Position numbers and translations under genes: made by a program. Positions 1 through 35,359 of a stretch of DNA of 35,359 nucleotides are shown piece by piece (the first letter of the stretch is position 1; each line of letters opens with the position of its first letter). The stretch lies in assembly GCA_029210545.1 (NCBI GenBank), contig JARGFV010000006.1, positions 4,213-39,571 of the forward strand. Reading direction: 5' to 3'. The stretch comes from a bacterium (GTDB taxonomy: Bacteria; BMS3Abin14). The notes below the pieces were generated by a model, which saw only the letters and a list, made by a program, of their open reading frames with translations, searched no databases and had not been told where the DNA came from.

Positions 1-16
1 ATCAACTGACAGGGTC

Positions 17-43
17 GCAAAAAGTCCGGGCGGGACTTTTTGC
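17..43. repeat. Dispersed hairpin repeat, GCAAAAAGTCC type, copy 1
   Basis: A perfect 11-bp stem (GCAAAAAGTCC at 17-27, its complement at 33-43) closes a GGGCG loop. The same words recur at 14697-14724 as a full hairpin and as half copies at 3161-3183 and inside a coding sequence at 11159-11178. It is a REP-like dispersed family, not a gene-specific element. Confidence 0.8.
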
Positions 44-48
44 TCGAC

Positions 49-78
49 GGAAAGCGAAAAGTGTCATTTTCGCTTTCC
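49..78. terminator. 12-bp perfect hairpin downstream of the pyrophosphatase gene
   Basis: GGAAAGCGAAAA (49-60) and TTTTCGCTTTCC (67-78) pair perfectly around a 6-nt loop. It lies downstream of the minus-strand pyrophosphatase gene that ends at 176 and could stop its transcript, although no long T run follows. It may equally be another intergenic repeat. Confidence 0.45.
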
Positions 79-118
79 CCCAAATCGATGTCTCCCATTG
101 CCGGTCATTGATGATCAC

Positions 119-137
119 CCGCCTGTTTAACGGGCGG
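119..137 (-). terminator. GC-rich hairpin just after the pyrophosphatase stop
   Basis: CCGCC at 119-123 pairs with GGCGG at 133-137, with a further G-T and GTT/AAC inside. It is the hairpin nearest the end of the minus-strand gene at 176, the usual place for an intrinsic terminator. A U tract is lacking, so the call is tentative. Confidence 0.4.
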
Positions 138-175
138 ACACACCTCAATAGTGGGAACGTTCCGCTTCCCGGGCA

Positions 176-877
176 CTACTGGATGGCAAAATCCTTGTAG
201 GCCCTGACCGTTGCGTCCAGGACCTTCCTGGCTGCTGCGGCGTTCCCGAAGCCTTTGGCCTCAATACCGCTTCCAGGACCTTTGTAGCTTGTGAACCAGA
301 TCTCCAGGATGTTGGTGATGCCCGGGTATTTTGTCTGCAGGGCCTCGATGTCGTTCACGTCGGACAGGGGGCCATCCAGGGGCACCGCAACAAGCTTGTC
401 GTCCTGCTCACCATCTTCCAGCAGCCTGAGTATGCCGATGAGCCGGCATTTGACCACTGCCCCCCTGGGGAGAGCCGGTCCAACCACGATGATGTCAAGG
501 GGATCTCCGTCACCACCCAACTCCTTGGGGAGCAAGGTTCGTGAAACGGATCCGTAATTGCCGGGGTAGCCGAGGTAATTGACGATCCGGGGCTTGCCAT
601 TCTTGAACTCCCACTTGATGCTCCCGTCCTGCCTGGACACTTCCCACTTGGCGTTGGTCCCCGCGGGGATCTCGATAACCACGTTAACGCTCCCGTCGGA
701 TTCGACGGGATTAAAACCGTTGTACAGGTTGTTCGGTGCCTTCAGGGTGTACGCATCCACAACTTTTACCCCGGGAGCGACGAAATCGATCCCCTCAGCG
801 GACGCATAACCGGCTGCGATCGTTGAGACGAGTACAGCCAACAGGAAAATTGCCGCTTTTTCCGCCACTCTTTTCAT
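176..877 (-). CDS. ppa: Secreted family I inorganic pyrophosphatase
   Basis: Hydrolyses pyrophosphate to two phosphates with Mg2+. The family I signature is clear: GDGDPLDIIVV near residues 122-132 carries the metal-binding aspartates, and a second acidic cluster (EDGEQDDKLVAVPL, near 155-168) matches the conserved D-x4-D-K. An EFKNGKPR segment precedes a Y-P-x-N-Y-G stretch, as in cytosolic enzymes. Unusually, the protein begins with a basic then hydrophobic signal peptide ending near AGYASA, residue about 27, so it should act in the periplasm. At 233 residues it exceeds the cytosolic enzyme (about 175) by the leader and some insertion. AGGAGG lies 6 nt before the ATG. The neighbour at 1018-2640 is also exported and co-directional, but hairpins lie between them. 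Export is inferred from the N terminus; the family call is firm. Confidence 0.93.
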   Translation of the reverse strand: MKRVAEKAAIFLLAVLVSTIAAGYASAEGIDFVAPGVKVVDAYTLKAPNNLYNGFNPVESDGSVNVVIEIPAGTNAKWEVSRQDGSIKWEFKNGKPRIVNYLGYPGNYGSVSRTLLPKELGGDGDPLDIIVVGPALPRGAVVKCRLIGILRLLEDGEQDDKLVAVPLDGPLSDVNDIEALQTKYPGITNILEIWFTSYKGPGSGIEAKGFGNAAAARKVLDATVRAYKDFAIQ

Positions 878-900
878 CTTAGCCTCCTGTCCTTCGAGAC

Positions 901-924
901 GATCCCGAAGGGAATATCGGGATC
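901..924. promoter_or_regulatory. 8-bp inverted repeat upstream of ppa
   Basis: GATCCCGA (901-908) and TCGGGATC (917-924) form a perfect inverted repeat about 25 bp upstream of the minus-strand ppa start. Its position fits an operator or 5' leader hairpin. No binding protein can be named. Confidence 0.35.
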
Positions 925-974
925 CTTTGGCCCTGGCACGGATACGTTTTCAGGGTCGCGCAAGTGTTATGTGC

Positions 975-1004
975 GGGCCAGGGCGACAATCACCGCCCTG
1001 GCCC
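975..1004 (-). terminator. 11-bp GC-rich hairpin after the exported propeller gene
   Basis: GGGCCAGGGCG (975-985) and CGCCCTGGCCC (994-1004) pair perfectly over an 8-nt loop, 14 bp past the stop of the minus-strand gene at 1018. Location and strength suggest transcription termination, but there is no U run on that strand. Confidence 0.5.
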
Positions 1005-1017
1005 ATCCTTGTCCAAA

Positions 1018-2640
1018 TCAAGGCAGTATCTTCTCCCGAACCTCGAAAACGGTTGTCGTTCCGCTTATCTCATAAGCTACCGTCAGCAGCGGATTACCCG
1101 TTGGGCTGTTTTCTGCTTTTATGTAGCAGATCCCCTCGGGTGACACGTTTCCTGCGGGCTCGATCAGCGGATCGCGGGAAAAGTTCCGTGTATTTATGTA
1201 CTGTACGAAGTATGGAGCTGCCGGGTCGGAGACGTTGTACACCATTATCCCGCCAATACGCTCGAGGCCGACAAAAGCGTATACCCGCCCGAAGGCTCTG
1301 CCGATAACCAGCCCTTCCGGCTCGGGACCCTTGTCATCGCTGCGGCCGTCGAACGTATCGTATTCCTCATCGGAGTTGAAAACGTCGGGGTAATAATCAG
1401 CCGTGACCTGCTCCAGTTCGCCTCCGCTATCGAACACCTGGATACCATCCGCAGTCCAGATGGAAAAGGAGCGTGCACCGTAGGCGTAGAGGGCTTCGAA
1501 CTCCCCATCCCCATCCGCGTCACCCCTGGTGGTAGTGATCTTCAGACGGCCTAGTCGGGCCTTGTCCTGCAGTTCGGCTGCGTTTTGAAAATAATCCGGG
1601 TCGAGAAGGATGTCCTTGACACGCGCCTCCTCACTGAACCCCGAGTAGTCTCGAGAGTCGCCCTCGTTGGCAGTGATGATGAAAGTTTCACCCTTGACCT
1701 GGTAGGAGGCGATGGAATCTGGCAGATACATGCCAAGCACAGGCCAGTTCGTAATGTTGATCCCCGCGTCCTCATTGCTGGCGTCGAGGGTGTTGCCGGG
1801 AAGGTTCCAGTCTTTAAACCCGAGTCCGACGATATCCGTGACACGGGATTCGTGGATGTCGATTATGGCGAGGGCGTTATTTTCCTGCAGGGTGACCCAT
1901 GCGGTCCTGGAGTCCTGGGATATGGTGATATATTCGGGTTCCATGTCCTCGGCAACCGGTGCTCCAGGTCCGAAGATCCGTACACTGGGGTCCAGAACCG
2001 TGTCGTTAAAGGTGTTGAAACCGGCCGTCCGTACACTTTCCTGGGTGAGGCCGGAGACGCCGAACCTCATGTCGATGATGCTCACCGAACCTTCAGGGTC
2101 ATTGGTGTAATCGTCATCGGGTTCACCCTCGTTGGCGATGAGGACCCAGTTCCCGTTGGGGGAGAAAGTTACCATGTCCGGCAGGGCTCCAACTGTTACC
2201 TTTTTCAGAAATTTTCCGTCGGTATCGAAAAACACCGCCGACCCGGGAGCCTGTTTGTCAACATTCTCCACCGCGGCGCAGACGACCCCGTTGTGCACGG
2301 CGACGCTGTTGGCTGCCTGGCCATAAGGAGACAGATCGATTGAAAAAAGAAGAAGCAGGTTCGCCGGGTCGCTCATGTCAAGGACATCGATGCTCCGGCC
2401 AGCGCCGTTTACCACGTAAAGGCGCTGCGAAACCGGATCGTGGGCTACGATCTCGGCCGCACCGGCGGCGTAGATACCGGTCGCGTAAGTTCCCAGTGGA
2501 ACAAGTTCTATGGTCGGATGAGCCGCGGCTACAGTCAACAGCGAAAACCCATAAGACACTGTAATCAAAAAACTTTTCAAACAAAAAGGTAGTCCGCCCC
2601 CGCTTATGATTTGCAAGATGGAGACCATCGGCCGTGTCAT
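1018..2640 (-). CDS. Exported choice-of-anchor I family protein (beta-propeller-like)
   Basis: An exported protein of about 540 residues. Its repeats resemble the YVTN/lactonase beta-propeller family: [35 protein letters not shown], and [18 protein letters not shown]. The run from [12 protein letters not shown] through [13 protein letters not shown] to GPEPEGLV and SPEGICYI is characteristic of the choice-of-anchor I domain seen in many secreted or surface proteins, some fused to phosphatase or esterase domains. Nothing follows the domain here, so no anchor is visible. The reading frame is open to 2826, but a signal peptide begins at the ATG at 2640 ([10 protein letters not shown], hydrophobic to about AAAH). 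A second ATG at 2628 is equally plausible, and neither has a strong Shine-Dalgarno. The biochemical role is unknown. The family assignment is from recognised motifs. Confidence 0.8.
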
Positions 2641-2665
2641 TTTCGCCGCGAGATGAATACCGGGC

Positions 2666-2716
2666 GACTTGTCACGCCGCAGCCAGGCCTCTGGCGTGAC
2701 CGTGGCGTGACAAGTC
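2666..2716. promoter_or_regulatory. 13-bp inverted repeat plus a third half-site upstream of the exported gene
   Basis: GACTTGTCACGCC (2666-2678) and its exact complement (2704-2716) flank a 25-bp spacer. The spacer holds a further GGCGTGAC half-site at 2693-2700. Three copies of GGCGTGAC just upstream of the minus-strand start at 2640 look like a multi-site operator. The region also borders the dead ATPase gene on plus, so it could be a remnant of that gene's control region. Confidence 0.4.
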
Positions 2717-2733
2717 GGAGTGACTCGGGACAG

Positions 2734-3160
2734 GCACACCCGGTTGTGGGAATTACCGGTGTACGGCAGACCGGCATGACAACCCTTGCCCGCATGATCG
2801 CCTCCCGGTGGAGCGATCCTGCACACTTTTTCGATCTCGAGGACCCGGCGGACCTTGCCAGACTGCAGGATCCCATGCTTGCCCTGAGGGAACGGGAAGG
2901 TCTGATCGTTATCGACGAGATCCAGAGAATCCCTGACCTTTCTCCCACCCTGAGAGTGCTTGCCGACCGCAACCGCTCCCCTGCCGGATTCCTGGCCCAG
3001 GCAGTTTGCAGGCTTGGAGTTGAGCCTGAGGAGTGTTTTTCCGGGCGACCCACGCCGGCGCGGAACTGGACCTTCTGATAGTGAACGGGTCGCAGAGAGT
3101 CGGTATTGAGTTCAAGAGAACCCGTTCACCTCAAGTGAGGCCATCCATGAGATCGGCAAT
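2734..3160 (+). pseudogene. Decayed AAA_14/DUF4143-type ATPase
   Basis: Remnant of a roughly 400-residue ATPase of the DUF4143 type (common accessory ATPases of unclear function). The first frame gives [16 protein letters not shown], a Walker A motif in which the catalytic Lys is Met, and [16 protein letters not shown], a Walker B. The text then jumps from [10 protein letters not shown] directly to [16 protein letters not shown], so roughly 200 residues of the middle are missing. At a T5 run near 3043-3047 the frame shifts by one base, after which [13 protein letters not shown]...GIEFKRT...PSMRSA, the typical nuclease-like C terminus, continues. Adding one T would restore the frame. The 3' end is cut by a half copy of the dispersed GCAAAAAGTCC repeat. 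At least three independent lesions make it clearly non-functional. Confidence 0.85.
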
Positions 3161-3183
3161 TGGACTATTTGCGACCCTATCAA
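3161..3183. repeat. Half copy of the GCAAAAAGTCC dispersed repeat
   Basis: The stretch reads GGACTATTTGCGACCCTATC, matching the right half and flank of the repeat at 14714-14733 with one change in the T run. It begins where similarity of the dead ATPase to its family ends, so it marks the truncation point. Confidence 0.7.
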
Positions 3184-3219
3184 AGATTAACAGGGCGCAT
3201 TTGACGCCCTTCAAATAGC

Positions 3220-3265
3220 CCTTGTGTTATACGCAGTATTGGTATAGTCTGCGTATAACACAAGG
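3220..3265. promoter_or_regulatory. 17-bp perfect palindromic operator overlapping a promoter
   Basis: CCTTGTGTTATACGCAG (3220-3236) and its exact reverse complement (3249-3265) flank a 12-nt spacer. A TATAGT hexamer at 3243-3248 lies in the spacer and TTGTGT at 3222-3227 could serve as a weak -35. The downstream arm runs to the AAGGAG ribosome site of the gene starting at 3273. A palindrome over both promoter and translation start fits autoregulation. Confidence 0.65.
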
Positions 3266-3272
3266 AGTCATC

Positions 3273-4316
3273 ATGGAGCGAATACCCCTCGAAACAAGGA
3301 CTCTGTATGCTGAGCTGATGGAACAGCTGATCGCCTTTGAGGCTCATCGTTCCATAGGGAAACTTCCCGGAACCTTCACCACCAAGGAGGTCAAGGGGGA
3401 GACGTATCACTATTTCCAGTATTCTGAACCCGGCGGCGTCAAGAAACAAACCTACCTTGGTAAGGATTCACCGGCCCTGAGAAAGGTCGTTAAGAACTTT
3501 CACCAGGAACGGGAGTCCAATCGGCTGGACCGCGAGGGCATTCAGAGGCTTTGCGCACTGCTTAGAGCCGGGGGTGCGCTCGTTACAGACACGGCTTCGG
3601 CGAGGGTGATAAGGTCCCTCGGTGAAGCCGGCGTTTTCCACCTGGGCGGTGTCCTTGTGGGGACCAACGCGTTTATCGTCCTGGGAAACCTCCTGGGGGC
3701 CAGATGGGACAAGGCGGCACTCAGAACTCTGGACATCGACATTGCCGGCGGGGCCAGGATGGAGGTCGCCGTGCCCCAGAGCAGGGCCGACATCCCCGAA
3801 GCTCTGGAGAACCTCCAGATGGGTTTTCTTCCTGTCCCTCCTTTTAATTCCAGGGAGCCCTGCACCTCTTTCAAGGTGCGGGGCAAGCCGCTTCGGGTGG
3901 ACCTGCTGACTCCGAAGCGTAAAGGGTCCAGGGGCGGTCCCGCCAGGCTGCCCAGGTTCAACGCTTCCGCCATCCAGCTGCCTTACATGGATTACCTCAT
4001 CGAAAATCCTGTCAAGGCAGCCGCCATCAACGGTGGAGGAATCCTGGTCAACGTCCCTGATCCGGCGCGCTTTGCCTACCACAAGCTTTTGACGGCGGGT
4101 GAGAGGAGCGTGACCGAGCACACGAAAGTTGAAAAGGATATCCTTCAGGCTGCCCAGGTATTCGATCTGCTCTTTGAAGAACGCCCTGAAGATGTCAAAA
4201 TGGCCAGGGAGGCGATCCTGGGCCGGGGTAAAACCTGGTTGAAAAAGGTGGGCGACGGGGTGAAGCGGCTCGGGAAACTTCACCCGGAACGGGACTGGTC
4301 AGAAGCCTGGATTTAG
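3273..4316 (+). CDS. GSU2403-family nucleotidyltransferase-fold protein
   Basis: A 347-residue protein of the GSU2403-like nucleotidyltransferase-fold family (NTP_transf_8 type). The visible fold signature is VLVGTNAFIVLGNLLG (the hG[S/T] helix turn, about residue 126) followed by LRTLDIDIA, the D-x-D metal site, near 155. A helical N-terminal segment precedes it, and a C-terminal lobe carries YMDYLIENPVKAAAINGGGILVNVPDPARFAYHKL. The frame is open from 3222, but the ATG at 3273 is chosen because AAGGAG sits 8 nt upstream and the earlier codons lie in the palindromic operator. Substrate and partner are unknown. Strong palindromic control in front of a nucleotidyltransferase recalls toxin-antitoxin modules of the MNT/AbiEii kind, but no antitoxin is adjacent, so that remains speculation. 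Confidence 0.85.
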   Translation: MERIPLETRTLYAELMEQLIAFEAHRSIGKLPGTFTTKEVKGETYHYFQYSEPGGVKKQTYLGKDSPALRKVVKNFHQERESNRLDREGIQRLCALLRAGGALVTDTASARVIRSLGEAGVFHLGGVLVGTNAFIVLGNLLGARWDKAALRTLDIDIAGGARMEVAVPQSRADIPEALENLQMGFLPVPPFNSREPCTSFKVRGKPLRVDLLTPKRKGSRGGPARLPRFNASAIQLPYMDYLIENPVKAAAINGGGILVNVPDPARFAYHKLLTAGERSVTEHTKVEKDILQAAQVFDLLFEERPEDVKMAREAILGRGKTWLKKVGDGVKRLGKLHPERDWSEAWI

Positions 4317-4486
4317 GATGGGAGAGGGCTTTACCTGGTTTGACGAAATAGAAGAAGGGGAAGAAGAGGAAGAAGGGGAAGTGTGAACTGTCATGGGTCC
4401 CCTCAGCGTTCCTCCCGCCTTCGTTACTCCTGATGCGTGAATACGGCGTGGCAAGAAGCCGCTTGTTCTGCGGTTAAATAGTTTAG

Positions 4487-6541
<2,055 letters not shown>

Positions 6542-6542
6542 C

Positions 6543-6605
6543 AAGGGGGAAGGTGCAAGTGGAAAGCAAACGCTTTTTCTTTCCACCTTCCACTTTCCTC
6601 TTTCC
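6543..6605. repeat. Inverted pair of 7-bp-period arrays (AAGNNNN / NCTTTCC)
   Basis: Left side: AAGGGGG, AAGGTGC, AAGTGGA, AAGCAAA (6543-6570). Right side: TCTTTCC, ACCTTCC, ACTTTCC, TCTTTCC (6578-6605). Each unit is exactly 7 bp and the two sides are roughly complementary, so the RNA could fold into a long imperfect hairpin between ligA and fdhD. Confidence 0.8.
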
Positions 6606-6623
6606 ACTCATATCGGAGAAGAG

Positions 6624-7412
6624 ATGAGTAACGAAAAATCCCTTGACAGAGAAGTCGTCCAGATTGACGGCAATAAAGCTGAAGTCACCCAGCGGTCCGT
6701 CGTCCGGGAACTCCCCCTTACCATCACCATCAACGGCAAGGAGTTCATCACCCTGCTCACCACCGGGGACGCCAACAGGGAACTCACCGTCGGTTTCCTT
6801 CTTTCCGAGGGGTTCCTGAAAAAAAAGGAGGACCTCGTGGACATCCGTGTGGACGATGAGGCAGGGTCTGTGGAGGTGACCCTCGCCGGCGATGTCCAGA
6901 TGATGGAAAAGCTCTGGAACAAGCGGGTGGTCACATCCGGCTGCGGAAAGGGCGCCACCTTCTATCACGTCCTCGACTCCCTCCAGGCAAGCCCGGTCAC
7001 TTCGGACCTTGCGGTCACCCCGGACGAGATCCATTATCTCATGAAGGAGCTGCACCGCAGGTCGGAGCTTTACAGGGGGACCGGGGGCGTCCATAACAGC
7101 TGCCTCGCCGACCGGGAGGGGATCCTGGTTTTTCGTGATGACATCGGGCGGCACAACGCCGTGGACAAGATCCGGGGGGTCTGTTTCCTCGAGGGGATCG
7201 ACCTGGCCGACAAGATCCTGGTTACGACCGGCCGGATGTCTTCGGAGATCGTGATCAAGGTGGCCAAGATGGGGGTTCCGATCCTGGTGTCGCGGTCGGC
7301 TCCCACGAGCCTCGCCCTCGACCTGGCCCAGAGGTCCGGGTTGACTCTCGTGGGCTACGTGCGGGGGGAGAAGATGACGGTGTATACGGGGAAAGAACGA
7401 ATCCGGTATTAG
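6624..7412 (+). CDS. fdhD: FdhD-type sulfurtransferase for formate dehydrogenase maturation
   Basis: A 262-residue FdhD-family protein that in characterised systems passes sulfur from a cysteine desulfurase to the molybdenum cofactor of formate dehydrogenase. Family segments visible: RELPLTITING near 28, TGDANRELTVGFLLSEG near 47-63, VTSGCGKGATF near 103-113, RGTGGVHNSCL, FRDDIGRHNAVDKI, TTGRMSSEIVIKVAKMGVPILVSRSAPTSLA (near 205-235). The E. coli enzyme has a Cys pair in the loop after strand VTS; here only one Cys (about 107) is in that loop, a variation also possible in shorter homologues. The ATG at 6624 follows GGAGAAGAG. No formate dehydrogenase is in the window, so the client must be encoded elsewhere. 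Confidence 0.93.
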   Translation: MSNEKSLDREVVQIDGNKAEVTQRSVVRELPLTITINGKEFITLLTTGDANRELTVGFLLSEGFLKKKEDLVDIRVDDEAGSVEVTLAGDVQMMEKLWNKRVVTSGCGKGATFYHVLDSLQASPVTSDLAVTPDEIHYLMKELHRRSELYRGTGGVHNSCLADREGILVFRDDIGRHNAVDKIRGVCFLEGIDLADKILVTTGRMSSEIVIKVAKMGVPILVSRSAPTSLALDLAQRSGLTLVGYVRGEKMTVYTGKERIRY

Positions 7413-7414
7413 TG

Positions 7415-7654
7415 TCCCCTTCGGGGATGGTGGAAACCCCTCGCCTTCAGGCGAAGCAGGTTTTCCTGAAGTCCCCGAAGGGGACGATGGTTTGCCATCC
7501 CCCGACTGAAGTCGGGGGGATTCCGGCGATGGATTGTAATTTGAAGTACCGCCGTCTGAAGACGGCGGTATCAAGTGGCGCTTCAAGTCGAATTCATTCA
7601 ACGCGCCACTTCAAGCCCTCGGCTTACAGCCGAGGGTCTAGCTGACTCGAGACC
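7415..7654. repeat. Field of at least seven tandem short palindromes with different stems
   Basis: No gene is present. The stretch is a chain of short hairpins: 7415-7427, 7441-7454 (TCGCCTTCAGGCGA), 7471-7485 (GTCCCCGAAGGGGAC), 7499-7518 (CCCCCGACTGAAGTCGGGGG), 7548-7569 (10-bp stem, CTGAAG centre), 7573-7611 (8-bp stem AAGTGGCG), 7616-7636 (CCCTCGGCT stem) and a weaker one at 7635-7654. Stems differ completely but are perfectly self-complementary, while several centres are CTGAAG or TTCA. A lone relative is at 26282-26297. It lies between convergent genes and could terminate both. Confidence 0.85.
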
Positions 7655-7663
7655 GGATTCGTT

Positions 7664-7699
7664 CGTGCATGAAGTGCATCAAGTGCATGGAGTGCAGGA
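7664..7699. repeat. Four tandem 9-bp units (GTGCATGAA type)
   Basis: GTGCATGAA, GTGCATCAA, GTGCATGGA, GTGCAGGAA in direct succession. An inverted, degenerate set of similar 9-mers (TCCTGCACT, TCCTGCCCT, CATGCACCT) occurs at about 7985-8011, so the two arrays bracket the small gene at 7768-7926. Confidence 0.7.
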
Positions 7700-7767
7700 A
7701 GAGGGTCTCCTTGCACAGGTACCCCGCCAGATTAGCGGGTGCACTTTTGCACTCGTGCACTGATTTT

Positions 7768-7926
7768 TCAGCTTATTTCTTCCACCTCTTCCCCTTCCTC
7801 CTCGTCACCCTTGAGGGGCGACACCGGCGTCTTCCTCCTTTCGAGAAGCGGCCCAAGCCAGGCAAACCGCTCGGACTTTCTTCGCTCCTCGTAGGACTCG
7901 ACCTGACTCTTCTTTTTGTCGCTCAT
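7768..7926 (-). CDS. Small highly charged hypothetical protein (52 residues)
   Basis: A 52-residue protein, short but supported by a good ribosome site (AAGGAGC, 6-7 nt before the ATG). It is basic in the middle (EERRKSERFAWLGPLLERRK) and very acidic at the C terminus (GDEEEGEEVEEIS). It has no signal peptide, membrane segment or Cys. I do not recognise a family. It lies downstream of the membrane protein gene at 8027-8785 on the same strand, with about 100 bp of heptamer array between them, and may be cotranscribed. Its charge pattern resembles small nucleic-acid or ribosome-associated proteins, but this is not evidence of function. Confidence 0.55.
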   Translation of the reverse strand: MSDKKKSQVESYEERRKSERFAWLGPLLERRKTPVSPLKGDEEEGEEVEEIS

Positions 7927-7944
7927 GGCAAGCTCCTTAAGTGA

Positions 7945-7986
7945 GAACCAAGAACTAAGTACTAAGTACTGAATACTGAATACTCC
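7945..7986. repeat. Six-unit 7-bp-period array (GAACTAA/GTACTAA/ATACTGA)
   Basis: GAACCAA, GAACTAA, GTACTAA, GTACTGA, ATACTGA, ATACTCC follow with no spacing. Each unit differs from the next by one or two bases, as if derived by stepwise duplication and mutation. Confidence 0.85.
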
Positions 7987-8026
7987 TTTCCTGCACTTCC
8001 TGCCCTCATGCACCTGTTCACTGCCT

Positions 8027-8785
8027 TTATTCCTCCAGATCCAGAAGCGTATAGTGGTCTTTTCCGGCTCCCTTGAGCTCTCCCTCCACGTGGATATCCA
8101 CGGCAGTGTCGTGCACCCAGGCGACCTGAACGATCCTGAGGGTTTCCGGGTCGTAATCGGCAAGGAGGTTTCTCAGGCTCCTGATGTTGAGGCCCTGGCC
8201 CACCTGTTCGCGGGGGCAGGTGAGGAGAAGCTCACCGGTTCTGGCGTGGTGGATCCTGAAGAGGTTGCTCATTTTTTTCGCTCCTGGCGCCTGGCCGGTC
8301 TGAACAGTGGCAGCCCGGGACTGCGGGAGTGCTGGTGAGGCCGGGACAGACGCGGTCTTTCCAGTCGGTGTAAAGGGGGCTGAAACCGGTTGGCCGGATC
8401 GGGAAGAGGAGCTTAAACGGTGGGCAAACCAGTACCCCGGGGATGTGGCCAGGTGATAGCTTGTGTAGAGGGCAGCGACGATGAGGAGACTGGATGCCGC
8501 GGCTCCGATAAAGGGGAGGGAGGCTATGGAACCGGCTTCGACAGCGCCCCGTACCGCGGCGAACCCGTCGATTAGCAGGGCGGCCAGGGCGGCCCCCATT
8601 ACGGCGAAAGCGTAGGTGACATTTTCAAAAGCCCACGCTGTCAGCAGCAGGGACTGCACTCCCAGGACGAGTAGCAGCCATGGCGTGCTCAGGTCAGCCA
8701 TGAATACGTTCCGGAAGACAAGGTGCATGACCAGGGCGAAAACGATGGCAGGCGCCACGACCTGTACGGTGCTTTCCTTCCTCAA
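8027..8785 (-). CDS. Membrane protein with four N-terminal helices and an unrecognised C-terminal module
   Basis: A 252-residue protein. Four predicted membrane helices span about 9-26, 35-50, 57-75 and 90-110. A Ser/Pro/Thr-rich linker (125-170) follows, then a compact domain at 173-238: FRIHHARTGELLLTC, LNIRSLRNLLADYDPETL, RIVQVAWVHDTAVDIHVEGE. The domain and the second membrane helix (TPWLLLVLGVQSLLL) match the protein at 10451-11827, which has two copies of the domain, so these are paralogues. The start is a TTG at 8785 with GGGAG upstream (about 8 nt). No family is recognised. It precedes, on the same strand, the 52-residue gene; upstream lie the HEPN-like and VapBC genes. Helix placement is from hydrophobicity only. 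Confidence 0.75.
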   Translation of the reverse strand: MRKESTVQVVAPAIVFALVMHLVFRNVFMADLSTPWLLLVLGVQSLLLTAWAFENVTYAFAVMGAALAALLIDGFAAVRGAVEAGSIASLPFIGAAASSLLIVAALYTSYHLATSPGYWFAHRLSSSSRSGQPVSAPFTPTGKTASVPASPALPQSRAATVQTGQAPGAKKMSNLFRIHHARTGELLLTCPREQVGQGLNIRSLRNLLADYDPETLRIVQVAWVHDTAVDIHVEGELKGAGKDHYTLLDLEE

Positions 8786-8925
8786 TAGTGATCTCCCGCA
8801 TGCAATGGGCCTGGTACGGTCGGCAAGGTAATGAGTGGCAACAAAAGGGATCGGCCGAGTGGGGGCCCTGCCAGGTTTTTATTTATTCTAGCATGGAAGG
8901 TCCCACGAGTGAATCGGAAGGGGAG

Positions 8926-9432
8926 CTATTCGACGGCGGCTATCCGGTCCTTCAGGCTGTGATCGGAAAGGACCGGCCTGGCTTTTCCGGAGAGCTTTTC
9001 CAGTGGATTGCCGAGGGGGTGGTCCCTTAAAAGGTTCACAAAGCGCAGGATGTTCCACGCGCTTCGCTGCAGGCTTTCTTCGCCGATGCGGCTCGTTCCG
9101 TGGATGATCCTTCTGCGAAGCTGAACCGAGCTGACGATGTCCGGCCACAGTTTGCCGGCTGCCATGGGAAGGGACTCCTCCCACTCTTCCCGGCTTATGA
9201 CCCTGAAAAGGTAGATAAATCTCGGGTTGTCGATGCGTTCCTCGATCAGGGCGTCCCGGGCCTGCTGCACTGTCCACCCCTCACGCTTGGAGGCCAGGAT
9301 GAGCATCCTCCTGCGTACCGCCTCCCAGAGGGTCCACGATGCCGTGAAGGCGGTAAGACCATCGGGTGGATCTGAGTTGAGGGCTTTTTCAGCCCTCCTT
9401 TTCAATTCCAGGAGGTACTTGGGGTTGGGCAA
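8926..9432 (-). CDS. Helical HEPN-like protein of unknown function
   Basis: A 168-residue, mostly helical protein. RRRIIHG at 106-112 contains R-x4-H, the catalytic motif of HEPN-domain ribonucleases, and is followed by a long helix (EESLQRSAWNILRFVNLLR), as in HEPN folds. The N-terminal helix bundle (LTAFTASWTLWEAVRRRMLILASKREG) also fits. HEPN proteins often act in toxin-antitoxin and defence systems, and this one lies next to a VapBC pair, about 165 bp from vapC. The start is taken as TTG at 9432, with AAGGAG 11 nt upstream, a long spacing. The HEPN call rests on one short motif and predicted helicity, so it is tentative; the reading frame itself is convincing. No second subunit (for example MNT) is adjacent. 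Confidence 0.65.
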   Translation of the reverse strand: MPNPKYLLELKRRAEKALNSDPPDGLTAFTASWTLWEAVRRRMLILASKREGWTVQQARDALIEERIDNPRFIYLFRVISREEWEESLPMAAGKLWPDIVSSVQLRRRIIHGTSRIGEESLQRSAWNILRFVNLLRDHPLGNPLEKLSGKARPVLSDHSLKDRIAAVE

Positions 9433-9475
9433 GGCTCAATTTTCTCCTTTCCGGCAGGTCGAAAATTGAGATTCG

Positions 9476-9578
9476 AAAGGTTAAGGTGGAATGTGGAAAG
9501 GAGGATCAATCAACGGTGTGAACGACCAGCCTGTATTTTAGTGCTTTCACCTTCTACTTTCCACTTGTTACTTTCCAC
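9476..9578. repeat. Inverted pair of 7-bp-period arrays (AAGGTGG / TTTCCAC)
   Basis: Left units AAAGGTT, AAGGTGG, AATGTGG, AAAGGAG (9476-9503). Right units CTTTCAC, CTTCTAC, TTTCCAC, TTGTTAC, TTTCCAC (9544-9578). The same words occur in the array after ligA. The pair flanks 40 bp of unique sequence between the HEPN-like gene and vapC. Confidence 0.82.
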
Positions 9579-9596
9579 TCCTTCGTTGAGCTTTGC

Positions 9597-10019
9597 TCAG
9601 CGAAGGTCCCCCACCCACTTGACGTGGACCGAGAAAGGCGTCCCCCGGACAATATCGTACAAAGTCCGGCTTGTTGTCACGAGGCGGCAGTCGCTCTGCA
9701 CGGCCAGGGCCAGGGATAGGCCGTCGCCCAATGGGCGATCAAGTGACGTGGCGATCCGCAAGGCCGCCTCCATGAGCGGGCTGGCAGGGACGAAACACAG
9801 TGGCGCTGCCTGGAGGGCTTCCAGGGTGGTCAGACTCTCTTCCTGGGTCAACTCCCCGAGCCGTGTTTTTGCAGTGAGCAGCCTGGCTGCCTCGGTGAGC
9901 AGGGTGTCGGGGGCAAGAAGCTCGTTCCCCCCGTCCAGGAGGCGGGCTGCAGCGTTCGAATGATCTTCGGGTACGAACCATTTGACTACGAGGGACGGCT
10001 CGACGACGAACCGTGCCAT
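9597..10019 (-). CDS. vapC: VapC-like PIN-domain protein with degenerate active site
   Basis: A 140-residue PIN-domain protein of the type II toxin class, normally a Mg2+-dependent RNase inhibited by its VapB partner. The fold signature is complete: FVVEPSLVVKWFVPE at the start, LLTEAARLL (Glu43), GDGLSLALAV (Asp99) and LVTTSRTLY. Two of the four metal-site acids are changed. The first, usually Asp in VDAS-type starts, is Glu7, and the last (TADR or TNDR) is TTSR with Ser117. Activity may therefore be reduced or lost. The ATG directly follows the TAG of the antitoxin gene (10020-10022), so translation is probably coupled. Product family is certain; function as a live toxin is not. Confidence 0.88.
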   Translation of the reverse strand: MARFVVEPSLVVKWFVPEDHSNAAARLLDGGNELLAPDTLLTEAARLLTAKTRLGELTQEESLTTLEALQAAPLCFVPASPLMEAALRIATSLDRPLGDGLSLALAVQSDCRLVTTSRTLYDIVRGTPFSVHVKWVGDLR

Positions 10020-10244
10020 CTAGAGGGCTCCTTCTGCAAGTTCGCCGCTGTCAGTATGTTCACGGCCGCCAAGCATCCGTCTTATCCTGGCGGCAAGAAT
10101 GGCCGCATCCAGGGATTCGGCCTGGGCCGCGCTTTCAATGATGTTTTTGAGCTCCGACTGCATGGATCGGCCGTTGCGGTGGGCCCTGGTCTTCAGCTGT
10201 TTGATGGTCTCCGGGGAAAGGTCCCGGATAAGGATGTTGGGCAT
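10020..10244 (-). CDS. vapB: VapB/FitA-type ribbon-helix-helix antitoxin
   Basis: A 74-residue antitoxin. MPNILIRDLSPETIKQLKTRAHRNGRSMQSEL is the FitA/VapB-type ribbon-helix-helix DNA-binding segment: one beta strand, then two helices. The tail (DAAILAARIRRMLGGREHTDSGEL) is the usual toxin-binding region. The ATG at 10244 is chosen because AAGGAGG lies 7-8 nt upstream; the frame is open further upstream but enters the operator. It forms an operon with vapC with no intergenic base. The repressor presumably binds the palindrome at 10262-10287. Confidence 0.9.
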   Translation of the reverse strand: MPNILIRDLSPETIKQLKTRAHRNGRSMQSELKNIIESAAQAESLDAAILAARIRRMLGGREHTDSGELAEGAL

Positions 10245-10261
10245 AGCGAAATCCTCCTTAA

Positions 10262-10287
10262 AGTGATAACATAATGATATCATCACT
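10262..10287. promoter_or_regulatory. Palindromic operator of the vapBC pair
   Basis: AGTGAT (10262-10267) and ATCACT (10282-10287) are inverted, with a TGATATCA palindrome between them, about 18 bp upstream of the vapB start. Size and place match RHH-antitoxin autoregulatory sites. Confidence 0.6.
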
Positions 10288-10302
10288 CTAGGTTGATTTC
10301 CA

Positions 10303-10344
10303 GTGCACAGTTCACGGTGCACAGTTCACGGTTTACTGTTCACT
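10303..10344. repeat. Six-unit 7-bp-period array (GTGCACA/GTTCACG)
   Basis: GTGCACA, GTTCACG, GTGCACA, GTTCACG, GTTTACT, GTTCACT run without interruption upstream of the vapBC operator. The same word family recurs at 14744-14764. Confidence 0.88.
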
Positions 10345-10450
10345 GAAAACCATTAACCGTATACTTCTCTCCTCCTTTACCTCCCCCCCCAATCCCGTTA
10401 AAATGTCCTGTCATATAAACCGTCCACGTGTGTCCCTTCCCGGAGGTGCC

Positions 10451-11827
10451 ATGAACACCGGACCATCCCAACCCATGTCCGCCGGCAAACCGGTCCTGAT
10501 TGCCTCTGTCGCCTACACCCTGGTTGCCTATGCCACTTTCAGCGGGCTGTGGGGGATCGTCATCGCCCCCCGCCTCCTGCTCGTGGTTGTCGGCGTCCAG
10601 GCGGCCATGCTGCTTCTGGGAGGCAGCAGGGTGCTGACCGGCCTCGGCGTCGCCTTCCTTGCCGCCCTCCTGGCCGTAGCCGCCTTGTTCGCTGCTGTTT
10701 TCCTTGTTTTCCCGGCCTCCGTACTTTACCGGGCTGCCGCTTTGGTGGGCGGTGTGTCAACCATCCTTTTCATCCTTTTTTCCTTTGCAACCGCCTCCAG
10801 GGACCCGATCGCCGTTGTTGAGGAACCGTCGGACTCACCTGGATCAAAAAACCCGCACGTCCTCTTCGAAGATGAGGAGACTGGTGGCCAGCCGGGATCG
10901 CCGGCCAAGGGCGATGTGCGAAGTGCGAAGGATGGAGAAGAGACTGCTGATGAAGAGGAGCAGGGTGAATCGCTTCTTGAAATGACGGGGGAATCTGTAA
11001 CGGAATACGAGTTCGACGATCTTTCGGACGAAACACTGGAAATATCTCTGGCCGGGGGGAGCGAGGAGCTTTTCCCGGAGGAGGAAGATAAAACGGATCA
11101 GGACGAGACGTCCATTCCTGAGGACTGGGTTGACGCAGCCGCAAAGGAAATAACGTTGATGGACTCGCAAAAAGTCTCTTCGAGCCATTTTGCGGGATTA
11201 TCGTCGTTGACCGGGACAGAAGGGGAAACCGGGGAGGCGATACCGGGACCCCTTGTCCCTGATCCCCGGGCGGCCGGCGGCGGGAAACTCCCCCCTCCCG
11301 CCTATCCGAAAGAATACAGGATGCGAACCCATTACCGCGTCCTGGATTCGGGGAGCGGTGAACTGTACGGTGTCTATTACGGGGACGAGGGGTACGCCAG
11401 CCTGGATCTGGTGACCCTCGGCGCCCTGCTGGGAGAGAGGATGGGGTCGGCCGAGCTGGCCATCGTCAAGCTGGACTGGTCCAATTTCGATGAGGTCGAA
11501 GTCCACGTGCACAAACCCGGGATCGCCGGGTCGGAAAATGTTCTGCCTCTGCCGGCCGCCGAAGCGGATGAAGACGGCATCAGGGCACCCCGTTTCGTCA
11601 TCTACGACCGCAGAACTATCCAGCCCATGAAAGAGTACATACCGGAGGGGGACCGCCCCCGCATCGACCGGCTGACCCTTTACAAGCTGTTTCCGGAGTT
11701 CGATTTCAAGACCTTCGAGATCGAATCGATCCGCTGGCACGAAGATGAGGTCCGGATCTTTATCCGTGGGGAGAAAAAACGAAGTTCAAAGTCCAAAGTC
11801 CCGAGTCCACAGGGGACGGACGATTGA
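10451..11827 (+). CDS. Membrane protein with two copies of an unrecognised C-terminal module
   Basis: A 458-residue protein. Four hydrophobic helices lie in residues 14-113; APRLLLVVVGVQAAMLLL resembles the second helix of the 252-residue protein at 8027-8785. A long acidic, low-complexity linker (120-285) leads to two related domains: 294-356 (HYRVLDSGSGELYGV ... LVTLGALLG ... AIVKLDWSNFDEVEVHVHKPG) and 379-442 (RFVIYDRRTI ... LTLYKLFPEFDFKTF ... ESIRWHEDEVRIFIRGE). The shared pattern is Y/F-x-I/V-x-D, a helix, then I-x-x-hydrophobic-x-W-x4-V-x-I/V-x-I/V. Two pieces of intergenic repeat lie inside the gene: LMDSQKV (236-242) and the last ten residues. GGAGGTG lies 6 nt before the ATG at 10451; the open frame from 10403 is not used. 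It is cotranscribed with the next gene (22-bp gap). Family unknown. Confidence 0.8.
   Translation: MNTGPSQPMSAGKPVLIASVAYTLVAYATFSGLWGIVIAPRLLLVVVGVQAAMLLLGGSRVLTGLGVAFLAALLAVAALFAAVFLVFPASVLYRAAALVGGVSTILFILFSFATASRDPIAVVEEPSDSPGSKNPHVLFEDEETGGQPGSPAKGDVRSAKDGEETADEEEQGESLLEMTGESVTEYEFDDLSDETLEISLAGGSEELFPEEEDKTDQDETSIPEDWVDAAAKEITLMDSQKVSSSHFAGLSSLTGTEGETGEAIPGPLVPDPRAAGGGKLPPPAYPKEYRMRTHYRVLDSGSGELYGVYYGDEGYASLDLVTLGALLGERMGSAELAIVKLDWSNFDEVEVHVHKPGIAGSENVLPLPAAEADEDGIRAPRFVIYDRRTIQPMKEYIPEGDRPRIDRLTLYKLFPEFDFKTFEIESIRWHEDEVRIFIRGEKKRSSKSKVPSPQGTDD
11159..11178. repeat. Half copy of the GCAAAAAGTCC repeat inside a coding sequence
   Basis: GATGGACTCGCAAAAAGTC in the linker of the 458-residue membrane protein matches the left half of the intergenic hairpin at 14688-14706 (GATGGACCCGCAAAAAGTT) with two changes. 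It is read as MDSQKV. Confidence 0.7.
11781..11808. repeat. Four-unit 7-bp-period array forming a protein C terminus
   Basis: GAAGTTC, AAAGTCC, AAAGTCC, CGAGTCC sit at the 3' end of the preceding coding sequence and encode most of its final basic residues (RSSKSKVPSP). The same AAAGTCC word family makes the intergenic array at 13314-13348. Confidence 0.78.
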
Positions 11828-11849
11828 AAATTAACCCGAGATCTTAACT

Positions 11850-12950
11850 ATGATGAAACCGTTAACCTCATCCATTCTTACCGCGCGTACCGTCACCATA
11901 TGTCTCACGGTTCTCCTGATCCTGTCCCTTATCCCGGTTTCCAGTGGTACCTTCCTGGAGGCGGCCCTCGGGAAGGCCGGGCTGGATCAGGTAAATGCCG
12001 CCGCCCGTGGCTATCTCCAGGACCAGCGGGACCAGGCCATCAAAGGGTTCCTGGTCCTTTCCGCCCTCAAGGTAGGGCTCGCCGTCCTGCGCAGCTCCGA
12101 GATCGGGCTTGTCCTGAATGTCCGTATCGGAGATCTTGCGATCGCCGTTTACGATTACGTCAACTTTGCCTGGAAGGTCATGCTGGCTGCGGTTGCCTGG
12201 TTCTACCTGGCCGATTTCTTTCTGGACCTTTCCGCGAAAGTGGACACCTGGTTCCTCTGGGCAGCCCTGATCTGCTTTTCAGCGGCCGGATGGCTAGCTC
12301 TTCTCAGTGTCGAAAAAAGGGTACTGAAAAACCTGCTTCAACGCACCGGAGTAGTGGCTGCCGTCTTTTCCCTGATCCTGTACGTCGCGCTTCCCCTGGG
12401 TTTTATAGGAGCGGGCTGGGTATCGGCCAACGTTACCGGGACCGCCATCGTTGATGCCAACCGTTTCCTGGAGGACCTCCAGGACGACATGCCCTCACTT
12501 CAGGAGAGCGGGAAAAAAAGCCAGACCTCTGCCGGCGATATCCGCACTCCGTCGGTGACGGTTCCTTTCCCCTATGACGGAACCGACCCTTCAAGGGTTG
12601 TTGTGGAGGATGAGGTCCGGAAGGGGGGCTTTGGCGGTTTGGTTGAAGGCATCGTATACGGCCAGAAACTGAGGAAGTTTAAAAACTACCTCGAGTCGAG
12701 GTCCAGTGAACTGGCCTCGGTGATCCTCCGCCAGACGGCTGCCTACCTTTTTAATATTGTCCTTCTGCCCCTGCTCATGGTCCTCTCCCTGTACATGGGC
12801 GGGAAATATGTCGTCTCTTTTGCTCCTGCCCGGCCTGTCTCTCTTGCCCCGGGCACCGGGTCGGCGATCCCGGATCTGACCGAAGCGATCAAACGGCTGG
12901 AAAGAAGAATGGGGAAAACGAGCTTGGATAGAGAAAACCCTGAACCGTGA
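11850..12950 (+). CDS. Polytopic membrane protein of unknown function
   Basis: A 366-residue protein. Hydrophobic segments lie near 14-32 (TVTICLTVLLILSLIPV), 64-80, 104-125 (FAWKVMLAAVAWFYLADFF), 133-152, 167-193 and 297-320 (LFNIVLLPLLMVLSLYMGG). A soluble region of about 100 residues (194-295) separates the last helix from the rest. A short coiled-coil-like tail (LTEAIKRLERRMGK) ends the protein. It starts 22 bp after the preceding gene, so the two are probably an operon. The Shine-Dalgarno is weak; ATG at 11850 or 11853 are both possible. I recognise no family. Its partnership with the modular membrane protein upstream is inferred from spacing only. Confidence 0.75.
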   Translation: MMKPLTSSILTARTVTICLTVLLILSLIPVSSGTFLEAALGKAGLDQVNAAARGYLQDQRDQAIKGFLVLSALKVGLAVLRSSEIGLVLNVRIGDLAIAVYDYVNFAWKVMLAAVAWFYLADFFLDLSAKVDTWFLWAALICFSAAGWLALLSVEKRVLKNLLQRTGVVAAVFSLILYVALPLGFIGAGWVSANVTGTAIVDANRFLEDLQDDMPSLQESGKKSQTSAGDIRTPSVTVPFPYDGTDPSRVVVEDEVRKGGFGGLVEGIVYGQKLRKFKNYLESRSSELASVILRQTAAYLFNIVLLPLLMVLSLYMGGKYVVSFAPARPVSLAPGTGSAIPDLTEAIKRLERRMGKTSLDRENPEP

Positions 12951-12951
12951 A

Positions 12952-12975
12952 CCCTTCGACAAGCTCAGGGCAGGC
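12952..12975. repeat. Dispersed repeat CCCTTCGACAAGCTCAGGG, copy 1
   Basis: CCCTTCGACAAGCTCAGGG followed by CAGGC, starting one base after the preceding stop codon. A near-identical copy is at 27676-27699 and variants at 31296-31340 and 23124-23148. It is a widely seen REP-like word in environmental genomes; its chance translation LSLSKG often contaminates predicted proteins. Confidence 0.8.
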
Positions 12976-12983
12976 CGTGAACC

Positions 12984-13030
12984 GGGGAAAGTGAAAGGGG
13001 AGCTCAACTCTCAACTCCTCCCTTTCCCCT
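12984..13030. repeat. Inverted purine/pyrimidine arrays with CTCAACT heptamers
   Basis: A purine side (GGGGAAAGTGAAAGGGGAG, from 12984) faces CTCAACT, CTCAACT, CCTCCCT, TTCCCCT (13003-13030, 7-bp period). The two sides can pair into a hairpin. Apart from this and the preceding repeat, 12951-13149 holds nothing I can identify. Confidence 0.7.
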
Positions 13031-13149
13031 CTTGTTCTCCGTGAAAATATCGTTATATTAGCGTTAAGCGGCAGTTACGGTTTGCAGGCGTTTTCTTCAG
13101 TCAGGCCGTTTGCCGATAATAAATCGGGCGAGGGTAGGAGGACTGTAAA

Positions 13150-13311
13150 ATGACGGACAACAGATTCGAGGACAGAAGAACAAGCAGTGAAGACAGGAGA
13201 AGTCCCGGCATGGACAGGCGCCAGTTTGTGGACATTTCCAGGCCGACGGACAAGGAAAGGCGGAGCGCTGGTTCTGATCGTCGTGATGGGGCCCCGGACC
13301 GGAGAGGTTAA
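13150..13311 (+). CDS. 53-residue DRR-repeat microprotein
   Basis: A very hydrophilic 53-residue protein with recurring (D/E)RR triplets: FEDRR, SEDRR, MDRRQ, KERR, SDRRD, PDRRG, spaced about 6-15 residues. It is short, but AGGAGG lies 8 nt before the ATG and the composition is non-random throughout. The family is not named here, though small DRR-rich proteins of similar style occur in deltaproteobacteria. It has no signal or membrane segment. Alternating acidic and paired-arginine patches suggest binding to a nucleic acid or an acidic partner; this is inference. It stands alone between repeat-rich spacers. Confidence 0.65.
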   Translation: MTDNRFEDRRTSSEDRRSPGMDRRQFVDISRPTDKERRSAGSDRRDGAPDRRG

Positions 13312-13313
13312 AA

Positions 13314-13348
13314 CCAGTCCAAAGACCAAAGTCCAAGGTCCAAAGAAA
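13314..13348. repeat. Five-unit 7-bp-period array (AAAGTCC)
   Basis: CCAGTCC, AAAGACC, AAAGTCC, AAGGTCC, AAAGAAA begin two bases after the stop codon of the microprotein gene. They share words with the array at the end of the 458-residue membrane protein gene. Confidence 0.85.
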
Positions 13349-13388
13349 ATAGGCGGCCGATGGGCCGCCTATTTGACGCTTATGCTCT

Positions 13389-13437
13389 TTCCTGGTTCTT
13401 GGCTCGTCGTTCCTCGTTCCTGGCTGTCAGCTATCAG
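13389..13437. repeat. Seven-unit 7-bp-period array (TTCCTGG/TTCCTCG)
   Basis: TTCCTGG, TTCTTGG, CTCGTCG, TTCCTCG, TTCCTGG, CTGTCAG, CTATCAG. Together with the next array it fills most of the spacer 13312-13560, where no gene is visible. Confidence 0.75.
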
Positions 13438-13503
13438 CCAAAGTGTCCCTGGATTTCGGATCATCGCGACTATGTTGTGATTTCCGGAATGACGATTTAT
13501 TAC

Positions 13504-13535
13504 TCCGTGTCGCCGCATCTCCGTGTCCACGCGTC
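13504..13535. repeat. Four-unit 8-bp-period array (TCCGTGTC)
   Basis: TCCGTGTC, GCCGCATC, TCCGTGTC, CACGCGTC. The period is 8, not 7, but the style and intergenic location match the heptamer arrays. Confidence 0.6.
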
Positions 13536-13560
13536 AGTTTTTCCGCCCTTCGCCCTGAAT

Positions 13561-14658
13561 TCAGTCGCCCAGACAGGTCCCAAGTGATCGGGCCGTCAGG
13601 ATCGTGTCGCAGTGTGACGGGACGTTCTTCATGCGCTGGGTAGCCTTTTCCAGGGGAACCTCGGTGACGGTGGGGGGGTCGAGTCCCACCATGACCCCGG
13701 TCCGTCCTTCCGCGAGGGTCCTCACGGCGGCGGCACCGAAACGCAATGCGAGGAGCCTGTCGAAGGTGGTGGGGGTTCCACCACGCTGAAGGTGGCCGAG
13801 AACTATTGAGCGGGTCTCCTTTGCGGTGCGACGGTTGATCTCCCCTGCCAGCCACTCGGCGAGTCCCCCTAACCGGACTTCCTGTCCCATCTCTTTTTCA
13901 CCCCGGGTCATGATGGTGCCGCCCTTCGGCCTCGCGCCTTCCGCCGCGACCACGATGGAGTAGTTGCGGCCGCGCCGCTCCCGTTCCAGGATCGCTTCGC
14001 ACACCTTCTCGATGTCGAAGGGGATCTCCGGGATGAGGATGACGTCGGCGGCCCCCGAAACGCCCGAGTTCAGGGCGATCCATCCGGCGTAACGTCCCAT
14101 GACCTCGACGACCATGACCCTGCGATGGCTCTCCGTCGTCGGGTGGAGTTTGTCGATGGCCTCGGTGGCCGTTGTTACCGCGGTGTCGAATCCGAAGGTG
14201 ATCACGGTGCCCTGCAGGTCGTTGTCGATGGTCTTGGGCACACCTACCACGGGGATCCCCTTCAGGTGCAGCCGGTGGGCGATGCCCAGGGATCCGTCAC
14301 CGCCGATGGCCACCAGCGCGTCGAAGCCGTGGGAGTGGAACTTTTCCACCAGCTCATCGGAGCGATCGACCGTCATCAGCGTTCCGCTGACCTCTGTGGG
14401 AAACTGGAAAGGATCGCCACGGTTGTCGGTCCCAAGGATCGTCCCGCCGATGTGGGTGATGCCCCTGACCCGTTCTTCTGTCAGCGCGATGAGGCCCTCT
14501 TCCGGCGTCATGTCCAGCAGCCCCCGGTAGGCCTGCTTCATGCCCCAGACCTCCCATCCGAGCCGGATCCCCGAAATGGTGACGGCGCGGATGACGGCGT
14601 TGAGGCCGGGTGCGTCCCCCCCTCCCGTGGTTATGGCGATCTTGCGGATCAATTTCAT
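13561..14658 (-). CDS. pfkA: 6-phosphofructokinase, group III type (ATP or pyrophosphate)
   Basis: Phosphorylates fructose 6-phosphate in glycolysis, or runs reversibly if pyrophosphate-linked. Motifs along the 365-residue chain: TGGGDAPGLNAVIRA (11-25), GTDNRGDPF, AIGGDGSLGIAH (117-128), PKTIDNDL (141-148), TFGFDTAV, EVMGRYAGWIAL, and LGHLQRGGTPTTFDR. Phosphoryl-donor choice is read from two positions: Gly in GGDGS (E. coli 104) favours ATP, while Lys in PKTIDND (124) is typical of pyrophosphate enzymes. This G/K combination defines the mixed group III, where members of either specificity are known, so the donor cannot be decided from sequence. GGAG precedes the ATG at 14658. Neighbouring genes are unrelated. 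Confidence 0.95.
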   Translation of the reverse strand: MKLIRKIAITTGGGDAPGLNAVIRAVTISGIRLGWEVWGMKQAYRGLLDMTPEEGLIALTEERVRGITHIGGTILGTDNRGDPFQFPTEVSGTLMTVDRSDELVEKFHSHGFDALVAIGGDGSLGIAHRLHLKGIPVVGVPKTIDNDLQGTVITFGFDTAVTTATEAIDKLHPTTESHRRVMVVEVMGRYAGWIALNSGVSGAADVILIPEIPFDIEKVCEAILERERRGRNYSIVVAAEGARPKGGTIMTRGEKEMGQEVRLGGLAEWLAGEINRRTAKETRSIVLGHLQRGGTPTTFDRLLALRFGAAAVRTLAEGRTGVMVGLDPPTVTEVPLEKATQRMKNVPSHCDTILTARSLGTCLGD

Positions 14659-14696
14659 AGGCAGCTCCGGCTGAAGTTAACAAGGTTGATGGACCC

Positions 14697-14724
14697 GCAA
14701 AAAGTTCCGGGTTGGACTTTTTGC
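14697..14724. repeat. Dispersed GCAAAAAGTCC hairpin, full copy
   Basis: GCAAAAAGTTCC and GGACTTTTTGC face each other; flanks GATGGACCC and GACCCTATC are shared with other copies. It lies upstream of pfkA on the minus strand and could form a leader hairpin there. Confidence 0.8.
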
Positions 14725-14743
14725 GACCCTATCAAGTTTAACA

Positions 14744-14764
14744 GTTCACGGTTCACAGTCCACC
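14744..14764. repeat. Three-unit 7-bp-period array (GTTCACG)
   Basis: GTTCACG, GTTCACA, GTCCACC, the same words as the array at 10303-10344. Confidence 0.75.
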
Positions 14765-14793
14765 CTGAACTGGAAGCGCGCTCGCGCCGCGCA

Positions 14794-14842
14794 CCCAAAA
14801 CCCAAAACCCAAAACCCAAAAACCAAAAACCAAAAACCAAAA
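14794..14842. repeat. Seven-unit 7-bp-period array (CCCAAAA x4, ACCAAAA x3)
   Basis: Four identical CCCAAAA units followed by three identical ACCAAAA units, the cleanest array in the window. CCCAAAA words recur at 23384-23404. The spacer 14659-14979 contains only this, two other repeats and a short unassigned stretch before the aldo/keto reductase. Confidence 0.95.
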
Positions 14843-14979
14843 ACCCTTCTCCCCCTTCCCTCCCTGTTTCGTGTCCGTTAGACTATACCAGGTAACGGAT
14901 CATCAGCGGGGGAACCAGCTTACATCGTTTATTTCGTACTTCGTTCCTTGTGCTTCGCACAGTTTGTAGGAGGTGCCAA

Positions 14980-15972
14980 ATGGAGAAGCGAAACCTTGGA
15001 AATCAGGGGCTCACCGTATCGGCCATGGGACTCGGATGCATGGGGATGTCCGAGTTCTACGGCAGCGCCGATCAGGCGGGGTCCATGGCAACGATCCACA
15101 GGGCCAGGGACCTGGGCATCGACTTCCTCGATACCGCTGACATGTACGGCCAGGGCCGTAACGAGGAACTGGTGGGCAAGGCCATTTCCGGCATGCGCGG
15201 CGACTTCGTCATCGCAACCAAGTTCGGTGTGGTGAGGGACGAGGCCGGCCAGTTCCTCGGTGTGAGCGGCCGTCCTGATTACGTTCGGTCGGCCTGCGAG
15301 GGGAGCCTCAAAAGGTTGAGGATCGACACCATCGACCTTTACTACCAGCACCGGGTCGACAAGGAGGTGCCCATTGAGGACACCGTGGGGGAGATGTCGC
15401 GGCTGGTCGTGGAAGGCAAGGTCCGGTTCCTGGGACTCAGTGAGGCCGGTCCCGATACCATCAGGCGCGCCTGCGGTGTCCACCCCATAAGCGCCCTGCA
15501 GACCGAGTACTCCCTGTGGACGAGAGATCCCGAGAAGGAGGTCATCCCCACCTGTCGGGAGCTGGGCGTCGGGTTCGTCCCCTACAGCCCCCTCGGCCGC
15601 GCCATGCTGGCCGGGAAGGTGACGAAGGCGGACCAGTTGGACAAGGAGGGTGATGCCAGGCTCGCGCGTTTTCCCCGTTTCCAGGGGGAAAACTTCGAAA
15701 GGAACATGGAACTGGTCCATGGGCTCATGGCAGTCGCCGGGCGCATGGGCTGCACTCCAGGGCAGCTCGCTCTTTCCTGGGTCCTCTCCCGGGGCAAAGA
15801 CCTGGTCCCCATCCCCGGTACCACGAAGATCGATCACCTGGAAGAGAACGTGAATGCCCTGGCAGTGCGGATCTCCCGGGCTGAGATGGAGGAACTGTCC
15901 GGGATCTTTCCGCCGGGCGCTGCTGCCGGGGACCGTTACTTCGAACACGGCATGAAAATGCTTGAAACCTGA
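14980..15972 (+). CDS. Aldo/keto reductase
   Basis: A 330-residue NADPH-dependent aldehyde/ketone reductase, a soluble TIM barrel. The tetrad is present: [18 protein letters not shown] contributes Asp and Tyr (near 47-52), VIATKFG the Lys (near 81), and DLYYQHRVD the His (near 120). The C-terminal cofactor segment [15 protein letters not shown] is typical of the AKR12/13-like group that includes YakC relatives. The N terminus [25 protein letters not shown] also fits. The ATG at 14980 has AGGAGGT 6 nt upstream; the frame is open from 14950 but lacks such a site. It stands as a single gene between unrelated ones; the substrate cannot be predicted. Confidence 0.94.
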
Positions 15973-16096
15973 AATGTGTTGTAACGAATTCCTCCCGAAC
16001 CTGTCTAACTGCTGTAAATGCATGGGAAACAGGTTCCTGTGCCTGCCCCTGTACCAGGGGCACAGAAGTTTAACAGAGCAGGCAGGGAGGTTACCG

Positions 16097-16612
16097 ATGG
16101 GTGGATCATTTTCGAGATATGCCATTTTGTTCCTGGGTTTTGCGCTGGTGATGTTCGCGGCGTTCCCGGCGGGTGCTGATGACGTCACGTTGCCGGACGA
16201 CCTGAGGCAGTTCATTACCGATAACGTCGTCGATGAGCAGCAGGATGTCCTCGAAGAAGCATCCCAGGCCCTGGAGGCGGGTGTTTCAGGGCAGTTCATC
16301 GAAGGCGCCATACAGAGTTCCCTCGATGCGGGCCTGACGGGGGAGAGTATCCAGGAGATGCTCGAAAACCTGGCTGAGGCGTACACGGATGGAACCGGAG
16401 AAAACCTGGATCAGATCGTTGATGAATATATCCAGGGTGGACCCGATCTGGATGATGCCGGTGACCTGGATGATGACGAGACGGAGATCGAGCACGATGG
16501 CGACGACGGTCCCGACGACGGTGACGACGGTGACGCCGGTGACGACGACGGTGACGATGACGGTGACGATGGTGATGACGGCGACGACGGCCACGGTGGT
16601 GATAAAGACTGA
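16097..16612 (+). CDS. Secreted acidic protein with an Asp/Gly-rich tail
   Basis: A 171-residue exported protein. A signal peptide (SRYAILFLGFALVMFAAFPAGA) is followed by a helical region whose units resemble each other: QALEAGVSGQFIEGAIQSSL then DAGLTGESIQEMLENLAEAY. From about residue 115 the sequence is nearly all Asp and Gly (DGDDGPDDGDDGDAGDDDG and so on), encoded by GACGACGGT-type 9-bp repeats. The tail should bind Ca2+ or other cations weakly or be disordered. The protein at 18294-19238 has the same plan and similar helical units, so the two are paralogues bracketing the sigma/anti-sigma genes. GGGAGG lies 6 nt before the ATG at 16097. Function unknown; secretion is inferred from the N terminus. 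Confidence 0.78.
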   Translation: MGGSFSRYAILFLGFALVMFAAFPAGADDVTLPDDLRQFITDNVVDEQQDVLEEASQALEAGVSGQFIEGAIQSSLDAGLTGESIQEMLENLAEAYTDGTGENLDQIVDEYIQGGPDLDDAGDLDDDETEIEHDGDDGPDDGDDGDAGDDDGDDDGDDGDDGDDGHGGDKD

Positions 16613-16651
16613 TCCGAACCTCGTCTGATAACCTTGCAGATGTGGTAACAG

Positions 16652-16682
16652 GACGGCCGCACTCCCGTTGGAGGCGGCCGTC
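16652..16682 (+). terminator. Hairpin terminator after the secreted acidic protein
   Basis: GACGGCCGC (16652-16660) and GCGGCCGTC (16674-16682) form a perfect 9-bp stem about 40 bp after the stop. A moderately T-rich stretch (TCCTTCGTTTCC) follows, so it is a plausible intrinsic terminator separating this gene from the sigma gene. Confidence 0.6.
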
Positions 16683-16732
16683 TCCTTCGTTTCCTGCAAA
16701 GGTTTGGCTGTAAAACTTGAGAAGTAAACTAT

Positions 16733-16746
16733 AACCTGTACAGGTT
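16733..16746. promoter_or_regulatory. Perfect 14-bp palindrome upstream of the ECF sigma gene
   Basis: AACCTGTACAGGTT is a perfect palindrome, overlapping a TATAAC hexamer (16730-16735) and about 45 bp upstream of the ATG at 16791. It looks like a dimer-binding operator over the promoter. No regulator gene for it is identifiable here. Confidence 0.55.
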
Positions 16747-16790
16747 GTAACGTTCCCTGTCACTTCCTGTCTAAGGGGTAAAGATCGTAA

Positions 16791-17303
16791 ATGGACGAGG
16801 TACGGTTCCAGACCGAATATGAGCAGGTCGCAGATCAGCTTTTTACCTGCCTTGTCAGGGCCACCGGGGACAGGGAGTGGGCAGCTGACCTCCTCCAGGA
16901 AGCGGCCTTCAGGGCCTACCGGGCCAGAAAGGGGTTTCGCGAGGACTCCGCCTTCAAGACATGGATCTACCGTATCGCCATGAATGTGATGAAAAACCAG
17001 ATGATCCGACAAGGCAGGGAACGAAGATGGGCAGTGGAGCAGGGTTCCCAGGATCTGCCGTCTCGGCAGACACCGGAGTCTCTCCTGTCCGGGAAAAGGA
17101 CGGCCGATGAGTTGTCCCGGGCCCTTGAGATGCTGGAAGAGGGTTACCGGATGCCGTTTCTGCTCAAACATGTGGATGGAATGAGCTACAGGGAGATCGC
17201 CGAGGTTCTGGATGTCGGTGAAGGGGCTGCAAGGGTCAGGGTGCACAGGGCACGTCACGCCCTTGCGAACCTGCTTAAAGGATCATGGGAGGACGGGCAG
17301 TGA
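16791..17303 (+). CDS. ECF-type RNA polymerase sigma factor
   Basis: A 170-residue sigma-70 family protein of the extracytoplasmic-function group. Region 2 spans about 10-75 (LVRATGDREWAADLLQEAAFRAYRARKGFREDSAFKTWIYRIAMNVM) and region 4 about 105-160 (LEEGYRMPFLLKHVDGMSYREIAEVLDVGEGAARVRVHRARHAL), with no region 3. The downstream gene overlaps its stop codon (GTGA, 17300-17303) and encodes a membrane protein with an anti-sigma-like cytoplasmic part, so the two form a coupled pair. The ribosome site is weak (AAGGGG). A perfect palindrome lies upstream. Its regulon probably includes the secreted paralogues on either side; that is inference from position. Confidence 0.93.
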   Translation: MDEVRFQTEYEQVADQLFTCLVRATGDREWAADLLQEAAFRAYRARKGFREDSAFKTWIYRIAMNVMKNQMIRQGRERRWAVEQGSQDLPSRQTPESLLSGKRTADELSRALEMLEEGYRMPFLLKHVDGMSYREIAEVLDVGEGAARVRVHRARHALANLLKGSWEDGQ

Positions 17304-17890
17304 AGCCTGAAGATCTCAACATGGCCCAGCTCTACCTTGACGGGGAGTTGGACAGGGACCGGGTAGCTGCCTTCGCCAGCCTTCTGGAAACCGACCCTGG
17401 CCTGAAGGAGTACCTCGACCAGCTCGCAGAGGTGAAGGATCTGGCCCTGGAGATGGAGGTCATGAGAGCACCGGAGCTTCGCCCTGGCTCAAAGCCTGCG
17501 CCTCCGATGGCCCTGGCCCGTCTGTCAATAAGCAGTTTTTTTGCCGGTGCAGCAGCTGCTGCGGCCTGTATCCTCCTCGGTTTTGGCCTGGCAGGCCGGA
17601 TCCAGCAGCCTCCTGTATCTGTGGGAGGGGAATTCATGTTCCGGATGGTCTACTACTCTCCTACAGCCCGATCGGTGTCGGTCCTGGGTGATTTCAACGG
17701 CTGGTCCGGCGAGATCCCCCTCCGGTCCGGCCAGGGCGGTTACTGGGAGGCTGAGGTGCGGGTACCCCCTGGAGAGTACCGGTACGTTTTCGTTGTGGAT
17801 GGACGGCAGTACATCCCTGACCCAACGGCGGATTATGTGATCGATGATGATTTCGGTTCGAAAAATTCAGTTGTCCGGATCGGTCTCTAG
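17300..17890 (+). CDS. Membrane anti-sigma-like protein with periplasmic CBM48/AMPK-beta-like domain
   Basis: A protein of about 196 residues. The cytoplasmic part (AQLYLDGELDRDRVAAFASLLETDPGLKEYLDQLAEV) has the helical layout of anti-sigma N termini but lacks the zinc-binding His/Cys motif. One membrane helix follows (ISSFFAGAAAAAACILLGFGLAG, about 77-100). The periplasmic C terminus is an AMPK-beta/CBM48-like beta-sandwich: VYYSPTARSVSVLGDFNGWS, WEAEVRVPPGEYRYVFVVDG and DPTADYVIDDDFGSKNSVV carry its hallmarks. It could sense glycan or another ligand and release the sigma factor. GTG at 17300 overlaps the sigma stop and has GGGAGG upstream; an in-frame ATG at 17285 is the alternative. The domain reading is confident, the sensing role inferred. 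Confidence 0.85.
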   Translation: MKPEDLNMAQLYLDGELDRDRVAAFASLLETDPGLKEYLDQLAEVKDLALEMEVMRAPELRPGSKPAPPMALARLSISSFFAGAAAAAACILLGFGLAGRIQQPPVSVGGEFMFRMVYYSPTARSVSVLGDFNGWSGEIPLRSGQGGYWEAEVRVPPGEYRYVFVVDGRQYIPDPTADYVIDDDFGSKNSVVRIGL

Positions 17891-17923
17891 AGCTTTCCTG
17901 AGAGTCGTGGTCCCGGTCTCGTA

Positions 17924-18271
17924 GTGCTGGCCTTGACGGCCTGCTCTCATTTTCCGGTTCGGGATACGGGTTCCCTGGGAAGTGTCCGGTTTGCCGTCAG
18001 GACACCTGGCGCCGACGAGGTGGACCTGGTCCTGTTGAGGGGGCAAACGGACCACCCGGTCATGGTCAAGGTCCTAGCTCGGCCCCTTGCAGGAGATCTG
18101 TGGGTGGTGGAAATGGACCTCGTACCGGGGGAGTATCGATATTTTTTCCTTGTGGACGGTGTTGTCACAGTCAATGGAGGCAGGAGCCGGGTTGAAAAGG
18201 ATGATTTCGGCGGCGTTACGGGGATACTCAGGGTGTTCAGGGGTGATAATGGGGAGATCCAGGTCTACTGA
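17924..18271 (+). CDS. Small CBM48-like lipoprotein with a damaged or short signal peptide
   Basis: A protein of up to 115 residues carrying a second AMPK-beta/CBM48-like sandwich (VRFAVRTPGADEVDLVLLRG, WVVEMDLVPGEYRYFFLVDG, DDFGGVTGILRVF), so it is a divergent tandem partner of the domain in the preceding gene. LALTACSHF looks like a lipobox with Cys at residue 7, but the only start (GTG 17924) leaves a signal peptide too short to work. The preceding bases in another frame read RAFLRVVVPV, ideal for the missing signal, and a one-base insertion near 17915-17921 would join them. Either a sequence error or a recent frameshift is likely. It is cotranscribed with the sigma and anti-sigma genes. 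Confidence 0.65.
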   Translation: MLALTACSHFPVRDTGSLGSVRFAVRTPGADEVDLVLLRGQTDHPVMVKVLARPLAGDLWVVEMDLVPGEYRYFFLVDGVVTVNGGRSRVEKDDFGGVTGILRVFRGDNGEIQVY

Positions 18272-18293
18272 TGGCCAGGGCGGAGGAAAGACG

Positions 18294-19238
18294 ATGAAGG
18301 GCATAAAAAAGGGGCGCGGCTGGGCCGCGACAGTAGCATCCGTTGTTTTTGCCGGGCTGTTTTGCGCCCTGGCAGCTGCGGGTCCTGCCCGGGCCGCTGA
18401 ACTGCCCCCTGAACTGAAGCAGAAACTTGCCGACGGCCTGTCCGATGGCGCTGTGCGCGACCAGGTGCGCGTGAACCTTTCAAAAGCTCTGGAGGGTGGG
18501 GCGTCACCCGACGCGCTGGTGCACCTGGTGGACCGTGTCCTGGAAGGAGGCGTCAACCCCCTTGCCCTGGAACATCTGACCGGCACCCTCGCCCGGGCTG
18601 TTGAAAGGAAACTGCCCCCCGGGCCGGTGGTCGCCAAGGTTCTGGAGGGAGTGGCCAAGAACGTCCCCGGGGATAGGCTGGTCATGGCAGTGGACAAGGT
18701 CCTGGAACGTCTTGAATTCGCAGGCGAAGTGGCTCGTTTGGCCAACAGCCGGGATGACGATCGTGATGAATTCATCGTCCGGACAGCCGATGCGGTGGCA
18801 GCCGGCATGGATCGAAACAGGCTACGCTCCCTTGCTGTCCGGATGGCGGAAAGAAAAACCGGGAACAAGGTCTCCTCGCTCCAGGTCATGGAGATCGTCA
18901 AGACCGCCAGCGGTTACGGAATCGCCCAGGACAAGGTTGAAGGCGTTGCACGGGCCCTCATGGATGATGAAAGGGCGGACGGAAAAGACGTTCAGCGGAT
19001 CCTGAGATCCCTCGTCAAACAGGACGGTGACCGTGATGGTGCCTGGAAGAGCGATGAAAAGGTTCGCGGGGACAATGACGGTGACGACGGTGACGATGGT
19101 GGCGATGGTGAAGGGACGGATGACGGCTCCAATGATTCCGAACACGATGACGGACCTTCCGGGGATGACGGCAGCGGGGGGTCGGATGACAGCCACGAGA
19201 CCAGCGAAAGCCCCGGCGGGGAGCCGGAGCACGACTGA
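18294..19238 (+). CDS. Secreted helical-repeat protein with an Asp/Gly-rich tail
   Basis: A 314-residue exported protein. A basic N terminus (MKGIKKGRG) and hydrophobic stretch end near GPARA, residue 34, a typical signal peptidase I site. Helical units of about 25 residues follow: ALEGGASPDALVHLVDRV, LEGGVNPLALEHLTGTLARA, KLPPGPVVAKVLEGVAK and NVPGDRLVMAVDKVLERL. They parallel units in the protein at 16097-16612. The last 75 residues are Asp/Gly/Ser-rich (DNDGDDGDDGGDGEGTDDG). GGAGG lies 7 nt before the ATG. As the last gene of the sigma-factor operon it is a candidate for the effector or the sensed component. No family is recognised. Cation binding by the tail is an inference from composition. 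Confidence 0.8.
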   Translation: MKGIKKGRGWAATVASVVFAGLFCALAAAGPARAAELPPELKQKLADGLSDGAVRDQVRVNLSKALEGGASPDALVHLVDRVLEGGVNPLALEHLTGTLARAVERKLPPGPVVAKVLEGVAKNVPGDRLVMAVDKVLERLEFAGEVARLANSRDDDRDEFIVRTADAVAAGMDRNRLRSLAVRMAERKTGNKVSSLQVMEIVKTASGYGIAQDKVEGVARALMDDERADGKDVQRILRSLVKQDGDRDGAWKSDEKVRGDNDGDDGDDGGDGEGTDDGSNDSEHDDGPSGDDGSGGSDDSHETSESPGGEPEHD

Positions 19239-19241
19239 TCC

Positions 19242-19270
19242 CCCCCTGGATTCGGTGGCGAACCAGGGGG
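19242..19270 (+). terminator. Hairpin at the end of the sigma-factor cluster
   Basis: CCCCCTGG (19242-19249) pairs with CCAGGGGG (19263-19270), and TTCG/CGAA pair inside with a GTGG loop. It starts 4 bp after the stop codon at 19238. No clear T run follows, but place and stability fit termination. Confidence 0.6.
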
Positions 19271-19341
19271 ACCGCGGTTTACTCCATGCCCTTTTGACTA
19301 TTGCTTAGACAAGGTTGCTGGTCTCCCTATATACCGGCCTT

Positions 19342-19929
19342 ATGGTCCTTGAGCCTTCACGAAGAATCCTCTTTGACCTGGTCGCGGTCCTTTCCGAGGC
19401 CATGGATCTTGTCAGCCCCCTCGTGGTGGACCACCACCGATGGACCTCCTGGTTTGCTGCGCAGATCGCCGAGAAGATGGGGCTGCCGTCCCTTGAGCTT
19501 TCCAGGGTCGTCATGGCGAGCCTCCTCCACGACGTGGGGGCTTTTTCCCTCAAAGAGCGTCTCGACACCCTCAATTTCGAGTTCGAAAACCCCCAACATC
19601 ATGCGCGATTGGGCTACAGGCTTCTTCACGATTTCGGCCCCCTCAGGGAGGAAGCCGTGATCATCCGGGGGCATCACTCCTGGTGGAAGCCTGTAAAGGA
19701 GGATGAGACCGGAGGAGAACAGGTTCCCCCTGGCAGCCACATTATTCATCTTGCGGACCGGATCGCCATCCTGGCCAGCGGGGATGAAAGCGGCAAGGTG
19801 GGCGTTGAAGATGTCCTGGAGATGATAGGTGTACGGGAAGGTACCGTCTTCATGCCGGCTGCTGTCGAAGCTTTCAGGAGCCGGCAGCCACTGGGGGGGT
19901 CTGGAAGGTTCCCCCTGCACCGGGCTTGA
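19342..19929 (+). CDS. N-terminal part of a split HD-domain phosphohydrolase (HD-GYP type)
   Basis: First half of a two-domain HD phosphohydrolase. It contains VVDHHRWTSWFAAQIAEKMGL, SRVVMASLLHDVGAFSL (the HD pair), NPQHHARLGYRLLHDFG and AVIIRGHHSWW, a divergent HD domain as found N-terminal to HD-GYP domains. The frame ends at 19929, just after a run of seven G at 19893-19899. One extra G would read straight on into the HD-GYP domain encoded from 19926. Start: ATG at 19342 (MVLEPSRRILFDL); TTG at 19315 would add nine residues. The gene is thus either frameshifted, phase-variable at the G run, or affected by a sequence error. HD-GYP proteins normally hydrolyse cyclic di-GMP. Confidence 0.75.
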   Translation: MVLEPSRRILFDLVAVLSEAMDLVSPLVVDHHRWTSWFAAQIAEKMGLPSLELSRVVMASLLHDVGAFSLKERLDTLNFEFENPQHHARLGYRLLHDFGPLREEAVIIRGHHSWWKPVKEDETGGEQVPPGSHIIHLADRIAILASGDESGKVGVEDVLEMIGVREGTVFMPAAVEAFRSRQPLGGSGRFPLHRA

Positions 19930-20417
19930 TGGAGATGCTCAAGGGCAGATCGGGTGGGAATGCCATGGTCATCGATGGTGGCGACCTGGAAAACCTTGCC
20001 CGCCTTTTCGTCAGGATCATCGATTACAGAAGCCATTTTACCGCCACCCACTCGGCGGGGGTGGCCGCTGTGGCCGGGGTGCTGGCCCGCGCTCTGGGGT
20101 TTTCCGCAGTAAACTGCCGGATCATCAGGGTGGCCGGTTATCTCCACGACCTCGGCAAACTGGCCATTCCCACCGAACTCATAGAAAAACCCGGGCCTCT
20201 CGATGAGGTGGAGTACCTTCATATCCAGGATCACGCCCTCCAATCACGCAGGTTCCTCGAGAGGATCCCTGAACTGGGCCATGCTATCGAGTTGGCGGCC
20301 CAGCACCATGAACGCCTTGACGGCAGCGGTGACCCTGAGCACTGTACCGAAAAAGAGATCGCCTTTTTTATATTCTTCATTGGGATCGTTTACGTTATAA
20401 GCGTCAATTCGACATAA
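19926..20417 (+). CDS. C-terminal HD-GYP domain of the split phosphohydrolase, truncated
   Basis: Second half of the split protein. FVRIIDYRSHFTATHSAGVAAVAGVLA, VAGYLHDLGKLAIPTELIEKPG and AAQHHERLDGSGDP are the HD-GYP landmarks. Two defects are visible. The GYP triplet reads GDP, and after TEKEIAFF the sequence turns into a hydrophobic tail (IFFIGIVYVISVNST) and stops, so about 60-70 residues of the domain are lost. The DNA there is AT-rich, unlike the surroundings, which suggests a deletion or insertion junction near 20365. An independent start (TTG 19926 or ATG 19929) exists but has no Shine-Dalgarno. It is most likely a pseudogene remnant without cyclic di-GMP hydrolase activity. Confidence 0.7.
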   Translation: MMEMLKGRSGGNAMVIDGGDLENLARLFVRIIDYRSHFTATHSAGVAAVAGVLARALGFSAVNCRIIRVAGYLHDLGKLAIPTELIEKPGPLDEVEYLHIQDHALQSRRFLERIPELGHAIELAAQHHERLDGSGDPEHCTEKEIAFFIFFIGIVYVISVNST

Positions 20418-20471
20418 GGTCATTCCGGCCTGGTAACGCTTTTTTATGACTGTTTACATCGGGAGGAGAAG

Positions 20472-21059
20472 ATGGATGGAATTATCGGGGGCGCCGGCTT
20501 TATCACCCCAATGGTGATCCCGCTGCTCATTTTCCTGGCCAGGATCGCTGATGTTACCATCGGGACCTTGCGTATCATCTTCGTGACCAGGGGGCTTCGG
20601 TTCCTTTCGGCGGCTTCGGGATTTTTCGAGGTGTTCATCTGGCTCCTCGCAATTCGCCAGATCATGGTCAACCTCGACCACTGGTTGAATTTTTTCGCCT
20701 ATGCGGCAGGTTTTGCCGCCGGAAATTACGTGGGGCTCAGCATCGAAAGGTACATTGCCATCGGGCATATCATCATCCGCGTCATTACCCACCGTGACGC
20801 CACCGATCTTGAAGAGCATCTCAGGGACCGTGGTTTCCCCGTCACATCGGTGGATGCCGAAGGGGAAGCCGGCCAGGTCAAACTCCTGTTTACGGTGGCC
20901 AGGCGCAGTACCCTCCCCGAAATTATTGCCACGATCAAGCGCTTTAATCCCCTGGCTTTTTACACCGTGGAAGACCTGCGGTACGTCAGTCAGCCACCGG
21001 CACACCCCATGGCACGGCGGCACCTTTTCTCCCTGAGGGGAGGCAGGAAGGACAAGTGA
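20472..21059 (+). CDS. UPF0316 family membrane protein (DUF5698/DUF2179)
   Basis: A 195-residue protein of the UPF0316 family. Three N-terminal membrane helices (about 10-30, 42-62, 68-90) carry the family motifs ARIADVTIGTLRIIFVTRGLR and AYAAGFAAGNYVGLSIE. A cytoplasmic domain follows, of the DUF2179 type: HIIIRVITHRDATDLEEHLRDRGFPVTSVDAEG ... VKLLFTVARRSTLPEIIATIKRFNPLAFYTVEDLRYV. GGGAGGAG lies 5-6 nt before the ATG. The molecular function of the family is unknown. It stands alone downstream of the broken HD-GYP gene. Confidence 0.92.
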   Translation: MDGIIGGAGFITPMVIPLLIFLARIADVTIGTLRIIFVTRGLRFLSAASGFFEVFIWLLAIRQIMVNLDHWLNFFAYAAGFAAGNYVGLSIERYIAIGHIIIRVITHRDATDLEEHLRDRGFPVTSVDAEGEAGQVKLLFTVARRSTLPEIIATIKRFNPLAFYTVEDLRYVSQPPAHPMARRHLFSLRGGRKDK

Positions 21060-21094
21060 GAAAAAAAGGGAAGAGGGGAAAAGGTGCTGGATCT

Positions 21095-21442
21095 TCAGAA
21101 AGGCGGGTTGATAAAGTAGGCTGTGATCCCGGAAACACCCGCGAAAAATGCGTAGAGGATCTCGAAAGTATGCCAGGTCCTGTCATTCCGGGCGCCCAGC
21201 CGGTTGCCGGTCCTCACGGTGATGACAGCCGCGTAGAGGGCAGCTGAAAGGGAGACGAGGAAAAGGAGCGGGGACGTTCCGTGAAGGTGGATGACGTGGT
21301 CGGGAATGTGGTCGAACCAGTAGAGGATCCATCCAAGGCAGGCGGAAAGGGCGCCGACATCGGCTGAGATGATCAACTTCCCGAACAGGTTCCAGTACTC
21401 CTTGGGGGAAAGATGGTTCGTGCCGATGACCGCGCTACTCAT
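21095..21442 (-). CDS. Small membrane protein of unknown function
   Basis: A 115-residue protein with about three hydrophobic helices: VGALSACLGWILYWFDHI (27-45), SPLLFLVSLSAALYAAVITV (57-77) and FEILYAFFAGVSGITAYFI (93-111). N-terminal residues are soluble. GGGAGG lies 6-7 nt before the ATG at 21442, and the frame has no close competitor. No family recognised. It is convergent with the UPF0316 gene and follows the VWA protein gene on the same strand, but with a hairpin between them, so it is probably transcribed separately. Confidence 0.7.
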   Translation of the reverse strand: MSSAVIGTNHLSPKEYWNLFGKLIISADVGALSACLGWILYWFDHIPDHVIHLHGTSPLLFLVSLSAALYAAVITVRTGNRLGARNDRTWHTFEILYAFFAGVSGITAYFINPPF

Positions 21443-21536
21443 GAAACGCCTCCCCTGCGATAAGATGGATGGAGAGACAGTATATAATGGAAAGTTAATA
21501 TTTGTGAAGTGTCACCCGGAAAAATGGGAACAAAGG

Positions 21537-21566
21537 GCGGGGTAGTTTATACGGAAACCACCCCGC
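21537..21566 (-). terminator. Terminator hairpin after the VWA gene
   Basis: GCGGGGT (21537-21543) pairs with ACCCCGC (21560-21566), extended inward by GTTT/AAAC and outward by AAAG/CTTT-like pairs. It lies 8 bp past the minus-strand stop at 21575. Confidence 0.55.
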
Positions 21567-21574
21567 TCTTTGTT

Positions 21575-22939
21575 TTACTGCTGGTTGAGCTGTTGATAGC
21601 TTCTGTATTTCTCGTCTTTCTGCATCTCCCTGACCTCACCGGGCGCCATGGTATCCAGGTCGTCCAGCTTGTCCGAGTAGGTTTTGATCCTTTCCATTTC
21701 CATCTTCACCGCAGGTGCTTCAGGGGATGGGGCGGCCATCAGGGCGCCGACTGCCTTTCTGATGATGGACATGGCACCGGCACGGTCGCCTCCGTCGACT
21801 TTCCTGGCCGCTTCCTCCATCAGGACGTTGGTTTCGATGACGGCCTTTTTCTCCTGGACTCCGGCGTCAAAACTTTCCCGGTAGCGCCGCGGGTCGTCGA
21901 TGACGGCCAGTGAGACCGCTTCTGTCGATTCACGGAAGACCTTCCCTGAGGCGGGGTCCGTGTAACGCACACTTACCTCTGCAACTTCCTGGTTCCCGAT
22001 CCGACCGGTAGGAACATTCAGCTTCGCCATGAGGGTGCGCGTTTCCCCTGCGCTCACGTCACCGAGTCCGATGACGGCGGAACTTCCCTCGAGCTTCCAG
22101 CTGTGACCGGGCGCTGTCTCGAACCGGGCGCCTCCAAGGGGACGGATGATGATCTCCACCCCGGAGGCGGAGGTGCGGGCCATCATGTTGAACTCCCTGG
22201 TCAGGGCGGCGACGATGTCCCCGGGCCTGGAGAGGTAATGGTAGCTGCCGCCGCCCCCGTTGGCCATGGAAGCGAGGAGGTCCTCGTCGAAATCGTATCC
22301 CATGCCGAAGGTTGAGACGGAAACCCCGTCCTCATACATGGAACTGGCCCGCCTTCTCAGTTGACCGATGTCGGTGACGCCAACATTGGCCAGCCCGTCG
22401 GAAAGGAGGACAACCCGGCTGATGGTCCCTTTTCTTCGTTGTCTTTTGGCCTGTCTGAAACCTTCCTCCAGGCCTCCCGAAAGGAATGTCCGGCCCTCGG
22501 CGCGGATCTCGTCGATAATGCGATGAAGCTTCCAACGGTTTGTAACCCGACAGGCCGAAACGGGGACGTGAACCCTGTTGTTGTAGGTCACGATGGTCAG
22601 GATATCGTCAGGACCCAGGCGGTCGACCAGCATGTGGGCCGCCTGCAGCACGTGTTCCATCTTCCCCTCCTCCCCCATGGATCCGCTTCTATCGAGGACC
22701 AGCGCCAGGTTCAGTGGCGGCCGGTCCGGAGAGGGCAGGATGTCGGGGGCGATGACGCGGACCTGGATGGCGCTCGAACCGTCTCCTTCGTAAAGAACCG
22801 TGGTGTTTTCGGGCCTGACGTCCATGTTCAGGGCCAAAGCCTGTGAACACATCATCGTCAGGAGCATTGCCATCGCCGCGAACAGGATCGTGACGGCCGG
22901 CGGACATCCCAGCGTACGGTAATCGGTCTTCGTTTTCAT
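21575..22939 (-). CDS. Exported von Willebrand factor A domain protein
   Basis: A 454-residue exported protein. After a signal peptide (cleaved near ALA-LN, residue 37) and a beta-rich N terminus comes a VWA domain, about 75-255: LALVLDRSGSMGEEGKM holds the complete MIDAS DxSxS (Asp83), TFLSGGLEEGF the MIDAS Thr and VVLLSDGLANVGV the second Asp. The domain is followed by an Ig-like region (VAEVSVRYTDPASGKVFRES) and a helical C terminus. Such proteins bind metal-dependent ligands at the cell surface. The architecture resembles the YfbK/inter-alpha-trypsin-inhibitor-like bacterial VWA proteins. GGAGG lies 6 nt before the ATG. It is a single gene; its partner is unknown. Confidence 0.88.
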   Translation of the reverse strand: MKTKTDYRTLGCPPAVTILFAAMAMLLTMMCSQALALNMDVRPENTTVLYEGDGSSAIQVRVIAPDILPSPDRPPLNLALVLDRSGSMGEEGKMEHVLQAAHMLVDRLGPDDILTIVTYNNRVHVPVSACRVTNRWKLHRIIDEIRAEGRTFLSGGLEEGFRQAKRQRRKGTISRVVLLSDGLANVGVTDIGQLRRRASSMYEDGVSVSTFGMGYDFDEDLLASMANGGGGSYHYLSRPGDIVAALTREFNMMARTSASGVEIIIRPLGGARFETAPGHSWKLEGSSAVIGLGDVSAGETRTLMAKLNVPTGRIGNQEVAEVSVRYTDPASGKVFRESTEAVSLAVIDDPRRYRESFDAGVQEKKAVIETNVLMEEAARKVDGGDRAGAMSIIRKAVGALMAAPSPEAPAVKMEMERIKTYSDKLDDLDTMAPGEVREMQKDEKYRSYQQLNQQ

Positions 22940-22961
22940 GGCGTTCCTCCAATGTCAGGGT

Positions 22962-23052
22962 CAATTCCAAATTCCATATTTCAAATTCCAAATGTGCTTT
23001 CTTTCCCCTTTCCCCTTCTCCCTTCTCCCTTCTCCCTGCTACCTTTACCCTT
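22962..23052. repeat. Two 7-bp-period arrays (AAATTCC; then TCCCCTT/CTCCCTT)
   Basis: CAATTCC, AAATTCC, ATATTTC, AAATTCC, AAATGTG (22962-22996), then TCCCCTT x2, CTCCCTT x2, CTCCCTG, CTACCTT, TACCCTT (23004-23052). A complementary purine stretch (GAAGAGGGGAAAAGGGGAGG, from 23085) lies about 35 bp downstream and could pair with the second array. Confidence 0.88.
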
Positions 23053-23123
23053 GCCGGGCCGGGTTTATTCCCGGCAAAGAACTGGAAGAGGGGAAAAGGG
23101 GAGGAAGATCAGTATCGGGGTAA

Positions 23124-23148
23124 CCCCTCGACTCCGCTCGGGGCAGGC
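23124..23148. repeat. Variant of the CCCTTCGAC...CTCAGGG dispersed repeat
   Basis: CCCCTCGACTCCGCTCGGGG followed by CAGGC, a diverged relative of the words at 12952 and 27676 with the palindromic ends kept by paired changes. Confidence 0.6.
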
Positions 23149-23177
23149 GGGGTATCGGTGTGTCGGGTGAAAAGCCA

Positions 23178-23224
23178 GTCATTGTGAGGAGCATCGAGGC
23201 TGGCGAGAGCAACGTGGCAATCCC
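23178..23224. repeat. TCATTGCGAGGAGC-type REP, copy 1
   Basis: GTCATTGTGAGGAGC at the left and GCAACGTGGCAATCCC at the right; same family as 31097-31142 and the hairpin version at 34991-35064. The spacer 23053-23488 otherwise shows no gene. Confidence 0.75.
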
Positions 23225-23338
23225 AGGGTCAAAAGTCTTAACGCAAAGACCGCAGGGACGGCCCATTGGTAGGCCGCTCATCCCGCAGAGGGCCGCAGGG
23301 AGAGCCAGTTCCCTCGGAACAAAACGGGGGAAACAGCC

Positions 23339-23404
23339 GTGATTCGTGACTCGTGATTGGTAAAGAACAGTTTGAGATTTACACCCAAAACGCAAAACCC
23401 AAAA
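23339..23404. repeat. Two 7-bp-period arrays (GTGATTC; CCCAAAA)
   Basis: GTGATTC, GTGACTC, GTGATTG (23339-23359) and CCCAAAA, CGCAAAA, CCCAAAA (23384-23404). The second shares its word with the array at 14794-14842. Confidence 0.8.
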
Positions 23405-23488
23405 CCCGGAACTGTTTTTTCGAAACGCGGATTCACTCTGGAATAAATCCCCCCATCCTGTGGTATATAGGTGGGCAGGAGGTGGTCG

Positions 23489-24064
23489 TTGAACGAGGTT
23501 GGAGACGAGACCCTGGCCCAAAGAGCGGCGGCAGGTGACATGGAAGCGTTCGAGGAACTGGTGAACCGCCACCGTTCGGCGGTGTACCGTCTGGCGCGCA
23601 CGCTCACGGGCAACCACCACGACGCGGACGATGCTGCCCAGGAAACCTTCGTCCGGGTTTTCAGGGCCCTCGGCAGCTTTGATCCGAACCGCCCGTTCAA
23701 GCCCTGGCTCAAACGGATCACGTACAACACGAGCCTCAACGTCCTGCGCTCGTCGAAGGTCAGGTCGAGGCAAACGACCTCGGAGAACCTGCCGGAAATT
23801 GCTGACCCCTCGCCTGGTCCGGGGTGTTCGATCCAGGCGGGCCAGACGATGGAAAAGGTCGACGAAGCCCTCCTCAACATGCCCGGGGAACTCCGTGCGA
23901 CACTCCTGCTCAGGACGGTGGACGGGATGTCCTACAAGGAGATAGCCGCCGCTACGGGGGTCCGCATCGGGACAGTCATGTCCCGCCTTTCCCGGGCGAG
24001 GGAACGGGTACACGAGGTGCTCGAGCCCGCGGGGCGGGTCGTTCAGAGAGGTGCAAAGGGATGA
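23489..24064 (+). CDS. ECF-type RNA polymerase sigma factor (RpoE-like)
   Basis: A 191-residue sigma factor. Region 2: DMEAFEELVNRHRSAVYRLARTLTGNHHDADDAAQETFVRVFRALGSF then FKPWLKRITYNTSLNVLR. Region 4: LLNMPGELRATLLLRTVDGMSYKEIAAATGVRIGTVMSRLSRARERV. This is the classic RpoE-like layout. The start is TTG at 23489, 6 nt after a perfect AGGAGG; an upstream GTG at 23471 precedes that site and is less likely. The stop overlaps the start of the anti-sigma gene (ATGA, 24061-24064), so the pair is translationally coupled. Confidence 0.93.
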   Translation: MNEVGDETLAQRAAAGDMEAFEELVNRHRSAVYRLARTLTGNHHDADDAAQETFVRVFRALGSFDPNRPFKPWLKRITYNTSLNVLRSSKVRSRQTTSENLPEIADPSPGPGCSIQAGQTMEKVDEALLNMPGELRATLLLRTVDGMSYKEIAAATGVRIGTVMSRLSRARERVHEVLEPAGRVVQRGAKG

Positions 24065-25392
24065 GGTGCGCAAGAGCACAGGATCGGCTGATGGCCTACC
24101 ATGACGGGGAACTTTCCGCGGCCGGAAACCGGAAGATGGAAAAGCACCTTGCTGCCTGTGCCGGGTGTGCCCGGCTGCTGGAAAGGCTTGTCCGGGCGGA
24201 CCAGGCTGCGGGGACAGCCGGTGTCCCTGGTGCTGACGACGGCTACTGGGAGAGTTTTACATCCCGCGTCCTGGACCGTGTCGAAGAAGACGTGGCCACC
24301 AGGGTCCCGGTATCCGAAACGAGGAACAGGCCGCTTTTCCAGATGGCCCTTCCCAGGCTGGTCCCCGCTTTTTCCATAGCCCTCGTCGTGGTTGTCTCCG
24401 CTGGCGTTCTCCTGAAGATCGGCCGGGTTGCCCAGGTTCCCAAGGTTCCGGTCGTCACCTATGCAACCGGGGAGATGGCTGTTGAAAAGCCTTCCTACCG
24501 TGAGCCCGAGGCGCGCCCCTTGATCCCGCCTCCCGCGGGACCCGGGACAGGGAGGGCGGTAGAATCCGCGCGAGAAGTGGAAAAGGACCGGATGAAGGAC
24601 GATGCCGCGGGCCTTCCCGGGCCAGAACAGGAGAGCTTACGCCAGGGAGCCCTTGAGGGGTCGACGCCTGCCCCGGAAGACGTACCGCGTGTCGAACAGG
24701 AGAAGAATGGTGCGGTCCCCGTCCAGCGGAAAATGGCGGTAACGGAGTTGGCATCGGAAAGGGTGGCGGAGCCCGCTTTCGAGGCCCTGGTCGAGGAGAT
24801 ACCCTCACCGGAACCCGCGAAAGTTACCCAAGCCGGGAAAGACGCTCCGTCCGACGATCTTGACACCGCCGCAGGTTCGGCTTTCCAGGCCGCGAAACCG
24901 GTTATCACCCCACCGGTAGCGGCTTATTCCCCGCAGACCGAGCCCGAAGCCGGCCCTGCTGAAGTCCTGTTGTCAAAACCGTCGCCGGAACCGTCCCCGG
25001 CATCATCCCCGGAAGCAGGAGAAAGGGCATCGGGTGCGCTTCCAGGGACCTCTGATATTCTCACCGAGGCGAAGGATGTGCCCGGCGCCCCGGCTTATTC
25101 TTACAGGGATCCCGAGGAACAGCTCGAACACGCGCGCCGTCTCGCGGAGGTCCGTAAATACTGGGAGAGTGAACAGATCCTCAAGGACCTCATCTCACAA
25201 AATCCCCGGTCCCCGGTTTACGAGGAGGCTTCCATCCTCATGGTGGATGTCCTGAGCAGCCAGAACCGGGTCGTCGAAGCCCGGCAGTTCCTGGATGAAG
25301 CGAAGCGGCAGTTCCCCGCCAGCGACCTGGTCCAGGGGTATCACCTGGAACCCCCTCCGCCGGCTTCGATCAGCCCGGCCCCGGCGCAGTAA
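24061..25392 (+). CDS. Zinc-type anti-sigma factor with long periplasmic region
   Basis: A 443-residue membrane protein and the partner of the preceding sigma factor. The N terminus is a zf-HC2/ZAS domain: CARAQDRLMAYHDGELSAA then KMEKHLAACAGCARLLERL, with the H-x3-C-x2-C zinc motif. One membrane helix lies near 102-120 (LVPAFSIALVVVVSAGVLL). The periplasmic part begins with about 210 residues of Pro/Glu/Ala/Ser-rich, probably disordered sequence. It ends in a helical TPR-like segment (QLEHARRLAEVRKYWESEQILKDLISQNPRSPVYEEASIL...ARQFLDEAKRQFP). Many zf-HC2 anti-sigmas end soon after the helix, so the long linker and TPR-like end are notable and may bind an envelope signal protein. Translation starts within the sigma stop codon. 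Confidence 0.88.
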   Translation: MRCARAQDRLMAYHDGELSAAGNRKMEKHLAACAGCARLLERLVRADQAAGTAGVPGADDGYWESFTSRVLDRVEEDVATRVPVSETRNRPLFQMALPRLVPAFSIALVVVVSAGVLLKIGRVAQVPKVPVVTYATGEMAVEKPSYREPEARPLIPPPAGPGTGRAVESAREVEKDRMKDDAAGLPGPEQESLRQGALEGSTPAPEDVPRVEQEKNGAVPVQRKMAVTELASERVAEPAFEALVEEIPSPEPAKVTQAGKDAPSDDLDTAAGSAFQAAKPVITPPVAAYSPQTEPEAGPAEVLLSKPSPEPSPASSPEAGERASGALPGTSDILTEAKDVPGAPAYSYRDPEEQLEHARRLAEVRKYWESEQILKDLISQNPRSPVYEEASILMVDVLSSQNRVVEARQFLDEAKRQFPASDLVQGYHLEPPPPASISPAPAQ

Positions 25393-25394
25393 TT

Positions 25395-25443
25395 TAAAAT
25401 TCGAGATTTAAAAAGAAAAAGTAAATGTAGATCTCGAATTTTA
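25395..25443. terminator. AT-rich 13-bp inverted repeat after the anti-sigma gene
   Basis: TAAAATTCGAGAT (25395-25407) and its exact complement (25431-25443) flank a 23-nt A-rich spacer, starting 3 bp after the stop codon. It could terminate the sigma operon. Its words (AAATTCGAGAT) also resemble the intergenic array type, so it may be a repeat first. Confidence 0.5.
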
Positions 25444-25474
25444 TATCTGGAATTATATTTCCCTGGAGGTATCC

Positions 25475-26260
25475 ATGTCTGAAATCCTCACCAAACTTAA
25501 CGAAGCCATACAAAAGAACCTCAAGCCCGCGACCTTACCGGTGGCAGTGAAGATGGCGGCAGAAGGGGAGGTTATCGGGCAAAGGGCCAAACGGCCCCGC
25601 GATGACAGCGGCAACCGGCTCGCGGCCTGCCAGGGAGTTAACATCGCCAGGACCTTCGGGTGGACACTGGTGTTCGACAGGCAGGATCACGCCTGTCCCC
25701 TCGCATCGGTGGCCGCGGGACACATCGAGCCCGACGAGTTCCTCCGGGGTGCCGTGTCCGACCTGTACCAGGACGATGCGGAGGCGGCCAGGAAGATGGA
25801 ATCCGGTTACCCGCTGCATCCGCCGGGCACGGTCAAGGAGATCTGGATGTCAGCCCTGGAAAGGTGCGGGTTCGACCCCGACCTCGTGATCGTGTACGGC
25901 ACCCCTGCCCAGATCCTGGTTCTCATCCACGCAGCCAACTACGGCCACGGTCCCGGCATCGGCTCGACGAGCACCGGCCGGTTCGGGTGCGCTTCGTGGA
26001 TCGCGGGTGCTGTCCGCTCCAGCCAATGTGAGTACATGATCCCATGTTCCGGGGAACGGGTTTTCGCAGGAACCCAGGATCACGAGATGTCGTTCCTCAT
26101 CCCCCGTCCCCGCTTCGGATCGGTGACCCATGGTCTGGAGGTCATGAGGAAAAAGGGGACGTACCGGTACCCGGTGCCCAACCTGAGCCTGTTCTCCACG
26201 CCGAAGCTTCCCGAGAAATACCTCGCTCTCGACAAGGATCTGGAAAATGATGGCCAGTAG
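25475..26260 (+). CDS. DUF169 domain protein
   Basis: A 261-residue DUF169 protein. The family hallmarks are a Cys-containing first segment (NRLAACQGVNIARTFGWTLVFDRQDHACPLA), the VIVYGTPAQILVLIHAANYGHG stretch, and the late SSQCEYMIPCSGERVFAGTQDHEMSFLIP segment. Conserved cysteines suggest metal or cofactor binding, but the function is not established. GGAGG lies 6 nt before the ATG. The stop codon TAG lies within the first unit of a CCAGTAG heptamer array. The gene appears to be alone. Confidence 0.9.
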   Translation: MSEILTKLNEAIQKNLKPATLPVAVKMAAEGEVIGQRAKRPRDDSGNRLAACQGVNIARTFGWTLVFDRQDHACPLASVAAGHIEPDEFLRGAVSDLYQDDAEAARKMESGYPLHPPGTVKEIWMSALERCGFDPDLVIVYGTPAQILVLIHAANYGHGPGIGSTSTGRFGCASWIAGAVRSSQCEYMIPCSGERVFAGTQDHEMSFLIPRPRFGSVTHGLEVMRKKGTYRYPVPNLSLFSTPKLPEKYLALDKDLENDGQ

Positions 26261-26274
26261 CCAGTAGCCAGTAA
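26254..26274. repeat. Three-unit 7-bp-period array (CCAGTAG) containing a stop codon
   Basis: CCAGTAG, CCAGTAG, CCAGTAA. The first TAG is the stop codon of the DUF169 gene. Confidence 0.85.
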
Positions 26275-26281
26275 AATGTAA

Positions 26282-26297
26282 GCGGACTGGAGTCCGC
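26282..26297. repeat. Single palindrome of the 7415-7654 type
   Basis: GCGGACTGGAGTCCGC: 7-bp stem, two central bases. Same design as the hairpins at 7415-7654. Confidence 0.6.
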
Positions 26298-26331
26298 CTG
26301 GGGCCAGGGGCGGGTACCTGCCGAGTTTCCC

Positions 26332-26359
26332 TTAGTACCTGGCACTTAGAACATAGGAC
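26332..26359. repeat. Degenerate four-unit 7-bp-period array (TTAGTAC)
   Basis: TTAGTAC, CTGGCAC, TTAGAAC, ATAGGAC; every unit ends in AC. It reads as the reverse-complement style of the array at 7945-7986 and ends just before the next gene. Confidence 0.55.
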
Positions 26360-26366
26360 TATTCCA

Positions 26367-27497
26367 TTGGACTTTCACTCTCCCTCCCTTTTCGACATCC
26401 TCGGTCACGGCAGCCGGGTGTCGAACTCCCCATCAGGTGACAACCTGGTTTTCGAACGGATCGGTGGGCTCATCCTCGGCCAGGCGGTAGGTGATGCGCT
26501 GGGTCTGCCCTACGAGGGACTGTCTCCCGGGCGGGCGAAGAGGCTGCTCGGGCCGCCCGACAGGCACCGTTTCCTCCTGGGGAAAGGGATGGTGAGCGAC
26601 GACACGGAGCACCTGTGCATGACGGGCCAGGCGGTTCTCGCCTGTCCTGAGGACCCCGGCGCTTTTGCCCGGTCCCTGGCCTGGAAGCTGCGCTGGTGGC
26701 TGGCCGCCCTCCCCGCCGGAACGGGGCTGGCCACCTTGCGGGCCATCGTGAAGCTGTGGTGCGGCTTCACGCCTTCTTCCAGCGGTGTCTTCTCGGCCGG
26801 TAACGGTCCCGCCATGCGAGCGGCCGTCCTGGGAGCCTGCTTTGGCCGGGAACCTGACCGGATGCGCCCCTACGTGGAAGCCTCGACCCTTCTGACCCAC
26901 ACCGACCCCAAGGCCATCCAGGGAGCCTTGGCTGTTGCCCTTGCCGCCGCCGCCGCGGTGCGGGAGGGAGCCGGGAACCTGCAACCCGGTCGGCTTCTGG
27001 CAGCCGTGAAGGAACAGTCCGTCGACCCTGGGTTCGGTGACCTGGTCGAAAAGATCGAACGGTATCTGGAAGAGGGCGCGACGGTCCGGGAGTTCGCGCA
27101 AGGGATGGGGTTGGGCGCCGGGGTGAGCGGCTACATGTATCACACGGTTCCGGTGGTGCTGTTCGCTTTTTTGCGGCACCTCGGGGAGTATGAACAGACT
27201 TTACGGAGCGTCATCGAACTGGGCGGAGACGCGGACACGACAGGGGCCATTGCCGGGGCCCTGGCGGGAGCGGCAGTGGGCATGGAAGGGATACCACGCC
27301 GGTGGAAAGAGGGGCTGGTGGAGTGGCCAAGGTCCATGGAATGGATGGTGCGCCTGGCCGGTCGCCTGGCGGCCCTGGAGGATGGGAGTTCTCCCGGGCC
27401 GCAACCGCTGTTCTGGCCGGGGATCGTCCCCCGTAATATCCTGTTTCTCCTGGTGGTTCTGGCCCATGGGGTCAGGAGGCCGTTCCCCCCGTGGTGA
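26367..27497 (+). CDS. ADP-ribosylglycohydrolase family protein (DraG-like)
   Basis: A protein of up to 376 residues that removes ADP-ribose from modified proteins or small molecules, using two Mg2+ ions. Family motifs: RIGGLILGQAVGDALGLPYEG (31-51), VSDDTEHLCMTGQAVLA (the S/T-D-D-T-E metal site, 77-81), FSAGNGPAMRAAVLG, LLTHTDPKAIQGALAVALA and IELGGDADTTGAIAGALAGAA (second metal site near 290). The start is uncertain: TTG at 26367 opens the frame and GTG at 26418 is closer to where homologues usually begin; neither has a strong ribosome site. No ADP-ribosyltransferase or nitrogenase gene is nearby, so the substrate is unknown. Confidence 0.92.
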   Translation: MDFHSPSLFDILGHGSRVSNSPSGDNLVFERIGGLILGQAVGDALGLPYEGLSPGRAKRLLGPPDRHRFLLGKGMVSDDTEHLCMTGQAVLACPEDPGAFARSLAWKLRWWLAALPAGTGLATLRAIVKLWCGFTPSSSGVFSAGNGPAMRAAVLGACFGREPDRMRPYVEASTLLTHTDPKAIQGALAVALAAAAAVREGAGNLQPGRLLAAVKEQSVDPGFGDLVEKIERYLEEGATVREFAQGMGLGAGVSGYMYHTVPVVLFAFLRHLGEYEQTLRSVIELGGDADTTGAIAGALAGAAVGMEGIPRRWKEGLVEWPRSMEWMVRLAGRLAALEDGSSPGPQPLFWPGIVPRNILFLLVVLAHGVRRPFPPW

Positions 27498-27515
27498 TAA
27501 TGACGGATAAGAACA

Positions 27516-27557
27516 GGAAGAGGGGAAAAGGGAAGAGGGAAGAGGGAAGAGGGAAGA
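27516..27557. repeat. Six-unit 7-bp-period array (GGGAAGA)
   Basis: GGAAGAG, GGGAAAA, then GGGAAGA four times. The spacer 27498-27999 contains this array, the repeat below, one inverted heptamer pair and no recognisable gene. Confidence 0.92.
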
Positions 27558-27675
27558 GCAGTCCATCGTCCATCCACCTTCGCTAACGGCTTCCGACCAG
27601 CTTCGGTGGACAGGGAGTCCAGAGAGGAAGAACAGACACGGGGAAAGATCAAAAGCTGACTGAACGCAAAGTACG

Positions 27676-27699
27676 CCCTTCGACAAGCTCAGGACAGGC
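27676..27699. repeat. Dispersed repeat CCCTTCGACAAGCTCAGG, copy 2
   Basis: Differs from the copy at 12952-12975 by one base (GGACAGGC instead of GGGCAGGC). Confidence 0.8.
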
Positions 27700-27912
27700 A
27701 GAGGCACGGAGAAGAGCCGGAAGGTTGGGGGAAAGCGCAGGCGTATACCATAAAAACCTGAAGAGCATTCACCACGGAGCCACGGAGGAATGCGGAGGAA
27801 GACTGAACCTGCAACCGTCATTCCGGACATCGCGCCTGCGGCGTGATGAGCCGAAATCCAGCATTGCCTGCCGCGGCGTAATCCGTAGGACGAAGACGGC
27901 TCATTGCGATCA

Positions 27913-27979
27913 GAAAGAAGTTCAAAGAACGATGAACGAAGACAGAGCCTTCCCTTCGTTCTTCGCACTTTGTTCTTCG
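27913..27979. repeat. Inverted pair of 7-bp-period arrays (GAACGAA / TTCTTCG)
   Basis: Left units GAAAGAA, GTTCAAA, GAACGAT, GAACGAA (27913-27940); right units CCCTTCG, TTCTTCG, CACTTTG, TTCTTCG (27952-27979). The sides can pair into a hairpin ending just upstream of the HIT gene ribosome site. Confidence 0.75.
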
Positions 27980-27999
27980 TACCTGTCTGGAGGTGTTCC

Positions 28000-28383
28000 T
28001 TGACCGACAATAAATGCCCCTTCTGCTCCATCTCACCCGACAGGATCGTCCTTCAGAACGACCACGCCGTAGTCATCCGCGACGGGTTCCCGGTATCGGA
28101 GGGGCACACCCTGATCATCCCGAAGCGCCACATCTCGTCCTGGTTCGAGACCCACGCCATCGAGAAAGCGGCCATCCTGCATGCCATGGACGAGGCGAAA
28201 CAGCAGCTCGACGAACAGCATGCGCCTGACGGATACAATATGGGGATCAACGACGGCCAGGCGGCCGGACAGACGGTCCTTCACCTTCACGTTCACCTGA
28301 TCCCGCGGTACAGGGGGGACAGCGCCGATCCGAGGGGCGGTGTGAGGTGGATCAGGCCGGACAAGGCGAAATACTGGGACTAG
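28000..28383 (+). CDS. HIT family hydrolase
   Basis: A 127-residue histidine-triad protein, probably a nucleotide hydrolase acting on AMP- or dinucleotide-type substrates. The catalytic motif is HLHVHLIPR near 95-103. An N-terminal KCPFC and a downstream ETHAIEKAA helix fit the subgroup with a CxxC site. HAVVIRDGFPVSEGHTLIIPKRH is the other family landmark. The start is TTG at 28000 with GGAGGTG 5 nt upstream; upstream codons in the open frame lie in a heptamer array. The TAG stop (28381-28383) belongs to the terminal inverted repeat of an adjacent palindromic element, so the original C terminus may have been longer by a few residues. Confidence 0.9.
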   Translation: MTDNKCPFCSISPDRIVLQNDHAVVIRDGFPVSEGHTLIIPKRHISSWFETHAIEKAAILHAMDEAKQQLDEQHAPDGYNMGINDGQAAGQTVLHLHVHLIPRYRGDSADPRGGVRWIRPDKAKYWD

Positions 28384-28562
28384 CCCGCACTTCTCACCAG
28401 CCTTCTACTGCGGCGGCGGATACGGGTATGTCTACTACGTTGCGCTCGGTCGGGCTCCTCGACGTAGTGTCAACTACGCCTCCGGGGCCCTCGGTCGCGC
28501 GCCTTGTATCCACACCCGTCTACACCGCCTCGCGACGAAACCTGGTGAGAAATGCGGGCTAG
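28380..28562. mobile_element. 183-bp palindromic MITE-like element with 21-bp terminal inverted repeats
   Basis: The ends (28380-28400 and 28542-28562) are inverted copies starting CTAGCCCGCA and matching at 20 of 21 positions (C versus T at the eleventh). The inside contains further inverted words (ACTACGT / ACGTAGT) and no coding sequence. A diverged relative begins with CTAGCCCGGAC at 35110. It looks like a non-autonomous mobile element or an extended REP structure; no transposase or clear target duplication is visible. Confidence 0.75.
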
Positions 28563-28595
28563 GAGCCTGTCGGAGAAAAACCTTATGCAGGCTCC
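28562..28595. repeat. TGTCGG-type palindrome with GGAGCCTG stem
   Basis: GGAGCCTG (28562-28569) pairs with CAGGCTCC (28588-28595) around TCGGAGAAAAACC. The sequence GGAGCCTGTCGGAGAA recurs exactly at 34741-34756. It abuts the element above and overlaps the stop of the next minus-strand gene, where it may terminate transcription. Confidence 0.7.
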
Positions 28596-28993
28596 CGGGT
28601 GCGCAGCAGGTCGATCCGGATCGGGGCCACGGGCTTTTTGCCGGCCCCTTCCATCTTCAGGTAATAGCCGGTCAGCAGGGAGTCATTGGTGGGCTCCAGG
28701 TACCAGCACCCGTGGCTGGCTATCCCCGGGTTGTCCGACCAGAAGATGGCGAGGAAAGTCCTGTCGAGTACCTTCCCGGACAGGGACCATCTCCTGTGAC
28801 CCTGTTCGCCCGGCACCTTTCGCCGGATCGTCCCCGTCACTTCGGCCCCGTTTTGTTCGAGTACGACGATGTCTGACTTGATGATATTCCCCTTTTCATG
28901 ATGCCGCACCCGAAATCCGCTGAGGATGCCCTCCTGGCCGGGGCCGGACAGTTGCCGGTTGACGTGGGGAAGCAAGTTCAATAGCGATGTCAC
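28583..28993 (-). CDS. Hypothetical protein (136 residues)
   Basis: A 136-residue soluble protein without signal or membrane segment. It is predicted to be mainly beta: IIKSDIVVLEQNGAEVTGTIRR, RRWSLSGKVLDRTFLAIFWS, GCWYLEPTNDSLLTGYYLKMEG. The alternating pattern of short strands with conserved-looking G-x-hydrophobic positions suggests a small lipocalin-like or beta-sandwich fold, but no family is recognised. The start is taken as GTG at 28993 with a GGGG stretch just upstream; this is weak. The last codons lie in the repeat at 28562-28595, so the C terminus (RTREPA) is repeat-derived. Confidence 0.5.
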   Translation of the reverse strand: MTSLLNLLPHVNRQLSGPGQEGILSGFRVRHHEKGNIIKSDIVVLEQNGAEVTGTIRRKVPGEQGHRRWSLSGKVLDRTFLAIFWSDNPGIASHGCWYLEPTNDSLLTGYYLKMEGAGKKPVAPIRIDLLRTREPA

Positions 28994-29089
28994 CCCCGTT
29001 CTTTAAAAATCGGCCTCTCCAGCGCCCCGCCCGAGGGCCGGCCAGAAAAAATGTGGATTTCGGGTTTCTCCTAAGGCTCCTACTCCTGC

Positions 29090-29095
29090 TATAAT
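29090..29095 (+). promoter_or_regulatory. TATAAT -10 box placing the transcript start at the start codon
   Basis: A consensus TATAAT ends 7 bp before the ATG at 29103. If used, the transcript would begin at or within a few bases of the AUG, giving a leaderless mRNA. The -35 is poor (TTTCTC region). Confidence 0.45.
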
Positions 29096-29102
29096 CCCCC
29101 TC

Positions 29103-29552
29103 ATGCTTGCCGGCGACCATGGAAAACGCATCCCGATGCCCAAACCGCTCATCGAGGTAAAAATCGACAGCGGGCGCAAGATCTCCGCCGTCCAGCTGCA
29201 TGTCGGCTTCACCTACGGCACCTATACCAAAGTTTTCAGCCATGGGGAGCGGATGAGCGAGATCAACCTCGAACTCCTGTGGAGCGAATACCCGGCGCGG
29301 GTTCTCTGGGTAAGGGAGTTTCCCTCTGTGCTCCTGAGGCGAAGCGAATACCAGATGGGCGAGATAATCTCGCTGCCGATGTACAAGGTGACGGCCCTGT
29401 TCGAGTCGGATCCTCTTGGAACAGGATCAGGCAGGCACAGCGCCATGGTGATCAGCTGGTTCCAGGATGTCATGAAGCCTCTCCTTTCAGCAAACAACCG
29501 AAAGGCCATAAAGCAGCTCGATTGGGAAGCCCTGGCGAAGGATTTCAGCTAG
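29103..29552 (+). CDS. Hypothetical protein, first of a tandem paralogous pair
   Basis: A 149-residue soluble protein of unknown family. Characteristic segments are KPLIEVKIDSGRKISAVQLHVGFTYGTY, YPARVLWVREFPSVLL, LPMYKVTALFES and MVISWFQDVMKPLLS...KQLDWEAL. The protein encoded immediately downstream repeats the same plan, so the two arose by duplication. The ATG at 29103 has no Shine-Dalgarno but sits 7 bp after a TATAAT box, suggesting leaderless translation; an ATG at 29136 is an alternative. The pair is separated by 10 bp and must be an operon. No motif indicates catalysis. Confidence 0.7.
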   Translation: MLAGDHGKRIPMPKPLIEVKIDSGRKISAVQLHVGFTYGTYTKVFSHGERMSEINLELLWSEYPARVLWVREFPSVLLRRSEYQMGEIISLPMYKVTALFESDPLGTGSGRHSAMVISWFQDVMKPLLSANNRKAIKQLDWEALAKDFS

Positions 29553-29562
29553 GATCTGCCCC

Positions 29563-30006
29563 ATGGACCGGGACCGGGAACCTCTATGGAAACCGCTGGT
29601 GGAACTCGCGCTCGACAGCGGCCGTATGATCCGGAGCAGCCAGGTGCACATCGGCCTCACCTATGGAGATTATCTGCACAGCGCCTGGCAGCCCGATGTT
29701 ATCAGGGAGGTGAACCAGCAGGTGATCCGGCAGAGGAACTACCCGGCTGCCCTGCTGTGGCCGGATGACCTGCCCTCGGTCCTCCTCGACATGAAACGGT
29801 ACATGGTGAGCCAGGAGACCCGCCTGCCCCTGTACAAGCTCATCGCCCGCTTCGAATCAGGGTCCCTGGAAAACGGGAACGACATGACCTCAACCCTCGT
29901 GGTGATCTGGTTCCAGGACGATCCCCACCCGCTGCTTTCCCGGGACAGCGACAAGCTGATAAGGGCCCTGGACTGGGAATCGCTGGCGGAGGAAAACGAG
30001 TATTGA
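29563..30006 (+). CDS. Hypothetical protein, second of the tandem paralogous pair
   Basis: A 147-residue paralogue of the preceding protein. Matching segments are KPLVELALDSGRMIRSSQVHIGLTYGDY, YPAALLWPDDLPSVLL, LPLYKLIARFES and LVVIWFQDDPHPLLS...RALDWESL. Conserved between the two are D-S-G-R, H-x-G-x-T-Y-G, Y-P-A, P-S-V-L-L, W-F-Q-D and L-D-W-E. These positions define an unrecognised family. AGGA lies 8 nt before the ATG, right after the upstream stop codon. Co-transcription and retention of both copies suggest a heterodimer, which is inference. Confidence 0.72.
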   Translation: MDRDREPLWKPLVELALDSGRMIRSSQVHIGLTYGDYLHSAWQPDVIREVNQQVIRQRNYPAALLWPDDLPSVLLDMKRYMVSQETRLPLYKLIARFESGSLENGNDMTSTLVVIWFQDDPHPLLSRDSDKLIRALDWESLAEENEY

Positions 30007-30010
30007 AAAA

Positions 30011-30031
30011 GGGAGAAGGGAGAAGGGAGGA
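30011..30031. repeat. Three-unit 7-bp-period array (GGGAGAA)
   Basis: GGGAGAA, GGGAGAA, GGGAGGA, five bases after the stop of the preceding gene. Confidence 0.8.
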
Positions 30032-30089
30032 GAGAACCCGGCCGTGCACCCTTGAAACAATGCACGACTACCAAAAGGCAGTTTCCGAT

Positions 30090-30323
30090 TCAGGTATCGT
30101 CCCAGTCAGAATTTGAATCATTATCCGCATTGAATTTTTCGAGAAATTTCTTTGCTTCTTCCAGCTCATGTTCCATTACCTGCAGTTCGACTCCTCCCAG
30201 GACACCGGGGTATAGTTCGTGTGCGTGGGGATTGAGGATAAACGCTTCGATCCCGGCATCGGCAAGCACCGATCGGACCATCTCGGCTTCGAAAACCGTG
30301 GCATGGATTGAGAGAGTGATCAT
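30090..30323 (-). CDS. DUF2007 family protein
   Basis: A 77-residue protein of the DUF2007 family (often labelled putative signal-transducing protein): VFEAEMVRSVLADAGIEAFI, LGGVELQVMEHELEEAKKFLEKF. The ferredoxin-like beta-alpha-beta plan is typical. The tail is acidic (NADNDSNSDWDDT). There is no Shine-Dalgarno; a TATATT box at 30330-30335 sits 6 bp before the ATG, so a leaderless transcript is possible. Function of the family is unknown. Confidence 0.85.
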   Translation of the reverse strand: MITLSIHATVFEAEMVRSVLADAGIEAFILNPHAHELYPGVLGGVELQVMEHELEEAKKFLEKFNADNDSNSDWDDT

Positions 30324-30329
30324 AAGAGC

Positions 30330-30335
30330 AATATA
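30330..30335 (-). promoter_or_regulatory. TATATT -10 box 6 bp before the DUF2007 start
   Basis: On the minus strand TATATT is followed by GCTCTT and then ATG. This places the expected transcription start at the start codon, as at 29090-29103. Confidence 0.4.
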
Positions 30336-30351
30336 CAGTAGTTAGCCGATA

Positions 30352-30540
30352 GTTGTCAGGTTCGGAATGGCAGCTGCTGCAAAGATCCCGGGCCTGGGCC
30401 CCGTAGCTGCCGTGGTTCAGGAGGAACCGGTTGGAATGGCGGAAAGTCCCGTAAGGTTTGAGGCTGCCCGTGAGTTCGTCGTCGTGGCAGTCGAGGCAGT
30501 TACCCTTGCCGCCGGATAGCTCCTCGGGGTGCCTGGGCGG
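30352..30540 (-). pseudogene. Fragment of a multihaem c-type cytochrome
   Basis: On the minus strand an open stretch without any start codon reads HPEELSGGKGNCLDCHDDE, then LKPYGTFRHSNRFLLNHGSY, then ARDLCSSCHSEPDN. Two CxxCH haem-attachment motifs are present, at 30484-30498 (CLDCH) and 30367-30381 (CSSCH), with extra His residues between them, as in small periplasmic cytochromes of anaerobic respiration. There is no N-terminal signal, and similarity stops after CHSEPD, where a third CxxCH would be expected. It is a remnant lying upstream of the DUF2007 gene. The haem motifs are clear; the exact family is not determined. Confidence 0.72.
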
Positions 30541-30584
30541 TGGCGGACACCCGCGTTGTTGTGGTGAAAAGGGTAAAAAAACAG

Positions 30585-30614
30585 TTGCTTTCCCCTTCCC
30601 ATGTATCGTATAAA
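30585..30614 (+). promoter_or_regulatory. Sigma-70-type promoter upstream of the cold-shock gene
   Basis: TTGCTT (30585-30590) and TATAAA (30609-30614) are separated by 18 bp. A transcript starting near 30621 would carry a leader of about 155 nt before the cold-shock gene, with a terminator hairpin inside. Confidence 0.6.
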
Positions 30615-30688
30615 GTCAGTGCCAGTGAGGATGTGCCGCTGGTATGAATAAGGTTTGCTACTGACGGAAAAGCGCAAGGGTATCATCG

Positions 30689-30721
30689 AAGGTCCCAGGC
30701 TCATTGTCCGGGGCCTTTTTT
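30689..30721 (+). terminator. Intrinsic terminator within the cold-shock leader
   Basis: AAGGTCCC (30689-30696) pairs with GGGGCCTT (30710-30717), 8 bp including one G-U, and six T residues follow (30716-30721). With the promoter at 30585-30614 it defines either a small RNA of about 100 nt or an attenuator in front of the gene at 30777. Confidence 0.7.
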
Positions 30722-30776
30722 GATTAACCGGTGAGGCTGGTCCGGGGGGGCAAACACAGAACAAGGAGTTAGATCA

Positions 30777-30977
30777 ATGGCAGAGGGAACAGTAAAGTGG
30801 TTCAGCGATTCGAAGGGTTTCGGTTTTATCGAGCAGGCTGACGGACCGGATGTTTTCGTGCACTTTTCGGCCGTTCAGGGAGATGGGTTCAAGACTCTCT
30901 CCGAGGGCCAGCGCGTGAGCTTCGAGGTTACCGAGGGCCCCAAGGGTCCCCAGGCCGCCAACGTCACGATCCTGTAA
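30777..30977 (+). CDS. CspA-family cold-shock protein
   Basis: A 66-residue OB-fold RNA/DNA-binding protein that acts as an RNA chaperone. Both RNA-binding motifs are intact: KGFGFIEQ (RNP1) and VFVHFSAV (RNP2), with the N-terminal GTVKWFSDS. The length and the final NVTIL match the family. AAGGAG lies 9-10 nt before the ATG. The leader holds a promoter and a terminator-like hairpin, and a strong terminator follows, so it is monocistronic. Leader control fits the known post-transcriptional regulation of the family. Which paralogue it corresponds to cannot be decided. Confidence 0.96.
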
Positions 30978-31000
30978 AATACGACGGGCGAAGATCACGA

Positions 31001-31038
31001 AAGCCCCGGGCGCGCCAAGCGTCCGGGGCTTTTTTTTA
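31001..31038 (+). terminator. Strong intrinsic terminator of the cold-shock gene
   Basis: AAGCCCCGG (31001-31009) and CCGGGGCTT (31023-31031) pair perfectly, followed by an uninterrupted T run to 31037. The textbook layout leaves little doubt. Confidence 0.92.
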
Positions 31039-31070
31039 TTCAGCTGAAAGGGGTCAGCTGAATAAAAAAA
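31031..31070. repeat. 17-bp perfect inverted repeat fused to the terminator
   Basis: TTTTTTTATTCAGCTGA (31031-31047) and its exact complement (31054-31070) flank AAGGGG. The left arm starts in the U tract of the terminator. On the minus strand the T run again follows a hairpin, so the pair may stop transcription from both sides. Confidence 0.75.
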
Positions 31071-31096
31071 GCTGGAAAGGCACGGTTAAAAAGATT

Positions 31097-31142
31097 GTCA
31101 TTGCGAGGAGCGCCGGGCCAGGAGAGAGCGACGCGGCAATCT
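31097..31142. repeat. TCATTGCGAGGAGC-type REP, copy 2
   Basis: GTCATTGCGAGGAGCG at the left, GCGACGCGGCAATCTG at the right. It matches a repeat word common in many environmental genomes. The spacer 31071-31376 contains repeats only. Confidence 0.85.
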
Positions 31143-31295
31143 GAAAATGCGGTCCCTTTAAAAGCGGCAAGAGCGGTCGCTCACAGGACGCAGAGATGGA
31201 GAAAGGCAATAATCAGGGGGGAATAACAGGTCGGGTAAATGTGATGAGTCAAAGCGCAGAGCACACGGCTTGTCCTCCGACTTGTCAGCCATAGC

Positions 31296-31340
31296 CTGGT
31301 CGAAGGGCATGGTGCGATCTCCTTCCACCCCTTCGACCAG
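31296..31340. repeat. Inverted pair of CCCTTCGACCAG words
   Basis: CTGGTCGAAGGG (31296-31307) and CCCTTCGACCAG (31329-31340) face each other perfectly. They are variants of the repeat at 12952 and 27676, here as a complete inverted doublet. Confidence 0.75.
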
Positions 31341-31354
31341 CTCAGGGTCTACGA

Positions 31355-31375
31355 CTTCCACCTTCCACCTTCTGG
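31355..31375. repeat. Short 7-bp-period array (CTTCCAC)
   Basis: CTTCCAC, CTTCCAC, CTTCTGG directly before the 3' end of the glutamate dehydrogenase gene; same words as at 6578-6605. Confidence 0.65.
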
Positions 31376-31376
31376 T

Positions 31377-34300
31377 TTACCGCTGATCGCCCCCCATCAC
31401 CCTTTTCAGATGCCCTCGGACCTGGTCCACGAAGTCGATCTCCCGGTTGCTCTTGTACACGAGGCTCGAGGCGATCTCGCTGGCCATGATGGCGTACACG
31501 TACTTTTCCGGGATCTCCCTGAGCCTGGACCGGAACCTGCGGCTTTCGCTGATCATGCGCGGCAGGTGAGCGTAGAGGGCTTTGCGGAAGAGGGGCTCAG
31601 CCGTCAGGTCCGGCCTTTTCCGGAGCAGTTCGAACAGCCGGCTGTAATGGGTGTTGATCTCACGGCTGATGTCGTCCGAGATCTGGGTATAGTGGCGCAC
31701 CCCCTCCTTTTCCCGGTGGCGGGTCAGGATGAGGCGCGCCTCGTCGTCGGCCCTCCTCTCGAGGATCTCGAGGACGTCCCTGACGTACCTCTCCTTGTTG
31801 GCCAGGAACTCCCCGTCGGACATGAGCAGGTTGGCGATGACTTCGTAGGAGGAGGAGATGACCCCGCACTTGTTGGCGGAGGCATCCTTCATGACAATGA
31901 CACCCCTTTCCTGGAGGCGGGTCCGGGCGTCGGGCGTGATGAACGAGTTGGCTCCCTCGACAATGGCCGCCGCTGTCGGGCTGCCGTCAGGCAGGAAGAA
32001 CCTGTCCACGTTGGTCCCGTTCACCGTCTCCGGCCTCCCCCCTGCCGGTATAAACAGGTCCGCCTGTACCCTGAAGACAAGCTCATCGAACTCGCGGTGA
32101 AATTCGTCCACTGACACCCACCGCTCAACGGGACCTTTGCCGGTATGCTCGACCCTCCTGAACTGCCTGGCGAGGCCCACTCTCTTTTGCCGGGACCGGT
32201 AAAGGAGGAACGCCCCTTTTCGCAGTTTCGATGGGCGAAAGGCGTCGATGTTTCCCTTGAACAGGATCCGTTTGAGCTCGGCGCGGTTTGCCCCTTCCGG
32301 GTCGTAGAGCGCCCCGGAACCGTCCAGGATGAGGTTTATCTTCGCCCTGGGGCACCTTTCCAGGAGGAGCCGGATGGCGTTCCCGGCCACGTCTCCGTCA
32401 GGCCCGCCGGTGATCTTGACCGTGAACGGATCTTTTCCCATGTCGATGTCCAGGGAGGCCATGGTGATCTCGGCAAAGGTGATGATACCGGTGGAGGTGA
32501 CCCCGTACTCCTTGTGGTTGATCCCCACCTTCTTGCTGGAGATGATCCCCGGCCCCAGGATGTACCCTCTCCTGGTCGAAAGGCGGGCGATCTCCTCAAC
32601 CATCTCGTCGTGCAGGTTCTCGTCGGGGCCGAGTTCGATGGGCTCGTCCTCGCCATAGTAGTCCACGATCCTCCCGTCTTTCGGCCGTCCTCCTTCGGTA
32701 ATGAAGATATCGAGAAAAGCGTTGATAAGTCCGTACTGCAGATTGTACATCCTCTGGGTCACCAGCTCGGCGTCTGTGAGGTCCTCGGCGTCGAGGACCA
32801 CGGCCATCTTGGAGCCGCCTTCGTAGATGTCCTTGTTCTTCAGGTGCTGGGTGTGGGCCAGGACGTAGACCTCCTTGAACAGGGTGTCGGCGGCAAGGGC
32901 GAAACTGTCCTTCTCCCGTGCCAGGATGGTCCTCCAACCGCCCCTGGCGATATCGGAAAAACCGACGTGATAGCCCGCACCGTACCGCCCGAAGAAGTAT
33001 GTGATCCTGAAGGGCCGGTCCCCCGGCAGGTCGGCGGTGAACTCCGTGTCCAGTTCCGTGAGGTAGGCCGGGTCGATCCGGAACGCCAGGGCCTGTTTTT
33101 CCGGGACGAAGAAGTTGGTCTTGAGGGTGTGAGTGATCAGCGAAAGGCAGGTGCCGAAGATCGTTTTTCTCAGGCCGTCGAGATGCCGATGGCCGGTGTT
33201 GTACCTTTCGATGGACGATCGGGCCTCCTTGAGAGTCCTGGCGTAATGCCTGTCGCGACCTGCCCGGGAGGGATCGAAACGGTATCTGAACAGCTCCACC
33301 AGCTTCAGGGTGATCTCGGGGTTTGTAGTAAAGGCCCTCTGGACCGATTCCAGTTCGAAGATGTCCGGACTGCTGTGTGCAAGGTTGGTGTGACAAAAGG
33401 AGATGAAGGCGTTGACCAGCGACGCGTCCTCTCCGCACATGATCCTTTCCGTAACGAACTCCCTGTAGGTGATCGAGTCCGTGGAAAGGATCAGGGAGTT
33501 GTACAGTTCGTTCCGGAGGCGTTCAGCCAGGGGTGACCCGGCCAGGAGGGATCCCGGGTCCCTGGTGCGGGCGTAGAAGGTGCCGAGGAAATAGGGGTGG
33601 ATCTCGTTGCTGATGGTCAGGCAGTAACTTCTCCTGATCCCGATATTCAGGCGGTTGAAGATCTCCATGATCTGAAGGAGAAACTCCTTTTGAGGCGGGT
33701 TGCCCGCGGCGAACATGACCCGGTATTCGTTTGTCACGCTGTGCCACTGGACCTTCTCAACCTCGAAGCGCACGCCTCCTTGCCGGTTGCCCTGGTAGTA
33801 AAGGTTCAGCAGCCTGGCGACTCTCCTGGCCGGTGAAGAGCGTACATACCTCTCGTTGTTGTGCCAGATAAGGTCCAGGTACCTGTCCAGGTGATCCAGG
33901 TCGAGATCGGGATAAAGCTTGCGGGTCTCTTTCCGGACGCTGCCCCGGATCTCCTCAGGCACCGCGGCTTTGCCAGCCGCCAGGATGTCCGCGGGAGTCT
34001 TTCGCCCGAAACGGTAGGTCTGGATCTCGACGTGCCGGTCCAGGCCGGGGAGGGGAGTTTCCGAGTGGACGATCTCGGTGTAGGAGATCTCCCTTTCCTG
34101 GAGGGTGCGCAGGGTGTCGTAGAGAGAACCTGGCAGGTCGGGCCGGGCCAGGATGAGGGTTTCGTCGGTGTCGGCCAGGATGAGCCTTTCGCTGTGTCGG
34201 AAATAGTCGAGTCCCGCGGCGAGCCCGGCCAGCGCCTCCGGTTCGTCACCCATGGTGATGAAAAAGTAGGGGTGCATGTTGCCGTGGAGCCACTGGAGGT

Positions 34301-34379
34301 TCTCTTCGGAGCGTTTTCCCAGCCGTTCCAGGATGTTTGATACCTCCGGGATGAGGTTCTTCGGGAGATCCTCAGGCAT
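31377..34379 (-). CDS. NAD-specific glutamate dehydrogenase, large type
   Basis: A 1000-residue catabolic NAD-dependent glutamate dehydrogenase (glutamate to 2-oxoglutarate and ammonia). This is longer than the 450-residue hexameric enzymes and shorter than the 1600-residue bacterial type. The N-terminal half (about 1-440) is a regulatory region with ACT-like stretches (HPYFFITMG, EIHPYFLGTFY). The catalytic region holds VGFSDIARGGWRTI, KNKDIYEGGSKMAVVLDAED (substrate Lys), GPDENLHDEMVEEIA, VTSTGIITFAEI, KITGGPDGDVAGNAIRLL (nucleotide-binding loop), IPAGGRPETVNGTNVDRF and VEGANSFITPDARTRL. The order is that of the Glu/Leu/Phe/Val dehydrogenase core. AAGGAG lies 7 nt before the ATG at 34379. 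It is a single gene surrounded by repeats. Nothing appears missing. Confidence 0.93.
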   Translation of the reverse strand: MPEDLPKNLIPEVSNILERLGKRSEENLQWLHGNMHPYFFITMGDEPEALAGLAAGLDYFRHSERLILADTDETLILARPDLPGSLYDTLRTLQEREISYTEIVHSETPLPGLDRHVEIQTYRFGRKTPADILAAGKAAVPEEIRGSVRKETRKLYPDLDLDHLDRYLDLIWHNNERYVRSSPARRVARLLNLYYQGNRQGGVRFEVEKVQWHSVTNEYRVMFAAGNPPQKEFLLQIMEIFNRLNIGIRRSYCLTISNEIHPYFLGTFYARTRDPGSLLAGSPLAERLRNELYNSLILSTDSITYREFVTERIMCGEDASLVNAFISFCHTNLAHSSPDIFELESVQRAFTTNPEITLKLVELFRYRFDPSRAGRDRHYARTLKEARSSIERYNTGHRHLDGLRKTIFGTCLSLITHTLKTNFFVPEKQALAFRIDPAYLTELDTEFTADLPGDRPFRITYFFGRYGAGYHVGFSDIARGGWRTILAREKDSFALAADTLFKEVYVLAHTQHLKNKDIYEGGSKMAVVLDAEDLTDAELVTQRMYNLQYGLINAFLDIFITEGGRPKDGRIVDYYGEDEPIELGPDENLHDEMVEEIARLSTRRGYILGPGIISSKKVGINHKEYGVTSTGIITFAEITMASLDIDMGKDPFTVKITGGPDGDVAGNAIRLLLERCPRAKINLILDGSGALYDPEGANRAELKRILFKGNIDAFRPSKLRKGAFLLYRSRQKRVGLARQFRRVEHTGKGPVERWVSVDEFHREFDELVFRVQADLFIPAGGRPETVNGTNVDRFFLPDGSPTAAAIVEGANSFITPDARTRLQERGVIVMKDASANKCGVISSSYEVIANLLMSDGEFLANKERYVRDVLEILERRADDEARLILTRHREKEGVRHYTQISDDISREINTHYSRLFELLRKRPDLTAEPLFRKALYAHLPRMISESRRFRSRLREIPEKYVYAIMASEIASSLVYKSNREIDFVDQVRGHLKRVMGGDQR

Positions 34380-34530
34380 GGCGGCTCCTTGCCCCGTATC
34401 GGGAAAGCTCTGTGCGAATGAAATAATCTATCACGAGTGCCGGCGATCGAGTGCGTTAAGCGTCAGGAAGCTTGATGCTGCCCTGTTTTATAACGACAGG
34501 AGTGTAACGCCTCCCGACCAATGACATCTG

Positions 34531-34592
34531 GAAGTCTGTCAAGGTCCACAGACAGACTTCTAGCAGCGTGTCGGGAAACCGTGACACGCTGC
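34531..34592. repeat. Two adjacent TGTC-type palindromes
   Basis: GAAGTCTGTC / GACAGACTTC (34531-34540, 34551-34560) and GCAGCGTGTC / GACACGCTGC (34563-34572, 34583-34592), each with a perfect 10-bp stem. Stems differ but both contain TGTC just before the loop. Confidence 0.78.
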
Positions 34593-34597
34593 GTAAA

Positions 34598-34733
34598 AGT
34601 TTGTCGGAAAAACGCTTATAATATTTTTTCTTCATATCAACCGATGATAAAGTAGTCGGTGAAGATGGTAAGTCACTGTTAACACAATGTATTATATAAA
34701 ATACTGGACCAAGATCACATCTTCCGACAAACT
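34598..34733. mobile_element. 136-bp AT-rich MITE-like element with 12-bp perfect terminal inverted repeats
   Basis: AGTTTGTCGGAA (34598-34609) and TTCCGACAAACT (34722-34733) are perfectly inverted. The interior is AT-rich, unlike the GC-rich chromosome, and encodes nothing. The ends carry the same TGTCGGAA core as the neighbouring palindromes. No target-site duplication is evident. Confidence 0.6.
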
Positions 34734-34740
34734 CTACCTG

Positions 34741-34791
34741 GGAGCCTGTCGGAGAACCTCCCTGTTTTTTAACAGGGAGGGCACAGACTCC
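34741..34791. repeat. TGTCGG-type palindrome with nested hairpin
   Basis: GGAGCCTGT (34741-34749) pairs with ACAGACTCC (34783-34791) at 8 of 9 positions. Inside, CCTCCCTGTT (34757-34766) and AACAGGGAGG (34771-34780) pair perfectly. Its first 16 bases repeat the element at 28562. Confidence 0.75.
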
Positions 34792-34798
34792 TGGGAGC

Positions 34799-34876
34799 TG
34801 AGTATTATGAACTAAGACCTACGAGTTGCGGTTAAAAACTGGCATGAATTGGTCTTTCTTAGTTCGTAGCACCTGG
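34799..34876. repeat. Inverted pair of 7-bp-period arrays (TAAGACC / TTCTTAG)
   Basis: Left: TGAGTAT, TATGAAC, TAAGACC, TACGAGT (34799-34826). Right: TTGGTCT, TTCTTAG, TTCGTAG, CACCTGG (34849-34876). GAACTAAG words are complementary between the sides. They are related to the array at 7945-7986. Confidence 0.65.
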
Positions 34877-34990
34877 TTCACAATCCTTCAGACCATACAC
34901 CTTTCTATGGCACAACAGTGTAACAGTTCAAGGGTTTCTTTTCTGGACCATCGTAAAACCCGGGTTTTGCGCCTGCATTGGTATTTTTCC

Positions 34991-35064
34991 TGTCATCGCG
35001 AACCGCCACTGGGCCGAAGCGATCCCGGGATTGCTTCGGCCCGGTGGCCTGCCTCGCAATGACA
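34991..35064. repeat. TCATTGCGAGG-type REP as a full hairpin
   Basis: TGTCATCGCGA (34991-35001) faces TCGCAATGACA (35054-35064), and GGGCCGAAGC / GCTTCGGCCC (35011-35020, 35033-35042) pair perfectly inside. Two half-type copies are at 23178 and 31097. Confidence 0.8.
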
Positions 35065-35109
35065 TGCCGTTCGGATTCCGGCTAATCACTCCCGTCTTCG
35101 CCCCTTCGA

Positions 35110-35252
35110 CTAGCCCGGACTATTCACGAGGTTCTTTTCCGTTCCGGCGGCGTTGCTGAGTCGTTCGCTTGTGCGGAATACTAAAGTATGCCTCCGCGCT
35201 CACTCCCCAGTCGCCTTGCCGGAACGAAAAACTCCTCTCGTGACTATGTCCG
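35110..35252. mobile_element. Long hairpin element, diverged relative of the element at 28380
   Basis: It starts CTAGCCCGGAC like the element at 28380. The left arm (CGGACTATTCACGAG, from 35116, continuing through CCGTTCCGGC) is matched by an inverted right arm ending GTGACTATGTCCG at 35252, with small bulges. The hairpin is about 137 nt. No coding potential. Confidence 0.65.
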
Positions 35253-35257
35253 CTCAA

Positions 35258-35354
35258 CCCCGCCTAATTCATGATGCTTATAGTGCCATTCCCATTTATC
35301 TTTAATTGCCACACAGTTAGCTGACATCTCATTTGCATCATGAATAATGCGGGC
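35258..35354. mobile_element. AT-rich inverted-repeat unit at the window edge
   Basis: CGCCTAATTCATGATGC at the left (ending 35277) and GCATCATGAATAATGCGGGC at the right (35335-35354) are inverted, about 17 of 20 positions matching. The right end continues to CTAG as in the other elements. The window ends at 35359, so the full element may extend further. Confidence 0.55.
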
Positions 35355-35359
35355 TAGCC

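Follow-up and report, generated by a model that had tools for sequence, protein, structure and literature searches.

A chain of unlike hairpins downstream of fdhD that is very probably a single non-autonomous IS200/IS605-family element

IS608 and ISDra2 transpose as single-stranded DNA: TnpA binds hairpins near the two ends of the element, the cleavage sites are recognized by pairing with guides, and a circle forms that inserts 3′ of the target (PMC5934647, PMC7290912). The target/guide pairs of IS608 are TTAC/AAAG at the left end and TCAA/GAAT at the right end (PMC5934647). Palindrome-associated transposable elements of IS605 type (PATEs), as defined in PMC3119063, are known in Haloquadratum (PMC3119063) and Halanaerobium (PMC7290912). 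The window analyzed here is a stretch of bacterial DNA of 35,359 nucleotides in which an earlier note had described a chain of independent hairpins with different stems and similar centers, belonging to no known class and preserving base pairing rather than sequence.

Extent, copies and hairpins of the unit

When the assembly that contains the window (G000; 2.72 Mb, 241 contigs) was searched, positions 7409–7647 emerged as one repeated unit present at about nine loci. Three copies are full-length and lie on three contigs (98–100% identity): that of the window, one on contig C20 that is 100% identical to it over 239 bp, and one on C77 that is 98% identical. Six further places carry partial copies, two of them truncated (C55 and C19) and four being right halves of the unit broken off by contig ends. 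The partial copies at contig ends lie at C6:1, C50, C53, C87 and C93, the nine-locus count treating C93 as the other half of one cut copy. The flanks of the copies are wholly unlike one another beyond TTAG at the left end and GAC(T) at the right. The two ends of the unit (TTAGTGTCCCC and GCTGACT) do not form an inverted repeat, and target duplication was absent from the flanks of the three full copies. At 239 bp the unit is too short for a transposase gene; the sole long open reading frame across it in the window runs antisense to fdhD. The mobile unit and its hairpins are as follows.

7413–7646, + strand: mobile unit, 234 bp after the TTAG target, delimited from copies and flanks; right end uncertain by 1 nt
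7414–7427, + strand: H1, CCCC-TTC-GGGG, a short hairpin with an alternative pairing with H3 possible
7441–7454, + strand: H2, TCGCCT-TC-AGGCGA, conserved in the left ends of the family
7471–7485, + strand: H3, GTCCCC-GAA-GGGGAC, interior, exact inverse of H1
7499–7518, + strand: H4, interior, center CTGAAG, no relative outside G000
7547–7570, + strand: H5, interior, center CTGAAG, no relative outside G000
7573–7611, + strand: H6, bulged, AAGTGGCGC...GCGCCACTT with inner GTCGAAT/ATTCRAC, 9-bp arms
7616–7636, + strand: H7, terminal right-end hairpin CCCTCGGCT-TAC-AGCCGAGGG, 9-bp stem and 3-nt loop

Seven hairpins were thus located within 7415–7636, in agreement with the seven to eight counted earlier, but only five of them are perfect as had been claimed (7441–7454, 7471–7485, 7499–7518, 7547–7570 and 7616–7636; arms of 6–11 bp), one being short and one bulged. 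These hairpins are real and far beyond chance: the unit holds 5 palindromes with 41 bp of arms (1,000 dinucleotide shuffles: mean 0.44, maximum 4), no other 240-base tile of the window is as rich in palindromes as the one containing it, and its folding as single-stranded DNA gave a z of about -10. The similarity of centers was borne out in part. CTGAAG is the true center of two hairpins (7506 and 7556) and CTTCAG that of one (7445), but the others are centered on TAC, TTC/GAA or a longer loop. The supposed lone relative at 26282, GCGGACTGGAGTCCGC, is a plain 7-bp palindrome of which about 80 like examples occur in the window; it has no sequence similarity to the unit and is not homologous to it.

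In all copies of the assembly the hairpins and their order are the same and the stems nearly identical, and the whole stretch was copied as one unit, contrary to the view of the hairpins as independent. The check that had been proposed, covariation of stems between copies, revealed few stem differences within this assembly, all of them uncompensated; 7565G>T and 7631C>T in the C77 copy, for example, change stems without compensation. Position 7600 is A only in the window copy and G in every other copy spanning the site.

The interior hairpins H3–H6 were kept in all three full copies, and for the interior at 7458–7575 neither a relative in other genomes nor a match to known IS ends was found. 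By the complementarity of their arms, H1 and H3 could pair around H2. It is unlikely that H3–H6 are functional cargo, for example through an H1–H3 stem enclosing H2 that would switch access of TnpA, or as a structured transcript.

Ends, targets and guides in related elements

The left end of the unit (7409–7457, 49 bp) was 94–96% identical to IS200/IS605 left ends in other genomes: G031, G061, G066, G067 and G068, all five from a different phylum, plus G371 and G242. The match in G031 is the left end of a complete element, L028, whose intact 154-aa TnpA sits between the shared left end and a matching right end. This protein matched Pfam Y1_Tnp (2e-40) and the NCBIfam IS200/IS605 transposase (transpos_IS200; 2e-41), and its relatives in the PDB include ISHp608. 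The right end of L028 consists of a hairpin with a 9-bp stem followed by TAGTTGAGT, and that of the window unit of a hairpin with a 9-bp stem followed by TCTAGCTGACT. Three further elements (L111, L112 and L118) have both ends and no transposase, and in L130 a left and a right end are fused into roughly 60 bp. The layout of H7 is common to L028, L111, L112 and L118, and H6 matches, by position, the penultimate right-end hairpin of the relatives. H2, conserved as it is, is probably the left-end hairpin recognized by TnpA.

When the terminal right-end hairpin was compared among the window, C77, L028, L111, L112 and L118, 4 of the 9 pairs had two-sided changes and pairing was 100%; alignment in shifted registers yielded at most one covarying pair. 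The four-base signals beside the hairpins are listed below.

7409–7412, + strand: left cleavage and target site TTAG, four bases of host DNA containing the fdhD stop codon TAG
7434–7437, + strand: left guide AAAC at the 5′ foot of the left-end hairpin, covarying with the fourth target base
7612–7615, + strand: candidate right guide CAAG, last base complementary to the motif TGAC
7643–7646, + strand: right cleavage motif TGAC, followed by T, from the right-end copies in G000

TTAG was present at all four left ends in the assembly, each with different flanks, while the left target of the relatives is TTAN. The target/guide pair is TTAG/AAAC here, and TTAA/AAAT and TTAT/AAAA in relatives; all three pairs occur together in one genome, G066. 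Under a fixed parsing rule anchored on the left-end hairpin, the fourth target base was complementary to the fourth guide base in 15 of 16 distinct left ends, and the sixteenth, the decayed L136, fits (TTAA/AAAT) when read at the family spacing. Guides shuffled among targets reached equal complementarity once in 200,000 trials, a figure that ignores relatedness. As read from these sequences, the IS608 left-end guide code applies to the unit and its relatives. The idea that pairing rather than sequence is preserved therefore holds between genomes, where the terminal hairpin and the guide/target pairs covary, but not among the copies in the window's own assembly.

GCTGAC(T) closes all right-end copies in the assembly except C87 (GCTGCC(T)), and the right ends of relatives read TTGAG(T)/TTCAG(T). 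The right motifs of the relatives end in G and their guides mostly in C, the decayed L129 being an exception; the other right-guide positions do not follow the IS608 pattern throughout.

BLAST found the unit in no other genome of the same phylum, although L136, from the same family as the host, carries a decayed tnpA related to that of L028 and has a TTAA/AAAT left end. Plasmids yielded no match to the unit, phages none to the L028 insertion sequence, and viral contigs none to the exact left-end pattern. Separately, eleven near-identical TTAA/AAAT left ends were observed in G067 (L113, L116, L119, L120 and L122–L128); since all lie at contig ends, they suggest that an IS200/IS605 element was amplified recently and breaks the assembly. 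Because very similar left ends carry three target/guide pairs in several phyla, as the IS608 code predicts, the family lends itself naturally to the study of DNA-guided target choice.

The insertion site and candidate transposases

In the window the unit is inserted directly after the stop codon TAG of an open reading frame that, from its sequence, we take to be fdhD. The features of the host locus are the following.

6513–7412, + strand: fdhD open reading frame, start as listed, ending at the target site; relatives found by tblastn
7395–7407, + strand: left arm of a host hairpin, perfect 13-bp inverted repeat with 7652–7664
7652–7664, + strand: right arm of the host hairpin, pairing with 7395–7407 and split off by the insertion

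When the window flanks were joined, they formed GAACGAATCCGGT...ACCGGATTCGTTC, a perfect hairpin of 13 bp whose loop contains the fdhD stop codon (-17.8 kcal/mol, z -5.3). The best fdhD relative, L031 (protein 70% identical), represents a homologous empty locus: its fdhD likewise closes with a hairpin, AACGAGTCCTGC...GCAGGACTCGTT, arranged in the same way, which has the stop codon in the loop and lacks an insert. The stems of the two fdhD-end hairpins differ (window 7395–7664; L031 about 1908–1945) and pairing is kept. Directly after this hairpin the window has a tandem 9-bp repeat, GTGCATGAA/GTGCATCAA/GTGCATGGA (7665–7700), and a similar GTGCAG-rich stretch also follows fdhD in L031. On C20 the copy precedes a metallo-hydrolase-like gene, whose start codon is about 40 bp further on. 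L028 is likewise inserted in a hairpin loop, and eight other sites are not; a preference for hairpin targets was rejected, as only 2 of 10 joined sites fold well (the window and L028).

The assembly yielded no intact TnpA of the matching subfamily. Given that the assembly is 97.5% complete and breaks at repeats, this is weak evidence. The Y1 proteins present are two, an IS200-type TnpA on C27 and a REP-associated one on C150. The C27 element was rejected as the parent of the unit, its ends being different and its TnpA 40% identical to that of L028; at best it would be a helper in trans. An autonomous parent on C19 was likewise discarded, only a 40-bp right end being present there, as was a TnpB/omega RNA unit, no match to PF07282 (TnpB) having been found in the assembly. 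The unit is probably mobilized in trans by a TnpA that was not found intact in this assembly.

Two other palindromic repeats of the genome were observed in the window. A double palindrome at 7–110 (GCAAAAAGTCC.. and GGAAAGCGAAAA..) belongs to a dispersed family of at least 40 copies (80–100% identity), some of which repeat in tandem near the window start. A second repeat, GTCGGAGAACCTCCCTGTT-TTTT-AACAGGGAGGGCACAGACTCC at 34736–34792, occurs about 30 times or more in the genome; in another genome (L033), fdhD is followed by a unit that resembles it but has a somewhat different stem. The C150 protein (L022:1429-2118) is a REP-associated tyrosine transposase (NF047646) that may mobilize one of these two abundant families.

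Identity of the unit and comparison with known systems

The unit is very probably a non-autonomous IS200/IS605-family element, a PATE, that has kept the left and right ends required by a Y1 (HUH) transposase, TnpA, and has no gene of its own. Every testable PATE feature was found in it: terminal inverted repeats and target duplication are absent, it is too short for a transposase, palindromes lie near both termini (H1/H2 and H7), and its ends are related to those of an IS605-type transposon (L028, with covariation of the right-end hairpin). In addition, and as in the IS200/IS605 family, it is inserted 3′ of a fixed tetranucleotide paired to a hairpin-foot guide. It is a new example of an already-known kind of element.

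By analogy with IS608 and ISDra2, a TnpA acting in trans would bind H2 on the left and H7 on the right when the strand is single-stranded. Each four-base guide beside these hairpins would pair with its cleavage site, the host-derived TTAG on the left and TGAC on the right, and the unit would leave as a single-stranded circle to enter 3′ of another TTAG. In the window, insertion in this way would have placed it within the hairpin loop at the end of fdhD, right after the stop codon.

The very strong folding (z -10), the position downstream of fdhD and the near-identity of the copies would also suit a domesticated structured RNA or transcription terminator, used at many loci, whose hairpins act in transcripts. 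This is very unlikely, however: no Rfam match above the gathering score was found, the context is mixed (3′ of fdhD in the window, before a start codon on C20), insertion occurred at a fixed TTAG and split a host hairpin, and the ends of the unit match a TnpA-bearing element. The agreement of the ends of the unit with classical IS200/IS605 elements, guide/target pairing included, also argues against a REP/REPIN (BIME) cluster spread by a REP-associated tyrosine transposase such as that of C150. A RAYT-type protein (NF047646) is indeed encoded in the genome and the palindromes do stand in series, but they form one 239-bp unit of fixed order and boundaries, single palindromes are not dispersed alone, and about nine copies do not make a high-copy palindrome of 20–40 bp; such a cluster is highly improbable. 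The new kind of array originally envisaged, of independent hairpins with freely diverging stems, draws on the differences among stems within the unit and almost certainly does not exist here, the stems being fixed between copies, their changes uncompensated and the unit copied as a whole.

Identification of the unit as a PATE removes the apparent mystery, in that hairpins that differ from one another and stand in a row can together make up one IS200/IS605-derived element. Nor is the design foreign to every known class, as had been supposed: IS200/IS605 elements and PATEs have subterminal hairpins with different stems and similar centers.

Among described systems, the REP/REPIN/BIME sequences with their RAYTs resemble the unit in being palindromes moved by Y1 transposases; the unit, in contrast, is 239 bp long, has two distinct ends, is inserted at TTAG and has a low copy number. 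PATEs are, like the unit, short, repeated in the genome and without transposase, terminal inverted repeats or target duplication, and have the near-terminal palindromes common to IS605-type elements. The unit differs from them in its several extra interior hairpins and in that no intact helper of the same subfamily was seen in its assembly. IS608 (ISHp608) and ISDra2 have neither the target TTAG nor the terminal hairpin stems of the window unit, which itself lacks tnpA and tnpB. They nonetheless share with it a left target tetranucleotide, a guide at the 5′ foot of the left hairpin and a right hairpin plus cleavage motif; their TnpA is homologous to that of the full-length relative L028, and the guide code is the same (TTAC/AAAG in IS608, TTAG/AAAC in the unit).

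Follow-up and report, generated by a model that had tools for sequence, protein, structure and literature searches.

The described systems closest to the locus considered here are the vapBC operons, the HEPN ribonucleases and the beta-grasp domains. Operons of the vapBC type are usually controlled by their own antitoxin, and small beta-grasp domains are usually binding domains. The toxicity of VapC proteins depends on the acidic residues that correspond to D6, E43 and D99 of Haemophilus VapC1, and the fourth acid of the active site is usually D (PMC4229260). The histidine of the Rx4-6H motif is essential in those HEPN proteins in which it has been tested, and some families lack it (PMC3710099).

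The locus lies in a window of 35,359 nucleotides, which is the whole stretch of DNA that was analysed (contig JARGFV010000006.1), and has the following features:

7768..7926, minus strand: gene of a 52-aa protein
8027..8785, minus strand: P1, a 252-aa membrane protein with four hydrophobic segments and one module (start TTG)
8075..8275, minus strand: module of P1 (residues 171-237)
8926..9432, minus strand: HEPN-like all-helical protein (R106-x4-H111)
9597..10019, minus strand: VapC, a PIN-domain protein with an altered active site (Pfam PIN 5e-7)
10020..10244, minus strand: VapB, a FitA-like ribbon-helix-helix antitoxin of 74 aa (Pfam RHH 3e-13)
10264..10282, no strand: palindrome TGATATCATTATGTTATCA before vapB (in relatives TGCTATC-N5-GATAGCA)
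10451..11827, plus strand: P2, a 458-aa membrane protein with four hydrophobic segments (1-116), an acidic linker (118-288) and two modules
11318..11521, plus strand: module copy 1 of P2 (residues 290-357)
11579..11779, plus strand: module copy 2 of P2 (residues 377-443), its best conserved part, predicted beta-beta-alpha-beta-beta
11850..12950, plus strand: P3, a 366-aa polytopic membrane protein, on the same strand as P2 and 22 bp downstream

The original prediction for this DNA had placed a HEPN-like gene and a toxin-antitoxin pair between P1 and P2 and a third membrane protein after P2, and all of these are present, the pair being a PIN-domain VapC with a ribbon-helix-helix VapB and the third membrane protein being P3; the 52-aa gene was overlooked in that reading. 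The start of vapB is most likely the ATG at 10244, not 10322. Clustered short G+C-rich hairpins, several of them of the form stem-TGAAG-stem, occupy positions 7414-7640 between fdhD and the 52-aa gene and have no match in Rfam, and the vapB/P2 intergenic region carries tandem GTTCACGGTGCACA-like units at 10303-10345, of which a weaker copy is found at 14744-14765.

Codon usage indicates that the P1 and P2 reading frames are coding (in-frame log-odds of +0.15 and +0.22, respectively, with both shifted same-strand frames negative in each case). The hydrophobic segments are located at residues 6-24, 35-53, 60-78 and 87-105 in P1 and at residues 15-33, 36-54, 69-87 and 95-113 in P2, whose linker contains 45 D/E residues against 10 K/R. 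Homology between the two membrane parts is detectable over only about 38 residues, in TM1-TM2 (hhalign E 7.7e-5, against 0.45 for the unrelated P3 used as a control), and TM3-TM4 correspond by position only. When P1 was aligned jointly with membrane parts and modules, TM4 came out misplaced, and this alignment was left out of folding.

That P1 and P2 are paralogues, as was originally proposed, is borne out by sequence comparison of the modules. Direct BLASTP of the two proteins gives an E-value of 4e-4 in the module region, and an HMM built from P2-type modules alone (eight modules, four genomes), with P1 left out of the profile, matches P1 as the sole further ORF among those of the loci tested (E 9e-8; 2.3e-10 when the profile is compared with the P1 module by hhalign). 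The two copies within P2 match each other with an E-value of 3e-4. Profile comparison agrees with a module of about 65 residues present once in P1 and twice in P2, with limits that differ by a few residues from those first given (173-238 in P1; 294-356 and 379-442 in P2), and four columns are invariant in all nine modules (L34, I48, W53 and V58). Conservation of P2 against its three homologues (located in L009, L010 and L011) is highest in the modules, with identities of 76, 79 and 52% in module 2 and 65, 58 and 38% in module 1, followed by 46, 45 and 24% in the membrane part, and is lowest in the acidic linker (29, 27 and 18%) and the tail.

The module had been described as unrecognizable, and on sequence grounds it is a family absent from the libraries searched (Pfam, NCBIfam, PADLOC, PHROGs and PDB sequences): P1 and P2 match no profile in the first four, the nine single modules match nothing in Pfam, MucBP included, and every match of the module profile to PDB sequences lies above E 0.2. 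An AlphaFold model computed from the nine-row module alignment is confident (mean pLDDT 91, with a range of 88-91 over five models) and consists of beta strands at 5-10 and 15-20, a helix at 31-37 and beta strands at 47-54 and 57-63. This predicted order of elements along the chain is that of the beta-grasp fold. Foldseek finds no significant match among solved structures; the best is weak (E 0.18, probability 0.85, TM 0.51 normalised to the query), and the upper ranks include 7kpj, 3i57 and 6waj. Of these, 7kpj is an immunoglobulin-binding protein and 3i57 a MUB repeat; ubiquitin-like domains accompany them, and all are of the beta-grasp class. The module may thus be called “beta-grasp-like” in the sense of a predicted resemblance of fold, which falls short of demonstrated membership, and the structure prediction and profile searches that had been suggested for it have produced no clear match to a known domain.

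The distribution of the family was examined in a phylum sample of 12 genomes of one family, in which G000 is the genome of the window. P2 is present in four of the 12 (G000-G003), each of another genus, and was not found in G008, G011 and others of the sample, several of which are incomplete; P1 was not found in any searched genome besides that of the window. A scan of genome_contigs for P2 relatives returned two records only, bin676 (corresponding to G002) and bin47 (G001), and none was found in viral contigs or plasmids. Among about 370 genomes outside the phylum the module gave three chance-level matches only (E 0.003-0.008). Two of them, with E-values of 0.003-0.007, come from G148 and G285, are limited to module positions 33-65 and fall in proteins resembling Mrr-type nucleases, and the third, in G050, lies in an apparent glycoside hydrolase ORF; all were rejected. 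The best reading is that P2 and P1 form a new, narrowly distributed family, restricted to one small lineage. Homologues of P3 occur in G003, where P3 adjoins P2, and in G008, where P2 was not found. A single weak and distant P3 relative lies outside the phylum (L099:1264-2142, profile E 1.6e-5), so that P3, by contrast with P2, probably belongs to a wider family.

Judged by their residues, both supposed effectors are atypical, with eroded catalytic signatures. The VapC of the window departs from the D, E, D, D pattern of PIN acids, having E for the first D and S at the fourth position, and these changes are widespread among its homologues: the fourth acid is absent in 8 of 8, E stands at the first position in 7 of 8, N or H takes the place of the second acid in two, and the third is V in one (in this comparison only part of the PAE0151 row was relied on). 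By contrast, G000:C90, a VapC paralogue at another place in this genome, retains all four acids. The homologues do keep an acid located five residues beyond the fourth position, and this, together with the displaced acid of Haemophilus VapC1, makes a variant VapC site possible. In the HEPN-like protein R106 is invariant, but the position of H111 reads H/Y/H/H/N/N in the six homologues, so that the histidine of the conserved Rx4-6H is replaced in three of them. The protein has no match to Pfam HEPN; its structural model (pLDDT 84) has TM-scores of 0.34-0.45 to HEPN toxin chains, and the PDB entry matched with the highest probability (0.41; TM to target 0.43) is 7ae6, the HEPN toxin, with a Foldseek E-value above 1. 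A HEPN identity is no more than likely. Matches to Pfam HTH_32 in three of the six homologues were too weak to be used (best E 0.007).

The genes vapB, vapC and that of the HEPN-like protein occur together, as a “cassette”, in G000, G001, G002, G003, G010 and G011, and they lie near ligA-fdhD in G000, G001, G003 and G011; G004 and G009 have vapBC without the HEPN-like gene, only the C-terminal part of vapC being matched in G009. The 52-aa gene is likely a fourth member of the cassette. In G003 and G011 it comes immediately after the HEPN-like gene, and P1, which separates the two in the window, is consequently placed inside that gene series. The encoded protein is charged, has AAGGAG upstream of its gene and is 53-55% identical in two relatives (L010:8676-8825, plus strand; L058:2112-2261, minus strand). 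The palindrome TGCTATC-N5-GATAGCA, or a similar one, is found just upstream of vapB in G000-G003 and G010, including G001 and G010 where P2 is not adjacent, and is absent upstream of vapB in G004 and G009. Since vapBC operons are commonly autoregulated, the palindrome at 10264-10282 is read as a probable VapB(C) operator. Similar palindromes are also found in G000, G002, G004 and G009 (L114:6353, L115:6006, L116:1754 and L117:2655), where they coincide with the stop codon of a gene for an MFS transporter and precede a gene for an SDR dehydrogenase; a VapB-like regulator possibly has a second target there.

P2 is divergent from vapB in three genera (G000, G002 and G003), that is, in three of the four genomes that have P2, and G002 retains the HEPN-vapC-vapB-P2 block even though ligA and fdhD are absent from the 12.5 kb examined. 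In G001, which is a single contig, the cassette (C1:450.6-451.9 kb) and P2 (2,697.7-2,699.2 kb) are about 2.2 Mb apart, and no palindrome of the vapB type occurs within 13 kb around P2. No P2 was found in G010 or G011, both of which have the cassette (vapB is cut short by the contig end in G011, where adjacency therefore cannot be judged). The tree of the cassette proteins joins G001 with G010 (support 0.99) and separates them from G000, G002 and G003; because the three adjacent cases fall together, the adjacency is counted as one event, an inherited state. The original prediction was to be judged by whether the module matched a known domain and whether homologues occurred near one another or near HEPN/VapBC genes, and the outcome is mixed: a clear match to a known domain is absent, and homologues lie near VapBC in three of four genomes.

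The reading that is tentatively preferred, at slightly short of an even chance and by analogy with known domains, is that P2 and P1 serve as adaptors tethered to the membrane and make up a new narrow family, and that the cassette, with its altered signatures, is separate from them. Both would be inner-membrane proteins with cytoplasmic N and C termini, as hydropathy and a slight positive-inside bias suggest, and their modules would be binding domains by likeness to small beta-grasp domains. P2 would tether a conserved partner at the membrane, with contacts mostly at module 2, since this is its best conserved part, and P1 would be a copy of the P2 type placed inside the cassette gene series in this lineage. 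The vapB-vapC-HEPN-like operon, with or without the 52-aa gene, would be a unit of its own with its own promoter palindrome, and given the eroded signatures its products are as likely to form an autoregulated complex that binds DNA or protein as to be toxic. We infer these parts with support that decreases from the independence of P2 and P1 from the cassette, through the cytoplasmic side, to the adaptor role, which draws on the analogy of fold.

A nearly comparable, if somewhat lower, probability attaches to P2 and the cassette being neutral neighbours, which is compatible with the adaptor role of P2 and differs on the functional link only: P2 would have come to lie beside the cassette once and P1 would have arisen by duplication. 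A single relocation explains all of the adjacencies, P1 occurs in one genome only, and P3 follows P2 in G000 and G003 yet occurs without P2 in G008; against this, the vapB/P2 adjacency has survived the divergence of P2 to 45% identity. Chance co-location in an accessory island, one of the two interpretations first offered, is not an exact fit either, since the cassette is inherited throughout the family, in many cases near ligA-fdhD, and vapB/P2 is kept in three genera, albeit as a single event; the locus shows no composition shift and P2 has no viral or plasmid relatives, while P2 and P1 are patchily distributed. The other interpretation, a membrane sensor coupled to RNA-targeting effectors, would have P2 and P1 sense a signal and act on VapBC and the HEPN-like protein through sequestration or release, or through shared control via the vapB/P2 intergenic region that both have in common. 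The divergent gene order in three genera, the G002 block kept with different flanks in the stretch examined, and the position of P1 between two genes that adjoin in G003 and G011 speak for such coupling, but it is made improbable by the distant P2 of G001, around which the palindrome is missing, by cassettes without detected P2 in G010 and G011, by the single origin of the adjacency on the cassette tree, and by the loss of signature residues in both supposed ribonucleases. That P2 and the cassette are linked in function nevertheless keeps a modest probability, because the adjacency is inherited and because of where P1 lies. It is very doubtful that the link takes the form of a former VapBC-HEPN toxin operon which has lost its nuclease function and is kept as an autoregulated complex that acts, with the membrane-tethered beta-grasp-like module proteins, as a membrane-linked regulator.

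The module represents a sequence family whose fold is confidently predicted and which is limited to one little-known phylum. Should the altered operon turn out to be non-toxic, it would exemplify toxin-antitoxin genes that are inherited across genera for regulation and not for growth arrest.

Like VapBC systems that combine a FitA-like ribbon-helix-helix protein with a PIN protein, the cassette has the antitoxin gene followed by the PIN gene in one operon, with a palindrome before vapB; it differs in the lost fourth acid, in the E that replaces the first D, and in the HEPN-like gene that follows, joined in some genomes by the 52-aa gene. The HEPN-like protein is all-helical, as are the HEPN ribonucleases (the HEPN/MNT toxin HepT), and its invariant R stands at x4 spacing from the position of H, but it differs from HEPN/MNT in its lack of a Pfam HEPN match, in the replacement of H in half of the homologues, and in that no MNT partner was recognised next to its gene. 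The module has the (predicted) beta-beta-alpha-beta-beta topology of beta-grasp domains such as the MucBP/MUB repeats, ubiquitin-like domains and GB1, and is likewise of about 65 residues and used as a repeat, although sequence similarity is absent and the Foldseek E-values lie above 0.1. The module is joined to a four-helix membrane part, and not to a conjugation system or an anchor in the cell wall.
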